A program made the position numbers and the translations under genes. Below, one piece after another: positions 1 to 64,000 of a DNA stretch of 64,000 bases. The notes under the pieces are model-generated. The model worked only from the letters and a program-made list of their open reading frames with translations. It ran no database searches and was not told the DNA's origin. The stretch comes from Thermoanaerobaculia bacterium (lineage in GTDB: Bacteria > Acidobacteriota > Thermoanaerobaculia > Multivoradales > J023): positions 496,001 to 560,000 of the forward strand of contig JAUIJL010000003.1 in NCBI GenBank assembly GCA_030431255.1, in the 5' to 3' direction. How positions within the stretch are numbered: the first letter of the stretch is position 1; each line of letters starts with the position of its first letter.

Positions 1-846
1 TTGGAGGCGGGCGGCAAACGGGACAGCCGACTGGTGACCTTTGGCGGCGGATCGGTGGGTGATTTAGGGGGCTTCGTGGCCGCGTGTTTTGTCCGTGGCA
101 TCGAATACGCCCAAATTCCCACGACCCTCCTGGCTCAGGTAGACGCATCTTTAGGTGGAAAGACCGCCATCGACATGCCCCAGGGCAAGAATCTGGTCGG
201 CGCATTCTTGCAGCCCAAATTCGTGCTCAGCGACACGCGCGTTTTGGAGACTCTACCGCCGCCCGAGCTGCGGGCGGGGCTGGTGGAAGCGGTGAAGAAG
301 GCCGCCCTTTTGGATGACGGAGCGCTCTTCGTGGAGATGGAAGAGCGCTTGGACGACCTCTTGGCAGGGGATCCGGAGACCGTCGCAAGGGTCGTCGCCG
401 GCGCCGCGCGATTGAAGCTCGATGTGGTCGCCCGGGATGTGCGGGAGTCGGGCCTGAGGAAGGTGCTGAATTTCGGCCACACCTTGGCCCATGCGCTGGA
501 GCAACAGCTGGGCTACCGAGGTTTGCGTCACGGCGAGGCCGTGGCTTACGGCATGCTCTTCGCCCTACGGCTGGCGAGCCGGCGGGGAGGGGTAGCCGAC
601 GACATGGTCATCCGATTGCCCCAGATGTTGCGGCGCTTCGAGCTGCCGGATCTACCGACCGAGGCCATGACCCTCGAGGGGCTGATGGCCGCCATGGGAC
701 GCGACAAAAAGGCCTCTCGGGCCGGGCTCACGTGGGTATTGCCGGCGGGCTTGGGCAAGCACCGATTCGACTCGGATCTCAAGACCACCTGGGTGGCCTC
801 GGAGCTCGAAAGCTTCCTCGACGACCCTTGGGACGGGCTCGGATGA
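1..846 (+). CDS. aroB: 3-dehydroquinate synthase, 5'-truncated by window edge
   Basis: Shikimate pathway enzyme converting DAHP to 3-dehydroquinate, NAD- and metal-dependent, cytosolic. The reading frame is open to the first base, so the true start lies upstream. Full-length AroB is about 350-360 residues, so roughly 75-90 N-terminal residues are missing. The visible part opens with the glycine-rich GGGSVGDLGG nucleotide-binding stretch (about residues 15-24), followed by RGIEYAQIPTTLLAQVDASL and GGKTAID, then the metal-ligand regions FGHTLAHALE (about 159) and HGEAVAYGM (about 178). All are typical of the family. It overlaps the next gene by ATGA, so the two are probably translationally coupled. 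Confidence 0.95.
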   Translation: MEAGGKRDSRLVTFGGGSVGDLGGFVAACFVRGIEYAQIPTTLLAQVDASLGGKTAIDMPQGKNLVGAFLQPKFVLSDTRVLETLPPPELRAGLVEAVKKAALLDDGALFVEMEERLDDLLAGDPETVARVVAGAARLKLDVVARDVRESGLRKVLNFGHTLAHALEQQLGYRGLRHGEAVAYGMLFALRLASRRGGVADDMVIRLPQMLRRFELPDLPTEAMTLEGLMAAMGRDKKASRAGLTWVLPAGLGKHRFDSDLKTTWVASELESFLDDPWDGLG

Positions 847-3188
847 GATTTAGGCACTCCCATGGCAAACCGGAGTCCGTGGTCCTGCTCGCGGCTTGGC
901 TGCTTTGGGTGTCGGTATCGGCCTGTGAAGCTCCGAGCTCGTTGCAAACGGCGGATCGAGGGCCTGAGGAGATCGACCTTTTCGAGCTGTCGGCAAACGC
1001 TTCGGTCCATGCCCCGACCCGGCTGATCCTTCCGGGCAATGCTGAAAGCCGTCCGCATTTGGTGTCCGGCTGGCATCCGAAGACCTATCCCGTCGGCGAC
1101 GACATGGCGGCCTGGAGCCTTGGCGGTCGGGCCGAGGTGGCTTTCTTCGTCGCCCATCCCCAGACGACCATGGACATCGAGCTTCTCTGTGCTCCGGTCG
1201 TGCCGGAGGGAGGCAGCCCCCCCGAGCTGACCGTGGAGATCAACGGCACCGTCGTGTTCCAGCGGCGTCTCTCTCTGGGTTGGGGGAGCTACCGCTTCGA
1301 AGTCGATGCCGACTTGTTGCGTCAGGGGAGCAATTCCTTGGTGTTTCGCCATCCTCCGGAGCAGAGCGATTGGCAACCGAAGAAAGATACGCGGGTGGCT
1401 TGGCGCAGTCTCGAATTCTCGGTGGCAGGGGAGCCTGGCGCGTCGGGTCCGGGGATGTCGGGTCCTGGGATGTCGGGTCCTAAGCAAATCGCGGAAGGCA
1501 AGACTCTCTTTCTGCCGGTGGGGCATAGGATGGATTTCTTCCTGGATCTACCCGCGGGCAGCCGCTGGCGCGCCGACCGAGTGGTGCCCCGGGGAGAGGC
1601 CGAGGGGGTAGAGATCTCCTGGTCGCCGACCTCGATGAAAGAGGAGACGGCCGACAGCCGGCTCTTTCAGCGGGTGGAAGACGCGGTCTGGCCGGTGGCA
1701 ACCGGGGGACGGGGTAGGGGCTCGGGACGTCTTTCCATGCAAGCAAGGGGCTCTTCCGGCGGGGCCTTCGTGTCCTCGCCTCGGATCCAGCTGCCCAGGA
1801 GCAGCGCCTCGGAGGCGCGGCGCTCCGACCCACCCGCCGAGGTCGCAGCGACCGGTGCCGTCGCCTCGACGCCTTCGGGCCCTTCCTCCCAGCCCAATGT
1901 CATCTTCTACGTCATCGACACCTTGCGGTCGGATCATTTGGGCTGTTACGGCTATGCCCGAAATACCTCGCCGCGCCTGGACCGATTCGCGGAGCAAGCG
2001 GTGTTGTTCGAAAATGCCCGGGCCCAGGCTCCGTGGACGAGGGCGTCGGTCGGTTCGGTGCTGACCGGTTTGTGGCCGTCGGTACACGGTGCCCAAGACG
2101 ATCCGGACGCGCTGCCCGAAGCGGTCGACACCTTGGCGGAACGATTGTCGTCCGCGGGATTCCTCACGACCGCGGTGACAGCCAACGGAAATATCGCCGA
2201 GCCGTTTGGCTTCGCCCAGGGATTCGACGCTTTTCGCTATCTGGATCCCGACGAGAATGGCGGCAAGATTTATCGGGCCGTGGAGGTGAACGAATTCTTC
2301 TTCAACTGGCTGGAGGCCAAGCCGTCCGACGACGCACGGCCGATCTTCGCCTATCTCCACACCATGAATCCCCATGCTCCTTATGAAGCGCCGGAGCCGT
2401 TCCACTCGAGCATGACCGATCGACCCCTGGACCCGAGCTACGGCTCGATCGATCATCTGGTCTCTTTAGCCCTTCAGCGGGAGCGACCGCCGGCGGATGC
2501 TCCCGCGCGATTGATCGACCTGTACGACGCCGAAATCCTCGCCAACGACGCCGCCTTCGGCCAATTGATGGACGAGCTGGAAGCCAGGGGCATGCTCGAC
2601 AACAGTTGGGTAGTGGTGTTGTCCGATCACGGCGAGGAATTCTTCGACCACGGCGGATGGCAGCATGGCCACTCCTTATTTGTCGAGCAGCTGGCGATCC
2701 CGCTGCTGATTCGGCCTCCGGGCGGAGCCCCGGCCGCGATCCGACGATCTGAGGTGGTCGAGCATGTGGACTTGCTGCCGACCCTATTGGATCTGTTGGG
2801 GCTCGAGCCCCCGGTCTTGACCCAGGGAACGAGCCTGGTTCCCCTGCTGACCGCCGGCGGTCCGAAAGTCGGCTGGGACCACAGTGCCGTGGCCCATCTC
2901 CAACTGCGCGGCATCACGGAAAGCCGTGGGATTGATCCGACCGGGCGTTGGAAGGTGAAGATCAGGACTTGGGAGGGCACGGACGGCTTTCCTCAGCTCT
3001 TCGATCGGCTGCAAGATCCGGCGGAGCTTCAGGGCCAGAGCTTCGCTCAATGGCCTTTGAGCAGGCATCTCGCCGATGCGCTTCGACGTGTGGAGCGGGA
3101 AACGCCCCATCCCTTCTCACCGCAGGCTGCCGACGATGTGCCGCAGAGCCTGAAGGAACAGCTTCAAGCCCTCGGATATTTGCGCTAG
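843..3188 (+). CDS. sulfatase-superfamily lipoprotein without the formylglycine Cys/Ser
   Basis: Predicted 781-residue exported lipoprotein. The ATG at 843 overlaps the aroB stop (ATGA) and gives a lipobox signal peptide ending VSVSAC (Cys28). Residues about 40-340 form an extension without recognised motifs, with a small GPGMS repeat near residue 205. The C-terminal half is a sulfatase/alkaline-phosphatase-fold domain: NVIFYVIDTLRSDHLGCYGY supplies the first metal ligands and VVLSDHGEEFFDHG the later ones. At the position of the CxPxR formylglycine motif the sequence reads APWTRAS, so no Cys or Ser occupies the modified position; Thr399 could serve as nucleophile, as Thr does in phosphoethanolamine transferases. 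Substrate unknown. The fold is clear; the reaction is inference. Confidence 0.85.
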   Translation: MRFRHSHGKPESVVLLAAWLLWVSVSACEAPSSLQTADRGPEEIDLFELSANASVHAPTRLILPGNAESRPHLVSGWHPKTYPVGDDMAAWSLGGRAEVAFFVAHPQTTMDIELLCAPVVPEGGSPPELTVEINGTVVFQRRLSLGWGSYRFEVDADLLRQGSNSLVFRHPPEQSDWQPKKDTRVAWRSLEFSVAGEPGASGPGMSGPGMSGPKQIAEGKTLFLPVGHRMDFFLDLPAGSRWRADRVVPRGEAEGVEISWSPTSMKEETADSRLFQRVEDAVWPVATGGRGRGSGRLSMQARGSSGGAFVSSPRIQLPRSSASEARRSDPPAEVAATGAVASTPSGPSSQPNVIFYVIDTLRSDHLGCYGYARNTSPRLDRFAEQAVLFENARAQAPWTRASVGSVLTGLWPSVHGAQDDPDALPEAVDTLAERLSSAGFLTTAVTANGNIAEPFGFAQGFDAFRYLDPDENGGKIYRAVEVNEFFFNWLEAKPSDDARPIFAYLHTMNPHAPYEAPEPFHSSMTDRPLDPSYGSIDHLVSLALQRERPPADAPARLIDLYDAEILANDAAFGQLMDELEARGMLDNSWVVVLSDHGEEFFDHGGWQHGHSLFVEQLAIPLLIRPPGGAPAAIRRSEVVEHVDLLPTLLDLLGLEPPVLTQGTSLVPLLTAGGPKVGWDHSAVAHLQLRGITESRGIDPTGRWKVKIRTWEGTDGFPQLFDRLQDPAELQGQSFAQWPLSRHLADALRRVERETPHPFSPQAADDVPQSLKEQLQALGYLR
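1443..1487 (+). repeat. 15-bp tandem repeat, 3 units, inside sulfatase-like gene
   Basis: TCGGGTCC begins at 1443, 1458 and 1473. The unit is TCGGGTCCKGGGATG, the last copy being partial. It encodes GPGMSGPGMSGPK in a linker of the lipoprotein. One of several period-15 duplications in the window. Confidence 0.85.
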
Positions 3189-3498
3189 CTCTTTCCAGGC
3201 GACTCTGGTCCCGTGTGCTCGCGCCGTGTGCCCATCCGGGTGCCGATGCTGTGTTGTGAATTCAGCTATAATCATTGTCTTGCGGCTTAAATTCCGGACC
3301 TTCCGTGGTCTGATCCGAGCCGTTGGAACATCTGCAGAGCCGCCGACTACGGACTCTATTTGTGACCGGTGGCGGCTCGCTCATGACGATCCGCTGCAGC
3401 GTTTGCCTGTCGGCGGCTCGTTTGAAATAGACCTTAGTTTTCGCAGTAGCATCTCATTCCACCCCTGGGCTCCAACGCCCAAGTGCCCGGAGAAATCC
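3189..3498 (+). promoter_or_regulatory. 310-bp leader with candidate -10 box and long inverted repeat
   Basis: Gene-free stretch upstream of the HD-GYP gene. A perfect TATAAT lies at 3267-3272, but no convincing -35 is 16-18 bp before it. A perfect 10-bp inverted repeat, AGCCGCCGAC (3338-3347) and GTCGGCGGCT (3409-3418), could close a 61-nt loop in the transcript. I looked for the conserved cores of a cyclic-di-GMP riboswitch and did not find them. The Shine-Dalgarno GGAG (3489-3492) belongs to the GTG start at 3499. Confidence 0.4.
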
Positions 3499-5511
3499 GT
3501 GAGCCAGGACCCGGCGGCCCGACAGGCCACACCTTCGGCCAAGACTCCAGCAAAACGTTCCACCTCAGGGGGCGACGGCAAGGCTCGCCCCGACGGCAAG
3601 AAACGTCTGCCCAAGCTGAGGCATATTCTCTTCGCCTTGATCCTGCTTCCGGGCATCGCGCCCTTGCTCTTTTCCTCTTGGATTTTGATCGAGCGCAACC
3701 GTACGACCTTGGTCGATCAGGAGAAAGAGCTGCTGACCTACCGAGCCCGCCAAGTTGTGGGCTCGTTGAGCGAGGATCTCGCCCGCCGTCGGGGGCAAAT
3801 CGAGCAACTGGGAAGGGCCATCGTCAGCGTGCCCGACATGAGGAGCGTGGAGCAGCGGCTGCGGGAGCCTTGGGTGGGGCAATTGCTCAGCCAATATGTG
3901 GCCGAGCATCCCGAGCTGATCTCTTTCGGTGCCCTGAGCGCGGCCCGCAAGGGGCTCAGCGTGGGTCCCAGCCTGCCTTCCCAGGCCGCCGACAAGTTGC
4001 AGCAAGCCTTCGACACCTCGCTCCGATTGGGCGAGCCCGCTTATCAATTCGCCGTGGTTTCGCAACAGAAACCTGCCGTCGCCATGGCGGTACCGGTGCC
4101 CAGCGAGGACGGCAACGACGCCTTGGTGATCCAGGCCCTCCTGCCTTTGGACTTCGCGGCTCTCTCCCTCGACGGGGAGACCTTCGACGTCAACGATTTC
4201 TTCTTGATCGATCGCGATGGCGGCCTGCTGTGGTCCGGCAGCGAAAAACACGAGCTGCAGAATGCCCTGCGCAAAACGTCGATGGTCACGGATTTCGCCC
4301 GCAACCCATTGATCAGTGTCACCACGGTCTTTGATCTAGAGGTAGCGGGTGAGCGGGAAGAGACCCTGGCCAGGGTCGTCCAGGTGCAAGAAACCGGTTG
4401 GGGTCTCGTAGCTCACAAAGCCAGCGCGGCCGCGTTCGAGCAGGTGAGCAACATGATTCGCGATACCGTGCTCTCGTCGGTGCTCGCGGTGATGTTGGCG
4501 CTTTTCTTCGCCATTGTCGCGACCCGTTGGTTCTCCAAGCCGATTCAGAAGCTGGCGGAAACCAGCCACGAAATCGCCGCTGGAAAATTCGGCCGACGGG
4601 TGCCGGTGGACGGTCTGGTGAGCGTGGAGATCGCCGACATGGCCACGGACTTCAACCGCATGGGCGACTATGTGGAGAAGTACATTCAGCAGCTGCGCAA
4701 GGCGGCCGAGGCTAATCGCTCGCTATTCATCAGCTCCATCCGAGCATTTGCCGCTGCCATCGACGCCAAGGATCCTTACACCCGTGGTCATTCCGAGCGG
4801 GTCGCGGCCTACAGCCGAGCCATCGCCCGTTACCTCGGTCTGCCCAAGGATATGCAGGAGAAGGTCTGGATTGCGGGTGTGTTGCACGACGTCGGCAAGA
4901 TCGGCGTCCAGGATCGGGTGCTGTTGAAGCAAGGCGTGCTGACCCCCGAGGAATTCGAGCAGATGAAGCTGCACCCGGTGATCGGAGCCGACATCATCGA
5001 GCCGATCTCGGCGTTGACGGACATGATTCCCGGCATACGATGGCACCATGAGGCTTGGAACGGCACCGGTTATCCCGACAAGCTTCAAGGGGAGCAGATT
5101 CCACTGATGGCGCGGATCATTGGGGTGGCCGACACCTTCGACGCCATCACCACCAACCGTCCCTACCAGACCGCGTCGACCCCGGAATACGCCATCGAAA
5201 CCATCAAGAAGCTGACCGGCACCAAATTCGATCAAAAAGTCGTGCAGGCCTTCCTCTTGGCCTGGGAAGCTGAGAGGCTAGGGGCTCGGCCACGAGCGGA
5301 AGGTCAGGTTGCCGCCCCGGCGTCGCCCGCAGCTCCCGCGCAACCGGTGCCCAGCGCCCCGGGACAGCTGCCTCCGGGGCCTTCCGTGACAGGTCCGCCT
5401 GCCGCAGGTCCGCCTGCCGCAGGTCCGCCTGCCGCAGGCTCGCCGGCCGCGGCCAGAGCGGCGGTCCAGCCGGAAGGAGCGGCGGCCCCACGGCCCGCCA
5501 TTCTCAGTTGA
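3499..5511 (+). CDS. membrane HAMP/HD-GYP cyclic-di-GMP phosphodiesterase-like protein
   Basis: About 670 residues. I chose the GTG at 3499 because GGAG lies six bases before it; the frame is open further upstream, but that part reads as non-coding. A hydrophobic segment at about residues 43-65, an extracytoplasmic sensor region (about 66-320), a second membrane segment (about 323-346), a HAMP linker and an HD-GYP domain (about 415-595) follow in order. The HD motif HDVGKIGV (about 463) and HHEAWNGTGYP (about 515-525) are intact, so hydrolysis of cyclic di-GMP is plausible. The tail is Ala/Pro-rich with GPPAA repeats. A Roadblock-like protein gene follows. Confidence 0.9.
   Translation: MSQDPAARQATPSAKTPAKRSTSGGDGKARPDGKKRLPKLRHILFALILLPGIAPLLFSSWILIERNRTTLVDQEKELLTYRARQVVGSLSEDLARRRGQIEQLGRAIVSVPDMRSVEQRLREPWVGQLLSQYVAEHPELISFGALSAARKGLSVGPSLPSQAADKLQQAFDTSLRLGEPAYQFAVVSQQKPAVAMAVPVPSEDGNDALVIQALLPLDFAALSLDGETFDVNDFFLIDRDGGLLWSGSEKHELQNALRKTSMVTDFARNPLISVTTVFDLEVAGEREETLARVVQVQETGWGLVAHKASAAAFEQVSNMIRDTVLSSVLAVMLALFFAIVATRWFSKPIQKLAETSHEIAAGKFGRRVPVDGLVSVEIADMATDFNRMGDYVEKYIQQLRKAAEANRSLFISSIRAFAAAIDAKDPYTRGHSERVAAYSRAIARYLGLPKDMQEKVWIAGVLHDVGKIGVQDRVLLKQGVLTPEEFEQMKLHPVIGADIIEPISALTDMIPGIRWHHEAWNGTGYPDKLQGEQIPLMARIIGVADTFDAITTNRPYQTASTPEYAIETIKKLTGTKFDQKVVQAFLLAWEAERLGARPRAEGQVAAPASPAAPAQPVPSAPGQLPPGPSVTGPPAAGPPAAGPPAAGSPAAARAAVQPEGAAAPRPAILS
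5392..5451 (+). repeat. 15-bp tandem repeat encoding GPPAA in HD-GYP tail
   Basis: Three exact GGTCCGCCTGCCGCA units (5392-5436) and a diverged fourth (5437-5451). In frame, it encodes (GPPAA)3-GSPAA at the disordered C-terminus. Confidence 0.9.
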
Positions 5512-5563
5512 TCGCCGTGACGACATGCCCGAAATGATTGAGCCGACTATGACCGAGCGCGCA

Positions 5564-5593
5564 GCTCACTTAAGAATCGCTCACTGAAGAATC
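5564..5593. repeat. two-copy 15-bp tandem duplication, non-coding
   Basis: GCTCACTTAAGAATC is followed directly by GCTCACTGAAGAATC, with one mismatch, just before the start of the Roadblock-like gene. It is non-coding, so its 15-bp length is not forced by a reading frame. Confidence 0.85.
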
Positions 5594-5598
5594 GCCTG

Positions 5599-5964
5599 AT
5601 GCCTTTTCAATATACTCTGGCTAATCTCTTATCCAACAACGAAGGCGCCTTGGCGGTGCTTTTTCTCGACGAAACCGGAGAAACCGTAGATCTGGCGTGC
5701 TCTGAGTACACGCCGTATGAGATGAAAATCGTCGGGGCCTATCTCGGTATCTACCTTCGGCAATTGGCCGCCGTGATGGAATCCGCGAGCCTGGGCAGCA
5801 CCGAGCTTCTGCACATCGAGAAGGACGAGATTCATTTCTTTGCCACCGCGCTGCCGGACGGCTATTACCTCGTGCTCGTGCAAAAGCGTCCCGCGCTCGT
5901 GGCCAGGTCACGGGAAACGTTGTTGTTGGCCCGTGACGAAATCACCAGAGAAATCTTCTCCTGA
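5599..5964 (+). CDS. Roadblock/LC7-like small protein
   Basis: 121 residues, no signal or membrane segment. The pattern ALAVLFLDETGETVDLA, a central amphipathic helix, then HIEKDEIHFFATALPDGYYLVLV resembles the Roadblock/LC7 (MglB-type) alpha/beta fold, whose members form dimers that act on small Ras-like GTPases. No GTPase gene is adjacent. It follows the HD-GYP gene after a short gap with a 15-bp duplication and precedes ftsY. The assignment rests on pattern only; it could be another profilin-like dimerisation domain. Confidence 0.6.
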   Translation: MPFQYTLANLLSNNEGALAVLFLDETGETVDLACSEYTPYEMKIVGAYLGIYLRQLAAVMESASLGSTELLHIEKDEIHFFATALPDGYYLVLVQKRPALVARSRETLLLARDEITREIFS

Positions 5965-6059
5965 TCTCGAGCTAGTGCCGAGCCTTGGGGCGATCCGATC
6001 TTTGTGGGTCGGCATCGCTGTCTCCATTGGATCCTCTCCTCCAAAAGAAATAGATACCT

Positions 6060-7079
6060 ATGAGCAACGAAGAATCGACCACCGAAGCGCCGGATACTGA
6101 AGCATCTGACACTTTCGAGCTGGCCCCCGAGCGGGCTTTCCCCTTCGAGCAGGAAAAGAAGGGCTTCTGGAAGAAATTGAAAAAGGGTCTTTTGATGACC
6201 CACACGGAGCTGATCGATCGCATGGACGCCGCGGTCACTGGTCGAGCAGTTCTGGACGACGAGACCCTGGAGTATTTGGAAGAGAGCCTGATCGCCGCGG
6301 ATTTGGGGGTGGAGACGTCCCTGGAGCTGGTGGAGAAGGTGAAAGAAGGGGTTCGTCCCGGGGAGACCCGCGATCTATTTCGCATTCGAGAGATTCTCTC
6401 CGACGAGGTGGCGATCCTGCTCATGGACGCGCCCCAGCGCAAGGCCCAGGCCACTGAGAATCCCATTGTGACCCTGGTCGTGGGCGTCAACGGCGCGGGA
6501 AAGACCACCACCATCGCCAAGCTGGCCCGTTACTACCGGGATCGGGGTGAGAAAGTGATCATGGCCGCCGGAGACACGTTCCGGGCGGCGGCGATCGAGC
6601 AAATCAGCCTTTGGGGCGAGCGACTGGATCTGCCGGTGATCCGGCAAAAGGCGGGCGGCGACCCGGCGGCGGTGGTCTTCGACGCGTTGAAGGCCGGCAA
6701 AGCGAGAAAAGCAACTCGCATCATCGTCGATACCGCTGGGCGTTTGCACACCAAAGAGTATTTGATGCGCGAGCTGGGAAAGATCGGTCGGGTGATCGAG
6801 CGGGAAGCCGCCGACTGGCCGGTGGAGACCCTCTTGGTGCTCGACGCCAACACCGGGCACAACGCGGTCAATCAAGCACGGGAATTCTCTAAGGTGGTCA
6901 GCGTCGACGGCGTGGTCCTCACCAAGCTGGACGGCACGGCCAAGGGGGGGATGGCGGTGGCGGTGGCTCGGGAGCTGCGATTGCCGATCGTGTTCCTGGG
7001 GGTCGGTGAGCAGGCCGAGGATTTGATCGAGTTCCGCCCCCGGGAGTTTGCTTCGGCCCTTTTCAGTCTCGACGGTTGA
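6060..7079 (+). CDS. ftsY: signal recognition particle receptor FtsY
   Basis: 339 residues, GTPase that docks SRP-ribosome complexes at the membrane. A short acidic N-terminal region is followed by the helical N domain (LIAADLGVETSLELV) and the NG GTPase domain: P-loop GVNGAGKTTT (about 142), DTFRAAAIEQ, DTAGRLHTK (about 224) and TKLDGTAKGG (about 288). Length and motifs are standard. One base separates it from ribD, suggesting co-transcription. Confidence 0.97.
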   Translation: MSNEESTTEAPDTEASDTFELAPERAFPFEQEKKGFWKKLKKGLLMTHTELIDRMDAAVTGRAVLDDETLEYLEESLIAADLGVETSLELVEKVKEGVRPGETRDLFRIREILSDEVAILLMDAPQRKAQATENPIVTLVVGVNGAGKTTTIAKLARYYRDRGEKVIMAAGDTFRAAAIEQISLWGERLDLPVIRQKAGGDPAAVVFDALKAGKARKATRIIVDTAGRLHTKEYLMRELGKIGRVIEREAADWPVETLLVLDANTGHNAVNQAREFSKVVSVDGVVLTKLDGTAKGGMAVAVARELRLPIVFLGVGEQAEDLIEFRPREFASALFSLDG

Positions 7080-7080
7080 C

Positions 7081-8199
7081 ATGGCCGATTCCACGGATCT
7101 TTCATTCCTGCGTCAGGCCCTCGAGCTGGCGTCCCAGGGACGTTACGGGGCCGCGCCCAATCCAATGGTCGGAGCCGTGATCACCCGAGGCTCTGAAGTG
7201 GTAGGGCGGGGATTTCATCGGCAAGTCGGTGGTCCCCATGCCGAAATCGAAGCCTTTCGAGATGCGGGAGAGCGGGCCCGCGGCGGCACCCTCTACGTCA
7301 CTCTGGAGCCGTGCAATCATCACGGGCGAACGCCGCCTTGCTCCGAAGCCACCGTCAAAGCCGGTATCCGGCGGGTCGTGGCTTGTCATCAAGATCCCAA
7401 TCCAGAGGTGGCCGGCACCGGTTTCGAGACCTTGCGCCGCGCCGGCATCGAGGTGGAGCACGGCTTTTTGGTCGACGAGGCGGTGGAGCTGAATTGGCGA
7501 TTCTTGACCCCAATCATCCATCGACGTCCGGCGGTGACCCTGAAGTGGGCGATGACTGCCGACGGCAAAATCGCTACCAGCGCCGGCGAAAGCCAGTGGA
7601 TTTCCAGCCCCGACGGTCGTCAATGGGGACTTGAGCAGCGGGAAGATCACGACGCGATTCTCGTGGGCATCGGCACGGCCGAAGCCGATGATCCGCGTCT
7701 CAATCGCAGGCTGGGTTTAGCCCCGGGTCCGATTACACGGGTCGTGCTCGACCGCCGGCTGCGTCTTCGCCCCGATGCCCGGCTCTTCGATGTCGAAGGG
7801 CCGATCGTAGTGTATGCTCGGCGCGACGTGGATCCCGATGCTCGGGCACAGCTGGAAGATCGTGGTGCTACGGTGGTTTTGCTCCAGACCGTCGACCCCC
7901 AGTCGGTTCTCGCCGATCTCCATCAAAGGCGTGTTCAGAGTGTGCTGGTTGAAGGCGGGGGAGAAATTCACGGGTCGTTCCTGCGGTCCGGAATGTTCGA
8001 CCGAGTGGGGATCTGCTTCGCACCCAAGCTGATCGGCGGTTCCGGGGCTCCCGGACCGATCGGCGGAATGGGCATTCCTCGACTCGCGGACGCCATGCGG
8101 CTCGACAGGCTGCGGGTCGAGAGCAGAGGAGTGGATCTGATCTTGACCGGCTTCGAGGTGACATGTTTACAGGTATTGTCAGAGAACGTGGATGGCTGA
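7081..8199 (+). CDS. ribD: bifunctional riboflavin deaminase/reductase RibD
   Basis: 372 residues. The N-terminal deaminase domain has the zinc site HAE (53-55) and PCNHHGRTPPC (about 77-87). The C-terminal reductase domain begins near TLKWAMTADGKIAT (about 154). It performs the second and third steps of riboflavin synthesis from the GTP-derived pyrimidine. I start it at the ATG at 7081, one base after the ftsY stop; an upstream in-frame start would sit inside ftsY. Its 3' end overlaps ribE by 37 bases. Confidence 0.96.
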   Translation: MADSTDLSFLRQALELASQGRYGAAPNPMVGAVITRGSEVVGRGFHRQVGGPHAEIEAFRDAGERARGGTLYVTLEPCNHHGRTPPCSEATVKAGIRRVVACHQDPNPEVAGTGFETLRRAGIEVEHGFLVDEAVELNWRFLTPIIHRRPAVTLKWAMTADGKIATSAGESQWISSPDGRQWGLEQREDHDAILVGIGTAEADDPRLNRRLGLAPGPITRVVLDRRLRLRPDARLFDVEGPIVVYARRDVDPDARAQLEDRGATVVLLQTVDPQSVLADLHQRRVQSVLVEGGGEIHGSFLRSGMFDRVGICFAPKLIGGSGAPGPIGGMGIPRLADAMRLDRLRVESRGVDLILTGFEVTCLQVLSENVDG

Positions 8200-8777
8200 C
8201 CGCTCCACCGCAGCCGTCAGAGCAGGGCGGGGTTCTGCTCAAAGTAGGACATTCTGAAGAGCTGACCGATCGTTTGGAAATAGGTGCCAGCCTAGCGGTG
8301 TCGGGTGTGTGCTTGACGCTGGTGGAGATGGCCCCAGGGCTTTCCGTGGTCGAGCTCTCGCCGGAGACCTTGGCGCGCACCACCTTGGGGAGCCTCGGCC
8401 ACGGCTCGAAGGTGAATCTGGAACCCGCGCTGACCGCCGGGGAAGCGCTCGGCGGCCATTGGGTGCAAGGGCACGTCGACGGCATTCTCGAAGTGGTCGG
8501 TCGTCGAGATTTGGAAGCCCATCGCGAGCTTGAGCTGGGGCTGCCCGAGCAATACCAAGCATTCGTCGTCGAAAAAGGCTCCGTCACTCTCGACGGGGTC
8601 AGCCTGACCGTCTCCCAGCTGCACGCCTCGAGCTTTGAGGTGGCACTGATTCCCCACACCCTCGAAGCCACGACTCTCGATGCCCTGAAACCGGGGGATC
8701 GGGTCAACTTCGAGGTGGATGTGCTGGCCAAATATGTGCAAAGGGCGCTGCAGGTCTCCGGGAGAATCGATCCATGA
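8163..8777 (+). CDS. ribE: riboflavin synthase alpha chain
   Basis: 204 residues; dismutates two 6,7-dimethyl-8-ribityllumazine molecules to riboflavin. It starts with the family's MFTGIV and shows the two lumazine-binding repeats, marked by GASLAVSGVCLTL and KGSVTLDGVSLTV. GAGG precedes the ATG. The start lies within ribD and the stop overlaps the next gene by ATGA. ribAB and ribH are not in the window. Confidence 0.96.
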   Translation: MFTGIVRERGWLTAPPQPSEQGGVLLKVGHSEELTDRLEIGASLAVSGVCLTLVEMAPGLSVVELSPETLARTTLGSLGHGSKVNLEPALTAGEALGGHWVQGHVDGILEVVGRRDLEAHRELELGLPEQYQAFVVEKGSVTLDGVSLTVSQLHASSFEVALIPHTLEATTLDALKPGDRVNFEVDVLAKYVQRALQVSGRIDP

Positions 8778-9742
8778 CGATGGTCAAGGCCGGAGGTCGT
8801 ACACGTCCGGTCCAGCAGCTGCCGGAGCCTTCTCGATTCTGGATCGCTTATTCCCCAAGAACCTGGAGATGCTGCTCGTTTCTTTGGACCGACGTCGCTC
8901 GCCTCGACCTGGGAGGCATGCAAAAACCCACCAGCGGCCACGGCATTCCCGAGGTGGCCGGGGAGGCCTTGGACGATCTCTTCTATTTGCCACCGGTCGA
9001 TTCGGAGCTGTCGGCGGAGAGAGATCGCATGGCCGCCAGCTGGGTCGAGAGCGGCACCGGGGTTTTGGTCCAGCTACGCATCGGTGAGGTCTGCAAGGTC
9101 GACGGTGCGGTCAAGGTATTCGACCTTTTAGAGCCGTTGCTCAGCAGCGAGACCGAGGATTTATTGTCCCTGCCAGAAGGCAGCGTCGCCGTTTGGCCGT
9201 TGATTCCCGGGATCAGCGACCATCCCGGTAGGTGGGAAGACGGTTTGCCCCTTTTGGCCAGTGCCGGTGTCGGTTGCGTGCAACCCGTGGCCCTGGACCT
9301 GTCACCGGTGCAGCGGCGTCGTCTGGCGGAAGGGCGTCACGAGTCCGTATTCGACGCCCTCTTCCATGGCTCCAAAGAAGGCGGGACCGAGAAAGACTTC
9401 GCCCGCTATGCCCATCGCCACCAATTGAAGGTATTCATGGAGCGGCCGCTCGTAGGGGCCGCGGCGCGGGTCCGTTCCAACCGGGAAATCGCCGCTAAGC
9501 TCGCCTTGGCCGGGGAGCTTTGGCTGCGAATGGAGAAGTCCGTGGCCGCGGGACAGGCCTACTTTCGGGCAGCCCGGGGTGCGGAGACGACATCCCTCGA
9601 CCTCGCGGCGCTGGTGCGGGAAGACAATCTCAAGGTGATCAACTGGCTCAATGACGCCAGCCGAGAGCTGGTGGAGGAGTGGGTCCAACACGGCACCCTC
9701 GGCCAACTCGACACCTTGATGGCCGAATACGTCGGGGACTAG
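8774..9742 (+). CDS. unrecognised protein coupled to ribE
   Basis: 322 residues if begun at the ATG overlapping the ribE stop. I do not recognise the family. WPLIPGISDHPGRW followed by SAGVGCVQPVALDL weakly recalls the C-terminal part of spore-photolyase-like radical SAM proteins (PxIPGxxD), but no CxxxCxxC cluster is present. Residues about 9-46 are rich in Arg, Trp and Cys, and codon use there is poor, while the frame two bases on (about 8830-8893) has high GC3 and reads sensibly. A frameshift or sequencing error is therefore possible, and an internal ATG at 8918 is another start. It converges on ridA, sharing CTAG at the stops. Confidence 0.6.
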   Translation: MTMVKAGGRTRPVQQLPEPSRFWIAYSPRTWRCCSFLWTDVARLDLGGMQKPTSGHGIPEVAGEALDDLFYLPPVDSELSAERDRMAASWVESGTGVLVQLRIGEVCKVDGAVKVFDLLEPLLSSETEDLLSLPEGSVAVWPLIPGISDHPGRWEDGLPLLASAGVGCVQPVALDLSPVQRRRLAEGRHESVFDALFHGSKEGGTEKDFARYAHRHQLKVFMERPLVGAAARVRSNREIAAKLALAGELWLRMEKSVAAGQAYFRAARGAETTSLDLAALVREDNLKVINWLNDASRELVEEWVQHGTLGQLDTLMAEYVGD

Positions 9743-10119
9743 CCGGGAATCCTGGCTACGAGATCGATTTCGACCTCGGCTCCCAGGGGCAAAGCCGCGA
9801 CTTGTACCGTGGAACGGGCTGGACGGTGATTCTCCATGGCCTCACCGTAGATGCGATTCAAGATCTGAAAATTCGCCAAATCCGTGACGTAAATCGTCGC
9901 CTTGATCACGTCTTGAAAGCCGCAACCGGCCTCCGCGAGCACGGCCCGTAGGTTGTTGAGCACTTGCTGGGCTTGGCCCTCGAAACCGCCACCGGCCATG
10001 GCGCCGGTCGTGGGATCGATTCCGACCTGGCCGGAGGTGTAAAGGCGGCCGTCGATGCGCACCGCTTGAGAGTATGGGCCGATGGCCTGGGGGGCATCGT
10101 CTGTATGCACGAAATCCAT
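9739..10119 (-). CDS. ridA: RidA/YjgF family enamine-imine deaminase
   Basis: 126 residues, cytosolic trimer-forming protein that hydrolyses reactive enamine/imine intermediates from PLP enzymes. Family features are QAIGPYSQAV, YTSGQVGIDP, and PARSTVQVAALPLGAEVEID with the catalytic Arg. The start is the ATG at 10119, preceded by GGAGAG lying in the end of hpt; the frame is open upstream, but that part overlaps hpt. It lies one base after hpt and is likely co-transcribed. Confidence 0.95.
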   Translation of the reverse strand: MDFVHTDDAPQAIGPYSQAVRIDGRLYTSGQVGIDPTTGAMAGGGFEGQAQQVLNNLRAVLAEAGCGFQDVIKATIYVTDLANFQILNRIYGEAMENHRPARSTVQVAALPLGAEVEIDLVARIPG

Positions 10120-10120
10120 C

Positions 10121-10660
10121 TCAGGTCTCTCCTTCATAAACTCCCACGTAGGGGAGGTTGCGGTACAAGCCGGCATAATCGAGGCCGTATCCGATGACGA
10201 AGTGATCGTCGATCTCAAAGCCGCAGTAGTCGATGGGCACCTCGGCTTGGCGTCGGGCCTTCTTATCCAGCAGCGCACAGAGCTTGACACTGCGAGCACC
10301 CCGGAAGCGAAGCAGGTCGAGGATGGTCCGCAGGGTGAAACCCGTGTCTACGATATCCTCGATCAAGAGAACGTCCGCGCCGCGGATGGAGATGTCGACA
10401 TCTTTTTTGATCCGAACCTCTCCGGGCTCCGTGCTGTCGCCGTAGCTGGAGGTCTGGAAGAAATCCACGGCAACTGGAATGGAGAGCCGTTTCAGCAAAT
10501 CGACCATGAAAAAGACCGAGCCCTTGAGCACGCCGATGGCGATCAACTTCTCAGTTTGAGCATAATCTCTTTCGATTTCAGCGGCGAGCTCTTCAATACG
10601 GGCTTGTAATCTGTCTTCAGGAATCAATGCTTTTGGCGCTTCAATCTTCGATATAGTCAT
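10121..10660 (-). CDS. hpt: hypoxanthine phosphoribosyltransferase
   Basis: 179 residues; salvages hypoxanthine/guanine to IMP/GMP with PRPP. The PRPP loop is LLIEDIVDTGFTL (EDIVDTG at 101-107); GVLKGSVFFMVDLL and the C-terminal GYGLDYAGLYRNLPYVGV are typical. First gene of a two-gene minus-strand unit with ridA, divergent from the gene at 10749. A purine nucleoside phosphorylase gene nearby acts in the same salvage route. Confidence 0.96.
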   Translation of the reverse strand: MTISKIEAPKALIPEDRLQARIEELAAEIERDYAQTEKLIAIGVLKGSVFFMVDLLKRLSIPVAVDFFQTSSYGDSTEPGEVRIKKDVDISIRGADVLLIEDIVDTGFTLRTILDLLRFRGARSVKLCALLDKKARRQAEVPIDYCGFEIDDHFVIGYGLDYAGLYRNLPYVGVYEGET

Positions 10661-10748
10661 AGCTCGAAATGAATAAGTTGTTCGTTTCCACGAAGAGATG
10701 TGGAAAGTGCAGGTTTTTGGGGTCTCAGCGTCCTACCAGAGGGTTGGT

Positions 10749-12287
10749 ATGTCAGTCCAGGAATTGAATCGCGTCCATCGCCGCTACATTCGAACCTCTA
10801 ATCACTTTAAGTCGGCCTGGACTTTTCATCAATTTGTCCAGGGGTTGCGAAAGACCTTCCCGGAGGTGGGGCCCTCCAACTATCCCGCCGACTTCCAGAG
10901 CGTCTACGGTGACCTGAAGCAAGTCTCCCAGAACTTGGCGGAGACTACCGCAGAGTTGGCCAACCGGCAATTGGAGCAGGTCGAGCGGGGTCTTGCTCCG
11001 ATGATTCAATCGCTCCTGGCGTCGGACGATGCGGTTTCGCCGAGCCTTCTGCGCCAATTCTTCCAGCGGGTCAAGAACTACGACGACAATATCCTCACTC
11101 AGTTGCTCAAGTTCTATCTCTACAGCCAGGATGGACCCTATTGGAGCTATGAGCGTCTCGACAAGTCGGATTTCCTTTGCACGAAGCTGCTGACGGAGTT
11201 CAGCGATTCCAAGGAAGCCTTCGTGCTTCGGGATCAAACCTTCCTACGCGAGACCATCCAAGGTCTGTGGGTGGCTTTGGACACCGTGCCGACTCCTGAG
11301 ACGGAGCTTGTCGAGAAGGTGAAAAGCCTCCGGAGCATCCAGGCACAAGTGGTCGAGGCGGATTCCATCGATACTTTGCACCAGCGCAACTCGGTGGAGA
11401 GCTATCGTGATTTCAAGCACGGGCTGGGCCACCAATACTTCGAGCCGCGGTTGCTACCCGAGATTCTGATCACCAATCTAGGATTCAAGAATCATATCCA
11501 TCGGCTTTACAAAAGAGACGAGCAGCGGATCATCGCCGAGTACCAGCAAGTGTTTGAGCTGGAACGGGACGTGCCGATCGACGTCCAGCTCGGCGAGGAG
11601 CTGGACGAGTTTCGGCAAGCGGTCGAGCGTTTCGAGAAGCAGCTCGAAGGGGATTCGATTCGGCTCAAAGAGATCGCGGGATTGCGGGCCAAGGTTCGTC
11701 ATCTCGTCCCCAAGCTCAGCCCCGACGAAGAATCCGGCAAGTTCCCTCTTGTGGTGCCTCCCGAGGCCCGAGAGCTGATCGAAGAAGATGTAACCCCGCC
11801 CATTTTGCCCTCCGGATCGGACAAGGACTCGGAGATCATCGAGCCCTACCTCCAATCGATCGTCGAAGCTTTGGAGGACACCAATCCGACCACCGATGCC
11901 AAGCGGGTGGCGTTGCAACCGGAGATCTTCGCCCTCGGTGTCTCACCCCGTGAGATCAAGGCGTACCGCCGGATTTTCGGCGGGGCGAATTGTGATCGGG
12001 AAATGGAGCAATTTCTTTTGCAGGGCGCCGCCCTACGGGCTCAAATCGAGCACGACGTCGATGAGATCAAAGGCATCCTGGACGATACCGCGGTGACCCA
12101 AGACGCGCCTGTCTTTCAGGCGGCCCGCCGAACCTGCGCGTCCGCGGACCGTTTCCTGCGTCGATTCGAGCACTATATTCACGAGCTGATGCTCGCCGGC
12201 GACCTCAAGGAGTCACGGTCCATTCTGAGGCTGAAGATGCGGCTGATGCGGGCCTACTCCGGCCTGTGGCTGATGGTCTACCGCTGA
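10749..12287 (+). CDS. unknown mostly helical protein, 512 residues
   Basis: No family recognised. I start at the ATG at 10749, with AGAGGG six bases before it. There is no signal peptide or membrane span. The sequence is strongly helical and charged, with likely coiled-coil stretches (for example VQLGEELDEFRQAVERFEKQ and AETTAELANRQLEQVE) and a more acidic linker around residues 330-370. It is divergent from hpt and ends in a hairpin shared with punA. Cytosolic scaffold or enzyme cannot be decided from sequence. Confidence 0.8.
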   Translation: MSVQELNRVHRRYIRTSNHFKSAWTFHQFVQGLRKTFPEVGPSNYPADFQSVYGDLKQVSQNLAETTAELANRQLEQVERGLAPMIQSLLASDDAVSPSLLRQFFQRVKNYDDNILTQLLKFYLYSQDGPYWSYERLDKSDFLCTKLLTEFSDSKEAFVLRDQTFLRETIQGLWVALDTVPTPETELVEKVKSLRSIQAQVVEADSIDTLHQRNSVESYRDFKHGLGHQYFEPRLLPEILITNLGFKNHIHRLYKRDEQRIIAEYQQVFELERDVPIDVQLGEELDEFRQAVERFEKQLEGDSIRLKEIAGLRAKVRHLVPKLSPDEESGKFPLVVPPEARELIEEDVTPPILPSGSDKDSEIIEPYLQSIVEALEDTNPTTDAKRVALQPEIFALGVSPREIKAYRRIFGGANCDREMEQFLLQGAALRAQIEHDVDEIKGILDDTAVTQDAPVFQAARRTCASADRFLRRFEHYIHELMLAGDLKESRSILRLKMRLMRAYSGLWLMVYR

Positions 12288-12314
12288 CCCGGCCTGATCA
12301 GAGCAGGTCCGGGT
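12287..12314. terminator. bidirectional hairpin between convergent genes
   Basis: ACCCGGCCTG (12287-12296) pairs with CAGG-T-CCGGGT (12304-12314), with one bulged T and a 7-nt loop. It covers both stop codons. No strong T-run, so it may be a weak or Rho-assisted terminator. Confidence 0.5.
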
Positions 12315-13146
12315 GGGCGAGGGCTCGCTCGAAGACTTTGGCGACCCGTTGGGCCGCGGCGCGTCCCCGGGAGAGCACATCCGCGTGGTCCAAGACCTCG
12401 TCGGTGACGCCGGCAGCGGGATTGGACACCACCGAAACACAAGCACAGCGCATGCCCATGTGGTGGGCCGCGATCACCTCGTTGACCGTCGACATGCCGA
12501 CCACGTCGGCCCCCAGCTTGGCCAGCATCCGAACCTCGGCGGGGGTCTCATAGCTCGGGCCGCCCAAACCGACATAAACACCGTGTTTGAGCTCGATATC
12601 GAGCTCCCGAGCGCAGCGTTCCAAGAGTGACCTCAGCTCGGGGTCGTAGGCGTGGGTCATGTCCGGGAATTGAGGGCCCCAGGAGGACGGGAAACGTCCC
12701 CACAGGGGGTTCATACCCGAAAGATTGAGGTGGTCGTTGAGTAGGAAGAGATCTCCCGGAACGTGACCGGGCAGCACGCCGCCGGCCGAGTTGGTCATGA
12801 TCAGCACTTTGGCCCCGAGCTTCGCCGCCAAGCGAATGGGGAACACCACCTCGGCCATGTGGTATCCCTGATAGGCGTGTAACCGGCCGCGGGACGAAAG
12901 CACGATTCGGCCGGGCACCGGTTCTAAGAGCTCTAAGGATAGGGGATGGCCTTCAATGCCTTGGACGGGAAACGGCAGGACCTCGGACCACGGGTGGGGA
13001 CCCTCTAGGCTGCGACCGAGGTCGGTCGAAAGCCCGGATCCGGCGACTACGAAGACGTCCGGGGTCGGCCAACCGCGCTCCAACCAGGTTTCGGCGGCTT
13101 CGTCCAGCTCTTTTGCTAAGTTGTGATGGGAGACGGGTGTGTCCAT
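12298..13146 (-). CDS. punA: purine nucleoside phosphorylase
   Basis: 282 residues, trimeric PNP (MTAP/PNP family), releasing purine base and ribose-1-phosphate. Visible motifs: VVAGSGLS (33-40), phosphate-site GRLHAYQGY (87-95), TNSAGGV (118-124), then GGPSYETPAEV and GMSTVNEVIAAHHMGM around the base-binding site. Length is normal. It fits the nearby hpt in purine salvage. It converges on the unknown 512-residue protein. Confidence 0.95.
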   Translation of the reverse strand: MDTPVSHHNLAKELDEAAETWLERGWPTPDVFVVAGSGLSTDLGRSLEGPHPWSEVLPFPVQGIEGHPLSLELLEPVPGRIVLSSRGRLHAYQGYHMAEVVFPIRLAAKLGAKVLIMTNSAGGVLPGHVPGDLFLLNDHLNLSGMNPLWGRFPSSWGPQFPDMTHAYDPELRSLLERCARELDIELKHGVYVGLGGPSYETPAEVRMLAKLGADVVGMSTVNEVIAAHHMGMRCACVSVVSNPAAGVTDEVLDHADVLSRGRAAAQRVAKVFERALAHPDLL

Positions 13147-13185
13147 GGGAGAAAGCTCCTCGAGCAGAAGGGGTCTACGACCGTT

Positions 13186-14955
13186 TCAGCCGGTAGCTGA
13201 GGCCGAGTCTTGAAAGTTTGAGACCGTGGAAAGCGGGTCTTCGGAATCGGCTGGGAACGTCATAATGAAGCGGCTACCGACCCCGACCCGGCTCTGGACC
13301 GTCAAGGTCCCTTCGTGCAGCTCCACTAGTCGGCGGGCGATCATCAGGCCGAGCCCGCTGCCGCCGTAGCGTCGACCGGCTTCGCCTTGCTCAAAGGTGC
13401 CGAAGATCTTTTCCAGCTCCTCGTCGGGAATGCCCAGACCTTGGTCCTCGACTTCCAGGACGACTTTCTGGTCGTCGGTGAGGGAGGCGCGGAAGATGAT
13501 TCTGGAGCCGGAATCGGAGAACTTCACCGCGTTGAGCATCAAGTTGATAATCGCCTGGGCCAGGCGTTGGGGATCTGCCCAGAGATGGGCGGCATGGTCG
13601 ACTTCCGAGACCAGGGTAATGTTCTTCTCCTCGGCGGCGAGCTTGGGTACCGGAAGGGCTACGGATAGGATTTCGGTGATCGCCGCTCGTCGTCGACGCA
13701 GAGTAATCTTGCCGGATTCAATGGCCTTGGAGTCGAGCAGCTCGGAAAGCAGCCGACCCAAACCCCTAGCCGCTCCGTGAATCATGTCCAGGCTCTTAGC
13801 GAGCCCTTGCATCTGCTCGCCATTGGATTCTCCATGGCGGCTGAGGCGGAGCTTGAGAAGGTCGGCGGTGCCTTGGATCACGGTCAAGGGGCCCCGGATA
13901 TCGTGGGCCGCCATGCCCATGAGCTCGTCTTTGGCGTCGGCCAGCGTTTGGATTTCCTCGGCTTGGCGGCGGATCTCGGCGGTTCGTTCTTCCACCAGCT
14001 GTTCTAAATTCCGATTCAGCAGCGCCAAATTCTCGCGCGCTTCCATCAGCTCCGCGTTGGTGCGACGGAGCTCGGCAAAACGGGAGGCGTTCTCCAACAC
14101 CGCGGACACGTGGTTCGCGGCAATGCCCAACACGCTCAGATCCCGCAGGTTGAATGGGGGCAAACCCAAGCGGTCCACATAGAACACGGCCACCGGGGCG
14201 CCGTCCTGGCTGGTGGGTGCCGCCATCGCGGTCTCGATGCCGGAAATTCGGGCGCTTTCCGAGGCCGAAAAGCGCTGATCCTCGGGTAGGGAAGTTGAGA
14301 GGATGGCGCTCATAGAGGCGGCGGTTTCCTCGACGAAAGTCATGCTCGGGCTCCGCTCCTCGTCCCCGTGGGAGAGACTTCGCCAAGACTCTCCCTCGCG
14401 TACGAAGACGAAGGCTCTGGAGCGCTCGAAAGCTTGGCTCAACACCCGCCGAGCTTTTTCGAGGATTTCTTCCGGGCTCTCGAGACTTTTAAGGGTTTCG
14501 GAAAGATCACGGAGCAGGAAAATGCGGGTATCGTCCTCGATTTCCTTGGGCCACTTCTCCCGCAGGTGATCGAGGCGAATCTTGACGGTTTGGGAATTCT
14601 GAGTGTCCGAGCTCAGCAGCTCCTCGACGGTAGGGGAGGAGGTCGGCTCGGCGAGGAAGCTGGGGTTGGCGACCACGATGCGCGAACGGCCGATCTGAAC
14701 CTGGTCGCCAATGCGCAGGATCGAATGATTAATTCGGACTCCGTTGAGCTGAGTGCCGTTCAGAGACTCGAGATCGCGGATCACCACGCCTTCTTGGGTC
14801 GCCACGATCTCGGCGTGAATGCCCGACATGGTGGGCTCATTGACCCGGATATCGGCGTCCGCCCGTCTACCGATGACCAGGCGTTTTCCCTGCCACTCGA
14901 TCCGTCCCTGCTCCTGCGAGCGATCATAGACGATGAATTGAAGATTGGGATTCAT
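13186..14955 (-). CDS. soluble FHA-GAF histidine kinase
   Basis: 589 residues, no membrane segment. An FHA domain (about 1-95; RADADIRVNEPTMSGIHAEI and DLESLNGTQLNGVRI) should bind phosphothreonine. A GAF-like sensor domain (about 145-295) and a coiled coil follow. HisKA has His351 in MAAHDIRGPL. The HATPase_c domain shows NLMLNAVKFS, DQGLGIPDEE and GGSGLGLMIARRL. No cognate response regulator is adjacent. An FHA input suggests crosstalk with Ser/Thr kinases. It is divergent from the GAF gene at 15183. Confidence 0.93.
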   Translation of the reverse strand: MNPNLQFIVYDRSQEQGRIEWQGKRLVIGRRADADIRVNEPTMSGIHAEIVATQEGVVIRDLESLNGTQLNGVRINHSILRIGDQVQIGRSRIVVANPSFLAEPTSSPTVEELLSSDTQNSQTVKIRLDHLREKWPKEIEDDTRIFLLRDLSETLKSLESPEEILEKARRVLSQAFERSRAFVFVREGESWRSLSHGDEERSPSMTFVEETAASMSAILSTSLPEDQRFSASESARISGIETAMAAPTSQDGAPVAVFYVDRLGLPPFNLRDLSVLGIAANHVSAVLENASRFAELRRTNAELMEARENLALLNRNLEQLVEERTAEIRRQAEEIQTLADAKDELMGMAAHDIRGPLTVIQGTADLLKLRLSRHGESNGEQMQGLAKSLDMIHGAARGLGRLLSELLDSKAIESGKITLRRRRAAITEILSVALPVPKLAAEEKNITLVSEVDHAAHLWADPQRLAQAIINLMLNAVKFSDSGSRIIFRASLTDDQKVVLEVEDQGLGIPDEELEKIFGTFEQGEAGRRYGGSGLGLMIARRLVELHEGTLTVQSRVGVGSRFIMTFPADSEDPLSTVSNFQDSASATG

Positions 14956-15182
14956 GCGGGTGGGCTCGACACGGTGCTCTCGATTTCACACAGTGCTCTC
15001 GATCTCGTGGGGGGATCCAAAGTCGGAAATCCGGCGCAGGCATATCGTACCATGGCGAAGGCTCGTGGGCTGGTTTTGCACGTGTCTGTCCTGCGGGCGA
15101 TAGAACGGTTAGAATCCGGTGATCAGTGTATGAATCAGGTCAGACCCCGGGCCGGTGGTCGTCGCCGGATAGGAGACGCCTT

Positions 15183-15740
15183 TTGAGACTAGTCGACGTG
15201 GTCGAGAAAATGAAAACGATTCTGGTCAACCCCCAGGCGAGCCTGGAATCGAGGCTGCAAGATTGCCTATTCGAAGCGGCTGAATTTACCCGTCTCGGCA
15301 TCGGTCGAACCGGCGCGAAGAGCACTGGGGCCGTGCTGATGGTAGAGCCGGACGATCAGGGCTCCCATCTCGAATTTCTCTATCCCCGCCACCTCGCCAA
15401 CGGTAACTTCATGCCGGTGGACAACGACAGCATCGCCGGTCGCGTGGTCCTAGCCAATGTTTCCTTGATCATCAACGACGTTCCCGGGCAAGCCCACCGC
15501 AAGATCTACGAGCAGATTCCGGACTCGGAAGGGCAGGTTCGGGTGATTCAAAAGATGATAGCGTCGCCCTTGTTGGACGGGGAGGGAAAGGCCTTCGGGG
15601 TCTTCGAGGTCAACCGAACCGGAACGGGCTCCGCCGATGCCGGACCCGATTTTACCCTCCAAGACGTCAGCAATCTGGAAGCCTGCTGCAAAGCCTTTGC
15701 GCCGTATATTCACAAGATCTGGTCCGCGGTGAAGGTCTGA
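15183..15740 (+). CDS. GAF-domain protein
   Basis: About 185 residues. I choose the TTG at 15183 because AGGAG (15171-15175) is seven bases upstream; an ATG at 15210 is the alternative. The sequence AAEFTRLGIGRTGAKSTGAVLM, VDNDSIAGRVVLANVSLIIN and MIASPLLDGEGKAFGVFEVNR is a stand-alone GAF domain that may bind a small ligand. No output domain. It lies between an FHA-GAF kinase and an anti-sigma-factor antagonist, so a signalling role is likely. Confidence 0.8.
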   Translation: MRLVDVVEKMKTILVNPQASLESRLQDCLFEAAEFTRLGIGRTGAKSTGAVLMVEPDDQGSHLEFLYPRHLANGNFMPVDNDSIAGRVVLANVSLIINDVPGQAHRKIYEQIPDSEGQVRVIQKMIASPLLDGEGKAFGVFEVNRTGTGSADAGPDFTLQDVSNLEACCKAFAPYIHKIWSAVKV

Positions 15741-15833
15741 GGCCGAGCGAGCCGACGACCCAAATGCCGACTCGATCACCATTCACTCGGAGCGCCCCTC
15801 TTTAGGGTGCCGATATGTAAGGAGATCTGCCCG

Positions 15834-16178
15834 ATGGAAATCAATACTAGGGAAGATGAAGGTGTCGTGATTCTCGACCTCAACGGCAAGCTGGTCATTG
15901 GTGACGGTGACGTCAAGCTGCGGGAGGAGGTCAAAGACCATCTCGAGTCCGGGAGCAAGAAAATCATCCTCAACCTCAAGGGTGTGAAAACCATGGACTC
16001 TTCCGGTCTCGGTGAGCTGATCCGCTGCAAGGCTTCGGCGAGCAACGCCGGCGCGACGATCGTCTTGTTGCACGTTGAAGACAAGGTGCAAGAGGTGCTC
16101 GAGATGACCCGCCTGATCGGTGTGTTCGAGAACTTCAATGAAGAGACCGACGCCTTGGCTTTCTTCCGCCAAAACTAA
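15834..16178 (+). CDS. STAS-domain anti-sigma-factor antagonist (SpoIIAA-like)
   Basis: 114 residues. The ATG at 15834 is preceded by AAGGAG. The STAS pattern is complete: EDEGVVILDLNGKLVIGDG, then KTMDSSGLGELI, where a Ser next to Asp is the usual phosphorylation site for an anti-sigma kinase, then LIGVFENFNEETDAL. Partner-switching normally also needs a kinase and a PP2C phosphatase; a SpoIIE-type phosphatase lies 34 kb away at 50683. A 15-bp duplication begins right after its stop codon. Confidence 0.9.
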   Translation: MEINTREDEGVVILDLNGKLVIGDGDVKLREEVKDHLESGSKKIILNLKGVKTMDSSGLGELIRCKASASNAGATIVLLHVEDKVQEVLEMTRLIGVFENFNEETDALAFFRQN

Positions 16179-16208
16179 GTCTTGAACCACTGAGTTTTGA
16201 ACCACTGG
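16179..16208. repeat. two-copy 15-bp tandem duplication directly after a stop codon
   Basis: GTCTTGAACCACTGA and GTTTTGAACCACTGG differ at two positions and start at the base after the STAS gene's TAA. Confidence 0.85.
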
Positions 16209-16230
16209 GTCTTTAGTGAGACCGCGTGGA

Positions 16231-16257
16231 GCCCAGGGTAGCCGTGCCACCCTGGGC
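16231..16257. terminator. perfect 9-bp hairpin between convergent genes
   Basis: GCCCAGGGT (16231-16239) and ACCCTGGGC (16249-16257) pair perfectly around a 9-nt loop. It lies between the STAS gene and metH, which converge, so it can terminate either. A T-rich tract follows at 16264-16276 on the plus strand. Confidence 0.6.
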
Positions 16258-16338
16258 CGCGCTTGCCTTCTTCTTCAGGTCCTTGGCTCTTCAGCGAGGC
16301 CCGCGAGCGCTCCGCCGGGTGGAAGAGCAGCCTCCGCG

Positions 16339-20097
<3,759 letters not shown>

Positions 20098-20173
20098 AGC
20101 AGGCCCTCCTAGAAGACCGGGCGCCGGATTCGGCGCTGGGCGTGGGATCGAATCTGTCGCGGGGGCGACTTGC

Positions 20174-20198
20174 GGTCGGCATTGTACCGTTGCCGACC
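20174..20198 (-). promoter_or_regulatory. hairpin in metH leader
   Basis: GGTCGGCA (20174-20181) and TGCCGACC (20191-20198) are perfect complements around 9 nt, 77 bases upstream of the metH TTG start. No cobalamin- or SAH-riboswitch consensus was recognised in the leader. It may be an operator, a leader structure or chance. Confidence 0.35.
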
Positions 20199-20366
20199 CC
20201 CCAATGGTCGCATACGCTGGACCTGGGCACTGTAACGGTTTGGTCATGGGGACGCTCAGGAGCGAGTGTCACCGAAATCGATCGCCATCGGACCCGTCCA
20301 CGGGTACCGATGGTACGCCAAGGTGTAAACTGAGGGTCTGACGACCTTGTGGAGGATTTGCGAGCT

Positions 20367-21143
20367 ATGGCATCAAGTTTCTTTTACCACCTTGGCTACG
20401 GACATGACGATTTACCTGAGGATGCGCCAACGCTGGCCGTGCTGAGCGGCGACCCCGGCCGCGCCAAACGCATTGCCGACGATTATTTGGCGAGCGCGCG
20501 GACTCTCTCCGAAAACCGTGGATTGCACAGCTACCTTGGTTACCTAGAAAACGGGCGACCGATTCTCTCCGCCACCAGCGGCATGGGAGCGCCGTCGGCC
20601 TCCATCGTCATCAACGAGCTCGTGCAGCTCGGCATCAAAACCGTGATTCGCATCGGAACCTGCGGCTCGATCCAGGATCATGTCAAGTCCGGCTCAGTGG
20701 TGGTGTCGACCTCGGCTTTGGTCCGTCAGGGGGCGGCGCGGGACATCGCCCCCGAGGGATATCCGGCGGTCGCGGATCCGTTCCTCACCGTGGCCATGGT
20801 GGCAGCCGCCCGGGAGCTGGAGGTGGAGCACCACCATGGAATCACCGCCAGTGTCGATACTTTCTACGAAGGCCAAGAACGCTCGGACTCGTCGGCGAAT
20901 CCCCATCTCTTGCGCCGTCACCGGGGCATGACCGAAGAATTCCGCCACCTCAACGTGATCAACTTCGAAATGGAATGCGGCACGGTATTTACCATGGGCC
21001 AGGTCTACGGATTCCGCGCGGGCTGCGTCTGCGGGGTGATCGCGGCCCGCTCGGAAGATGAGCATCCCGATTTGAATGCCAAGACCCGTGCCGTCGACGG
21101 CGCCATCCGGGTGGCCCTCCGCGCCGCGGAAGACTTTGCCTAG
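20367..21143 (+). CDS. uridine phosphorylase-like nucleoside phosphorylase
   Basis: 258 residues, PNP_UDP_1 fold. Motifs: AVLSGDPGRAKRIA (phosphate loop), SATSGMGAPSASIVINEL, VIRIGTCGSIQ, and INFEMECGTVFTMGQ with the ribose-binding E-M-E. The substrate, uridine versus another nucleoside, cannot be fixed by eye. The ATG at 20367 has GGAGG eleven bases upstream; GTG 20349 is an alternative. Divergent from metH. Confidence 0.9.
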   Translation: MASSFFYHLGYGHDDLPEDAPTLAVLSGDPGRAKRIADDYLASARTLSENRGLHSYLGYLENGRPILSATSGMGAPSASIVINELVQLGIKTVIRIGTCGSIQDHVKSGSVVVSTSALVRQGAARDIAPEGYPAVADPFLTVAMVAAARELEVEHHHGITASVDTFYEGQERSDSSANPHLLRRHRGMTEEFRHLNVINFEMECGTVFTMGQVYGFRAGCVCGVIAARSEDEHPDLNAKTRAVDGAIRVALRAAEDFA

Positions 21144-21156
21144 GCGGCGGTCGCTC

Positions 21157-22461
21157 TTAAGGAGAGCGTCGCATCTCTTTTTGCAGCTGAAAAAGATAAG
21201 GGTAGAAGTCGACCTGGATGGTGTGCCGTTTTGAGGTCACGTAGCGCCGTCGGGTGCTTTGCCGATCCTCCTCGATGGCGCGTTTCATGCGATCTCGATC
21301 GGGCAGACCGGCCTGACCGGTCAGCAGCTTGCCGATCCATTGGGCTTGGGCTTCCGCCAAGGGCATGATCGCCCCCAAAGGCTGGATCAATCCCAGGAAA
21401 TAAAGCCCTTCGAGCTCGGGATGGACCACGTGGCGATACAGCTCCACCTCGTTGGCTGAGGAGCTGAGCAGCTCCTGGCTGAGGAAGGGGAAGCGGATCT
21501 TGTAGCCGGTGGCGTAGACCACGATATCGACCTCTTCCCGCGTGCCGTCCACAAACACGACCCCATCGCCGTCCAACCGCTCGAGATTCGGTTTCATTCG
21601 AATCTTGCCGTGGCCCACCAAATTGAGCAGATCGGCGGAGATGGTGGGGTGGGCTTGCAAGATGTGATGGTCCGGCTCAGGGACCCCATAGGACGCCTGT
21701 GAGCCTCGGGAAATACCCAGCACCACCTCGAAGAATTTTCGCTGCAGCGCCAGGGGTGTTTTGGCGCTCATGGGCGAGGTGAAGTGGTCGATCGGTTTGC
21801 CGAAAGCGTATTTCGGCAGAATATGGGCACTGCGGCGGGTGGATAGGAAAGTCTTTTCGGCCACCCGGCACACCTCACAGGCGATGTCGACGGCGCTGTT
21901 GCCGATGCCGACGATCAACGCCCGCTTGCCCTGGAAGCCCTCGAAGGTCTCGTATTCGTGGGAGTGGAAGGATCTGCCTGTGAAGGAGCCGGGGAACGGC
22001 GGCTCGGGCATGCGCGGACACCAATGGTGACCATTGGCCACCAACACCGCGTCATACGTCTCGGACTTTCGTCCGTCCGGTCCATCGACCGCTACCGTCC
22101 ATCCTCCGGATTCCCCGGGCTCGACGGATTGCACCTCGGTTTGAAACCGTATTCGGTCTCGCAGCCCAAAGTGGTTCACATAGCTCTCGAAGTAGTCCAG
22201 GATTTGGCTGTGGTGTGGGTAGTCCGGATAGTCGTCGGGCATAGGGTAGTCGGAGTAGGCCATCTTCTCTTTGGAAGTATTGATGTGCAGAGAAGCGTAG
22301 GAAGCCGACATGCCGTTGTCGTTCCGGAAGCGCCAATTGCCGCCGATTCCCGAGCCTTTTTCGAAGACCTCGTAGTCGAGCCCGTGCTCGGCAATGACCT
22401 TTGCCGCGACAATGCCCGACGATCCCGCACCGATCACACAAACCTTCTTCGACTCGGACAT
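21157..22461 (-). CDS. flavin-containing monooxygenase
   Basis: 434 residues from the ATG at 22461. FAD motif GAGSSG (11-16), FMO signature FTGRSFHSHEY (160-170; FxGxxxHxxxY) and NADPH motif GIGNSA (185-190), then the ATG-containing VVYATGYKIRFPF. This is a class B flavoprotein monooxygenase that oxygenates N, S or a ketone; substrate not evident. It is convergent with the nucleoside phosphorylase gene and divergent from a cysteine-dioxygenase-like gene, which hints at sulfur chemistry but does not prove it. Confidence 0.93.
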   Translation of the reverse strand: MSESKKVCVIGAGSSGIVAAKVIAEHGLDYEVFEKGSGIGGNWRFRNDNGMSASYASLHINTSKEKMAYSDYPMPDDYPDYPHHSQILDYFESYVNHFGLRDRIRFQTEVQSVEPGESGGWTVAVDGPDGRKSETYDAVLVANGHHWCPRMPEPPFPGSFTGRSFHSHEYETFEGFQGKRALIVGIGNSAVDIACEVCRVAEKTFLSTRRSAHILPKYAFGKPIDHFTSPMSAKTPLALQRKFFEVVLGISRGSQASYGVPEPDHHILQAHPTISADLLNLVGHGKIRMKPNLERLDGDGVVFVDGTREEVDIVVYATGYKIRFPFLSQELLSSSANEVELYRHVVHPELEGLYFLGLIQPLGAIMPLAEAQAQWIGKLLTGQAGLPDRDRMKRAIEEDRQSTRRRYVTSKRHTIQVDFYPYLFQLQKEMRRSP

Positions 22462-22791
22462 CCAAATCCCCTTTGGCTGTGACTCCGTTGACCCGGGCGG
22501 GAATCTATCAGACCTCCGTCCCGGCGCCGTGCGCCGAGGAGAGAGAGCTTCTCGGGACGGTGACAATTTGAAGACGATTAGGGCTAGGCTACCGGGGTGG
22601 CGACCCGATATCGTCGCAGGGCCGGACGCCGAAGGGCCTTCGGACTTCTATATTTTTTGCCTTCTTCGTTGGATTCAGTGCATTTCGTTGACCGGGCATT
22701 TCTCGACACGTCCTGGAATGCCCCTTTAACAGACATCGTGAGCGACATTTCGAGGTCACGATGTTTGTTGTTGTGAACTAAGGAGCAGACC
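22462..22791. promoter_or_regulatory. 330-bp divergent region with two tandem inverted repeats
   Basis: Separates the monooxygenase from the cysteine-dioxygenase-like gene. Inverted repeat 1: GGGCATT (22694-22700) and AATGCCC (22717-22723), extendable to 9 pairs. Inverted repeat 2: AACAGACATCGTGA (22728-22741) and TCACGATGTTTGTT (22756-22769), 14-base arms pairing throughout with one G.U, around 14 nt. The second ends about 11 bases before the AAGGAG of the downstream gene. CCGAAGGGCCTTCGG (22629-22643) is a third palindrome, followed by a T-rich stretch. No clear -35/-10 pair was found. Confidence 0.55.
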
Positions 22792-23364
22792 ATGACGACT
22801 CCCGCTTTCGAAGGCCGGCAAGAGCTGGTTCAACGCCTAAATCAAGCGGTCGGTCTCGGCCCGGTGGAAGAGGTCACCAAGTCGGTTCAGACCACGTTGG
22901 CCGAAATGATCGGCCAGCAGCGCCTCCGCCTGCCGGAGGAGCTGACCCGCCCCGTGGAAGGCAGCTACGCCCGCCGATTGCTCTATTTGAGCGAGGAGCA
23001 CGGCTATGTGGTGGTGGCGATGATCTGGGGCCCGAGCCAGGGCACGGCATTGCACGACCACGATGGCGTTTGGTGTGTGGAAGGGGTTCTCCAGGGGCAA
23101 ATCGACGTGACCCAATACGCGCACCTAGAAGAAGCTGGTGATCGTTGGCGTTTCGAGCCGGAGAAAACCGTCACCGCCGGTGTCGGCTCGTCCGGTACCT
23201 TGATCCCGCCGTTCGAGTACCACACCATCGCCAACCACCTCGCGGATTCGAGCTCGGTGACCGTTCATATCTACGCCCACGAGCTGCGCAAGGCGCATAT
23301 CTTTGAGCCGGAAGGCGAAGGTTGGTACCGTCGCACCGTTCGTGAGCTGGGCTATTCAAATTGA
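22792..23364 (+). CDS. cysteine-dioxygenase-type cupin
   Basis: 190 residues, one double-stranded beta-helix domain. The thiol dioxygenase motifs are present: WGPSQGTALHDHDGVWCVEG (His88 and His90 as iron ligands) and PPFEYHTIAN (His144 as third ligand). This family oxidises cysteine or 3-mercaptopropionate to sulfinates. Substrate assignment is not possible by eye. AAGGAG precedes the ATG. It is preceded by two tandem inverted repeats and followed by the operator array of the menaquinone operon. Confidence 0.88.
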   Translation: MTTPAFEGRQELVQRLNQAVGLGPVEEVTKSVQTTLAEMIGQQRLRLPEELTRPVEGSYARRLLYLSEEHGYVVVAMIWGPSQGTALHDHDGVWCVEGVLQGQIDVTQYAHLEEAGDRWRFEPEKTVTAGVGSSGTLIPPFEYHTIANHLADSSSVTVHIYAHELRKAHIFEPEGEGWYRRTVRELGYSN

Positions 23365-23372
23365 TTCCTTGA

Positions 23373-23431
23373 CTGAAATTATTGAAATTTCACTGAACTT
23401 ATTGAAGTTTCAAAAAGTCTTGAAATTTCAA
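23373..23431. promoter_or_regulatory. operator-like array of TTGAAATTTCAA half-sites
   Basis: YTGAAnTT occurs at 23373, 23382, 23393, 23402 and 23420, mostly 9-11 bp apart. Palindromes are TGAAATTTCA (23383-23392), the near-palindrome TTGAAGTTTCAA (23402-23413) and a perfect TTGAAATTTCAA (23420-23431). It lies 41 bp before the regulator gene and is much more AT-rich than its surroundings. Most likely the binding site of the regulator encoded next. Confidence 0.75.
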
Positions 23432-23448
23432 TTCTGACGGCTTATGAT
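23420..23448 (+). promoter_or_regulatory. sigma-70-like promoter of regulator-men operon
   Basis: -35 TTGAAA (23420-23425), 17-bp spacer, -10 TATGAT (23443-23448). The -35 box is half of the perfect palindrome, so bound repressor would block it. The expected transcript start is near 23455, 17 bases before the ATG. Confidence 0.65.
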
Positions 23449-23471
23449 CCGCTGCGAGGAGCGAAGCCGTC

Positions 23472-24047
23472 ATGAGTGAAATCGACAATGTCCGCGAGTC
23501 TTTCGTCCAGCTCTGGGGAGCCATGGGCTCGTTCTGGGGAATTTCTCCCACGGGCGCAAAGGTTTATGCCTGGTTGATGTCCCGAGCGGACCCCGCGGAC
23601 AGCGAAGAGATCATGGCCGGGCTGGAGCTCTCCCGGGGTGCCGTTTCCATGGCTTGCAAGGAGCTGCGGGAATGGCACCTCATCGAGGTGGAGAAGGCGC
23701 CCGGCTCCCGCCGTAGTCGTTTCCGACCCGCTACAGACCTCGAAAAAGTAGTCCGGAATATCGTTCAGATCAGAAAACGCAGGGAGTGGGATCCCCTCCG
23801 GGAGCACCTCTTGGAGTGGATTCCCCAATTGGAAGCTGAAGAATCTCCGGAGGCCGAGACTTTTCGTCGGCGTCTGGAGTCCCTGGAAGGTCTCATCACC
23901 CTCGCGGACTCGATGGTAGAGATGTTTCTCAAGGGCGGCATGGTCAGCAAGATCGGGCTGAAAATGTTGGTCAGGGCCTCGCGCTCCGATCTTCCGCACC
24001 CACAGTTGCGTTTTGAGCAAGCGACTCAAGATAAGGAGAGACCATGA
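23472..24047 (+). CDS. GbsR/MarR-type transcriptional regulator of men operon
   Basis: 191 residues. A winged-helix DNA-binding region (about 15-85) has WGISPTGAKVYAWLM, EEIMAGLELSRGAVSMACKE and the wing RRSRFRPATD; a long helical C-terminal region probably dimerises. The arrangement resembles the GbsR subfamily. Its ATG follows GAGGAG and its stop overlaps the polyprenyl synthase gene by ATGA, so it heads the operon and is probably autoregulated through the array upstream. Effector unknown. Confidence 0.85.
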   Translation: MSEIDNVRESFVQLWGAMGSFWGISPTGAKVYAWLMSRADPADSEEIMAGLELSRGAVSMACKELREWHLIEVEKAPGSRRSRFRPATDLEKVVRNIVQIRKRREWDPLREHLLEWIPQLEAEESPEAETFRRRLESLEGLITLADSMVEMFLKGGMVSKIGLKMLVRASRSDLPHPQLRFEQATQDKERP

Positions 24048-25234
24048 AGGTCGCTATCAGCCCTCCGGTGGTCGACCAGCCGACTCCCGAGCCTACCCTC
24101 GGTATTTCCCCCCCGGGCGTGGCGCCGGAAATCACCGCCGAGATTCCGAAGATCGCGGCCGGGACGCAGTCCGAGGTATCGGGTCTGCCCGCGGGTGTCG
24201 ACCTGCTGGAGCGTCTCGAAGGCATCTGCGTCGACCAAGGCTTGTCGAGCTTGGCTCACCGTTTGGGGGCGATGACCGGCCTCGTGGCGGCGGATTTGGC
24301 GGCCTTCGAGGTCGAGCTCGACGGTCTGCCCTCCCGCCCGGAGAAGGTGGGTCGGGCCGCGAGCCATCTGCTCGACCTCGGTGGCAAGCGGCTTCGGCCC
24401 CTGTGTTTGGCGTTGGCAACCCGAATCGGCGACGGATTCGACCAAAAGGGGTTGGACCTCGCCGTGGCCGTGGAGCTGGTCCACTCGGCGACGCTGCTCC
24501 ACGACGACGTGGTGGACCTCAGCGATCAGCGGAGGGGCTCGGCCACCGCGAGAACGATTTACGGCAATGCAGCGTCGATTTTCGCCGGTGATTGGTTATT
24601 GGTCGAGGCCTTGCGCAGGGTTCGCAAATCCGGCTATCTAGAGCTGCTGGATCAGCTGTTGGCGGTCATTGAAGAGATGATTTTCGCCGAGTCCCTGCAG
24701 CTCGAAAACCGAGGGCGCTTGTCGATGGATCGCCGAACCTATTTCAAGGTCGTCGAAGGCAAAACGGCGTCCGTGTTCCGCTGGGCGATGACCGCCGGCG
24801 GTGTGGCCGGCGGCCTCGACCGAGATCAACAACAGGCTTTGGCCACCTACGGAGATCACTTGGGGATCACGTTCCAGGCGGTGGACGACCTTTTGGACCT
24901 GACCGGCGACAGCGCGAAGACCGGCAAGGCCCTGTTCACGGATTTGCGGGAGGGCAAGATGACCCTGCCGATGATCTTGGCCCTGGAACGGCGATCCGAG
25001 CTCCGTGATTTGGTGGAAGAGGTGCTGGCTCTCGGTGCGGAGGAGCCCATACCGGGCAGCCTGGGTCGAGCCATCATCGAGCATTTGCGGGAAAGCGGCA
25101 CGGTGGACGATTGCTTGACCATGGCCCGCGAGCGCAGTGCCGCGGCGGTCGAGGCGTTGCAGGGTCTTCCGTCCGGTCCGGCTCGTCAAGCGTTGGCGAC
25201 CGTCGCCGAAGCGATCATCGATCGGGACCTATGA
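24044..25234 (+). CDS. long-chain polyprenyl diphosphate synthase
   Basis: 396 residues. It builds the isoprenoid side chain, here presumably for menaquinone given the operon. GGKRLRPLCL, first Asp-rich motif DDVVD (154-158) in LLHDDVVDLSDQRRG and second DDLLD (about 280-284) are intact. An N-terminal extension of about 70-90 residues, Pro-rich at first, is longer than in usual 320-residue synthases. Chain length cannot be read with certainty. Confidence 0.93.
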   Translation: MKVAISPPVVDQPTPEPTLGISPPGVAPEITAEIPKIAAGTQSEVSGLPAGVDLLERLEGICVDQGLSSLAHRLGAMTGLVAADLAAFEVELDGLPSRPEKVGRAASHLLDLGGKRLRPLCLALATRIGDGFDQKGLDLAVAVELVHSATLLHDDVVDLSDQRRGSATARTIYGNAASIFAGDWLLVEALRRVRKSGYLELLDQLLAVIEEMIFAESLQLENRGRLSMDRRTYFKVVEGKTASVFRWAMTAGGVAGGLDRDQQQALATYGDHLGITFQAVDDLLDLTGDSAKTGKALFTDLREGKMTLPMILALERRSELRDLVEEVLALGAEEPIPGSLGRAIIEHLRESGTVDDCLTMARERSAAAVEALQGLPSGPARQALATVAEAIIDRDL

Positions 25235-25245
25235 GGGGCGAGACC

Positions 25246-26049
25246 ATGACGACTCCAGCGACTCGCCCTTTTGGCTCCGTGCGTCCGGGATCGGGCGCCA
25301 TGTTCGACCGCATCGCCGATCGCTACGATTTGGTGAATCGGATCATGACTTTCGGCCTCGACCGTTCCTGGCGTAAAAAAACTGTCGACAGCTTGGGCCT
25401 GCGCGCGGGCAGCCGAATCCTCGATTTGGCGACGGGCACGGGGGATATGGCTCTCGAGGTGCTGCGTCGGCAGGCCGACGCCCAAGTGGTGGGCTTGGAT
25501 CCATCCTCGGAAATGCTCGCCATCGGCCGGGAGAAAGTGCGTAAGCAGCAGCTAGAGGCATCCATTGAGCTGCGGGAAGGCCGCGCCGAATCCTTGCCCT
25601 TTGAGGACGATTCCTTTGACGGCATCTGCATGGCCTACGGTATCCGCAATGTTGCGGACCGACCTGCGGCCCTTCGCGAGATGGCCCGGGTCACCCGTCC
25701 GGAGGGTCGAATCGCCATCCTCGAAGCCACCGATGTTCGCTCCGGAATTCTGGCTCCCTTCGCCCGCTTTCACGTTTACCACGTGATGCCTCGCCTAGGG
25801 GCTTGGCTGTCCAGCTCCGAGGAATATCGATACCTACAAAGCTCGATCACCGCCTTCCCGACCCCGGAGGCCTTTGTGGAGCTGATGGCGGAGTGTGGCC
25901 TGGAGAGCCTAGCCACCCATTCCATGACCTTCGGCGCCAATACCTTATTTGTGGTGCGGCCGGCTGAGGTGCGGCCGGCCGAGGTGCGACCGGCCGAGAC
26001 GGGGAACGGTGAAACAGGGAGCGTTGAGAGCCGGGGAGGTGTGCGATGA
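25246..26049 (+). CDS. menG: demethylmenaquinone methyltransferase
   Basis: 267 residues, SAM-dependent C-methyltransferase of the UbiE/MenG family, last step of menaquinone synthesis. GSGAMFDRIADRYDLVNR and ILDLATGTGDMAL (motif I, about 60) are characteristic, as is DGICMAYGIRNVADR. The ATG at 25246 follows GAGGGG; an ATG at 25231 overlapping the previous stop is an alternative. The C-terminus carries a tail of about 25 residues made by a 15-bp repeat (VRPAE)n, absent in usual UbiE proteins. ATGA overlap with menF. Confidence 0.94.
   Translation: MTTPATRPFGSVRPGSGAMFDRIADRYDLVNRIMTFGLDRSWRKKTVDSLGLRAGSRILDLATGTGDMALEVLRRQADAQVVGLDPSSEMLAIGREKVRKQQLEASIELREGRAESLPFEDDSFDGICMAYGIRNVADRPAALREMARVTRPEGRIAILEATDVRSGILAPFARFHVYHVMPRLGAWLSSSEEYRYLQSSITAFPTPEAFVELMAECGLESLATHSMTFGANTLFVVRPAEVRPAEVRPAETGNGETGSVESRGGVR
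25954..25998 (+). repeat. 15-bp tandem repeat in menG tail
   Basis: Three units of GTGCGRCCGGCYGAG encode (VRPAE)3. The phase-shifted 15-mer GGCTGAGGTGCGGCC (25962-25976) is identical to the unit of the array at 57093. Confidence 0.9.
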
Positions 26050-27482
26050 GCTCGCTGATCGCTCCGGCCACCACGATTCCCTCCTTGCCCCAGGGAGCAG
26101 GTGCTCAGCAAACCGTCGAAGACGGCTGGATCGAGAGCTTTCTCGCCCCTCGGCTGGAGGCGGCCGCGAAACGGCCGACCCACACCTGGCTTGCGATTCC
26201 AGCTCCCGTCGGGCCGGTCGAGCGGCTGTTGGAGATCTCCAGCCTAGACCATGGCGCGGTTTGGGATCCCCCCCACGACGTTTCATTCTCCGGGGTGGGG
26301 ACGGCTTGGAAGGCCCAGCTCCGGGGAGAGAGCCGTTTCCACGATTTGCGCACCGAGGCGGGGCGCATGCTCGGCGAGCTGCACGCCGAATCCCACCCTG
26401 CGGCCTTGGCTTTCGAGCCGCGGGTAGTGGGAGGTTTCGCCTTTGATGTGGGAGCGGCGGACGAGGATCCGTGGCGAGACTTCGGTGACGGTTGTTTTAC
26501 CCTGCCGCGATTCGTCTACGGTAGCGACGGCATCTCCGCCATGTTGGCGCTGACCGTGCACGGCAAGGAGCTGTCGGGCCCCGGCCGATTGCAGGATTTC
26601 ATTTCGGAAATTCGGCGAATCTGGAACAGCTTACAACCGACGACGCCCCGGCAGCTCGGAAAGGTCCTCGAGGTCGCCCCCAGGCCGGCTGTGGATCCTG
26701 TGCCGGAAGACGGAGCCGAGTGGATTCGTCGGATCGAAGACATCCGAGAGGCCATCGGCCGTGGAGAGGTGGAGAAGATCGTCGCCGCGCGACGGGCAGA
26801 GGTCTCCCTGCCGGCGGCATTGGACGTAGCGAAGGTGCTGGGCTTGCTCGGCCACGGGCTGAGGGAGTCGACCCGTTTCGCCTTCTGTCGAGAGAACGCC
26901 GTTTTTCTGGGTGTCACCCCCGAGCGATTGTTGGCCAAAGAAGGGCTCAAGATCCACACCGAAGCTCTCGCCGGCTCGATCGAGCGGGGCCATGGCGAAG
27001 AGCTGTTGGACAGCGGTAAGGATCGGCTCGAGCAGCAGCTGGTGGTGGATTCGATCGTCCGTCGCTTGGAGCCCCTTTGCGATCGCTTGCAAGTGGCGGC
27101 CCGTCCTACGGTCCGGGAGCTCCGGGATGTGGTCCATCTCCACACCCCGATTCACGGTCAGCTCGGAGCCCCTCGGCATATCCTGGAGTTGGTCGAGGAG
27201 CTGCATCCCACCCCGGCGGTGGGCGGCGTGCCCACCCCTTCGGCCATGGCCTGGATTTCCGAGCGCGAGACCCACGCGCGGGGATGGTACGCGGCGCCCA
27301 TCGGGTGGTTCGATGCCCGCGGAGACGGTGAATTGGCGGTAGCCCTCAGGTCCTGCTTGTTGGCGCCGGAAAAGGCCTACCTCTTCGTCGGCGCGGGCAT
27401 CGTCGCGGACTCCGATCCCGAGCTGGAGCTCAGGGAAACGGAGCTCAAAAAACAAGCTATGCTGTCGGCCCTACAAGGATAG
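26046..27482 (+). CDS. menF: isochorismate synthase
   Basis: 478 residues, chorismate-binding enzyme. EKIVAARRAEVSL, FLGVTPERLLAK, the catalytic region TEALAGSIERG, HPTPAVGGVPT and ERETHARGWYAAPIGW are hallmarks of MenF/EntC. It converts chorismate to isochorismate, substrate for MenD encoded next. Starts by ATGA overlap with menG; 50 bp separate it from menD. Confidence 0.95.
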   Translation: MSSLIAPATTIPSLPQGAGAQQTVEDGWIESFLAPRLEAAAKRPTHTWLAIPAPVGPVERLLEISSLDHGAVWDPPHDVSFSGVGTAWKAQLRGESRFHDLRTEAGRMLGELHAESHPAALAFEPRVVGGFAFDVGAADEDPWRDFGDGCFTLPRFVYGSDGISAMLALTVHGKELSGPGRLQDFISEIRRIWNSLQPTTPRQLGKVLEVAPRPAVDPVPEDGAEWIRRIEDIREAIGRGEVEKIVAARRAEVSLPAALDVAKVLGLLGHGLRESTRFAFCRENAVFLGVTPERLLAKEGLKIHTEALAGSIERGHGEELLDSGKDRLEQQLVVDSIVRRLEPLCDRLQVAARPTVRELRDVVHLHTPIHGQLGAPRHILELVEELHPTPAVGGVPTPSAMAWISERETHARGWYAAPIGWFDARGDGELAVALRSCLLAPEKAYLFVGAGIVADSDPELELRETELKKQAMLSALQG

Positions 27483-27532
27483 CTGCAGACCGCCTCGACC
27501 TGCGCCGGCGGCCGAAGAAAAGGAGAGACAGC

Positions 27533-29320
27533 TTGAAGACGGATCACGCTCGGATTCAAAGCGAATGGGCTAGATTGTTGATCGGGAGCTTGGCCGACGC
27601 TGGAGTCCGTCACGTGGTGATCAGCCCCGGAGCGCGATCGACCCCCTTTGTGCTCGCCGCCGCGTCAGAGTCGAGGTGGGTGCTGCACGATGTGGTGGAC
27701 GAGCGTTGCGCCGCCTTTTACGCCCTCGGCCAAGCCCGGGCCACCGGCCATCCGAGCCTCTTGATCTGCACCTCGGGAACCGCCGGTGCCAATTACTTTC
27801 CCGCCGTGGTTGAGGCCGGGGCATCCCACACACCCCTCTTGATCCTAACCGCCGACCGACCCGTGGAGCTCGTGGGTTGCGGCGCCAATCAGGCGATCGA
27901 TCAGCTCAAAATCTTCGGCGATCACGCGAGAGGGTTCTTCGATCTCGGCCTGGCCGACGAGCACCCGGCCGCCCTGAGGGGCTTGCGCAGGATCGCCGCC
28001 CAAGCGGTGTTCACGGCCTCCTGGCCGGAGCCGGGCGCGGTGCACCTCAACGCTCGAGCGCGCAAACCCCTGGAGCCGCCTCGGCAGAAAGAACAGGGGC
28101 CGGAGCTGACCTCGGATCTGCAGCGTCGGGTCGACAGCTTGCTGGCGGGACCGATCGCCAAGGGTTGTCGCCCGGTCGCTTCCCCGGCAGACCTCGATCT
28201 CGATGAGCTGATCGATGCGTGTGAGGGCACCGAGAAGGGAGTGATCGTCGCCGGTCCGTCGCCCCTTTCCCACGCGGCTTTGGTGGAAGCGGTGGCCGAG
28301 CTTTCGCGACGCACGGGATTCCCCGTGCTGGCGGAGTCCTCGAGCCAGCTCCGACGTCCATCCGGGCGGCGTTTGGACGCCTTCGACGCCATCTATCGGA
28401 CCCCGACGGGACGAAAAGCTCTAGCCCCCGACCTGGTGGTGCAAATCGGCCGGGTGCCGGTGTCCGGAGCCTGGGGGCAAGCTTTGGCGTTGAGGGCGGG
28501 AAGCTTCAACCACTGGGTGATCTCACCCTTCGGCTGGAACGACTCCGAATCCACCGCCACGGCCGTGTTGGCGGCGGATCCCGCCGCCACTCTTCGTCGG
28601 CTGCTCAGGCGGCTGGAGAATAAGGAGCGGGTGACCCCTTGGACCGGACAATGGCGTCGGGTGGCCAGCGCCTATCGCCGAGTGCTGGATCCCATTCTCG
28701 ACGGCGACGATCTGAGCGAGGCCAAGCTCGCCCGAGCGGTCTCCCTTTCGGTGCCGGCGGGCGGTCTCTTGGCCCTCGGAAACAGCTTGCCGATTCGGCT
28801 GCTCGACGCTTTCGGCAAAGGACCGGCGGCGGGCGTCGGGGTGCTCTGCCAGCGCGGGGTCAGCGGCATCGACGGCTTGGTTTCAGGCGCCGCCGGGGCC
28901 GCGGAAGCCACCGGTCGTGCGACCCTCCTCTATTTGGGAGACGTCAGCCTCTGGCACGATTTAGGAGGTTTGGCTACGGTGCCCCGAGAAGGACCGCCGT
29001 TTGTGATCGTCGTGGCCCAGAATCAAGGCGGTCGGATTTTTGAGCAGCTGCCGGTAGCCCATTTGCCGGGCATCTCACAACAGACTCTGGATCATTGGGT
29101 GACGCCTCAACATCGCTCGTTCGAGGCGGTTGCCGAAGGATTTGAGCTCAAATACCGTCGAATCGACAAGGTGGATGTGTTGCGCCGTTGTTTGATGGAA
29201 GCCTTCGATATCGGCGGAGCTTGGTTGATCGAAGCGGTGGTTCCACCCCACGAGGCGGCGGAGACCGGCTCCCGGTTACGGATGGCCCTGGATCAAGAGC
29301 TGGCACGTATTCTGAGCTGA
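27533..29320 (+). CDS. menD: SEPHCHC synthase MenD
   Basis: 595 residues, thiamine-diphosphate enzyme joining isochorismate and 2-oxoglutarate. N-terminal HVVISPGARSTPFVLAA, CTSGTAGANYFPAVVEA and LILTADRP are MenD-specific. The C-terminal ThDP domain contains LYLGDVSLWHDLGGL and VVAQNQGGRIFEQLP. TTG start with AGGAGA six bases upstream. Normal length. Confidence 0.96.
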   Translation: MKTDHARIQSEWARLLIGSLADAGVRHVVISPGARSTPFVLAAASESRWVLHDVVDERCAAFYALGQARATGHPSLLICTSGTAGANYFPAVVEAGASHTPLLILTADRPVELVGCGANQAIDQLKIFGDHARGFFDLGLADEHPAALRGLRRIAAQAVFTASWPEPGAVHLNARARKPLEPPRQKEQGPELTSDLQRRVDSLLAGPIAKGCRPVASPADLDLDELIDACEGTEKGVIVAGPSPLSHAALVEAVAELSRRTGFPVLAESSSQLRRPSGRRLDAFDAIYRTPTGRKALAPDLVVQIGRVPVSGAWGQALALRAGSFNHWVISPFGWNDSESTATAVLAADPAATLRRLLRRLENKERVTPWTGQWRRVASAYRRVLDPILDGDDLSEAKLARAVSLSVPAGGLLALGNSLPIRLLDAFGKGPAAGVGVLCQRGVSGIDGLVSGAAGAAEATGRATLLYLGDVSLWHDLGGLATVPREGPPFVIVVAQNQGGRIFEQLPVAHLPGISQQTLDHWVTPQHRSFEAVAEGFELKYRRIDKVDVLRRCLMEAFDIGGAWLIEAVVPPHEAAETGSRLRMALDQELARILS

Positions 29321-29336
29321 GGAGAAAAGCGCCTTT

Positions 29337-30146
29337 ATGGAACCTCTGGTTCTTTTACACGGATTTACCGGCCGCGGCAGCTCTTGGGATCGGGTGCTGC
29401 AGGCCCTCATGATCCACAGCTTGCCGAATCCGGTCGATGGTTGGTCGCCGGATTTGCCGGGCCACGGCTCTTCCAGCCGGGTCCGTCCCGAGTCCTTCGA
29501 GATGACCGCTGAGCGCGTCCGCGCCGAGATCCAGCAGCGCTTTTCCCAACCGATTACCCTGGTGGGCTATAGCCTGGGAGCCCGCCTCGCCCTGGGGGTT
29601 GCGGTCAGCCTACCGAGCCTGGTGAAACGATTGGTGCTGATCAGTGTCCAGCCGGGCATCAACCTGGTGCACGAGAGGCGCGCACGAGCGGACGCGGACG
29701 CCGGGCTGGCGGAGCGAATCCAGCGCGACGGGTTGGAGTCGTTCATCACCCACTGGCAATCGCTACCCATCTTCGCCGGTCAAAACCGCCTACCGACCGA
29801 GGTGCTGGTGCGGCAGACTCAGCATCGCCTGTCCAACGACCCTGAAGGTCTGGCTTGGGCGGTTCGCACACTTTCGCCAGGTTTGATGCCCGACTACCGC
29901 CCGGCGTTGAAGAAGTGGACCCATTGCCCGGTGACCCTGGTGACGGGGGCCTCGGATGAGAAATTCACCACCATCAATCGGGAGCTGGCGCTGAACGCTT
30001 CGGATCGTGTCGAGCACCGAGTCCTGCGGGGCGTGGGGCACAACCCGGTGCTCGAGGTCCCTGACGAAGTGGCGGCGTTGGTGGCCGAAGTGCTGACGGA
30101 ACCGAGTCGGGGAGCGCGCGCTCCATGGGAGCGGTGGAGGAAGTGA
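29337..30146 (+). CDS. menH: SHCHC synthase-like alpha/beta hydrolase
   Basis: 269 residues. Oxyanion region [20 protein letters not shown], nucleophile elbow GYSLGAR (Ser about 79), and late Asp/His of GASDEKF and [11 protein letters not shown] complete the triad. Its place between menD and menA makes the MenH role (elimination of pyruvate from SEPHCHC) likely. GAGGAG precedes the ATG. Confidence 0.92.
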
Positions 30147-30147
30147 A

Positions 30148-31083
30148 GTGAGTCGATCCAGCTCAGCTCAAGGCTCGGATGCGGAGAGAGGAGCTAAACC
30201 GGGCTCCCTGAAAGCCTGGGTCATAGCTTCGAGAATTCCGACCCTCACCGCCGCCCTGGCACCGGTAGCGGTGGGCGCGGCGGTCGCGGAGGTCAGCGGA
30301 GGGGCTCGTCTGTGGCCGACCGTGGCCGCGGCTTGGGCCGCAATTTGGATCCAAATCGGCACCAACTTCGCCAACGACGTCTACGATTTTGAAAAAGGCG
30401 CCGATACGGGCGAGCGCTTAGGTCCGACCCGCGCCGTGCAAGCCGGTTTGTTGAGCGCCGAGCAAATGCGGACGGGCATGGTGCTCGCCTTTCTCTCGGC
30501 AACGGTAGGCGGCGCGGGGCTCATGTACTTCGCGGGATGGCCGATGTTTTGGGTCGGCTTCTTTTCGATCGCGTCCGGCATCGCCTATACCGGCGGCCCG
30601 TTCCCCCTGGGTTATAACGGCCTGGGAGACCTCTTCGTGATGATCTTTTTCGGCTTCGTGGCGGTATGCGGCACGGCCTATGCGAGCCTGCTGGTGATTC
30701 CGTCCCTGGCGTGGTGGGCCTCGATTCCTCCGGGGGCGCTTGCCACGGCCATTCTCGTGGTCAACAACGTCCGGGATCGTAAGACCGATCTCGAAGCGGG
30801 CAAGCGGACCCTGGCGGTGCGTTTAGGCCGGAAGACGGCTTTGGCCGAATACCTCCTGCTCTTGATCGCTTCCTATGCCGTTCCCGTCGGCCTCGTGCTG
30901 TGGGCAGATTCGAACTTTTGGGTGCTCCTTCCGTGGCTGTCCCTACCCATGGCGTGGAGCGCCTTTCGGGGTTTGCTGACCCTCGAGGGGAAGGCGTTGA
31001 ACGGAATTCTGGTGGCGACGGCCCGTCTGCTGATCGTATTCGGCGTGCTCTTCACCATCGGGTTGGTGCTCGGTCTCGGATGA
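30148..31083 (+). CDS. menA: 1,4-dihydroxy-2-naphthoate polyprenyltransferase
   Basis: 311 residues, integral membrane UbiA-family enzyme with about eight or nine hydrophobic helices. The two Asp-rich motifs are [11 protein letters not shown] (about 75) and [22 protein letters not shown]. It attaches the polyprenyl chain to DHNA. GTG start one base after the menH stop. Confidence 0.95.
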
Positions 31084-31122
31084 GGCCGGCATGAGCAGCC
31101 CACGGTCGATCCGGGGTTCCAC

Positions 31123-32277
31123 ATGACCCGGGGCATCCAGCCGTCTCTTTTTCCCTTTCGTCGGGACCTCCCGCGGGCAGCCTCGAGCTCTCGCGCGGCC
31201 TGGAGGGAGCGAGAGGGACTGTGCTTGAGGATCGAAACCCCGTCCGGTGGGGTCTTCGGATGGGGTGAAGCGTCGCCTTTGCCCGGCTATTCTCCGGAGT
31301 CCCTGAAAGAAGCCACAGAGGCGCTGGAAGCCGTGGTCTTGGCCCCGGAGGCCCTTCAAGGGATGCTTGCGTCGGCCGACCCAACCTCCGTTCAAGCCCA
31401 TGTCGAACACGGCTTGAGCAGACTGGCTTCGGACGGCCTACTGTTACCCGGATCGGCTCGTTTCGCCCTGGAAACCGCATTGCTGGACCTGGCAGGGCGA
31501 GCCCATGGGTTGCCGATGCCCGCCCTATGGTCCGCCGATCGAACCCTTGGATGGGAGCAGCTTCGGGTGGCGAGGCTCTGCCCGGACGCGGAGGAGTTTC
31601 AACCGACCCGTGGGTCCGGCGCGAGCTCTGTGCTCAAGGTGAAGGTGGGTCGAGATGGGGCCTTTGCTCGGGAGCTCCAAGCTCTGCGGCAGATTCGTCG
31701 GCAAGATCCGGCTCTCGAGCTGCGCTTGGACGCCAACGGTGCCTGGGACCGGGAGATCGCATCCGAGCATCTGAGACAGCTGAGCGAGCTCCGTATCCGC
31801 TGGATCGAAGAGCCGACCACGCCGCGAGACTCCGACGACTTGGCTCATTGGATAGCGGTCTCTCCAGTTCCGGTCGCCCTCGACGAATCGTTGCAGCGGC
31901 TGGCGATCAAACCTGAGGATCTGGGGCGTCTACGCCCGGCTGCGTTGATCCTCAAACCCCATGTGCTCGGAGCCATCCGCTGTCTGGAGATGGGTCGCTC
32001 CGCCCTGAAGCTCGGCATCGAAACCGTGGTGTCTCACCTATTCGATGGCCCCTTGGCCTATCGCTCCTCCTACGCCTTGGCGTTGGCGCTCGACAGCATG
32101 AGGGCTCGGCAAAGACGGCAGCCTCCGCTGGGTGAAGCTCAAGATCGTGACGCCCACCCAGCCCATGGGCTGGGCCGCCATCCGGGCCTCGCGGCTTGGC
32201 CGGAGGTGGCGGAGGAGATGAGCGCACCGCCGTCTACCTGGGGTCCAGGTCTAGGGCTCTCATGGGAGATGTCATGA
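31123..32277 (+). CDS. menC: o-succinylbenzoate synthase
   Basis: 384 residues, enolase superfamily. Catalytic KxK in VLKVKVGRD, metal ligands in LRLDANGAWD, IEEPT and ALDES, and LKP in ALILKPHVLG. It dehydrates SHCHC to o-succinylbenzoate. The 35 residues after SYALALALDSM are richer in Arg/Pro than expected but regain HGLGRHPGLAAW and GPGLGLS, as usual at the C-terminus. Overlaps menE by ATGA. Confidence 0.92.
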   Translation: MTRGIQPSLFPFRRDLPRAASSSRAAWREREGLCLRIETPSGGVFGWGEASPLPGYSPESLKEATEALEAVVLAPEALQGMLASADPTSVQAHVEHGLSRLASDGLLLPGSARFALETALLDLAGRAHGLPMPALWSADRTLGWEQLRVARLCPDAEEFQPTRGSGASSVLKVKVGRDGAFARELQALRQIRRQDPALELRLDANGAWDREIASEHLRQLSELRIRWIEEPTTPRDSDDLAHWIAVSPVPVALDESLQRLAIKPEDLGRLRPAALILKPHVLGAIRCLEMGRSALKLGIETVVSHLFDGPLAYRSSYALALALDSMRARQRRQPPLGEAQDRDAHPAHGLGRHPGLAAWPEVAEEMSAPPSTWGPGLGLSWEMS

Positions 32278-33731
32278 GCCAAAGCCTGTCTATCTTCGCC
32301 GCGGCGGAGCAGGCTGCCGATCAATTGGCAGTGGTTGGTGCGGAACGGCAATGGACCTTCGCCGAGGTCGCGCGGGAGGTCGGCAAGGTGTTGATGGACC
32401 TCCGTGCACAGCGACCCGGCCTTGGGCCCGGTGCCTTGTTGGCTTTTTCCGGTACGTGCACGGCGGAGGGTTTGTGGACGATCTACGCGGCTCTCGAGCT
32501 GGGATGCGGTGTGGTGCCCTTACATGCTCGGTGGACCGCCTTGGAGCGGCGGGAATTCGTCGACCGTTTAGAAGCCGGTCCGGAGTGGGATCTGAGGGAT
32601 CTGGGGCGAAATCGGCAAGAGCCCGCTCCATTGGAACCTCAGAGCTCGAGCCCAATCGACCCAGAAGCCCTGTTGGCGATGCTCTCCACCTCGGGCTCCA
32701 CCGGACCGCCGAAGGGGGTCGCGCTCTCCCGCCGTGCCTTCATGGCGTCCGCCCAAGCCGATGCCTCCAACGTCGGTCGGTGTGCAGGGGATAGAACCCT
32801 GCTCAGCCTGCCCCTGGCCCATGTGGGCGGGCTCTCGATCGTGATTCGCAGCCTCATCGCCAGGTCGGCGGTGGTCCTGCCCCCGCCGACCGGAAGATTC
32901 GAGCCGGAGGCCTTCGTCCGTTGGCTCCATCGGTTTGACGTCACCCTGCTGTCGCTGGTGCCGACCATGTTGCAGCGCTTGCTCGAGGCGGACGCCCGTC
33001 CCGGACCTAAGCTCCGGGCGGTGCTCTTGGGAGGCGCCGCAGCTTCCGCGGATCTGGTGAACCGGGCCCGTTCCGTCGGCTGGCCGGTGCTACGGACCTA
33101 CGGCTTGACCGAGGCCTGCTCCCAAGTGGCCACCGAGCGCCTCTCAGAGCTCCACACCGGGGGCGAAGAAAGAAGTCTACGAGACGGTGAGGTCGGACCC
33201 CTGCTGCCGGGGGTGGAGGGGCGGATCGTCGAAGGGCGGCTCGAGCTGCGCGGACCGACCCTCCTGTCGGATTATGTGCCGAAGGTGACGGGCAAACCCG
33301 CCATAAGCTCCGAGGGTTGGTTTGCAACCGGCGACTTGGCTCGATTCGATTCTGAGAGAAGGCTCCAAATCCTCGGCCGAGCGGACGACGTGATCATCTC
33401 CGGCGGCGAAAACGTCTCGCCCGCCGAAGTGGAAATGGCCTTGGAAAGCCATCCCGCGGTGGTGACGGCGGCGGTGTTCGCGGTTCGAGATCCGGAGTGG
33501 GGGCAAGCGGTCCGAGCCCGGGTAGTGGCCGTGGACGGCGCCGTGATCGCGGGCCCGGAGCTGCGGGAGTTTCTTCGTGGACGTTTGGCGGGCTTCAAGA
33601 TTCCGCGGCAGATCGAGGTGGTGCCGTCCCTGGCGACCACAGCCAGCGGCAAGATCGACCGCAGAATGATCGGCAAGGCGCTCCAAGAGCAGGCCCTTTC
33701 GAAAGCCACAGAGCTGGGGTCCGCTGATTGA
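32274..33731 (+). CDS. menE: o-succinylbenzoate-CoA ligase
   Basis: 485 residues, ANL-family adenylating enzyme. P-loop LSTSGSTGPPKGVALS, YGLTEACSQVA, and GRADDVIISGGENVSPAEVE plus the C-terminal Lys in TASGKIDRRM. It activates o-succinylbenzoate for MenB. The start at 32274 is set by ATGA coupling with menC. Last gene of the operon; menB is not found beside it. Confidence 0.93.
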   Translation: MSQSLSIFAAAEQAADQLAVVGAERQWTFAEVAREVGKVLMDLRAQRPGLGPGALLAFSGTCTAEGLWTIYAALELGCGVVPLHARWTALERREFVDRLEAGPEWDLRDLGRNRQEPAPLEPQSSSPIDPEALLAMLSTSGSTGPPKGVALSRRAFMASAQADASNVGRCAGDRTLLSLPLAHVGGLSIVIRSLIARSAVVLPPPTGRFEPEAFVRWLHRFDVTLLSLVPTMLQRLLEADARPGPKLRAVLLGGAAASADLVNRARSVGWPVLRTYGLTEACSQVATERLSELHTGGEERSLRDGEVGPLLPGVEGRIVEGRLELRGPTLLSDYVPKVTGKPAISSEGWFATGDLARFDSERRLQILGRADDVIISGGENVSPAEVEMALESHPAVVTAAVFAVRDPEWGQAVRARVVAVDGAVIAGPELREFLRGRLAGFKIPRQIEVVPSLATTASGKIDRRMIGKALQEQALSKATELGSAD

Positions 33732-33763
33732 GCGCCTGTTCGTTGGGCGCTTGGAAACCCAAC
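33731..33763 (+). terminator. alternative hairpins after menE
   Basis: AGCGCC (33731-33736) pairs with GGCGCT (33746-33751). A second stem, GTTGGG (33742-33747) with CCCAAC (33758-33763), shares bases with the first, so the two exclude each other. It starts at the last base of menE. No T-run. Confidence 0.4.
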
Positions 33764-33902
33764 CAACTCGGGGACGTTTGCTCCAACGGCCGCCACGGTG
33801 TACCCTTCGAATTCCCGGAGCTGAAAGCTCCGTTCTATGCAGACATTTGCTTTTTTCTAGATATTTCTTGGCCGCGTTTCGTCCCAATTTGAAGGAGTCG
33901 GT

Positions 33903-35240
33903 ATGGAGCTGTGGAAAGCCCCTGTGGCAGACCTTGTCCAATCAATGCGCAACGCGGGTTTGGCCCGTGCTTTCATAGTTTCCAATTCGGATGGGGACAT
34001 CCGAGAGAGTCATCCTGTGCTCTCGGAAGTGGCTCAAGCTCTGCGGGCCGACGGTCGGGATTTCGACGGGCACGAGGCTTGTTTCTTTGAAATCGGTCGA
34101 GAAAGCAGTCATCTCCTGGGCGCCTTCATCCATCGCACGCGACGGGGCCAGGGGGCGGGCGGCCTGCGGAATTGGTTCTATCCCACCGTCGAGGACTTCA
34201 TTCGCGACGGTCTTCGGCTCAGCCGGGGCATGGGGCATAAGAATGCCTTGGCCGGTCTGTGGTGGGGCGGCGGCAAGGGCATCGTGGCGCGAGCGCCGGA
34301 AACCGACTACCGGGACGCCGAGCTCCGACGACGGATCTACAGCGACTACGGACGCTTCGTCACCGGTCTCAAAGGCTGTTACATCACGGCGGAGGATGTC
34401 GGCACCACGCCGGAGGATCTCGAGCACGTCTTTCACAGCACCCGTCATGCGACGTGTATTCCGCCGAGATTCGGTGGTAGCGGAAATCCCAGCGGACTGA
34501 CTGCCCGAGGCGTCGTGGTGGCCATGGAAGCAGCGCTTCATCGTTCCGGCCTCGGTGATCTGAGAGGCAAGACGGTGGCGGTTCAGGGCCTCGGCAACGT
34601 CGCCGGCTTCATGATCGAAGAGCTTTTGCGGCGTCATGTAAAACGGGTGGTGGCCAGCGACATTTCCAAGCCGGTGGTGGAGCAGGCGGTCGCCCGCTTC
34701 GACGACCCTCGGGTCGAGGCCCGGGTCACCGGGCCGTCGGATTTGTCGATCCTGGCTGAGAGCTGTGACATCCTCGCGCCCTGCGCGGTCGGCGCGGTGC
34801 TCAATTCCAGTACCATCCCAACCCTTCAAGCCCCGATCGTGTGTGGGGCCGCGAACAACCAGCTCGAGGATCCGGCCCGGGATGCGGAGCTTCTGCATGA
34901 GCGGGGCATCCTCTACGTGCCGGACTTCCTGGCCAATCGAATGGGCATCGTCAATTGTGCCAATGAGCAATATGGTGTTTTCGACGGCGATCCCGCGATC
35001 CAAGCCCATCTCGATCGAGAGACCCCGTGGGGAGTCTTCCAACGTAGCCTCGAGGTGTTCGAACGGGCCGCAACGTCGGGTCGGACCCCGGCGGCGGAAG
35101 CGGAGCTTCTGGCCGACGAGCTTTCCGAGGTGTTACACCCGATTTGGGGGCACCGCGGTTACCAAATCATCCAACATCTGGTGGACATCGGTTGGGATCG
35201 TCTGCCACCACTGGCTCCCGACGGCGATTCCGAAGCGTAG
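33903..35240 (+). CDS. Glu/Leu/Phe/Val dehydrogenase family protein
   Basis: 445 residues, NAD(P)-dependent oxidative deaminase of an amino acid. The catalytic Lys125 lies in WWGGGKGIV; AEDVGTTPEDLEHV and the Rossmann segment VAVQGLGNVAGFMIEELL (about 230) follow, then CGAANNQLEDP. Features look closer to leucine/valine dehydrogenases than to GDH, but specificity is not decided. AAGGAG precedes the ATG. N- and C-terminal parts are longer than the usual 360 residues. Confidence 0.88.
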   Translation: MELWKAPVADLVQSMRNAGLARAFIVSNSDGDIRESHPVLSEVAQALRADGRDFDGHEACFFEIGRESSHLLGAFIHRTRRGQGAGGLRNWFYPTVEDFIRDGLRLSRGMGHKNALAGLWWGGGKGIVARAPETDYRDAELRRRIYSDYGRFVTGLKGCYITAEDVGTTPEDLEHVFHSTRHATCIPPRFGGSGNPSGLTARGVVVAMEAALHRSGLGDLRGKTVAVQGLGNVAGFMIEELLRRHVKRVVASDISKPVVEQAVARFDDPRVEARVTGPSDLSILAESCDILAPCAVGAVLNSSTIPTLQAPIVCGAANNQLEDPARDAELLHERGILYVPDFLANRMGIVNCANEQYGVFDGDPAIQAHLDRETPWGVFQRSLEVFERAATSGRTPAAEAELLADELSEVLHPIWGHRGYQIIQHLVDIGWDRLPPLAPDGDSEA

Positions 35241-35246
35241 GAAAAG

Positions 35247-35302
35247 GCCGGTCTCACGGCAAGACCGGCGGACAAGAAAAGGCCGGTCTCGCGGAGACCG
35301 GC
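35247..35302. repeat. duplicated hairpin GCCGGTCT...AGACCGGC
   Basis: First stem GCCGGTCT (35247-35254)/AGACCGGC (35262-35269). Second stem GCCGGTCTC (35282-35290)/GAGACCGGC (35294-35302). Both follow AAAAG; the copies start 35 bp apart. Directly after the dehydrogenase stop, so a double terminator is the simplest reading, though T-runs are absent. Confidence 0.6.
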
Positions 35303-35344
35303 TGGTACGCAGGAAAGTGCTAGAAGCTGTAGCTGTCAGGCTCA

Positions 35345-35427
35345 GTTGTTTCTCAGGCAACCTGTCTCAGGCAATGTGCTGCCTCAAGCAGCGTGCTGTC
35401 TCAAGCAGCGTGCTGTCTCAAGCAGCG
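35345..35427. repeat. 17-bp array of small hairpins
   Basis: Three units TGCTGYCTCAAGCAGCG (35377-35393, 35394-35410, 35411-35427), each able to fold GCTG(C/T)-CTCAA-GCAGC. Upstream, two degenerate copies (35345-35361 and 35362-35376) retain CTCAGGCAA. On the minus strand, the first unit holds the stop codon of the small reading frame at 35588. Confidence 0.8.
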
Positions 35428-35588
35428 TGCAGGTGACTGCTGGTCGGCCGCTCATGGACCGTTTGCGTCTCGACGACCGGCGTCTCCGTTTGAAGGGATG
35501 CCGATGGCCGAGCCGAAAACCTTGCTCCGATCCATAACCAGATGAGCTCGAGATCTTGGAGTAGGGCGTTGAGCAGTGACCGTCTCAT
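35418..35588 (-). CDS. possible 56-residue small protein
   Basis: Reading frame MRRSLLNALLQDLELIWLWI followed by a polar Thr/Ser/His tail. AGGAGG (35596-35591) lies only two bases before the ATG, closer than ideal. The N-terminal 20 residues form an amphipathic or membrane-seeking helix. The stop codon is in the first unit of the 17-bp hairpin array. No family recognised; it may be chance. Confidence 0.3.
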   Translation of the reverse strand: MRRSLLNALLQDLELIWLWIGARFSARPSASLQTETPVVETQTVHERPTSSHLHAA

Positions 35589-35952
35589 GCCCTCCTAGTT
35601 AAGCAAGCTTCATGCCGGAAACCGAAAATCGTGGTGCCGGCGGCCACCCCGGTGTGTCCGAATACGTCTGTTCTTTGGGTTTGCCCCTATTTCTTTGGGG
35701 GTTTTTGAGCCGATTCAGAGCCCAAAGCCTCTGGGCGCTTAAATGAGATCCGGGCAGGCGCTCCTCCCCGCGCCTGGCGGTTCGTCCTAAATTTCTGCCG
35801 ATTCGGCGTGGGCTGTCCTCCCTTTCAGACACGGGTTGTCCATAGAATCGGACAAATGGGTGACGAGTCGACCTCTGCCATGGTTCCGTCGACGGAGCCA
35901 TGGTGCCCGTGTCGACGGAAGCGAGCATGGCAGCAAGCAGCAGGAGCCGGCA
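35589..35952. other. gene-free stretch before NRAMP-like gene
   Basis: I see no supportable gene. CCCC-TATTTCTTT-GGGG followed by GTTTTT (35684-35706) could be a weak plus-strand terminator. I looked for a manganese (yybP-ykoY) riboswitch before the transporter and recognised none. AGGAG (35942-35946) serves the downstream GTG. Confidence 0.4.
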
Positions 35953-37239
35953 GTGCAACGATTTCTCTCCGTCTTGGTAGGCGCGGTCATCGCGGCCGCT
36001 TTCCTCGGTCCCGGCACCATCACCACAGCCGCCCGGGCCGGTGCATCCTTTGGGTCGGAGCTTCTGTGGGCGCTGGTCTTTGCCACCGTGGCCTGTTTCG
36101 TCCTCCAGGAAGCGTCGGCTCGGCTAGCCATCGCCTCAGGGCATCCACTGGGTCGGGCTTTGAGGCAGCGCTACAGCGGGACCGGAGCGTGGTTGATCCT
36201 TGCGCTTGTCTTGGGGGCGGTGGTGTTGGGCTGCGCCGCTTATCAAGCGGGAAACATTCTGGGCGGCGTGGCCGGTGCGCAATTGGTGACCGGCCTCGGA
36301 CCCGCTGCCTTGACGGCGATTTCCGCTTTGGTGGCTTTCGCCTTGCTCTGGGTCGGCAATACCCGTCTGGTAGTCAGCGCCTTGGGCTTGCTGGTCGCCG
36401 TGATGGGCTTTGCCTTCGCGCTCACGGCGGCTCGGGTCGGCGTGCCTGCGTCCGAGCTGCTCAGAGGACTGACGGTTCCCTCGACCCCGCCGGGCTCCGG
36501 ATTGCTGATTCTCGGCCTGGTGGGCACAACGGTAGTTCCTTACAACCTCTTCCTCGGCTCCGGGCTTGCCGCGGGTCAGCGACTGGCTGATGCCAGATTG
36601 GGATTGGCCCTGGCCATCGGATTGGGTGGGTTGGTCTCGATGGCGGTGGTGATCGTGGGCTCGGCCTTGCAGGGGGAGATGACTTTCACCGCATTGGCCC
36701 AGGTGCTCGATCAGCGATTGGGCAGCGGAGCGGGTGCTTTCTTCGGCTGGGGCCTCTTCGCGGCCGGTTTTTCATCGGCGGTGACCGCCCCCTGGGCCGC
36801 AGCGGTGACCGCCCGCGGTTTGTTCGGAGACGGCCCCGAGGATCCGGAGTGGTCCATGACCTCCTGGCGATTTCGCGCGATCTGGCTGACGGTATTGGCC
36901 GTCGGCACCTTTTTCGGGCTCGCGGGCTTCAAACCCGTGCCGGTCATCATCTTGGCCCAGGCTTTGAACGGAGCCTTGCTGCCGATCGTCGCGGTCTTTC
37001 TCTTGGTGGTGGTCAACGATGCCCAGCTGATGGGAGATCAGGTCAACGGGCTGTGGGCCAACGTCGCCACCATTGGAGCCGGAGCCCTTTGCACGGTGCT
37101 CGGGGTCCGAGGTGTATTGTCCGCCGCAGCTTCGGTCACCGGCAGGTCGTCACTGACGGAACTCGGCACGGTGATGGTCTGCTCTCTTGCGGTCCTTGGG
37201 CTGATGGCGGTCTGGGCGCGGTCCCAGTGGTCTAGATGA
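35953..37239 (+). CDS. divergent NRAMP-like membrane transporter
   Basis: 428 residues, about eleven hydrophobic helices. GTG start with AGGAG six bases upstream. The NRAMP plan is visible, but helix 1 reads FLGPGTITT where classical members have DPGN, and helix 6 reads VPYNLF in place of the MPH motif. In NRAMPs those Asp, Asn and Met residues bind Mn or Fe. Either this clade carries a different substrate or uses other ligands. Convergent with trmL. Confidence 0.8.
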   Translation: MQRFLSVLVGAVIAAAFLGPGTITTAARAGASFGSELLWALVFATVACFVLQEASARLAIASGHPLGRALRQRYSGTGAWLILALVLGAVVLGCAAYQAGNILGGVAGAQLVTGLGPAALTAISALVAFALLWVGNTRLVVSALGLLVAVMGFAFALTAARVGVPASELLRGLTVPSTPPGSGLLILGLVGTTVVPYNLFLGSGLAAGQRLADARLGLALAIGLGGLVSMAVVIVGSALQGEMTFTALAQVLDQRLGSGAGAFFGWGLFAAGFSSAVTAPWAAAVTARGLFGDGPEDPEWSMTSWRFRAIWLTVLAVGTFFGLAGFKPVPVIILAQALNGALLPIVAVFLLVVVNDAQLMGDQVNGLWANVATIGAGALCTVLGVRGVLSAAASVTGRSSLTELGTVMVCSLAVLGLMAVWARSQWSR

Positions 37240-37245
37240 TAGTGG

Positions 37246-37758
37246 TCAACCGGCGAAACCCAACCGTCGCCGAGCCTCATAGAGGGCAATGCCCACGGAG
37301 GTGGACAGGTTCAACGAACGAACGGGTCCAGGGGCCATGGGCAGGGAAACCAGCCGTTCTCGATGTTGCTCCCGCACGGAGGTGGGCAGGCCGGCGGTCT
37401 CCCGGCCGAAAATGAGCACCGTGCGCGGCTGTAGATCCACTTGCCAGAGATTGCGCTCGCCCTCCGCGGAAAAGAACCACGGATCACCGAGCTCCGGTAG
37501 GTGCGCTTCCAGCTCGGTCCACGAGCTCCACACTTTGGGATGCACGTGCTGCCAATAGTCGAGCCCGGCCCGTTTGAGGTATTTCTCGTCGAGCCGGAAT
37601 CCTAAGGGTCGCACCAAATGGAGCTGGGCATCGCAGGCCAAGCAGGTTCTTCCGACGTTGCCCGTATTCCAAGGAATATCCGGTTGCACCAGAACCACGT
37701 GGAGCTCGGTCTTGCCATCGGTGGCTTTCGGTTTCGGAGCCGATGGGGAGGGTTTCAA
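37246..37758 (-). CDS. trmL: tRNA (cytidine/uridine-34-2'-O)-methyltransferase
   Basis: 170 residues, single SPOUT domain. VLVQPDIPWNTGNVGRTCLA, LIFGRETAGLP and RSLNLSTSVGIALYEA form the knotted SAM site. It methylates the wobble base of leucine tRNAs in known members. Overlaps the MATE gene by 4 bases and is last in a minus-strand unit of four. Confidence 0.94.
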   Translation of the reverse strand: MKPSPSAPKPKATDGKTELHVVLVQPDIPWNTGNVGRTCLACDAQLHLVRPLGFRLDEKYLKRAGLDYWQHVHPKVWSSWTELEAHLPELGDPWFFSAEGERNLWQVDLQPRTVLIFGRETAGLPTSVREQHRERLVSLPMAPGPVRSLNLSTSVGIALYEARRRLGFAG

Positions 37759-39116
37759 TAGAGCTCCTTCCGGGCGAAGGCCAGGGTGAGCACCCGCGCG
37801 ACCATGAAGAGGCTCAAGCTGAGCCAGAGGAGGTGCGTGTCACCCTGGGTGATGCTGAGGATGGCTGGAGGCAGGAAAACGAGCACCGAAAGAAGCATGG
37901 AGTTTCTCAGCGCACGGCCGGCGGTCAAACCCAGGAATAGGCCGTCGAAGATATAGGCGGCCGAGCCGACGAATAGGACGGGAACGAGCCACCAGCGGAG
38001 CGCCGTCGCGAGCTCGATCACCTCATGGTGGGAGGTCAGCAAACCGAAGATGGCGGAGGGGAAGAGCGCGGGTATTAAGGAGAAGAGAATTCCGAAAGCC
38101 GCGCCGGTCAGCAGTGACAGCCGCACGAGGCGGTCCAAGGTTTGACGGCGGCCTTCACCGTGAAAGATGCCGGCGAGGCTCTCCACCGCAAAGGCCGCGC
38201 CGTCGATGAAGAAGGCACCGAGACTGATCAATCGGAGGTGGAGGGTGTTGGCCGCCAAGACGATGGGACCCAGCCGGGACGAGAAGTCGGTGAAGAGGGC
38301 GAAGGTGGTGGTCAGGCACAGGCTCCGGATCATGATGTCTCGGTTGAGGAAGAGCAGCTCTCGGAGTCGTTCTTTTTCCAGCAATCCATGCCATGAGCCC
38401 AGATCTTGTCGCCGCGGCCGATAGTAGAGGACGGCCACGGCGAGCATGAGATATTGGCTGACTGCGGTGGCGTAGCCGGCGCCGGCCGCGGCCCAACCGA
38501 ATCGCAGAATGAACAAATAGTCCAGCACGAGATTCGCGCCGTTGGCTACCAAGGTCATCACCAGGGCGATCCGGCTCTCCTCGCGACCCAGGAACCAACC
38601 GAAGAAAGCGAGGTTGAGCAAGGCCGCTGGGGCTCCCCACAAGCGGGCGAAGAAATAGTCCCGACCGGCACCTTCGGTGACGGCATCGCCGGAGAGCAGG
38701 GAAAAAGCAGCGTTGGCCAGGGGTTCTCGTATGGCGAGGAGCGCGAGCCCACAAACCAAGGCGATGGCGGCGGATCTCAAGAGCGTCCGCTCGGCCTCGG
38801 CGGGCTGCCGACGTCCTACGGCCTGTGCGGTTAGGCCCGTGGTCGACATGCGTAGGAAGCCGAGGGTCCAGAAGAGGTAGTCGAAGACCACCGCGCCGAG
38901 GGCGGCACCCCCAAGAAAACGGATGTCTTTCAAGTGCCCGAGCATGGCCGTGTCCACCAAACCGACCAAGGGCACGGTGATGTTGGCCAGAATATTGAGG
39001 ACGGTGAGACGCGCGAATCGCCGCACCCAAGAGCCTTCGGGCTCGGGGCCTTCAGATTCTCGACTCTCGAGCTCACCTTCGGATGATGGCTCCGAGCTAG
39101 GGTCGGATGGGGTCAT
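37755..39116 (-). CDS. MATE family efflux transporter (DinF-like)
   Basis: 453 residues, twelve predicted helices after a 30-residue acidic/Ser-rich cytoplasmic N-terminus. VPLVGLVDTAMLGHL and GLTAQAVGRRQ fit the DinF branch. It exports organic cations or drugs by Na+ or H+ antiport in known members; substrate unknown. 23 bp after the DUF4097-like gene. Confidence 0.92.
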   Translation of the reverse strand: MTPSDPSSEPSSEGELESRESEGPEPEGSWVRRFARLTVLNILANITVPLVGLVDTAMLGHLKDIRFLGGAALGAVVFDYLFWTLGFLRMSTTGLTAQAVGRRQPAEAERTLLRSAAIALVCGLALLAIREPLANAAFSLLSGDAVTEGAGRDYFFARLWGAPAALLNLAFFGWFLGREESRIALVMTLVANGANLVLDYLFILRFGWAAAGAGYATAVSQYLMLAVAVLYYRPRRQDLGSWHGLLEKERLRELLFLNRDIMIRSLCLTTTFALFTDFSSRLGPIVLAANTLHLRLISLGAFFIDGAAFAVESLAGIFHGEGRRQTLDRLVRLSLLTGAAFGILFSLIPALFPSAIFGLLTSHHEVIELATALRWWLVPVLFVGSAAYIFDGLFLGLTAGRALRNSMLLSVLVFLPPAILSITQGDTHLLWLSLSLFMVARVLTLAFARKELY

Positions 39117-39139
39117 GGGGGCGGTCGAGGAGGCGGTTT

Positions 39140-39799
39140 TCAGTCGAGCCTGGCCTTGATCTCCCCGCCGCCTAGGTCGATTTCGACCTTAGACTCGCCG
39201 GTGCCCTTCCAAGTGATGGATCGGGGCCAGCCACTCGCCTCAATGCTGCCTTCCCGCAGCCATAGGGTCCCCTTGCCGAATCCCACGTCGACCTTGAAGG
39301 AGCCGATGGCGTCTTGCTCACCGAAGTAGTCGATATTGCCCCCTCCGGAATCGATTTCCACGTGGTGCCGCATTCCTTTGACCGACATCTCACCGCCGGC
39401 CACGTCGATTTCGAGGGCCACGTGGCTGGGCAGCTTGACCCGCATTTCCGCTTCGATTCCGCCGGCTTGGCCGCGGGGAGTGCCCTTCAATCGCAAGGCG
39501 AGCTTCGAGCCCCGGATGCGCGGTGCCAAAGCGATTCGATTCGCCCGGCGGAGACATTTTTCGTCGTCCTGCCGGGCACATCTCAGCAGCACCTCGACCT
39601 CCGCCTGACGCCCGTCCTCAACCCCTTCGACACTGAGGGCGGCCAAGGTGACACTAATCTCGACTTTGTCCACATTGCCGGCGAAATAGGCTTGGTGGAT
39701 TCGGCGCGTTTCTTTGTCGGCCGCGAATCCAGAGGAGGCGGGTAGGAGGCAGGCGACAAGCAGAAGAACGACCGGTCCGATCGGAGCTTTTCGGTTCAT
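39140..39799 (-). CDS. secreted DUF4097-like beta-rich protein
   Basis: 219 residues. Signal peptide (about 1-26) with hydrophobic core VVLLLVACLLP. The rest has short repeating beta-strand pattern (VALEIDVAGGEMSVKG, HHVEIDSGGGNIDYFG, ESKVEIDLGGGEIKARL), as in DUF4097/adhesin-like beta-helix proteins of the cell surface. Role unknown. Starts by ATGA overlap with the VWA gene. Confidence 0.75.
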   Translation of the reverse strand: MNRKAPIGPVVLLLVACLLPASSGFAADKETRRIHQAYFAGNVDKVEISVTLAALSVEGVEDGRQAEVEVLLRCARQDDEKCLRRANRIALAPRIRGSKLALRLKGTPRGQAGGIEAEMRVKLPSHVALEIDVAGGEMSVKGMRHHVEIDSGGGNIDYFGEQDAIGSFKVDVGFGKGTLWLREGSIEASGWPRSITWKGTGESKVEIDLGGGEIKARLD

Positions 39800-40884
39800 T
39801 TGACCCTCTTGCGTCGGTTGCGAATGTAGTCTGCGAGGATGAACTCGCCGAGGTTGTCTGGCGAGGCGAAATAGGCACGGCCACGGTTGGTTTGGGTGAG
39901 CTTTTCTACAAATTGTTGGAGCGTCGGATCACTGGCGATCATGAAGGTGGTGACGACGATCTTCTGGCGTCGGCAGAGATCCGCCTCTTCCAAGGTGAGG
40001 TTCACGATCTTCATGTCTAGACCGAAGGGATTCTTATAGATCCCGTTGGCCTGGGTAATCGCCGAGGGCTTGCCGTCGGTGATCAGGAAAATTTGCTTAT
40101 TCGGCTGCTTTTGGCGCGAAAGCAGGGATCGAGCCATCTGCAGCGCTTCCCGGGTATTGGTGTGGTAGGGGCCGGCGTCGATGTAGGGAAGATCCGCCAG
40201 CTCTACTTCCTCGGCTCGGTCGCCGAAAAGAATCACCCCGAGGTGGTCTTTGGGATATTTGGTTTGGATCAGCTCGGTGAGCGCCATGGCCACCTTCTTC
40301 GCCGGCGTGATCCGGTCCTCGCCGTAGAGCACCATGGAGTGGCTGATGTCGATGGCCACGATGGTGGCGCATTGGGTGAGATGCTCGGTTTCGTGGACCT
40401 CGAGATCTTGCTCGCGCAGGCTCAATCGGCCCCCGGTGCGTTTCAGGGCGTTGTGGAACGAGCGGCTCATGTCGATTTGATGGAGCTCGTCGCCGAATCG
40501 ATACGGACGGGTTTCGGGAAGCTTTTCGGTGCCGGCACCGGTCGCCCGGACCGGGTGATATCCGGAAGCGCCCCGGTGCAGATCGGCAAAGATCTCCTCG
40601 AAGGCACTGCGCCGGATCCGTCGCTCACCGACCCCCGTGAGCTGGAATCCGCCTTCGCCGTCGGGTGCCACCACCTGCTGATCAGCCAGCTCTTCGAGCA
40701 TTTGATCGAGGTCCAAGGATTCCGGAAGATAACCCTGCTCTTGGAGCTGGCGCATCCAATCCATGGCTTGGTCCACATCTCCGGCGGAAGCGAGCAACAG
40801 CTGATTGAAGAGCCGTTGCACGCCCATGCCTCGGACGAGAGCTTCGATGAGCGCGGGGTCTAGGTATCGGTATTTGAATCGCAT
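39796..40884 (-). CDS. von Willebrand factor A domain protein
   Basis: 362 residues, soluble. An N-terminal helical region is followed by a VWA domain with MIDAS DxSxS in VAIDISHSM (about 175) and LITDGKPS. The layout resembles VWA proteins that work with MoxR-type ATPases, but no MoxR gene is near. First gene of a minus-strand unit with DUF4097-like, MATE and trmL; divergent from the SRPBCC gene. Confidence 0.88.
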   Translation of the reverse strand: MRFKYRYLDPALIEALVRGMGVQRLFNQLLLASAGDVDQAMDWMRQLQEQGYLPESLDLDQMLEELADQQVVAPDGEGGFQLTGVGERRIRRSAFEEIFADLHRGASGYHPVRATGAGTEKLPETRPYRFGDELHQIDMSRSFHNALKRTGGRLSLREQDLEVHETEHLTQCATIVAIDISHSMVLYGEDRITPAKKVAMALTELIQTKYPKDHLGVILFGDRAEEVELADLPYIDAGPYHTNTREALQMARSLLSRQKQPNKQIFLITDGKPSAITQANGIYKNPFGLDMKIVNLTLEEADLCRRQKIVVTTFMIASDPTLQQFVEKLTQTNRGRAYFASPDNLGEFILADYIRNRRKRVK

Positions 40885-41020
40885 AAAGGCCTCGGGGTCA
40901 TCCTACCAAGGGGGAATGGGCAAGTGTGCGCCGGAGCTGACGAAAGGGACGACCGGTCGGGGGACTTCGATTAAGATCGGTTTGTATCCATTTTGTGAAC
41001 AGAGGTCGAGGAGCCCACAG

Positions 41021-42034
41021 ATGAAGAATATTTTGCTTGCCGTTGTCGGTTTGGTGGCCGTTGCGTTGATCGCGGGTTATTTTCTGCTGCCCGGTTCCAT
41101 TCACATGGAACGGGAAACCGTGATCGAGGCTCCGCCCCATGTGGTGTTTGCGTTGGTCCATAGCTATGCGCGATTCAACGAATGGTCACCTTGGGCCAAA
41201 ATCGATCCCGAAGGCACCGAATACGAGTATTCGGGCCCAGCCCAAGGCGTCGGCGCCAAGATGTCTTGGACCAGCGATCACAATCAAGTGGGCAACGGGA
41301 GCCAAGAGATCACCGGCGCTACTCCCAATACGGAAGTGTTGACCTCTCTGGATTTCGGCGAGCAAGGTCTTGCGGATGCGTTCTATCGGCTGACTCCGGA
41401 AGGCTCGGGCACCAAGGTGGTTTGGGGCTTCGACTCGGAGCTGCAGGGGTTGATCGGTCGGTTTTTCGGCTATTTCTTCCTGGAAGGCATGTTGGGCCCG
41501 CAATACGAGCAAGGGCTTGCGGATCTCAAGGCCTTGGCCGAAAGCCTGCCCGCGGACGATTGGACCGATGTGGACGCGGAGGTCGTCGAGACGGAGGCGG
41601 TGACCATCGCTTACGTCAGTGGCAGCTCTTCGCAGGATCACGGCGAAATCGGTCAGGCATTCGCCGCGGCCTATGGTCAAGTGGTGGGGTTCATGCAGAA
41701 TCAAGGGCTGGAGTTTGCGGGGCAGCCACTGTCGATCAACAAGGCCTGGGATGAGACTTTCGAATTCGACGCCGGGATTCCAGTGGCCTCGGCGCCCGAG
41801 TCTGTGCCCGAAGACTCTCCGGTTCAAACCAAAGACACCTACGCCGGGAAGGCGGTCAAAGCGGTGCACACGGGAGCCTACGGCCGGCTAGAGGAGACCT
41901 ACGACAAGGTTCGAGCCTATATGGCTGCCTACGGCCTAGAGGAGGGTGGGTATCCGTGGGACGTCTGGATCAGCGATCCGACCCAGACCCCGGAAGAAGA
42001 GCTGATCACCCACGTCTACTTTCCGATTAAGTAG
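41021..42034 (+). CDS. membrane-anchored SRPBCC plus GyrI-like protein
   Basis: 337 residues. ATG at 41021 begins a single N-terminal membrane segment (NILLAVVGLVAVALIAGYFL). Residues about 30-175 are an SRPBCC/polyketide-cyclase-like domain (VIEAPPHVVFALVHSYARFN). Residues about 185-337 resemble GyrI/AraC effector-binding domains (AYVSGSSSQ, KAVHTGAYGRLEETYDKV, THVYFPI). Likely binds a hydrophobic ligand at the membrane. Convergent with the CoaBC-like gene. Confidence 0.82.
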   Translation: MKNILLAVVGLVAVALIAGYFLLPGSIHMERETVIEAPPHVVFALVHSYARFNEWSPWAKIDPEGTEYEYSGPAQGVGAKMSWTSDHNQVGNGSQEITGATPNTEVLTSLDFGEQGLADAFYRLTPEGSGTKVVWGFDSELQGLIGRFFGYFFLEGMLGPQYEQGLADLKALAESLPADDWTDVDAEVVETEAVTIAYVSGSSSQDHGEIGQAFAAAYGQVVGFMQNQGLEFAGQPLSINKAWDETFEFDAGIPVASAPESVPEDSPVQTKDTYAGKAVKAVHTGAYGRLEETYDKVRAYMAAYGLEEGGYPWDVWISDPTQTPEEELITHVYFPIK

Positions 42035-42036
42035 GG

Positions 42037-43302
42037 CTAGTCACCCGCAGCAGAGCTCAGGGCGGACCGCTCCAGGTGGTCCGCCAGCACGCGGGCGATG
42101 TTGCGCTTGCCGCGCATCCGTTGGGGCTCACCGCTTCGGGTCACCAGCCAGGCGACTTGTGGCCCGCCGAGCTCGGTCTCTTCGCCCCGATTGGCGATCA
42201 CTGTTTGGTAGGTCCGGAGCCGATCCTTGGCGATGTCCATCAATTGCTCGTGGCTGACCTTTTCTTGGTATTTGAAAGTGACCATGAACAGCTCGGGATG
42301 AGCGTTGCGGACTTCTTGGATCACTTTTGCCGTGGGCTTGAGCTCGATGGTCAGGCTCTGACCGCTGGGAATTTTGCCTTCCTGGACTTCTTTCGGCTGG
42401 TAGTCGGCGACCGCCGCCGAAAAGATCGCGGCTCTCCAATCGCCGCCGTCGGCCAGATGGTCTTTGACCGCCGAGCGATATTCCTCATAAGTCCGGGTGA
42501 TCACATGGGGTAGGTAGGGAGGTGGCTGCAGGGCGCCGTCACCGTGTACCAAGAGCACCTCGGCGCCGCGCCTTTGGAGCTCTTCCGCAATGCGTATGCC
42601 CAGCTTGCCACGGAATCGATTGACGATACGCCGGACGTTGTCGATCGGCACCGGGGTCGGTCCGCCGGTGATCAGGAATCGATGGCCGCTGAGGGGCGAG
42701 CGGGTGGTGGCCCGGCACACTTCCAGGACCAACACCTCGTCCGAAGGGATGTTGTGCTTTCCGTAATCTTCCCGTGGCGGGATGATGTGCACGCCCATGC
42801 GATCCAAACGCTGGAGAGACTCCGTGAGGATCGAGTTGTGCATGGAACCGTGCATGGTGGGGCAGACCAGCACCGAGCATTCACCCCGCTCCATGCGGCC
42901 TAAGGCCGATGCCAACGTGGAGGTGATCACACCGTCCGCCACGCCGTGGGCCATCTTATTGATCGTGTTGTAGGTGGCTTGGGGCAGCAGGTAGGCGTCG
43001 AAAGGGGCACTGTCGGAAAGATGCTCAGCATCGGCGGAGAGCCGAGTGATCACCTTTTTGGTGGTGCTCCACTCAAGGGTGTCCTCGGTGACGTAGCGCA
43101 AGGCCTCTTGGGTGACGAAAGCCGTCACACTGGCGCCGTGCTTGCGCAAGGTCCGGGCGAGCATCGGCACCTTCATGGCGGCGATACCACCGCAAATCAG
43201 CAACGCGATGCGCTTACCGTCTAGATGCCGACCCTCGGGGCGGACGTCGTGGTCCCCCAGGTTGGAGTGCGGCGGCGGCGAAAAATCCCATTTGCTGGCC
43301 AT
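42037..43302 (-). CDS. CoaBC-like flavoprotein, altered CoaC clamp
   Basis: About 421 residues; ATG at 43302 preferred over GTG at 43326, both weakly supported. N-terminal flavin decarboxylase-like domain (ALLICGGIAAMKVPML; His in AEHLSDSAPFD aligns with the catalytic His; PQATYNTINKMAHGVADGVI). C-terminal PPCS-like domain (FLITGGPTPVPIDNVR, SAAVADYQPKEV, IVIANRGEET-like end). The usual G-x-L-A-C-G-x-x-G-x-G-R clamp with the reducing Cys is replaced by PPREDYGKHNIPS. It may be a diverged coenzyme A enzyme or a paralogue. Confidence 0.8.
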   Translation of the reverse strand: MASKWDFSPPPHSNLGDHDVRPEGRHLDGKRIALLICGGIAAMKVPMLARTLRKHGASVTAFVTQEALRYVTEDTLEWSTTKKVITRLSADAEHLSDSAPFDAYLLPQATYNTINKMAHGVADGVITSTLASALGRMERGECSVLVCPTMHGSMHNSILTESLQRLDRMGVHIIPPREDYGKHNIPSDEVLVLEVCRATTRSPLSGHRFLITGGPTPVPIDNVRRIVNRFRGKLGIRIAEELQRRGAEVLLVHGDGALQPPPYLPHVITRTYEEYRSAVKDHLADGGDWRAAIFSAAVADYQPKEVQEGKIPSGQSLTIELKPTAKVIQEVRNAHPELFMVTFKYQEKVSHEQLMDIAKDRLRTYQTVIANRGEETELGGPQVAWLVTRSGEPQRMRGKRNIARVLADHLERSALSSAAGD

Positions 43303-43377
43303 GTCGGCGGATCTTACCTCGGACACACCCCGGCTGGGGAGGGGCAGGCCGGAATTGCGGCCCGCGATCCGGTTGCT

Positions 43378-46300
43378 CTACCAGCTGCTGCCCCCGGAGC
43401 GGCTACCACCGCCGAAGGACGAGCCACCGCTGGACGATCGGAATCCGCCGCTGCGGCTGCCGAAGCTGGAAGAGGACGTACGGCTGCCGGACCACGACGA
43501 AACCACCTTGGTCGCGGCGCGGGCTGCCGCCGCGGCAGCCTCTTGCTGTCGACGCCTGCGCTCACGTTCCTCGGCTCGTCGTTGAGCCTCCCGGCGTCGA
43601 CGCTCTTCTTCTTCGCGTTCGGAAGCCAGGCGTCGGCTGCGTTGGGCTTCCGCGGCGACTTCCTCGGTCACCCGACCGCTGAGCTCGAGAACTTGCTCCC
43701 ACTGGCGGTGCCGGCGGAGGCGACGACAGTCTTCCAGCAATTGCTGAGCTCGATCACAGCTGGCCACGACCCCATAGCCGTAGTTACGACCGTGCTCGCG
43801 ATCGAAACGGTCTTGGGCAGCCACCAACTTAGATTCCGCCAAGCGGACGAGGTCCATTTCCGAGCGCCAAAGATCCTCCGCCCATTCGAGCTTGCCCAGC
43901 ACCTCACGACCTTGGGCCAGCACCTCAACGCCACCTTGGGCCGGCTCCGAGGTTCCGGCTTGCTCGACCTCGGCGCGCCACTGGTTGAAGACCGCTTCGA
44001 CCTGGGTGACGGCTTGAGCGACAAAGGGGCGATCCCGCTGCTCGCGCTCGACCTCGGCCCGGAAGGTAGTGAGACGCCCACCCAGGGAGGAGAGCAGGCG
44101 ACGTGATTCCTCATAGGCCGCCAGCTCGTTCTCGATCTGCTGAATAGTGGATGTAAGCATTGCCATGTGATGGTCCAGGCTCTGCTCGATTCTCGGCCAG
44201 TGGGGACGCTCGACCCCAATAGCTTTGAGGGCGGATTCTGTGGCGAGCGCCGTCTCTCGGCTCCGGCTTCTCAGCTCGGGGCCGACCCCGGGTCGACCGG
44301 CGAGAGACTCCATCTTAGAGACGGCCCCTTTGCAGGAGGATGCCTGCTCTTCCGCCCGCCGGCGGGTCTCGCTCAGGCTCTCTTCGATGGATTGCAAACC
44401 GTCCAGCAGGCGGTTGCCCTGAATGACCAGCGTTTCGCCCGTGCCCAGATCCTCGGCCGCTGCCAGATACCGCTGTGCTTGGTAGTCCTCGCGGATTTGC
44501 CGTCCCCAATGGTCGAAGGAGGAGAGGATGCCGTCCAGCTCCTCTAAATTGTCCGATTCCACGGTGAAAGCCGCAGGATCATGCTCTTTCTCCAGCAGCG
44601 CCAGGATCTCGCGACCTTGGGGGATTCTTCCCCGAAGGAGCTCGGCATCGGCTTCCATCGCCTGCACGGCGTCCGGCAAGCTTTCTCGGGTGTGCTGGAT
44701 GGTGTCGAGCTGCTGCCCGAGCTCTTCAAGGCTTCGTTTGAGCGCCGCAAGCTGATCCGCCGCCTCGGGCTCGCCGCCTTCGGCCAAGGTGATTTCGATG
44801 GTTTGGGCTTGGTGCACGCCCCGATCCAAGCGCAGATCCGGGGCAAATCCGGGCTCTACTAGGCTGAAGCCTCGGCCGCGCAGCCCTTGGACCCGTGCCC
44901 GCAAGGTGTGACCGAGCTCAGCGACCGGCCCGCGCAGCTCCTCAAGGGTGTGGTTACCGGATCGCGCGCGGTCTCGGATCGCAGTCAGCTCTTCCAGCAC
45001 CTCCTCGAGCTTGGGATTGGCGGTGACGGGATCATTGGTCAGAGCCAAGGCGTCTTGTTTGCGGTCGAGGATCGGCTCGAGCCGACGGCTCAAGGCGTCG
45101 ATCGGCGAATCGAGCTCGGCCCGGCGGGCACAAGCTTGCGAAGCCTCACCGGACAGCACGTCTGCTTCACCGACCAGCTCCCAGAATCGCTCGGCAATGA
45201 GGGTGATCTCTTCGAGCCGTGTGTGCAGGTCGTCGTAGGTGAGATCGATTTCGTCCAAAAGCTCGTCGGCGCGGCAGCTGAAGACGGCGGGCTCGGCCCC
45301 GGGTAGACGCAATTTTGCGGAGTCGGTCGCGGATCCATCGGCGCCGAGCTGGATTTCGGTTTCCTGCAGGCATCGTGTGCCCGCGTCCAGGTCCCGTAGC
45401 CGGGAGAATTTCAAGGATTCCAAGGCCTCGGAGGCGCGCTCATAGAGCAGATTCGCCTCGGAGTAGAGCATGTAGACCCGATTGACCGCGTCCGCGCAGT
45501 CGCGGTCCATCTCGTGGCTGGCTCCCTCCCAGCGTTGGAAATCCGGCTGGAAATAGAGGGGGTGTCTGGTTTCCAGGTCCAACAATCGGTCAGCGGTGTG
45601 ATCGAGACGCCGTCGCCAGACCTCCATGAGGTCCCGCAAACGACTGCGGGCGCGGCGGATTCGATAGAGCTGGAAAAGCAGGATCGCCACCAACAGCAGC
45701 AGGGCTCCGATCCGCAGGATGGTCGGCACCACCACGCGCTGGAAATGCAGCAGGTCGACGGCGTCTTGCCGCGCGCTCTCGTACGCCTCCAAACAGCCCA
45801 CAATGCCTTGGGATGAGGCAGCTCGACCGCTGAGCAACTCCACCTCGACCGTATCCAAGAGCTTGCCGCACTCCAGCAGCTGACGTCGGGCGCGGTCGAA
45901 CGCATCGGCATCGGCCCCCGGGGTGGCGGCCAATTTCTTCTCGAGATCGGCGAGGCGCGGTCGATATTGCTTCAGGGCTTTTTGGGATTTGCGAGCCGTC
46001 TCCATGTCGGTCCGGATCGATGTCAGCCCCTGCCGGCTTTCTCGGATCGTGCTTTGGGCGTGGCTGAGCCTCTGACGGTCCAAGGATCTTCGGCCGGCGG
46101 ACAGGTCGTCCTCCAAGCCGACGAGCTGGGCGGCCAATTCTTGGCTGAGCTCGGGCAGCTCTGGATGCAGCTCCAGGAGCTCGTTGCTGAGAGTAGATCG
46201 CAAGGCTCCCAGCTCGGCGAGCTCGTTCGCCAAGGATTCGGTTTGGCGCTGCTGCCGCTCCAATCGGTTGGCCAACCAACGGTCCACTTCCTGTGCGAGG

Positions 46301-46833
46301 GCACACAGCGCGCGGCCCATTTCACCGCTGCGGGCCAGGTTGCCGAAATCCGAGCTGTCGATGACCTTGGTGATGGTGCGTCCTTCGAATCCCAGATCGG
46401 CCCAGCGGGTGCCGGGGTGGATGGCGATGCCCCGATTCTTCAACGACACCACCATCAACACATGGGCTTCGGAATTAAGCCGTCGGGTCCGGCGCCAATC
46501 TTGGTAGAGGGCGTCCACATAGGGCACGGCGTTGGAGTAGCTCGAAGACGCACGCCCCTGAGCATCACTGACCTGAACCACAGCCGCGGCATAGGTGGCG
46601 CCGACCCGGCTCGTGCCGCTTCCCAAACACGAGCTCGTGGTTCGGAAAGGATAGGGATCTACGGAGGGGGCCAAGCCGAGCCAGCTTCCCGGTTTCAACG
46701 GCGGGAAATTGTCCCACTGCTGGGAATCGGCGCTCTTGGGGGCGAGGGACAACAAAGTGAGCCAAAGCACGCTGAGCAGCATCAGGGTAGGACGATTAGC
46801 TGGGCTTTGGGAAAAGGTCGGGTGGCCGGTCAT
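43378..46833 (-). CDS. giant TPM-domain coiled-coil membrane protein
   Basis: 1,151 residues from the ATG at 46833 (GGAGGA four bases before). Signal peptide, then a TPM (Psb32-type) domain (about 65-200; HVLMVVSLKNRGIAIHPG). A first coiled coil, a membrane helix (about 366-388; ILRIGALLLLVAILLFQLY), then some 700 residues of heptad-rich coiled coil in the cytoplasm. The tail is Ser/Gly-rich ending GGGSRSGGSSW, the typical TPM ending. Ordinary TPM proteins are 250-600 residues, so this coiled-coil insert is exceptional. Function unknown. Confidence 0.8.
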   Translation of the reverse strand: MTGHPTFSQSPANRPTLMLLSVLWLTLLSLAPKSADSQQWDNFPPLKPGSWLGLAPSVDPYPFRTTSSCLGSGTSRVGATYAAAVVQVSDAQGRASSSYSNAVPYVDALYQDWRRTRRLNSEAHVLMVVSLKNRGIAIHPGTRWADLGFEGRTITKVIDSSDFGNLARSGEMGRALCALAQEVDRWLANRLERQQRQTESLANELAELGALRSTLSNELLELHPELPELSQELAAQLVGLEDDLSAGRRSLDRQRLSHAQSTIRESRQGLTSIRTDMETARKSQKALKQYRPRLADLEKKLAATPGADADAFDRARRQLLECGKLLDTVEVELLSGRAASSQGIVGCLEAYESARQDAVDLLHFQRVVVPTILRIGALLLLVAILLFQLYRIRRARSRLRDLMEVWRRRLDHTADRLLDLETRHPLYFQPDFQRWEGASHEMDRDCADAVNRVYMLYSEANLLYERASEALESLKFSRLRDLDAGTRCLQETEIQLGADGSATDSAKLRLPGAEPAVFSCRADELLDEIDLTYDDLHTRLEEITLIAERFWELVGEADVLSGEASQACARRAELDSPIDALSRRLEPILDRKQDALALTNDPVTANPKLEEVLEELTAIRDRARSGNHTLEELRGPVAELGHTLRARVQGLRGRGFSLVEPGFAPDLRLDRGVHQAQTIEITLAEGGEPEAADQLAALKRSLEELGQQLDTIQHTRESLPDAVQAMEADAELLRGRIPQGREILALLEKEHDPAAFTVESDNLEELDGILSSFDHWGRQIREDYQAQRYLAAAEDLGTGETLVIQGNRLLDGLQSIEESLSETRRRAEEQASSCKGAVSKMESLAGRPGVGPELRSRSRETALATESALKAIGVERPHWPRIEQSLDHHMAMLTSTIQQIENELAAYEESRRLLSSLGGRLTTFRAEVEREQRDRPFVAQAVTQVEAVFNQWRAEVEQAGTSEPAQGGVEVLAQGREVLGKLEWAEDLWRSEMDLVRLAESKLVAAQDRFDREHGRNYGYGVVASCDRAQQLLEDCRRLRRHRQWEQVLELSGRVTEEVAAEAQRSRRLASEREEEERRRREAQRRAEERERRRRQQEAAAAAARAATKVVSSWSGSRTSSSSFGSRSGGFRSSSGGSSFGGGSRSGGSSW

Positions 46834-46922
46834 GGATCCTCCGAAGACAGTGAAGCGGAATTCTATCCCCAGCAGCGGGTAGGCGGGGCGTTTCGCCCGC
46901 GTCGCTTCGCGTGTCCGTTCCG

Positions 46923-46952
46923 AAAACAAAAAGGGCCCCGATGATGGGGCCC
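46923..46952 (-). terminator. strong intrinsic terminator, minus strand
   Basis: Minus-strand GGGCCCC-ATCATC-GGGGCCC followed by TTTTTGTTTT. A 7-bp GC stem and T-tract, 135 bp beyond the stop of the MBL-fold hydrolase gene, insulating it from the TPM gene. Confidence 0.9.
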
Positions 46953-47087
46953 CGCATGAGGAGGATTCTTGCCGTCAGCTCTATAGTGGTCTCGAGGAAC
47001 GGCTTTGATATACCCCGATCGAATATTTTTCAGATATTGTGCCCTTTGTCATGGATCCGGGGCGAATTCGGCGACGAAGAGGTTGTC

Positions 47088-48188
47088 TCAATCCCAACCG
47101 ATGGTCTGCCCGATGGCCATCTCGTCGAGCCGCCGTCCGTCCCCCAAGGCAGCGGTGGACCACCAGGTTCGAAGACGGTCTGCGCCTTCTCGCAAGGGCT
47201 CATCCGCCAATTGAAACGTGCCCCAATGCATAGGGATCATGCGCGCCGCCCCGGTTTGCAGGAACGCCCGGCCCGCTTCTTCGGGGCTGAGATGGCGGGG
47301 AGCCCCTTTTTCTTCCCGCTGGTAGGAGCCCACCGGCAAAAGAGCCGCGTCGAGGGCCGGAAATCTTCGGCCGATCTCTTCGAAGCCGTCGAAGAAACCG
47401 GTGTCGCCAGAATGATAGATGGCGTGATGGGAATCCTCGATCACGAACCCCCCGCAAGTGGAAGAGCCCATGCGCTCGAACATGGTGCCGGAGGATCCGT
47501 GGCGAGCGGGTGTGAAGGTCACCGTCAAGCCACAGGGCTCCAGGTCGACTTCCATGGCCTCTTCCGAGGGTTGGTGGCTCGGGGCGCTCGTCCCAAAGGA
47601 TGAGGTTTTGTCGTCTGCGGCTTGGTCTAAGGGATCTTCAAGCTCCGCCGATTGCCACCAATCGAGCTCGGTGACCCGACGAAAGCCTTGACGCTGGAAG
47701 GATCTGCCCAAACCAAGTGGGACCACCGCGTGGAGGTCCCTCGGCAATCGGTCGAGGGTCCATTCATCGAGATGATCGCTGTGCTCATGACTGATCAACA
47801 CCGCGTGAATATCGGGTAATTGATCTATTTCCAATCCGGGCGCCACATGACGTTTGCGCAATCCGATGCGTTTGTGGCTCAAGACCGGATCGATCAACAT
47901 ATTGACGTTGGCGAGCTGAGCCAGGAATGAGGCGTGACCGATCCAGGTGAGCTGGAGCTCCTGGATGGGGCGCGCGATGCGCGCCAGGTCCGGGTCGATT
48001 TTCGGCGCCGCGGGACCTGCCTTGGCCTTGCGACGCCACCGTGGGCGATCTCGTCGGTAACTCGATTCCGAGCTCGAGGACGTGAGCAGAGATTCCAAAG
48101 GCAAGGTTTCCTCGGGCGACACGCTACCCATAGATCCCCCAGACGGACCTTTTCTGGGCCAATGCGGCCGACCGCGCTTGAAATTCAT
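47088..48188 (-). CDS. metallo-beta-lactamase-fold hydrolase (NAPE-PLD/UlaG-like)
   Basis: About 366 residues from the ATG at 48188 with GGAG eight bases upstream; an ATG two codons earlier is possible. Basic, Trp-containing N-terminus (FKRGRPHWPRKG), LTWIGHASFLAQ, zinc motif SHEHSDHLD (about 128-133), HSGDTGF and PMHWGTF. This branch includes N-acyl-phosphatidylethanolamine phospholipase D, so a lipid phosphodiester is one possible substrate. Transcription ends at 46923. Confidence 0.88.
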   Translation of the reverse strand: MNFKRGRPHWPRKGPSGGSMGSVSPEETLPLESLLTSSSSESSYRRDRPRWRRKAKAGPAAPKIDPDLARIARPIQELQLTWIGHASFLAQLANVNMLIDPVLSHKRIGLRKRHVAPGLEIDQLPDIHAVLISHEHSDHLDEWTLDRLPRDLHAVVPLGLGRSFQRQGFRRVTELDWWQSAELEDPLDQAADDKTSSFGTSAPSHQPSEEAMEVDLEPCGLTVTFTPARHGSSGTMFERMGSSTCGGFVIEDSHHAIYHSGDTGFFDGFEEIGRRFPALDAALLPVGSYQREEKGAPRHLSPEEAGRAFLQTGAARMIPMHWGTFQLADEPLREGADRLRTWWSTAALGDGRRLDEMAIGQTIGWD

Positions 48189-48573
48189 CGGCATCGCTCC
48201 AAGTATAATGATTAATCGACTTAGATGCTCGATTGACTGTAAGTCTCGGAGAGATTTCGTTCCGCTCGGCACTCATATGCCATATTCAGCGCTCCACCTC
48301 ACCGCTCGGCAGATTCAATCGTCGAAACGAGCAGAAATCGGCAACCGGCGCATGCCGATAGCTGCTGAGGAACGAATCTTTGGGCGAGGCGGTCTCGAGC
48401 TCGAAAAAGCCGGAGTGAGATCGAAGGTCGGATGGCATAATGGTCTGCACTGTTCTGTGGGTCGATCCTCGATCCCACACGGAGCATTCATCGAAGATGC
48501 TCATGCCCCCAAACCCTGATCTATTGGAAGCTCTAATGTATCCAATGACGCCCGAAGCCGAGGTGAGCGCCAG
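48189..48573. promoter_or_regulatory. 385-bp divergent intergenic region
   Basis: A TATACT-like -10 on the minus strand (48207-48202) would start a nearly leaderless mRNA for the MBL-fold gene. On the plus strand, inverted repeats are GAGCAT/ATGCTC (48482-48487/48497-48502) and ATTGGA/TCCAAT (48523-48528/48541-48546), before the receiver gene. A minus-strand frame of 72 codons (48504-48286) shows no recognisable domain and I do not call it. Confidence 0.4.
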
Positions 48574-48948
48574 TTGAAGATTCTATTGGCGGACGACGAA
48601 GAGGTCGTACGGATCGTCGGCGCTGAGGTGCTCTCCAGCGCGGGATACGAGGTGGTGTTGGCGGAAGACGGTCAAGCAGCCGTGGAGCTTTTCGAGCAAT
48701 TCCTCGGCGAATGGTCGATGGTGATCCTCGATGTCGCCATGCCGAGGCTCACCGGTGAGCAGGTCTTCGACCATATTCATGATCGAAGGCCCGAGCTGCC
48801 GGTGGCCTTGGCCAGTGGGTATTCGACGGAGGAGATCGATCAGCGGTTTGCCGATAAGCCGATCGCCGGATTCCTGCACAAGCCGTTTCCCTGCGACGAC
48901 CTGGTCGACTTGGTGGAGGGCATTCTAGGGAGCCGGCCGGCAGGGTAG
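48574..48948 (+). CDS. single-domain response regulator (CheY-like)
   Basis: 124 residues, receiver domain only. LLADDEEVVR supplies the acidic pocket, MVILDVAMPRL the phosphorylated Asp, and LHKPFPCDDL the conserved Lys. TTG start is the only in-frame start; no output domain. It resembles the receiver at the end of hybrid kinases. No kinase is adjacent; the FHA-GAF kinase at 13186 is the only one in the window. Confidence 0.92.
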   Translation: MKILLADDEEVVRIVGAEVLSSAGYEVVLAEDGQAAVELFEQFLGEWSMVILDVAMPRLTGEQVFDHIHDRRPELPVALASGYSTEEIDQRFADKPIAGFLHKPFPCDDLVDLVEGILGSRPAG

Positions 48949-48961
48949 CGGGAGGAAGGAA

Positions 48962-48982
48962 GGGCCGACGCCGGATCGGCCC
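48962..48982. terminator. 7-bp hairpin between convergent genes
   Basis: GGGCCGA (48962-48968) and TCGGCCC (48976-48982), 7-nt loop, between the receiver gene and the EVE gene. No clear T-run. Confidence 0.5.
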
Positions 48983-49000
48983 AGGGTCGAGCGGCGGCTT

Positions 49001-49483
49001 TCAAAGCGCTGAGGCGTCAAAATCCGCGAGCTCGCACACCCGATGGAAATGGATCGGCTCCACGGGCTGGATCGATAGTCGCTGGCCTTTTCGGATGACC
49101 AACATTCCGTCCAAATCGGCATCCTGTTTAAGGGCGTCGAGGCTGACCTTTTCCGAGAAATGATCGACGTATTCCAGGTCGACCAGAATCCATCTGGGCT
49201 GCTCGGCGGTGGATTTGGGATCGAAGTACTTGCTGTTTTCGTCGAATTGGGTCGGGTCGGGATAGCCCTCCCGGCTGACCCTGGCCAAGCCGACGATGCC
49301 CGGAGGTTTGGTATTCGAATGGTAGTAGAGCACCAAATCGCCGACTTTCATGTCGTCGCGCATGAAATTTCGCGCCTGGTAATTCCGAACCCCGTCCCAA
49401 TAGGTGGATCCGTCCGCCTTGAGATCATCCAGCCCGTAGACCTGGGGCTCGCTTTTCATCAGCCAATAACGTCGTTTGCTCAT
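49001..49483 (-). CDS. EVE domain protein
   Basis: 160 residues, the whole protein is one EVE domain (PUA-like fold that binds modified bases). RYWLMKSEPQVYGLDDL, GVRNYQARNFMRDDMKVGD, YYHSNTKPPGIVGLA and PRWILVDLEYV are near-invariant in the family. Its function in bacteria is unclear; recognition of modified nucleobases is inferred from structure. 50 bp after the PfkB gene on the same strand. Confidence 0.95.
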   Translation of the reverse strand: MSKRRYWLMKSEPQVYGLDDLKADGSTYWDGVRNYQARNFMRDDMKVGDLVLYYHSNTKPPGIVGLARVSREGYPDPTQFDENSKYFDPKSTAEQPRWILVDLEYVDHFSEKVSLDALKQDADLDGMLVIRKGQRLSIQPVEPIHFHRVCELADFDASAL

Positions 49484-49533
49484 CTTCCCTTTTCCGCGGC
49501 TTCGATGGGTCTCAGTGGAATGGCCTCAGCTGG

Positions 49534-50493
49534 TCAGTCCAGGTCGCCCGGTAGAGGGCCGAAGTTCTCGGCATAGCGTTCGGCGAAGTCCTGGATGGAG
49601 TAGGTGTGGGATTGAGGGCCGTTTTGCTCGACGACATATGCCGAAGCCACGGAGCCCATGCGTCCGCACACCTCGAGGTCGAAACCCCGCTGAAGGCCCG
49701 CCACAAAACCGGAGCGATAAGAGTCCCCAGCGCCGGTGGGGTCGACAAACTCGGAGATCTTCGCTGCGGGAATCGGCAGCTTGCCACCGCCGGAGAGCAA
49801 GATCTCGGACCCTTCGGCGCCCAAGGTGACTACCGCCATGTCGACCAAGTCGAAGACTTTTTCGTCGGCTTTGCCGGTCTTCTTGCCGAAGACCGCAAAC
49901 TCGTAGTCGTTGACCACCAACATGGACGCTCCCTGAGCCGCCTCGGCCAAGGGCTCACCGTCCATGGCGGTAACTTGGAAGGACGGGTCGAAGATGAAGG
50001 GCATGTCGGCCTCGCGGGCTTCGCGGCAATGGCGGATCATGGCGCCGGGATCGTCGGGGGCGATAATCACGGCTCCGGGACGCTCACCGGCTTTTTCCTG
50101 GAGGCTGATGTCGCCGGCCCGTCCCATGGCACCGGGGAAGAAACCGGTGATCTGATTGTCCGTTTGATCCGTGGTGATGAAGCAGGAGGCGGAGGTGACG
50201 TCGTCGTGGATCGCGATGCCGCCGAGATCCACCCCGTGCTTGAGCAGCCAGGCGGAATAATCGCCGAAGTCGCTGCCCGCCGCGGCCACAATCCGAGGAT
50301 GGTGTTTCAGCAAGGCCAAGCTGTAGGCGATATTGCCGGCGCAACCGCCCCGTTGGCGGCGCATCTCGCTGACGAGAAAGGAGATGTTGATCACATGGAG
50401 CTTCTCGGGAAGGATGTGATCCTTGAAATTTCCAGGAAAAACCATGATCTGATCGAACGCCAGGGAACCGGTCACCACAATCTGGCTGTCCAT
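49534..50493 (-). CDS. PfkB family kinase, adenosine kinase-like
   Basis: 319 residues from the ATG at 50493. GSLAFDQIMVFPGNF, RQRGGCAGNIAYSLALL (substrate/Gly-rich loop) and VDPTGAGDSYRSGFVAG (catalytic Asp of the anion hole) are present. The sequence type is one often annotated as carbohydrate or adenosine kinase; phosphorylation of a nucleoside would fit the other salvage genes here. Substrate uncertain. Confidence 0.9.
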   Translation of the reverse strand: MDSQIVVTGSLAFDQIMVFPGNFKDHILPEKLHVINISFLVSEMRRQRGGCAGNIAYSLALLKHHPRIVAAAGSDFGDYSAWLLKHGVDLGGIAIHDDVTSASCFITTDQTDNQITGFFPGAMGRAGDISLQEKAGERPGAVIIAPDDPGAMIRHCREAREADMPFIFDPSFQVTAMDGEPLAEAAQGASMLVVNDYEFAVFGKKTGKADEKVFDLVDMAVVTLGAEGSEILLSGGGKLPIPAAKISEFVDPTGAGDSYRSGFVAGLQRGFDLEVCGRMGSVASAYVVEQNGPQSHTYSIQDFAERYAENFGPLPGDLD

Positions 50494-50682
50494 CGGGATC
50501 GAAATCGTCGGGCGGGTCAAGATGAAGCTCCTCGGGTGGGGGAAATGCGGAGGGATGCTCGGGCCGGTGTCATCCGTCGGTGTCATCCCGGGTCAGAAAT
50601 CCCAGGGGAATCCCTAGGCACAAGGCGGGCGATTTTGACAGAAGCTCTCAAACGGCGCCAGTCCCAGCCGCTGCAGCCGGTT

Positions 50683-51837
50683 CTAGCTGTGTACCGGCGG
50701 TAGCGGGGGCAGGCGGTCGATGACGACCAGGGTGAGATCGTCCCGCAACGGCTCGTCACCCAGGTGGCGATCGAGGTTGTCGAGGACGCGGTCGTGCACG
50801 GTGCGTGCCGAGCCAGGGGTCCGCAGCAGCCCCCGGAGTCGTTCGAAGCCGAAGTCCTGGCCGTTGGCCACCGCTTCGGGGATGCCGTCGCTGTAGAGAA
50901 CGAGAAGATCTCCCGGTTCCAAAGCCGCAGTTTGGGTCGGCCATTCTCCCGTCGCCCGCAAGCCGAGGGGTAGCGATCCCTGGCCGATCTCTTCGACCCG
51001 GCCGTCCTCGCGCCGGAGCAGCGGGAAACAATGCCCGGCGTTGGCGAATTCGAGCTCGCCGGTCTGCAAATCCAGCAAACCGTAGAACAAGGTGAGAAAA
51101 GCGCGGTTGGTGCCGGTCCGGAAAAGGGTGCGGTTGACGGCCTCGATCACCGATTGGGGCTGGGCATCCACATCGATGGTCGCTTCGAGGGTGGCGTTGG
51201 CAATGGCCATCAAGAGACCGGCGGCCATACCGTGTCCGCTGGCGTCTCCGATGGCGATGGCAATTCTGCCGTCGGCGATGGGCATGAAACCGTAGTAGTC
51301 GCCGCCGATTTCATTGGCCGTGCGGTAGGAGTGGGCGACTCCGAAGCCCGGCATGGGCGGGAGGTCTTGGGGTAGCAGATCCCGCTGGAGGGCGCGTGCC
51401 ACTTCGAGCTCGTCGCGCACACGGATGCGATCGACCATTTCCAAAGCCAGCAGCAGGGTGAGGCCGGAAATGCTCATGATGAACCAGAAGGGTGAGGAAT
51501 CCACGAAGAAGCTGCCGCCCGACAGGCGGATGTCGAGGTCGAACAGACCTAGGATCGGACAGATCAAGGAGACGGTGAAGAGGAGCCTTCGCCCCGGAGA
51601 CAGCTTGAAGACGAAGCCCAGGAAGACATCCCGGATTTCCACCATCAACCGTTCGAACGATTTGGTGGGCAGCTCTTCGTCGCCCCGTCGGCCTGCCAGG
51701 GTGCGAAAAGCCTGGGTTGCCTCCTCGTCGAAAAGGCGGCGTACTTCTTTGCGGTCGAGACCGGCGGTGAATTCGCCGAAAAAGCGGCGACTGCGCGCGA
51801 TCCAGCTGGTTTCGCCCTTGGGCGATCGATCATCCAT
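50683..51837 (-). CDS. SpoIIE/PP2C-type serine phosphatase with membrane segments
   Basis: About 384 residues, ATG at 51837 with AGGA upstream; TTG 51843 is an alternative. A charged N-terminus, two hydrophobic segments (LLFTVSLICPILGLF and FWFIMSISGLTLLLALEMV), a short linker and a PP2C domain: GGDYYGFMPIADGRIAIAIG, DASGHGMAAGLLM, LLVLYSDGIPEA, DDLTLVVI. Such RsbU-like phosphatases dephosphorylate STAS antagonists; the STAS protein at 15834 is a candidate partner. Divergent from the PLD-protease operon. Confidence 0.92.
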   Translation of the reverse strand: MDDRSPKGETSWIARSRRFFGEFTAGLDRKEVRRLFDEEATQAFRTLAGRRGDEELPTKSFERLMVEIRDVFLGFVFKLSPGRRLLFTVSLICPILGLFDLDIRLSGGSFFVDSSPFWFIMSISGLTLLLALEMVDRIRVRDELEVARALQRDLLPQDLPPMPGFGVAHSYRTANEIGGDYYGFMPIADGRIAIAIGDASGHGMAAGLLMAIANATLEATIDVDAQPQSVIEAVNRTLFRTGTNRAFLTLFYGLLDLQTGELEFANAGHCFPLLRREDGRVEEIGQGSLPLGLRATGEWPTQTAALEPGDLLVLYSDGIPEAVANGQDFGFERLRGLLRTPGSARTVHDRVLDNLDRHLGDEPLRDDLTLVVIDRLPPLPPVHS

Positions 51838-51988
51838 TTCCAAATCCTATCTCGCGTGCGCTTTTCGCGCTCGCTCACGGGCCAAGATCGCCACAGATTT
51901 GCCGATCCGGGATACCCTAGGGTCGGTTTCGCGGCCGCCGGGCGAGCGCCGGCGGCGATTTCGCATGCAGCGATGGCGGGAGGGCTCC

Positions 51989-52681
51989 GTGAATCTCAAG
52001 AAGTTGGAAGCGTATCTCGAGAAAACCCTCGAAGATGGTCGTTTGTCGCGCACCGAGCGGCGGGCCCTCCGAGAGATCTTTCTCGAAGTGGACCTCAGCG
52101 CCGAAGAGAAATCGGCGTATCTGAATCGCATCTTTAGGGTCGGTCGAGAGGCCTTGTCCAAGCTGCCCGAAAGGGAGGTGCTGTCGTGGCTCCTGGACCT
52201 GTCCAAGACCCTGGTGCACGCGCAGACGGAGTCCGGCGGCCGAGACGCGCGGGTCTACTTCGAGCCGGTCGACGATTGCTCGGTGATCATCCGAGAGCAG
52301 GTTCGGGCGTGCGGGCAGTCGCTGTGGATCTGCGTCTTCACCCTGACCGACAACCGTATCTCCGATGAGGTGATTCGTGCCATGGAACGCGGGGTCACGG
52401 TGCGCATCATCTCGGACGACGATAAGTCCTTGGATCGGGGATCCGACATCCATCGGTTCGAAGCCGTGGGCATACCGGTTCGCCTCGATCGACTTCCCGA
52501 CCACATGCACCATAAATTCGCCGTCTTCGACCAACGGGTCGTGATCACCGGTAGCTACAATTGGACCCGCGGTGCGGCGGAGAAAAATCACGAAAACATT
52601 CTGGTCACCGACGATCCGCGGTTGGTCCAACCCTTCGTCTCGGAATTCGATCGGCTGTGGGAGCAATTCGATGCGCGCTGA
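51989..52681 (+). CDS. single-HKD phospholipase D-like nuclease
   Basis: 230 residues. GTG at 51989 preferred, with GGGAGG five bases upstream; an ATG at 51965 is possible. The first 85 residues are helical (LEDGRLSRTERRALREIFLE recalls TerB-like regions). The PLD domain has one HxKx4D motif in HHKFAVFDQRVVITGSYN (about 174-181), as in Nuc/Zucchini enzymes that work as dimers. It overlaps the HtrA-like gene by 11 bases, so the two are coupled. Confidence 0.85.
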   Translation: MNLKKLEAYLEKTLEDGRLSRTERRALREIFLEVDLSAEEKSAYLNRIFRVGREALSKLPEREVLSWLLDLSKTLVHAQTESGGRDARVYFEPVDDCSVIIREQVRACGQSLWICVFTLTDNRISDEVIRAMERGVTVRIISDDDKSLDRGSDIHRFEAVGIPVRLDRLPDHMHHKFAVFDQRVVITGSYNWTRGAAEKNHENILVTDDPRLVQPFVSEFDRLWEQFDAR

Positions 52682-54863
52682 ATTCAACAATTCGAGCCGG
52701 TTTGAGAGCGACAGAGGAGCGTTGCGGAAAGCACTTAGGGCAGTGGTCGTGATGTTGCTCCTGGGATCTTGGATGCTTACTGAGAGAGCCGTTGCCCAAG
52801 AGGCTCCAAGCCCTGAGCCGGCTCAGCGCAGCTTGAGGCAGGAGCTTCGGGAGACCGTGGGAGTGGCCCGAGACCAAGTCTTTCCAGCCTTGGTGAGCAT
52901 CGAAGTGGTCACGGTGGAGTATCGCCGGGGCAAGGAGCTCAAAGGGCAGGGAGTCGGCAGTGGCACGATCATCTCCGAATCGGGTCTGGTGGTCACCAAC
53001 GAGCACGTGACCCACAACGGAATCCGCTTCTTGTGCACCCTCTCGGACAAACGCCAGCTCTCGGCCACTTTAGTGGGGGAGGACCCCCTCACGGACCTGG
53101 CCCTGCTTCAGCTCGACGTCGACTCCCTCAACGATGAGAAACCCCTGTCCGTCGCCCGTTTCGGCAGCTCCGCGGATTTGGAGATCGGCGACGTGGTGAT
53201 GGCCATGGGCTCGCCCTTCGCCCTATCCCGTTCCGTCAGCCTGGGCATCGTGTCGAATACGGAGCGGGTCTTCGCCGGCGGTTTCGGCTCCGACGACCTG
53301 GAAGAAATGGAGCTCGGCGGAGGGCAGCGCACGGGTTTGTTCACCCGCTGGATTCAACACGACGCGGTCATCAGCCCAGGCAATAGTGGAGGGCCGCTGG
53401 TCAATCTCGCGGGGGAAATCGTCGGCATCAACGAGCTGGGCGGCAGCACCCTCAGCTTTGCCATTCCATCGGATCTCGCCCGACGGGTGACCGATGCCCT
53501 GGCGACCCACGGTGAGGTGGTCCGGAGCTTTTGGGGCATGAGCATCAAACCGATTCGACGCACGGGCATCGACGAAGGGGTGTTGATCAGCTCGATCACC
53601 GTCGACGGTCCGGCCGATCGTGCAGGGGTGCAAGCCGGTGACGTGATGACCGCCATCGAGGGCGAGCCCTTGACCGTCCGATTCGTGGAGGAGGTGCCCC
53701 TCTTGCTCGACCGGCTGGCGGGCACGGAGGTGGGCAGCCGGCACCGTCTGACGCTCAAGCGAGAAGATGAGTCGCTGGAGGTGGAGCTGGTGACCGCCAA
53801 GCTCGATAAAGACGTCGGTCGGCAAAGCAGCTTCCACGATTGGGGCTTCACCGCCCAGGACATCACCTCGAAAATGGCGAGGGACCTCCGACTCGATTCC
53901 ACGGAAGGGGTGCGCATCACCGGGGTTCGTCAGGGCAGCCCGGCCCACCAAGCGGAGCCGTCCCTGGAGCGCGGGGATGTGGTGCGCGCGGTCGGCGGTC
54001 GCCCGGTGTCGAGTCTCGAGGATCTGATCGAGATTTTCGGTGGCAGCATTCAAGCGAAGAGCGGAGAAGGCGGTGCCGAGGACGGAGGCCACTCGGTGGT
54101 GCTGGAATTCGACCGCAAGGGGACCAATCAGCTCACGGTGTTGGAGCTCGAGCATCGGGATTCCGAGGATCCGCCGCGGGAGCTGCCGAAAGCATGGATC
54201 GGGGTCGCCACCCAGCCGCTCTTGCCGCCTTTGACCACCGAAATGGGCCTGGTCGACCTGCGGGGTCTCAGGATCACCCGGGTCTATCCCGGCACAGAAG
54301 CCGACAAAGCGGGGCTCAAGGTAGGCGACGTGGTGGTGTCGCTGAATGGGGAGGCCCTGATTCCGGAGGGCATGCAGGACTCGAATCTCTTAGTGCGACG
54401 GGCGCGGGATCTGGAAATTGACGGCACCGCCATCTTGGAATTACTGCGGGATGGGCAGCCGCTCGAGGTGGAGATCCGTCTCGAACGGACAAGGCTTTCC
54501 CCTGGGGAAGCCCGAAGACATGTGGACAACGACTTCGAGCTGACGGTCCGCGAGCTGACCTTCTTCGATCGGGATGAGCGGCGTTGGGACAGCTCCATTC
54601 GAGGCGTTTTGACCGACAGTGTCGACCCGGGCGGCTGGGCCGGCTTGGGCGGGGTGCGCAAAGGAGATTTGATCCTCAAAGTCGCCGGTGAGGAGATCAA
54701 GGGTCTCAAGAGCTTTAGAAAAGCATTAACCAAAGCCGCCCAAGAGCGTCCGGAGCGGGTCGTTTTCGTGGTGTTGCGGGGTAGCCGAACCTATTTTCAA
54801 TTCATCGAGCCGGATTGGGCACCTCCGTCGCTGGCCGATACCAAGGCAGGAGACGAGCAATGA
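52671..54863 (+). CDS. HtrA/DegP-like serine protease with four PDZ domains
   Basis: 730 residues, secreted: signal peptide with core VVVMLLLGSWML, cleavage near AVA-Q (about 43). Trypsin-like domain with His in TNEHVTH (about 112), Asp in LTDLALLQL (about 142) and Ser in SPGNSGGPLVN (about 239), so active. Four PDZ-like repeats follow (about 285-730), each with a G-V/L-x-I-x-x-V core. Usual DegP has one or two PDZ domains and about 450-500 residues. ATG overlaps the PLD gene; stop overlaps the next gene by ATGA. Confidence 0.93.
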   Translation: MRAEFNNSSRFESDRGALRKALRAVVVMLLLGSWMLTERAVAQEAPSPEPAQRSLRQELRETVGVARDQVFPALVSIEVVTVEYRRGKELKGQGVGSGTIISESGLVVTNEHVTHNGIRFLCTLSDKRQLSATLVGEDPLTDLALLQLDVDSLNDEKPLSVARFGSSADLEIGDVVMAMGSPFALSRSVSLGIVSNTERVFAGGFGSDDLEEMELGGGQRTGLFTRWIQHDAVISPGNSGGPLVNLAGEIVGINELGGSTLSFAIPSDLARRVTDALATHGEVVRSFWGMSIKPIRRTGIDEGVLISSITVDGPADRAGVQAGDVMTAIEGEPLTVRFVEEVPLLLDRLAGTEVGSRHRLTLKREDESLEVELVTAKLDKDVGRQSSFHDWGFTAQDITSKMARDLRLDSTEGVRITGVRQGSPAHQAEPSLERGDVVRAVGGRPVSSLEDLIEIFGGSIQAKSGEGGAEDGGHSVVLEFDRKGTNQLTVLELEHRDSEDPPRELPKAWIGVATQPLLPPLTTEMGLVDLRGLRITRVYPGTEADKAGLKVGDVVVSLNGEALIPEGMQDSNLLVRRARDLEIDGTAILELLRDGQPLEVEIRLERTRLSPGEARRHVDNDFELTVRELTFFDRDERRWDSSIRGVLTDSVDPGGWAGLGGVRKGDLILKVAGEEIKGLKSFRKALTKAAQERPERVVFVVLRGSRTYFQFIEPDWAPPSLADTKAGDEQ

Positions 54864-55699
54864 TCTGGTTTAAAGGCAAGAGCGTCATCGCGGGGATCGT
54901 GCTCGGCTGGCTGCTCTTTCCGCCTCTGGTGGTTTCAGCCTCTGAGAATCCATTTGCTCGCTTGCCGGCTGAGCTGGGCGAGGCCGTGGTGACGGTGCAC
55001 TACCTGGCGCAGATCAACATGCCGGGAGTCAACCAGGAGGTGGAGCGGGAAGTCGCCTGTTTGATGATCGAGAGCAATGGCCTGGTGCTTTGCTCGAGCT
55101 CAGAGATGGGTGGCTACTTTCGCGTCATGGCTCGGTTGTTGGGGCGGTCTTCCGGTCCGATCAGCTCCAGGCCGAGGGATCTGCGGGTCTCCATTCCTGG
55201 CAAGGACGAGCAGTGGAACGGCAAGCTGATCGCCCGCGACTCCGATCGCGACCTCGCTTGGTTGGTGCTCGAGGACGTGCCGGAAGGCACACGCTTCAGC
55301 TTTATCGACTTCTCCCGTGCTGTTACGCCCGGGGTGGGAGAACGGGTCTTCGTGCTTCGTCGGCTGGATAAATTCTTCGGTGCCCAGGCTACGGTGTCGG
55401 AATTCTCGATTTCGGCCCATCTGGATCGTCCACGGCCCCTCTTCCTTGCGTCGCGCCCCCTCGGCTATTTGGGCATGCCCGTACTCGACGAGCAGGGATC
55501 GACGATCGGATTGTTGGTGGCCCAGGTGCCGCGGGAGGGCGAAGGCGACCCGGCTCTTCAGAGCCGCGGGCTTCCGGGGCAAGCCGGACCAGTGGACGAT
55601 ATGGTCGGCAGCCTGATTTTGCCCGCGGCGGAAGTCGTCAAAGCAACCCGTCTGGCGAAGGAGACCTGGGCCGCGGACCAAACCGAGAGCCTGCAGTGA
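54860..55699 (+). CDS. secreted trypsin-fold pseudoprotease
   Basis: 279 residues with signal peptide (SVIAGIVLGWLLFPPLVVSA). It follows the strand pattern of the HtrA protease domain, and SDRDLAWLVLED matches the Asp region, but the His region reads CSSSEMGG and the Ser region GYLGMPVLDEQG instead of GNSGGP. So two of three catalytic residues are missing and it is probably inactive. ATGA overlap with the protease gene suggests a partner or regulator of that protease. Confidence 0.75.
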   Translation: MIWFKGKSVIAGIVLGWLLFPPLVVSASENPFARLPAELGEAVVTVHYLAQINMPGVNQEVEREVACLMIESNGLVLCSSSEMGGYFRVMARLLGRSSGPISSRPRDLRVSIPGKDEQWNGKLIARDSDRDLAWLVLEDVPEGTRFSFIDFSRAVTPGVGERVFVLRRLDKFFGAQATVSEFSISAHLDRPRPLFLASRPLGYLGMPVLDEQGSTIGLLVAQVPREGEGDPALQSRGLPGQAGPVDDMVGSLILPAAEVVKATRLAKETWAADQTESLQ

Positions 55700-55714
55700 A
55701 TGCCTTCCGGGGCC

Positions 55715-55829
55715 GGCTGGGCGCCCCCGGCTAGGCGCCCCCGGCTAGGCGCCCCCGGCTAGGCGCCCCCGGCTAGGCGCCCCCGGCTAGTAGGCACCCC
55801 CCCAGCTAGGCGCCCCCAGCTAGGCGCCG
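55715..55829. repeat. 14-bp tandem array GGCTAGGCGCCCCC
   Basis: Units start at 55715, 55729, 55743, 55757, 55771 and 55785; two more with AGCTAGG at 55804 and 55818, after an irregular unit. It lies after the pseudoprotease gene and runs into the last codons of the thioesterase gene, whose TAG stop is in the array. Each unit holds CTAG, a stop on both strands. Confidence 0.95.
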
Positions 55830-56246
55830 AAAGCCGGCTTCGAGATCGGTGGGGAGGCGGGCGGGTCGCCCGGTCGCCCGGGCCACCCAGATGTGCTCGG
55901 TGTCGCCGGTGGCTAAGAGCTCATCACCCCGGCGGATTTCGTAACCGAAGCGCAAACCCCGGCTCTGGTATCGCTCCAAGCGGCAGATAGCCGTCACCGT
56001 GTCGCCGTAGTGGGCTCCTCGGCGATGGCGGGTACTCGTACCGGTCACCACCAGGTTGTATCCGAGGTCTTCGATCTCGGCGTAGCTCATGCCGGTTCGC
56101 TTGCAGAAGGCCGTCCTAACCACCTCGAACCAAACCACATAGTTGGAGTGGTGAACGACCCCTTGAGCGTCGGTTTCGGCGTAGCGGACCTCGATCTCGA
56201 CCTTTTCTTCGAGCGGGGCTACCTCCCCAGGGGACGACGTGCTCAT
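55806..56246 (-). CDS. acyl-CoA thioesterase, YbgC/hotdog family
   Basis: 146 residues, one hotdog domain. RYAETDAQGVVHHSNYVVWF contains the catalytic Asp; EVVRTAFCKRTGMSY follows the usual pattern. It hydrolyses acyl-CoA or aryl-CoA thioesters; DHNA-CoA is conceivable since no MenB-linked thioesterase is in the men operon, but nothing supports that directly. Its last codons and stop lie in a 14-bp array. ATGA overlap with the lipoprotein gene. Confidence 0.92.
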   Translation of the reverse strand: MSTSSPGEVAPLEEKVEIEVRYAETDAQGVVHHSNYVVWFEVVRTAFCKRTGMSYAEIEDLGYNLVVTGTSTRHRRGAHYGDTVTAICRLERYQSRGLRFGYEIRRGDELLATGDTEHIWVARATGRPARLPTDLEAGFRRLAGGA

Positions 56247-57481
56247 CGATTTTTCAATCGCTCCTCGGCCAGCTTCTTGTTGTTGCGGGCCTCTTGATAT
56301 TTGCGATTGATGTCGAGGGCACGGTCGTAGTCCTTGATCGCCTTTTCATAGAGCTCGGCTTGGAAGAAGCAATTGCCCCGATGGAAATAGGCCGTGGCCA
56401 TCTTGGGGTCGATCTCTAAGGCGGTGGAGTAGTCGGCGATTGCGTGCTCCAGTCGGCCGAGCTTTTGGTAGGCCGTGGCGCGATTGGTGTACACGAATGC
56501 GCGATCCGAGCGCAACCTGGCGGCCTGGGAGAAATCCTCAACCGCGTCGGCATAGGCGCCTTTTTCCAGGAACGTCAACCCGCGATTGTTGTAAGCCGAG
56601 AAGGAGTCGGGCATCAGCTCGAGGGCCTGGGAAAAGGCCACGATCGCTTGGTCGAGCTCCCCCTTGGAGCGGTGCAGACCGGCTTCATAGAGCAACGCCC
56701 CGGCCATTTGACGCCGAGCCGCGGGATCGTCCGGCACCTCGGGCGCGGGCGGAATCTCGGACTTGGCAACAGCCGGCTGAGGTGTGGCCGGCTGAGGTGC
56801 TGCCGGCTGAGGTGCTGCCGGCTGAGGTGCGGCCTGTTTTGGTTCTGAAACCACCGCGGGTTCTGGGGCTTTCGGCTGTTCAGGGGCTGGAGCAGGCTCG
56901 GTCGTCTTGGGCTCAGGGACCGGAGCGGGCTCAGGTGTCTTGGGCTCAGGAGCCGGAGCGGGCTTAGGAGTCTTGGGCTCAGGGATCGGAGCGGGTTCGG
57001 GCGCTGTGGGCTCGGGGACCGGTTTGGGTGCCGTAGGTTGCGGAGCCGGCGCCGGTTTGGGGGCAGGTACCGGAGGCGGTTTCGGAGCTTCTGGCTGAGG
57101 TGCGGCCGGCTGAGGTGCGGCCGGCTGAGGTGCGGCCGGCTGAGGTGCGGCCGGCTGAGGTGCGGCCGGCTGAGGTGCGGCCGGCTGAGGCGCGGCCGGC
57201 TCGGGCGTAACTTCTTGGGCCATCGCCGGCTGCGGTGCGGCGGGCTCAGGCGCGCCGGGCTCAGGTGCGGCGGGCTCAACCGCTGCCGGCTCAGGCGCAC
57301 GTCTCGGAGCAGGCTCCGGTCGTGGCTCCGGCACCGGGTTGATGGGCTCGATGCGCGCCACTTGCAATGGACGGTCGACGACTCTCGCCGTGGAGACCTT
57401 CGGTCCACCGCAGGCGGAGACGAACATGGCGGCCAGGGCCGAAAACCCTGCGAGCACCTGTAATCGAGTCTTATGCTTCAT
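56243..57481 (-). CDS. TPR lipoprotein with long Pro/Ala-rich repeat region
   Basis: 412 residues. Lipobox MFVSAC (Cys24). Residues about 50-250 are low-complexity: AAPQP pentapeptides and PEPKTPEPAPA-type segments, probably an extended spacer from the membrane. Residues about 265-410 hold about four TPR repeats (AYNNRGLTFLEKGAYADAVE, YFHRGNCFFQAELYEKAIKD). A periplasmic scaffold is likely. Two arrays of a 15-bp unit make up part of the spacer. Confidence 0.9.
   Translation of the reverse strand: MKHKTRLQVLAGFSALAAMFVSACGGPKVSTARVVDRPLQVARIEPINPVPEPRPEPAPRRAPEPAAVEPAAPEPGAPEPAAPQPAMAQEVTPEPAAPQPAAPQPAAPQPAAPQPAAPQPAAPQPAAPQPEAPKPPPVPAPKPAPAPQPTAPKPVPEPTAPEPAPIPEPKTPKPAPAPEPKTPEPAPVPEPKTTEPAPAPEQPKAPEPAVVSEPKQAAPQPAAPQPAAPQPATPQPAVAKSEIPPAPEVPDDPAARRQMAGALLYEAGLHRSKGELDQAIVAFSQALELMPDSFSAYNNRGLTFLEKGAYADAVEDFSQAARLRSDRAFVYTNRATAYQKLGRLEHAIADYSTALEIDPKMATAYFHRGNCFFQAELYEKAIKDYDRALDINRKYQEARNNKKLAEERLKNR
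56775..56834 (-). repeat. 15-bp array, four units, in TPR lipoprotein
   Basis: GGCTGAGGTGYKGCC at 56775, 56790, 56805 and 56820, read on the plus strand. Encodes AAPQP repeats on the minus strand. Confidence 0.95.
57093..57197 (-). repeat. 15-bp array, seven units, in TPR lipoprotein
   Basis: Six exact GGCTGAGGTGCGGCC units from 57093 and one variant at 57183, with degenerate units on to about 57300. The same 15-mer is found in menG at 25962. Confidence 0.95.
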
Positions 57482-57547
57482 TGGGCTCTCCTGCTTGAGG
57501 TCTTTGACGGTCGAACGGGTCCAAAAGTGACGTGTGCTTCAGAGCGT

Positions 57548-58339
57548 CTATGCATCCGATTCTTGTTCGAGGCCCATCGGGGTCGAGACCGCCTGGGGCG
57601 CCTCGGCGAGTCCCGCGACAGCTACCTCCAGAAGGCCGACGAGACGGGCCATTTCGTCCCAATCCCGCATCAAATATAGGTGCCGGAGGTACTCCCGGAT
57701 GTGCGGCCGGGGCAGATCCATGGATTCAAACGTGTCCGCGGCGATATTCAACGACCTCAGGAAGTCGACCGACGTCTGCACCGTGCGCAGATTGCCGCCT
57801 TGTCGAAGGACCGCGACGAGATCGTTGGGAGATTTTCGGCTCAGCTCATAGATGTCGAGCTCGTCGAGGGCGCCTTTCGCCGCTTCGAAAAGCCGTTCAA
57901 AGCGGGTTTTCTCCTGAAGCGGCTCAAGGGCTTTTGATAGCGCTTCCGGATTGGCCAGCTCCGCTTCGGAAACCACCGCCACCGCATCTTCGATCGATTT
58001 GAGAGGGCCTGAATCCGCGGTGTTTTCCCGCAACCCCTCGATGAGCTGCTCGATGTCCTCATATTCGGACAAAACCGAAGCCAGCAGCACCGCTAGGGTC
58101 ATGTCGCCGGATGCCATGGAATCCCCAGGCAGCACCGATTTCAACACGGAACGGTCGATACCGGTTTCCTGTTGGGCGTCGAGCAGCCGATCAAAGGCCT
58201 CGTCCAGATCGACGTCCTCGTCGAGGAGATGGGTCAGCAGCCGGCCCCTGGGCACGCCGTTCTGGTCGGCACGGCCCTGTGGAGGGCTGTCCGCAACGGT
58301 GCCGGGCGAGGTTTCCGGTTGGTCGTTTTCGTCAGACAC
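57548..58339 (-). CDS. unrecognised acidic helical protein
   Basis: 263 residues, no signal peptide or membrane segment. Acidic N-terminal 30 residues are disorder-like; the rest alternates amphipathic helices (LLTHLLDEDVDLDEAFDRLL, SVLSEYEDIEQLIEGL, IREYLRHLYLMRDWDEMARL). No family recognised. It lies between an SDR gene and the TPR lipoprotein on the same strand with 65-bp gaps. Confidence 0.75.
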   Translation of the reverse strand: MSDENDQPETSPGTVADSPPQGRADQNGVPRGRLLTHLLDEDVDLDEAFDRLLDAQQETGIDRSVLKSVLPGDSMASGDMTLAVLLASVLSEYEDIEQLIEGLRENTADSGPLKSIEDAVAVVSEAELANPEALSKALEPLQEKTRFERLFEAAKGALDELDIYELSRKSPNDLVAVLRQGGNLRTVQTSVDFLRSLNIAADTFESMDLPRPHIREYLRHLYLMRDWDEMARLVGLLEVAVAGLAEAPQAVSTPMGLEQESDA

Positions 58340-58404
58340 GATGCCTCAGTTTACACGATCCGGGCTGGGTTGAGAGCTGGGAGCGGGACCACGGGTGAGG
58401 TAGC

Positions 58405-59112
58405 TCAGCTACGTCCGTAGACCGGCACGATACCGCCGCGAGTCGCTCGATTCTCCGGCGAGGCGAGAAAGACCATGGTGGCGGCTAGGGCTTCCACGGA
58501 AGGCCAGCTGCCGTGGTCGGCATCGGGCATGGCGGCACGATTTGCGGGCGTGTCGATGATCGAGGGCGCCACGGCGTTGACCCAGATTCCCTCGTCGGCG
58601 AGCTCCTCGGATAGAGCGATGGTCATGGCCGCGACCGCAGCCTTGGACGCCGTATAGGCCACCATGGAGCCTCCCTGCCGGGGCTCCGAAGCCGGGCGGG
58701 CCGCCACATTGACGATTCTGCCGCCGGTATCGGAGCGGCGGATGGCTCGGACCGCCTCACGACAACAGAGAAAGCAGGTTTCTGCGTTGATCGCCAGCAA
58801 ATGCCGAAAGTCCTTGAAGCGGGTCTCAGCGATTTCGGCCATGGAGAATCCGCCCGCACAATGGACGGAGGCCCAGAGCCGGGGCAGGGCGTTGTAGAAC
58901 GTGGTGACTTGATCCTCGTTCGAGAGATCTACATCTTGGGTGACCCGCACCCGCTCGTGTTGGGCGTATGGGAAGTTGTCGAGCTCCGCTGAATCAAAGC
59001 AAGGTATATGGCAAATGGCTCCGTGGTCGAGCAGACGTCCGACGACGGCCGAGCCCAATGCGCCGGTGCCGCCGGTGACCACGATGTGTAGGTCTTGAAA
59101 TTGAGACGCCAT
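58405..59112 (-). CDS. short-chain dehydrogenase/reductase
   Basis: 235 residues from the ATG at 59112. Cofactor loop VVTGGTGALGSAVVG, NAG-like region HCAGG, and active-site YTASKAA (YxxxK). The usual catalytic Ser some 12-14 residues before Tyr is not obvious (a Ser is 11 before). Substrate unknown. Divergent from the DUF4388 gene. Confidence 0.88.
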   Translation of the reverse strand: MASQFQDLHIVVTGGTGALGSAVVGRLLDHGAICHIPCFDSAELDNFPYAQHERVRVTQDVDLSNEDQVTTFYNALPRLWASVHCAGGFSMAEIAETRFKDFRHLLAINAETCFLCCREAVRAIRRSDTGGRIVNVAARPASEPRQGGSMVAYTASKAAVAAMTIALSEELADEGIWVNAVAPSIIDTPANRAAMPDADHGSWPSVEALAATMVFLASPENRATRGGIVPVYGRS

Positions 59113-59312
59113 GAAATTCTCCGCTGGAAGGTCCCGTGACCTGAAGATGAATGACTTCGGCGAGAGGATATCAAGGCACCCTACCGAACGTCCCCTCACG
59201 GACCGAATCTCGCTCCGATCTTCGCGGCCGGAAGATATTGTTTTCGCATTCGGTTACAATTCGACCTCGATCTCATGTGGTCGGTTGACGGCCGACTTGA
59301 GGAGGACGTTTC

Positions 59313-60905
59313 TTGATTCCGAATTCTGATCAGCTTCAGTCGATCGCCAAAATGCGCGAGGGGGATTTGGCCGAAATTCCGTTCGCGGTGCTCCTGCATG
59401 CCATGGCCGCGCACGAGAAATCCGTGGTTTTGGAGATTGAGCGCAAACCGCTCAAAAAGGAGATCGTGATTGAGAACGGCAACCCGGTGGATTGCCGCTC
59501 TAATCTGCTTCATGAGACCCTGCCGCGATTCATGGTGACCCAAGGCCGGATCACCGAAGAGCAGAGCTCCGAATACCTCAACCGATCCGCGGGTCAGGGC
59601 TTGCGGTTCGAGGAGGCGCTGATTCTGGATAAGGTGATCAGCGCTTCGGATCTCTACAAAGTCTTACAAGCCAGCCTGGCCCGCAAATTGCTCGACGGAT
59701 TCACCTGGAGAAGCGGCAGCTTTCGGGTGTTGGGCGCGGAAAGAGTAGAGTCGCCCCTCAAGGTGAAAACACCCCAGCTGGTGGTCACCGGTGTGTCGAA
59801 ATTCGCCGGTGACGAGGAGGTCAACGGTGCGGTGGGCCCGTTGGTCGGCAAGAAGCTCTTCCTGCATCCGGATCCCGCCTACGACATCGATGACATCCGC
59901 TTGAGCGCCGCGCAGAAGAAAGTGCTCTCCCTGCTCGAAGGGGGTAAGCGAATCGACGAGCTGGCGGCGGAGACCACGGTCCCCTTCGACAAGATTATGC
60001 GGCTGCTCTACGCCCTGGCGTTGATGGGTATCGCTGTGCCCGAGGATTGGTTGCCGTCCGAGCCCGTGGAGGCCAAGAAAAAGGCGAAGAAGAGCAAACC
60101 TCCCATGGACGACACCATGGCGGTGAAGCTGCAACAAGCGGCGACCGCTCCGGCCATGCCCTTGGCGGATTTGGAGAAGCTCAGCAACCGCGTGATGGCG
60201 ACCTATTTGCGTTACCGTAGCCTAGATGCCTTCGACCTGTTGGAAGTACCGGATTCGGCCGGCATGCTGGAGGTTCAAGACGCGTACTTGGCCTACAGCC
60301 GCAAATTCGCTCCCTGGCAATTCGAGGCGCCGGGCCTGCAAATTCTCGTGGACAAGGCCGCCGATCTCTTTATCGCGGGCGGCCAAGCCTTCGGTGAGCT
60401 GTGCGACGTGGAAAAGCGCAACGCGCTGCTCACCAACCGGAAGAACCAGCGGGAGCAAGCGAAAAAACCCGACGCCGACCGATTCGCCATCAAGTCCAAC
60501 CTCTTGGACTCCGAGCTTCAATTCAAACGCGGCCATTCCCTGATGCAGAAAGGGAAGTACAAAGAGGCTGTTACCCAGCTGCAATTCGCCTACGATTGCG
60601 ACCCGCAAAACAGCGTCTATCGCTCCGAGCTGGCCTATTGTCGATTCCTCGACAACCCGCGGGAAGCGGAGCGCTCGGCCGACGATCTCCGGGAGACCCT
60701 GCGGATCGATCCGAAGAGTGGTCTGGCGACCTACTACTTGGGCATGGTGACCATGCACCTGGACCTCTACGAGGAGTCGGAACAGCTGCTCCAAAGAGCG
60801 ATCAAGATGCTGATGCCGGATCGGCGGCCCATCGAGGCGCTCAAGGATCTGCAAGTCCGAGCCAAACAAAAGAAAAAGAAACTGAGCTTCCTAGGCGGCA
60901 AGTAG
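59313..60905 (+). CDS. DUF4388 / degenerate J-domain / TPR protein
   Basis: 530 residues, TTG start with AGGAGG seven bases upstream. A DUF4388 (PATAN-like) domain opens (about 12-150: EIPFAVLLHAMAAHEKSVVL, KEIVIENGNPVDCRS), then a winged-helix-like part. Residues about 305-375 (DAFDLLEVPDSAGMLEVQDA and later LFIAGGQAFGELCDVEKRN) follow a DnaJ J-domain pattern but lack HPD (reads FAPWQF). TPR repeats fill about 405-505. Such proteins occur in signalling of Acidobacteriota and myxobacteria. A TACAAT -10 candidate is at 59255. Confidence 0.8.
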   Translation: MIPNSDQLQSIAKMREGDLAEIPFAVLLHAMAAHEKSVVLEIERKPLKKEIVIENGNPVDCRSNLLHETLPRFMVTQGRITEEQSSEYLNRSAGQGLRFEEALILDKVISASDLYKVLQASLARKLLDGFTWRSGSFRVLGAERVESPLKVKTPQLVVTGVSKFAGDEEVNGAVGPLVGKKLFLHPDPAYDIDDIRLSAAQKKVLSLLEGGKRIDELAAETTVPFDKIMRLLYALALMGIAVPEDWLPSEPVEAKKKAKKSKPPMDDTMAVKLQQAATAPAMPLADLEKLSNRVMATYLRYRSLDAFDLLEVPDSAGMLEVQDAYLAYSRKFAPWQFEAPGLQILVDKAADLFIAGGQAFGELCDVEKRNALLTNRKNQREQAKKPDADRFAIKSNLLDSELQFKRGHSLMQKGKYKEAVTQLQFAYDCDPQNSVYRSELAYCRFLDNPREAERSADDLRETLRIDPKSGLATYYLGMVTMHLDLYEESEQLLQRAIKMLMPDRRPIEALKDLQVRAKQKKKKLSFLGGK

Positions 60906-60938
60906 GTCGAAAAACGGATTCTCGGCGGGTCGGCGCGG

Positions 60939-60956
60939 CGCCCTGTGGCCAGGGCG
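60939..60956. terminator. hairpin between convergent genes
   Basis: CGCCCTG (60939-60945) and CAGGGCG (60950-60956), 4-nt loop. Between the DUF4388 gene and the glycosyltransferase gene, which converge. Confidence 0.55.
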
Positions 60957-60964
60957 GCCCCTAT

Positions 60965-63760
60965 CTAAATCCCGAAAAGGCTGCGGATGCGTTTGTAGGC
61001 TCGGTAAGGGCGGGATTGGTAGAGAGCGTAAAGCCGTTCTTCCGCCTGATTGGAGCGTTCCAAGCGGTCGGCCAGGGCGTGGTACTTCTTGCGCTCGGTA
61101 GCCACGGCGAGATCGGGGGCCCGTTCGGCGCCGGCGACCCATGCCACCAAGGGCTCGGCGGTACGTTGGTGGGAGAAATGCTCTCTTGCAAAGCCTTGCG
61201 CCTTTAGTCCCATCGCTTTGAGTCGTTCGGGATCGGCGGCTCCTTCGAGCATCCTTTCGGCCAATGAGCTGGGGTTGCCGGTTTCGTAGCTGAGGCCGAG
61301 GCCGTGGGTTGCGATCAAAGCGCCGATTTCCGATTGATCGGTGCACAAACAGGGACGTCCCCGGGCGATCCAATCCAGGATCCTGCCGCTCGAACCCAGC
61401 TCTCGCTCGTAGAGTGGCCGTTCGGTGACCACGAGGAGATCGGCATAGTCCCGGATTTGATCGGCGTGCTCCTTGGTCAGGCAGCCGAGCAGGGCGAAGC
61501 GATCGGAGTAGGGGGAATCCGCGACGCGGTCTTGAAGTCTTTGATAGGTGTCGCCGTCGTGGTTTTCGATCGCCCCACCGGTGGCGACGAAACGCAGCTT
61601 CGGCTCCTCGGACATGGCCGTTTCCAAACCGTCCAAGAGGGTGTCGATATCGCACCAAGTGTTGAATCCACCGCTCCACAGCACCAGGAAGCCGGAGTCG
61701 AATCCAGCCGGCAAGTCGGGGGGAGCGGATTTCGCGCCGGCGACCGTGTCCGCGGCGGTAGCGTCGACCGAGCAAGGAATGACGTGCACCAGCTCGGAGC
61801 CGGCGGTAGCCCGGTTCAGCCGACCGGAAATGCCGAGCTGACCGATGACGGCGTATCGCTGACGCGCCGAGACGCTCGAAAAGGCGTCACCCCGGGCCAG
61901 CAGCTCGTGAGTCAGCTGCCAGTAGGCCGTCAGATGATCGCCGTCCTCATCATTCGGCTGCGCCCGATCTTTGGCCTGAGCTTCCGACATGGGATCGCCG
62001 AATAAGTCCACCCAAACCGGTCGATCTCCCGCAATGCGCAAGGCCCTGCGCGAAGGCAGAGGAGCCGCGCCGACCAACACGTGAGGATCGAACGCCTCGA
62101 CCAAACCTTCAAGGGCACCGGGGTGGTCGAAAGTCGCCAGCCCCATTTGGTAGGCCAGAAGGTTTTCCTCCTGCCAGCTGATCAAATCCGCCGGCTCACC
62201 GAAGTAGGAGCCGGGGATGCGGGCGTAGGCGAGGCAGACCCGATGCCCGGCGGCGGCCAGGGCGCGAGCAAATTGCAGGCTGCGGGCGCCGGGGGCATAG
62301 TTCATTTTCTGCTCTTCGAACGGCATGGGACCCCAGCCGACCACCAACACCCTCTTGATGCCGGCGGACTCATCCTCGGAGTCGGCGGCGTGGATCGACG
62401 CCTCGTGGCCGGCCCTGACATCGGCCGCCGCTCGCCAGGGATCGCCGGGGCAGGGGATCTCCGAGCGACGGCCTCGAACCAAGTCGGGACCTTTGGGCTG
62501 GGCGAGAGGTTTCTGGGGGGCGTGCTCGGCTACCGGTTCCACGCTGTTTTGCTCGTCGTTTGCTCCGTCTCGATGTTGCCCTACTCGAGCCTCGGGCTCA
62601 GCGTGGGCCTGCTCGGCTTCCGGAGCCGGCTCAGCTCCGGGCAGGTGGATCACCGGCACCGAGCCGGCGGGGCGGAGGAGCCTCTTCCACTTCTCGGGTC
62701 CACGGTGCTTCCGCCTGAGAAAGAGGGATTTGGGCAATAAGGGCAAAGCGCCGAGCAGGGCTTTGCGTTGAAGACGGCTGTCGGCCCAGGGCGCCTTGAC
62801 GATCTCCCAATAGATCGCCCTTCGCAGCAGTGGCCACAGAAGCTCGGTGGGCCAGTGGATCAAGGCCAAGACCAGCCGATTTCGCCAAAAGTAGTAGCGC
62901 TTGCGCTCGGCGTCGACGGTCATGGTGGCGGAGACCCGGTGTAGGATCTCGGCTTGGGGCACGTGGAGCACTTCCCGACCCTGCTTCCAAACCTTGATGC
63001 CCAGATCGATATCCTCGAAATACCATTCGTAGGCTTCGGTCCATCCCCCGACCTGATCGTAAACCTCGGCGTCGAGCAAATAAGCGGAGCCGGTCACCGT
63101 CAGGACCTCGCGCGCTTCGGGCAGTGGGCCGTAGGCTTCGAGCTTCTGTCCGATCCCTTCGTCCCAACCCCAGGCGTCGACGGTGACGTTGATTCCGAGG
63201 CTGTTGAGATGGTCCGGGAAGGCTTGGATGAGGGTCAACGGCCCGGCCGCCGCCGCCTTAGGGCGCTCGCGCAACGCGGCCACCAGCTCGGAGAGGGTGT
63301 CTGGACGGGATTCCGTGTCGTTGTTCAGGAAGTAGTAGTAGTCGGCGTGGCCGATGTGGCGTTTGGCCCAGGCGACGCCGACGTTGTTGGCTTCGGAGAA
63401 GCCGATCGGTTTGCCGGTTTCTACGACGTGAACCCGGGCATGCTCCTCGACCAGATCCGGCAACGGCTCCAGGCAATTGTTGGAAACCACGACCACGTCG
63501 AGCTCGACATCCTGCGACTGCAAGACGGTCTGCAAGCAAATCTCCAACATCTCCAAACCGCGATGGTGCACGACCACCGCGTGGACCCGTGCAACCGAGG
63601 AGCTCGTGGAATCCGCCGTGTCCTGTGAAGTCGCCGTGTCTTTCGAGGTCGCGCTCAGCACCGGGGATCGCTTGGAATCGACATGGGTCAGCGGATCCGG
63701 AAGCTCTTGCGTCGATTCGGTCTCTGGCGCGACTTTCAGAGCAGAAGGAGTCGAAATCAT
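60965..63760 (-). CDS. GT2-GT4 two-domain glycosyltransferase
   Basis: 931 residues. A Ser/Thr-rich start (1-57), a GT2 GT-A domain of the rhamnosyltransferase kind (about 58-300: HAVVVHHRGLEMLEICLQ, YFLNNDTESR, GGWTEAYEWYFEDIDLG), an Ala/Glu/Pro-rich linker, then a GT4 GT-B domain (about 467-900: RVLVVGWGPMPFEEQKMNY, ELGSSGRILDWIARGRPCL). The C-terminus ends in a helix-rich stretch. It probably adds two sugars to a cell-surface polysaccharide. No signal or membrane span apart from hydrophobic helices near residue 300. Confidence 0.88.
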   Translation of the reverse strand: MISTPSALKVAPETESTQELPDPLTHVDSKRSPVLSATSKDTATSQDTADSTSSSVARVHAVVVHHRGLEMLEICLQTVLQSQDVELDVVVVSNNCLEPLPDLVEEHARVHVVETGKPIGFSEANNVGVAWAKRHIGHADYYYFLNNDTESRPDTLSELVAALRERPKAAAAGPLTLIQAFPDHLNSLGINVTVDAWGWDEGIGQKLEAYGPLPEAREVLTVTGSAYLLDAEVYDQVGGWTEAYEWYFEDIDLGIKVWKQGREVLHVPQAEILHRVSATMTVDAERKRYYFWRNRLVLALIHWPTELLWPLLRRAIYWEIVKAPWADSRLQRKALLGALPLLPKSLFLRRKHRGPEKWKRLLRPAGSVPVIHLPGAEPAPEAEQAHAEPEARVGQHRDGANDEQNSVEPVAEHAPQKPLAQPKGPDLVRGRRSEIPCPGDPWRAAADVRAGHEASIHAADSEDESAGIKRVLVVGWGPMPFEEQKMNYAPGARSLQFARALAAAGHRVCLAYARIPGSYFGEPADLISWQEENLLAYQMGLATFDHPGALEGLVEAFDPHVLVGAAPLPSRRALRIAGDRPVWVDLFGDPMSEAQAKDRAQPNDEDGDHLTAYWQLTHELLARGDAFSSVSARQRYAVIGQLGISGRLNRATAGSELVHVIPCSVDATAADTVAGAKSAPPDLPAGFDSGFLVLWSGGFNTWCDIDTLLDGLETAMSEEPKLRFVATGGAIENHDGDTYQRLQDRVADSPYSDRFALLGCLTKEHADQIRDYADLLVVTERPLYERELGSSGRILDWIARGRPCLCTDQSEIGALIATHGLGLSYETGNPSSLAERMLEGAADPERLKAMGLKAQGFAREHFSHQRTAEPLVAWVAGAERAPDLAVATERKKYHALADRLERSNQAEERLYALYQSRPYRAYKRIRSLFGI

Positions 63761-63962
63761 TGGGTGGCTCGGCTGAGATGAGCTTCTGACGGCGCAGTTA
63801 GGGCCGACGGGCTAGGGAGTATTTGCATGCAAGCATCAACGGGTTCGGATACCGAGCTATGCTAACATCCGCGAGCCGCTTGACCAACTGACCCATACAG
63901 GTCACTTCACCTCCCGAAGCCACCAACCCGTCGACTTCACTCCGTTTATTTTCGAGATCAGC

Positions 63963-64000
63963 ATGGCGAGATTGCTCGTTTGCGGCTTATGCCCACTTCC
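63963..64000 (+). CDS. start of divergent glycosyltransferase-like gene, truncated
   Basis: ATG at 63963 opens MARLLVCGLCPLP before the window ends. The beginning resembles the start of the GT4 domain next door (RVLVVGWGPMPF), so a GT4 glycosyltransferase is likely. The Shine-Dalgarno is weak. The 200 bp between it and the other glycosyltransferase gene show no clear promoter. Confidence 0.5.
   Translation, partial: MARLLVCGLCPL

Follow-up and report, generated by a model that had tools for sequence, protein, structure and literature searches.

Several described regulators of the MarR type resemble the system analysed here in layout, pathway or operator placement. FabT, a MarR family protein of Enterococcus, Streptococcus and Lactococcus, is commonly encoded by a gene that adjoins or overlaps the first of the enzyme genes, such that the levels of both are coupled on one mRNA (PMC13046290). 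CrtR, known from Corynebacterium glutamicum and its orthologues, is a repressor of the MarR type that acts on its own gene and on genes of isoprenoid-derived pathways, and its DNA binding is impaired by geranylgeranyl diphosphate and less so by other isoprenyl diphosphates (PMC7432914). In Bacillus subtilis, the operator of GbsR is an A/T-rich inverted repeat and that of the repressor OpcR overlaps the -35 region; the structure used for modelling GbsR-type proteins is that of Mj223 (PMC7396694). Among open-licence PMC papers, judged by listings and the openings of abstracts, we found no dedicated regulator of a classical operon for menaquinone (vitamin K2) synthesis (men), whether of the MarR/GbsR type or another transcriptional type.

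The locus considered here lies in a stretch of 64,000 nucleotides (the window) from a Thermoanaerobaculia bacterium, wherein a regulator gene, REG, precedes a polyprenyl diphosphate synthase gene and a series of men genes (Table 1). REG heads its cluster and overlaps the next gene in the window, and this gene order is kept in 13 relatives; the layout would resemble that of FabT if REG controls the operon and is co-transcribed with it. The FabT pathway makes fatty acids and its ligand, acyl-ACP, increases operator binding (PMC13046290), whereas the putative REG target is the polyprenyl synthase-men cluster, and REG is nearest in sequence and fold to the GbsR type. CrtR is described as controlling carotenoid genes from a gene divergent from its neighbour, with a 15-bp motif that has a central TTAA (PMC7432914); REG, in contrast, is co-directional with its cluster and its candidate dyad has no central TTAA. 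REG shares with the GbsR type a predicted fold matching Mj223 (1ku9) and, with OpcR, a candidate operator over the -35 box, but the targets of GbsR and OpcR are genes for choline and glycine betaine, the signal of GbsR is choline, and the half-sites of GbsR are spaced by 4 bp and lie downstream of the start site (PMC7396694). MhqR of Staphylococcus aureus is a MarR-type repressor linked to quinones, but it is described as a regulator of quinone resistance and not as a head gene of quinone synthesis (PMC6798810). The REG system would be a variation on the known head-gene repressors of the MarR type, with a candidate operator that one lineage has at a gene of the mevalonate pathway instead.

Table 1. 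Features of the REG-men region, in window coordinates.
Feature	Position	Strand	Basis
YTGAAnTT half-sites, five	starts 23373, 23382, 23393, 23402, 23420	+	sequence
Extra half-sites CTGAAATT, TTGAAATT, CTGAACTT	23373..23400	+	confined to the window's genome
Candidate operator dyad GAAGTTTCAA-AAAGTC-TTGAAATTTC	23404..23429	+	columns conserved over 14 promoters
Perfect palindrome TTGAAATTTCAA	23420..23431	.	sequence
-35 box TTGAAA	23420..23425	+	consensus scan; TTGAA in 14/14 promoters
-10 box TATGAT, 17-bp spacer	23443..23448	+	consensus scan; T, A, T of TAnnnT each 13/14
GbsR/MarR-type regulator gene REG (P0001), 191 aa	23472..24047	+	Pfam MarR_2, PDB sequence/fold matches
Polyprenyl diphosphate synthase	24044..25234	+	PF00348 E 1.4e-59
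menG (demethylmenaquinone methyltransferase)	25243..26049	+	TIGR01934 over cut-off
menF (isochorismate synthase)	26046..27482	+	TIGR00543 over cut-off
menD	27533..29320	+	TIGR00173 over cut-off
menH-like hydrolase	29337..30146	+	TIGR03695 189.8 bits, below cut-off 208.55
menA	30148..31083	+	NF004751 and TIGR00751 over cut-off
menC-like o-succinylbenzoate synthase	31123..32277	+	TIGR01927 117.5 bits, below cut-off 130.55
menE-like CoA ligase, ORF as listed	32196..33731	+	TIGR01923 277.6 bits, below cut-off 330.15

The REG protein scores just below the cut-off of Pfam MarR_2 (25.6 bits against 27; E 1.4e-5). The archaeal and GbsR-like models of NCBIfam are matched far below their cut-offs (CudC, 24.4 against 218; Lrs14, 27 against 90), so REG is neither CudC nor Lrs14 and can be counted as no more than a remote relative within the superfamily. 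A profile made from an alignment of 13 orthologues finds 5jbr (Bcav_2135; E 1.6e-13) and 1ku9 (Mj223; E 8.8e-11) as its best matches in the PDB. A model predicted from a 13-sequence alignment, with a mean pLDDT of 78.1, is by fold also closest in the PDB to these two structures (1ku9_A and 5jbr_A, each with E 1.4e-7 and a TM score of 0.54 by query length). The predicted fold is thus a winged helix as in Mj223, the feature by which the GbsR type is recognized. Within this fold, the stretch SRGAVSM, which is invariant in the 13 aligned orthologues, sits in the presumed recognition helix.

An earlier note had the regulator fused by an ATGA overlap to the men genes. The overlap is real (24044-24047), but it joins the REG stop to the start of the polyprenyl diphosphate synthase gene, and the men genes follow behind. 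This synthase lies next to REG in all 14 neighbourhoods compared, comprising the window and the 13 close orthologues fetched. It is then followed by menG, menF and menD in 12 of those 13, the contig ending in the remaining one, and menH is seen in nine, menA and menE in six. In the stretches fetched for three relatives (G003, G006 and G010), neither menA nor menE was found. The men cluster of the window contains no menB ORF (29337-31083); in two relatives, a menB that matches TIGR01929 over its cut-off lies between menH and menA (G001, contig L027; G017, contig L035). The true start of the menE-like gene is probably further inside the ORF given in Table 1.

The distribution of REG was assessed in 72 genomes of the window's Thermoanaerobaculia order, with orthologues defined by E <= 1e-40. 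REG is present in 34 of them, namely 6/7 genomes of family f1, 4/4 of f5 and 24/24 of f4, and in none from the other six families. MenD exceeds its curated cut-off in 31 of the 72, all of which carry REG, and in 0/38 genomes that lack REG; in the three REG genomes without such a match, a contig end cuts MenD (G004 and G031) or REG lies on a contig of 3.4 kb (L047 of G327). MenD and REG share a contig, within about 6 kb of each other, in 29 of the 31 genomes, and the REG contig ends first in the other two (G009 and G025). The presence of REG therefore coincides with that of the classical menaquinone pathway within this order. These counts come from related genomes of one order and follow its clades, so the 34 genomes represent few independent events.

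In family f5, the cluster takes in a further gene. In three of the four f5 genomes (G010, G018 and G031), a gene for HMG-CoA reductase separates menG from that of the polyprenyl synthase, and the contig of the fourth (G025) ends before this point. These reductases match TIGR00532 over its cut-off, and since that model is named as degradative, a biosynthetic role is what we infer from the gene setting. An HMG-CoA reductase is present in all ten genomes tested, two of them without REG. In G010, the REG-polyprenyl synthase-men cluster additionally holds a DAHP synthase (TIGR01361 over cut-off; contig L033, 3148-4119), which brings the entry to the shikimate route together with the menaquinone genes, and together with the HMG-CoA reductase this cluster therefore unites both precursor branches of menaquinone.

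Distant REG homologues were viewed in nine neighbourhoods. A polyprenyl synthase gene lies behind the homologue in G016 and a UbiA-family prenyltransferase gene in G059; because no prenyl-related gene is seen directly behind it in the other seven, these homologues back the isoprenoid theme weakly.

The region in front of REG in the window is unusual in composition and content. Its GC content is 27.6% over 23373-23448, compared with 55-66% in 500-bp windows over 20000-27000, which bears out the AT-rich character that had been described for it. It holds the only sigma-70-like match between 22500 and 24100 (TTGAAA-17-TATGAT, 23420-23448; one found, with a shuffle mean of 0.3), and, as had been noted, the -35 box of this promoter is contained in an exact palindrome. 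Near-copies of TTGAAATTTCAA are found as TTGAAGTTTCAA at 23402-23413 and, with one mismatch, at 23382-23393. The sequence TTGAARTTTCAA occurs at three places in the 10.2-Mb genome, two of them within the array of half-sites and one within an ORF (G000:C35). The same earlier note counted five YTGAAnTT half-sites placed about 10 bp apart. The count is correct, and so is the spacing among the first four (9, 11 and 9 bp); the fifth follows only after 18 bp. None of 5000 dinucleotide shuffles contains at least five half-sites per 76 bp, and the whole 64-kb window contains the motif 10 times on the + strand and four times on the - strand. The evidence for the extra half-sites at 23373-23400 includes direct repeats spaced 20 and 18 bp.

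An inverted repeat (GACGGCTT/AAGCCGTC; 23436-23443 and 23464-23471) spans the -10 box and the ribosome-binding region of the window. An RNA hairpin formed by it was considered and dropped because the left arm precedes the expected transcript start and because no such repeat was seen in the relatives in the alignment of 14 promoters.

We aligned 14 promoter sequences, from 13 genomes and contig L045, anchored on the -35 box. The alignment reveals a conserved dyad of 26 bp, GAAnTTTCAA-N6-TTGAAAnTTC, whose right half holds the -35 box and which is followed 17 bp on by TAnnnT. Conservation is strongest toward the center, with the left-half TTCA and the right-half TTGAA kept in 14/14 sequences and each base of the left-half TTTCA in 13-14 of 14, and it is weaker for the outer bases GAA (8-10 of 14) and TTC (11-13 of 14). 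All columns other than those of the dyad and the -10 box stay at or below about 0.8 bit. The sites were located by a consensus scan in which the N6 spacing was fixed, and so this spacing is not an independent result. The window dyad agrees with the consensus at 18/18 positions, a score reached by 0/1000 shuffles. Across the 14 sequences, the number of shuffles out of 1000 that reach the site is zero for 11, one each for L014 (G025) and L045, and 17 for L019 (G038), where the site agrees at 13/18 positions. Half-sites had been expected to recur upstream of REG orthologues, and indeed the dyad lies over the -35 box in 13/13 REG-bearing genomes of the order outside genus g7 (weakly in G038), as well as in L045. 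This last contig (JAKFYL010000383.1), titled Planctomycetota, encodes a REG protein 62% identical to that of the window and has the same operator type; it is possibly misbinned or mislabelled.

An in-frame ATG or GTG start of the regulator lies 6-9 nt past the -10 box in 11/14 REG promoters of the relatives, a distance that predicts leaderless mRNAs there. The corresponding distance is 23 nt in the window, with the SD-like sequence GAGGAG, and 53 nt in G002; in L045, the -10 box is out of register. Some of the 14 promoters have further possible start codons.

The conservation of the promoters bears on the proposal that several dimers bind cooperatively along a helically phased array as part of the control circuit. 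Such binding would suit the spacing of 18-20 bp between the window dyad and its upstream near-copies, and in two relatives, G002 and G001, the dyad runs on at its left edge to give TTGAA or CTGAA. However, the three upstream half-sites of the window have no counterpart in the relatives and fall in alignment columns without conservation. We therefore rejected the phased array as a general functional unit, and cooperativity along it, which we consider rather unlikely, could at most be peculiar to the window's genome. The conserved single dyad, bound by a REG dimer, remains our preferred reading.

Searches with the dyad pattern address how far its occurrence goes beyond the men promoters. In the window's genome, a search allowing up to two mismatches returns a single match, the men promoter, with none; the reversed pattern used as a control also gives one hit. 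Among the 72 genomes, matches with 0-1 mismatches occur in 24/34 genomes with REG and in 0/38 without, and when two mismatches are allowed a match appears in 4/38 genomes that lack REG. At two mismatches, the strict pattern misses 4/13 men operators (G003, G004, G038 and G327). Beyond the promoters of the men operons and of HMG-CoA synthase, the 72 genomes contain 16 matches, no more than the 14 of the reversed-pattern control in effect, and there is therefore no sign of a larger regulon. A crude ORF caller places eleven of these 16 extra hits within ORFs, two of the 11 doubtfully, and by eye no quinone or isoprenoid gene adjoins any of the 16 except for one in G001. That hit, with two mismatches, lies upstream of chorismate synthase, and we took it as chance because the reversed control also has one hit in G001. 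The window's genome has four other places with TTTCA-N7-TTGAAA, and no men gene was seen by eye within about 1.5 kb of them; the reversed control of this shorter pattern occurs there once per strand.

Elsewhere in the genome, four tandem ORFs, each 16 codons long and built on a common plan (MNVTTDIRSGFYPWID, MNIQSRVKSGNFPWID, MNVQSKVNAGSFPWVN and MNIQSDIKAGLFPWID), start about 105-150 bp apart on the minus strand of L233 (8997-9431; G000:C42:58996-59430). They look like an array of small peptides or RiPP precursors, and no modifying enzyme was seen by eye among the surrounding ORFs.

The pattern searches also bear on the possibility that the dyad serves a different, general regulator, such as a redox protein of the FNR/CRP type, and that REG is a mere neighbour. 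FNR-type sites have the form TTGAT-N4-ATCAA, which TTGAA...TTCAA resembles, and the dyad that occurs in genus g7 is far from REG in the genome. Nevertheless, matches with 0-1 mismatches track the presence of REG across the order, and a global regulator is expected to have many sites, of which the window's genome has one, making this explanation improbable. REG itself is a better candidate for the protein that would bind the dyad.

Genus g7 belongs to family f4 and contributes 21 genomes; the nine g7-type rows of our REG tree include Candidatus Multivorans, and we take this group to live in sponges. MenD exceeds its cut-off in 21/21 g7 genomes and is on the contig of REG in 20/21. The dyad is nevertheless absent in front of REG in g7: the 19 g7-type loci among 31 named loci have no site within 600 bp, and 2.2 to 6 kb of sequence upstream of g7-type men genes gives a best score of 12/18. 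In contig L054, REG begins 10 bp after an ORF that matches no Pfam family, and the sequence ahead of REG differs from that of L054 in 6/19 g7-type named loci. Instead, in 21/21 g7 genomes, the sole genome-wide match with up to two mismatches is located 159-169 bp upstream of the start of HMG-CoA synthase, and the reversed-pattern control gives 0 hits in these 21 genomes. The synthase matches PF01154 over its cut-off, and its best NCBIfam match is TIGR01835, below the equivalog cut-off of that model.

Regions upstream of HMG-CoA synthase were obtained for 19 of the 23 genomes searched (none in G025, G031, G007 and G011). The seven from g7 score 15-16 of 18, with 0/500 shuffles reaching the score in six and 2/500 in one, and the 12 from outside g7 (nine with REG, three without) score 8-12 of 18 within 250 bp. 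Two of the latter, G004 (12; 3/500 shuffles) and G010 (12; 25/500), were not counted as sites, and all 12 are taken to lack the dyad. Upstream of the g7 synthase genes, the conserved blocks are the dyad, the adjoining TTCCAATAGTTCAG and TGCTAYnGT, and the sequence before the dyad is not conserved. REG of g7 forms a well-supported clade (100/99) among the men-type lineages, and the tree does not settle the branching between f4, f5 and g7. The simplest reading is that the dyad was lost at men and gained at HMG-CoA synthase in g7, in either order.

The g7 dyad lies well upstream of the TGCTAYnGT block, which looks like a -10 box, and is therefore a poor fit to simple blocking of the promoter. At this place REG might be an activator, or the dyad might be bound by a different protein. 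Activation by REG of its own operon is a related possibility, for which the activator-like position of the g7 dyad, upstream of a likely promoter, might speak; but the dyad at the men promoters contains the -35 box itself, and an operator that overlaps the -35 region is used for repression by OpcR (PMC7396694). We hold little expectation of an activator at men. Finally, it is very improbable that the conservation reflects nothing but a strong AT-rich promoter, with TTGAAA as the -35 box and the preceding A tract, which resembles an UP element, because TTTCA upstream (13-14/14 per base) and TTC downstream (11-13/14) are not promoter elements and complete a perfect dyad around N6, and because in g7 this dyad lies at a distance from what looks like the -10 block.

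We therefore favor, with a probability of roughly 0.7, a reading wherein a REG dimer binds the dyad, represses its own men operon and thereby couples isoprenoid supply to menaquinone synthesis. The winged-helix dimer, of the GbsR/MarR type, would occupy the 26 bp over the -35 box and block RNA polymerase, thus repressing the presumably co-transcribed polyprenyl diphosphate synthase gene and men pathway along with REG. With regulator and enzymes on one mRNA, this repression would be self-limiting, as with FabT, and a pathway metabolite would set its level. Through the HMG-CoA reductase of the f5 cluster and the candidate operator upstream of HMG-CoA synthase in g7, control would reach into the mevalonate pathway. 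The circuit for quinone synthesis that had been proposed is borne out in part and looks wider than first described. That REG is a dedicated, self-controlling regulator is an idea well supported by the conservation across relatives.

The recurrence of polyprenyl synthase, of HMG-CoA reductase in f5 and of HMG-CoA synthase in g7 suggests an isoprenoid signal for REG, by analogy with CrtR. For the ligand, a prenyl diphosphate is one guess and a naphthoquinone intermediate another. A tentative extension, which we put forward as a possibility rather than an expectation, is that REG senses isoprenoid diphosphates, or else a naphthoquinone intermediate, in a feedback loop that balances mevalonate flux against menaquinone demand, and that the controlled node has been rewired in evolution (the men promoter in most lineages, the reductase within the f5 cluster, the synthase in g7 by way of a relocated operator).

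The retention of the candidate operator over 13 genomes allows a direct in vitro test, and REG might find use as a biosensor of intermediates in isoprenoid or quinone synthesis. If REG does act at the mevalonate gene of g7, the dyad there would represent a clear example in nature of target switching with the logic of the pathway retained. If the sensor role is also true, REG would be a bacterial counterpart, in logic and not in homology, of the feedback control of HMG-CoA enzymes.
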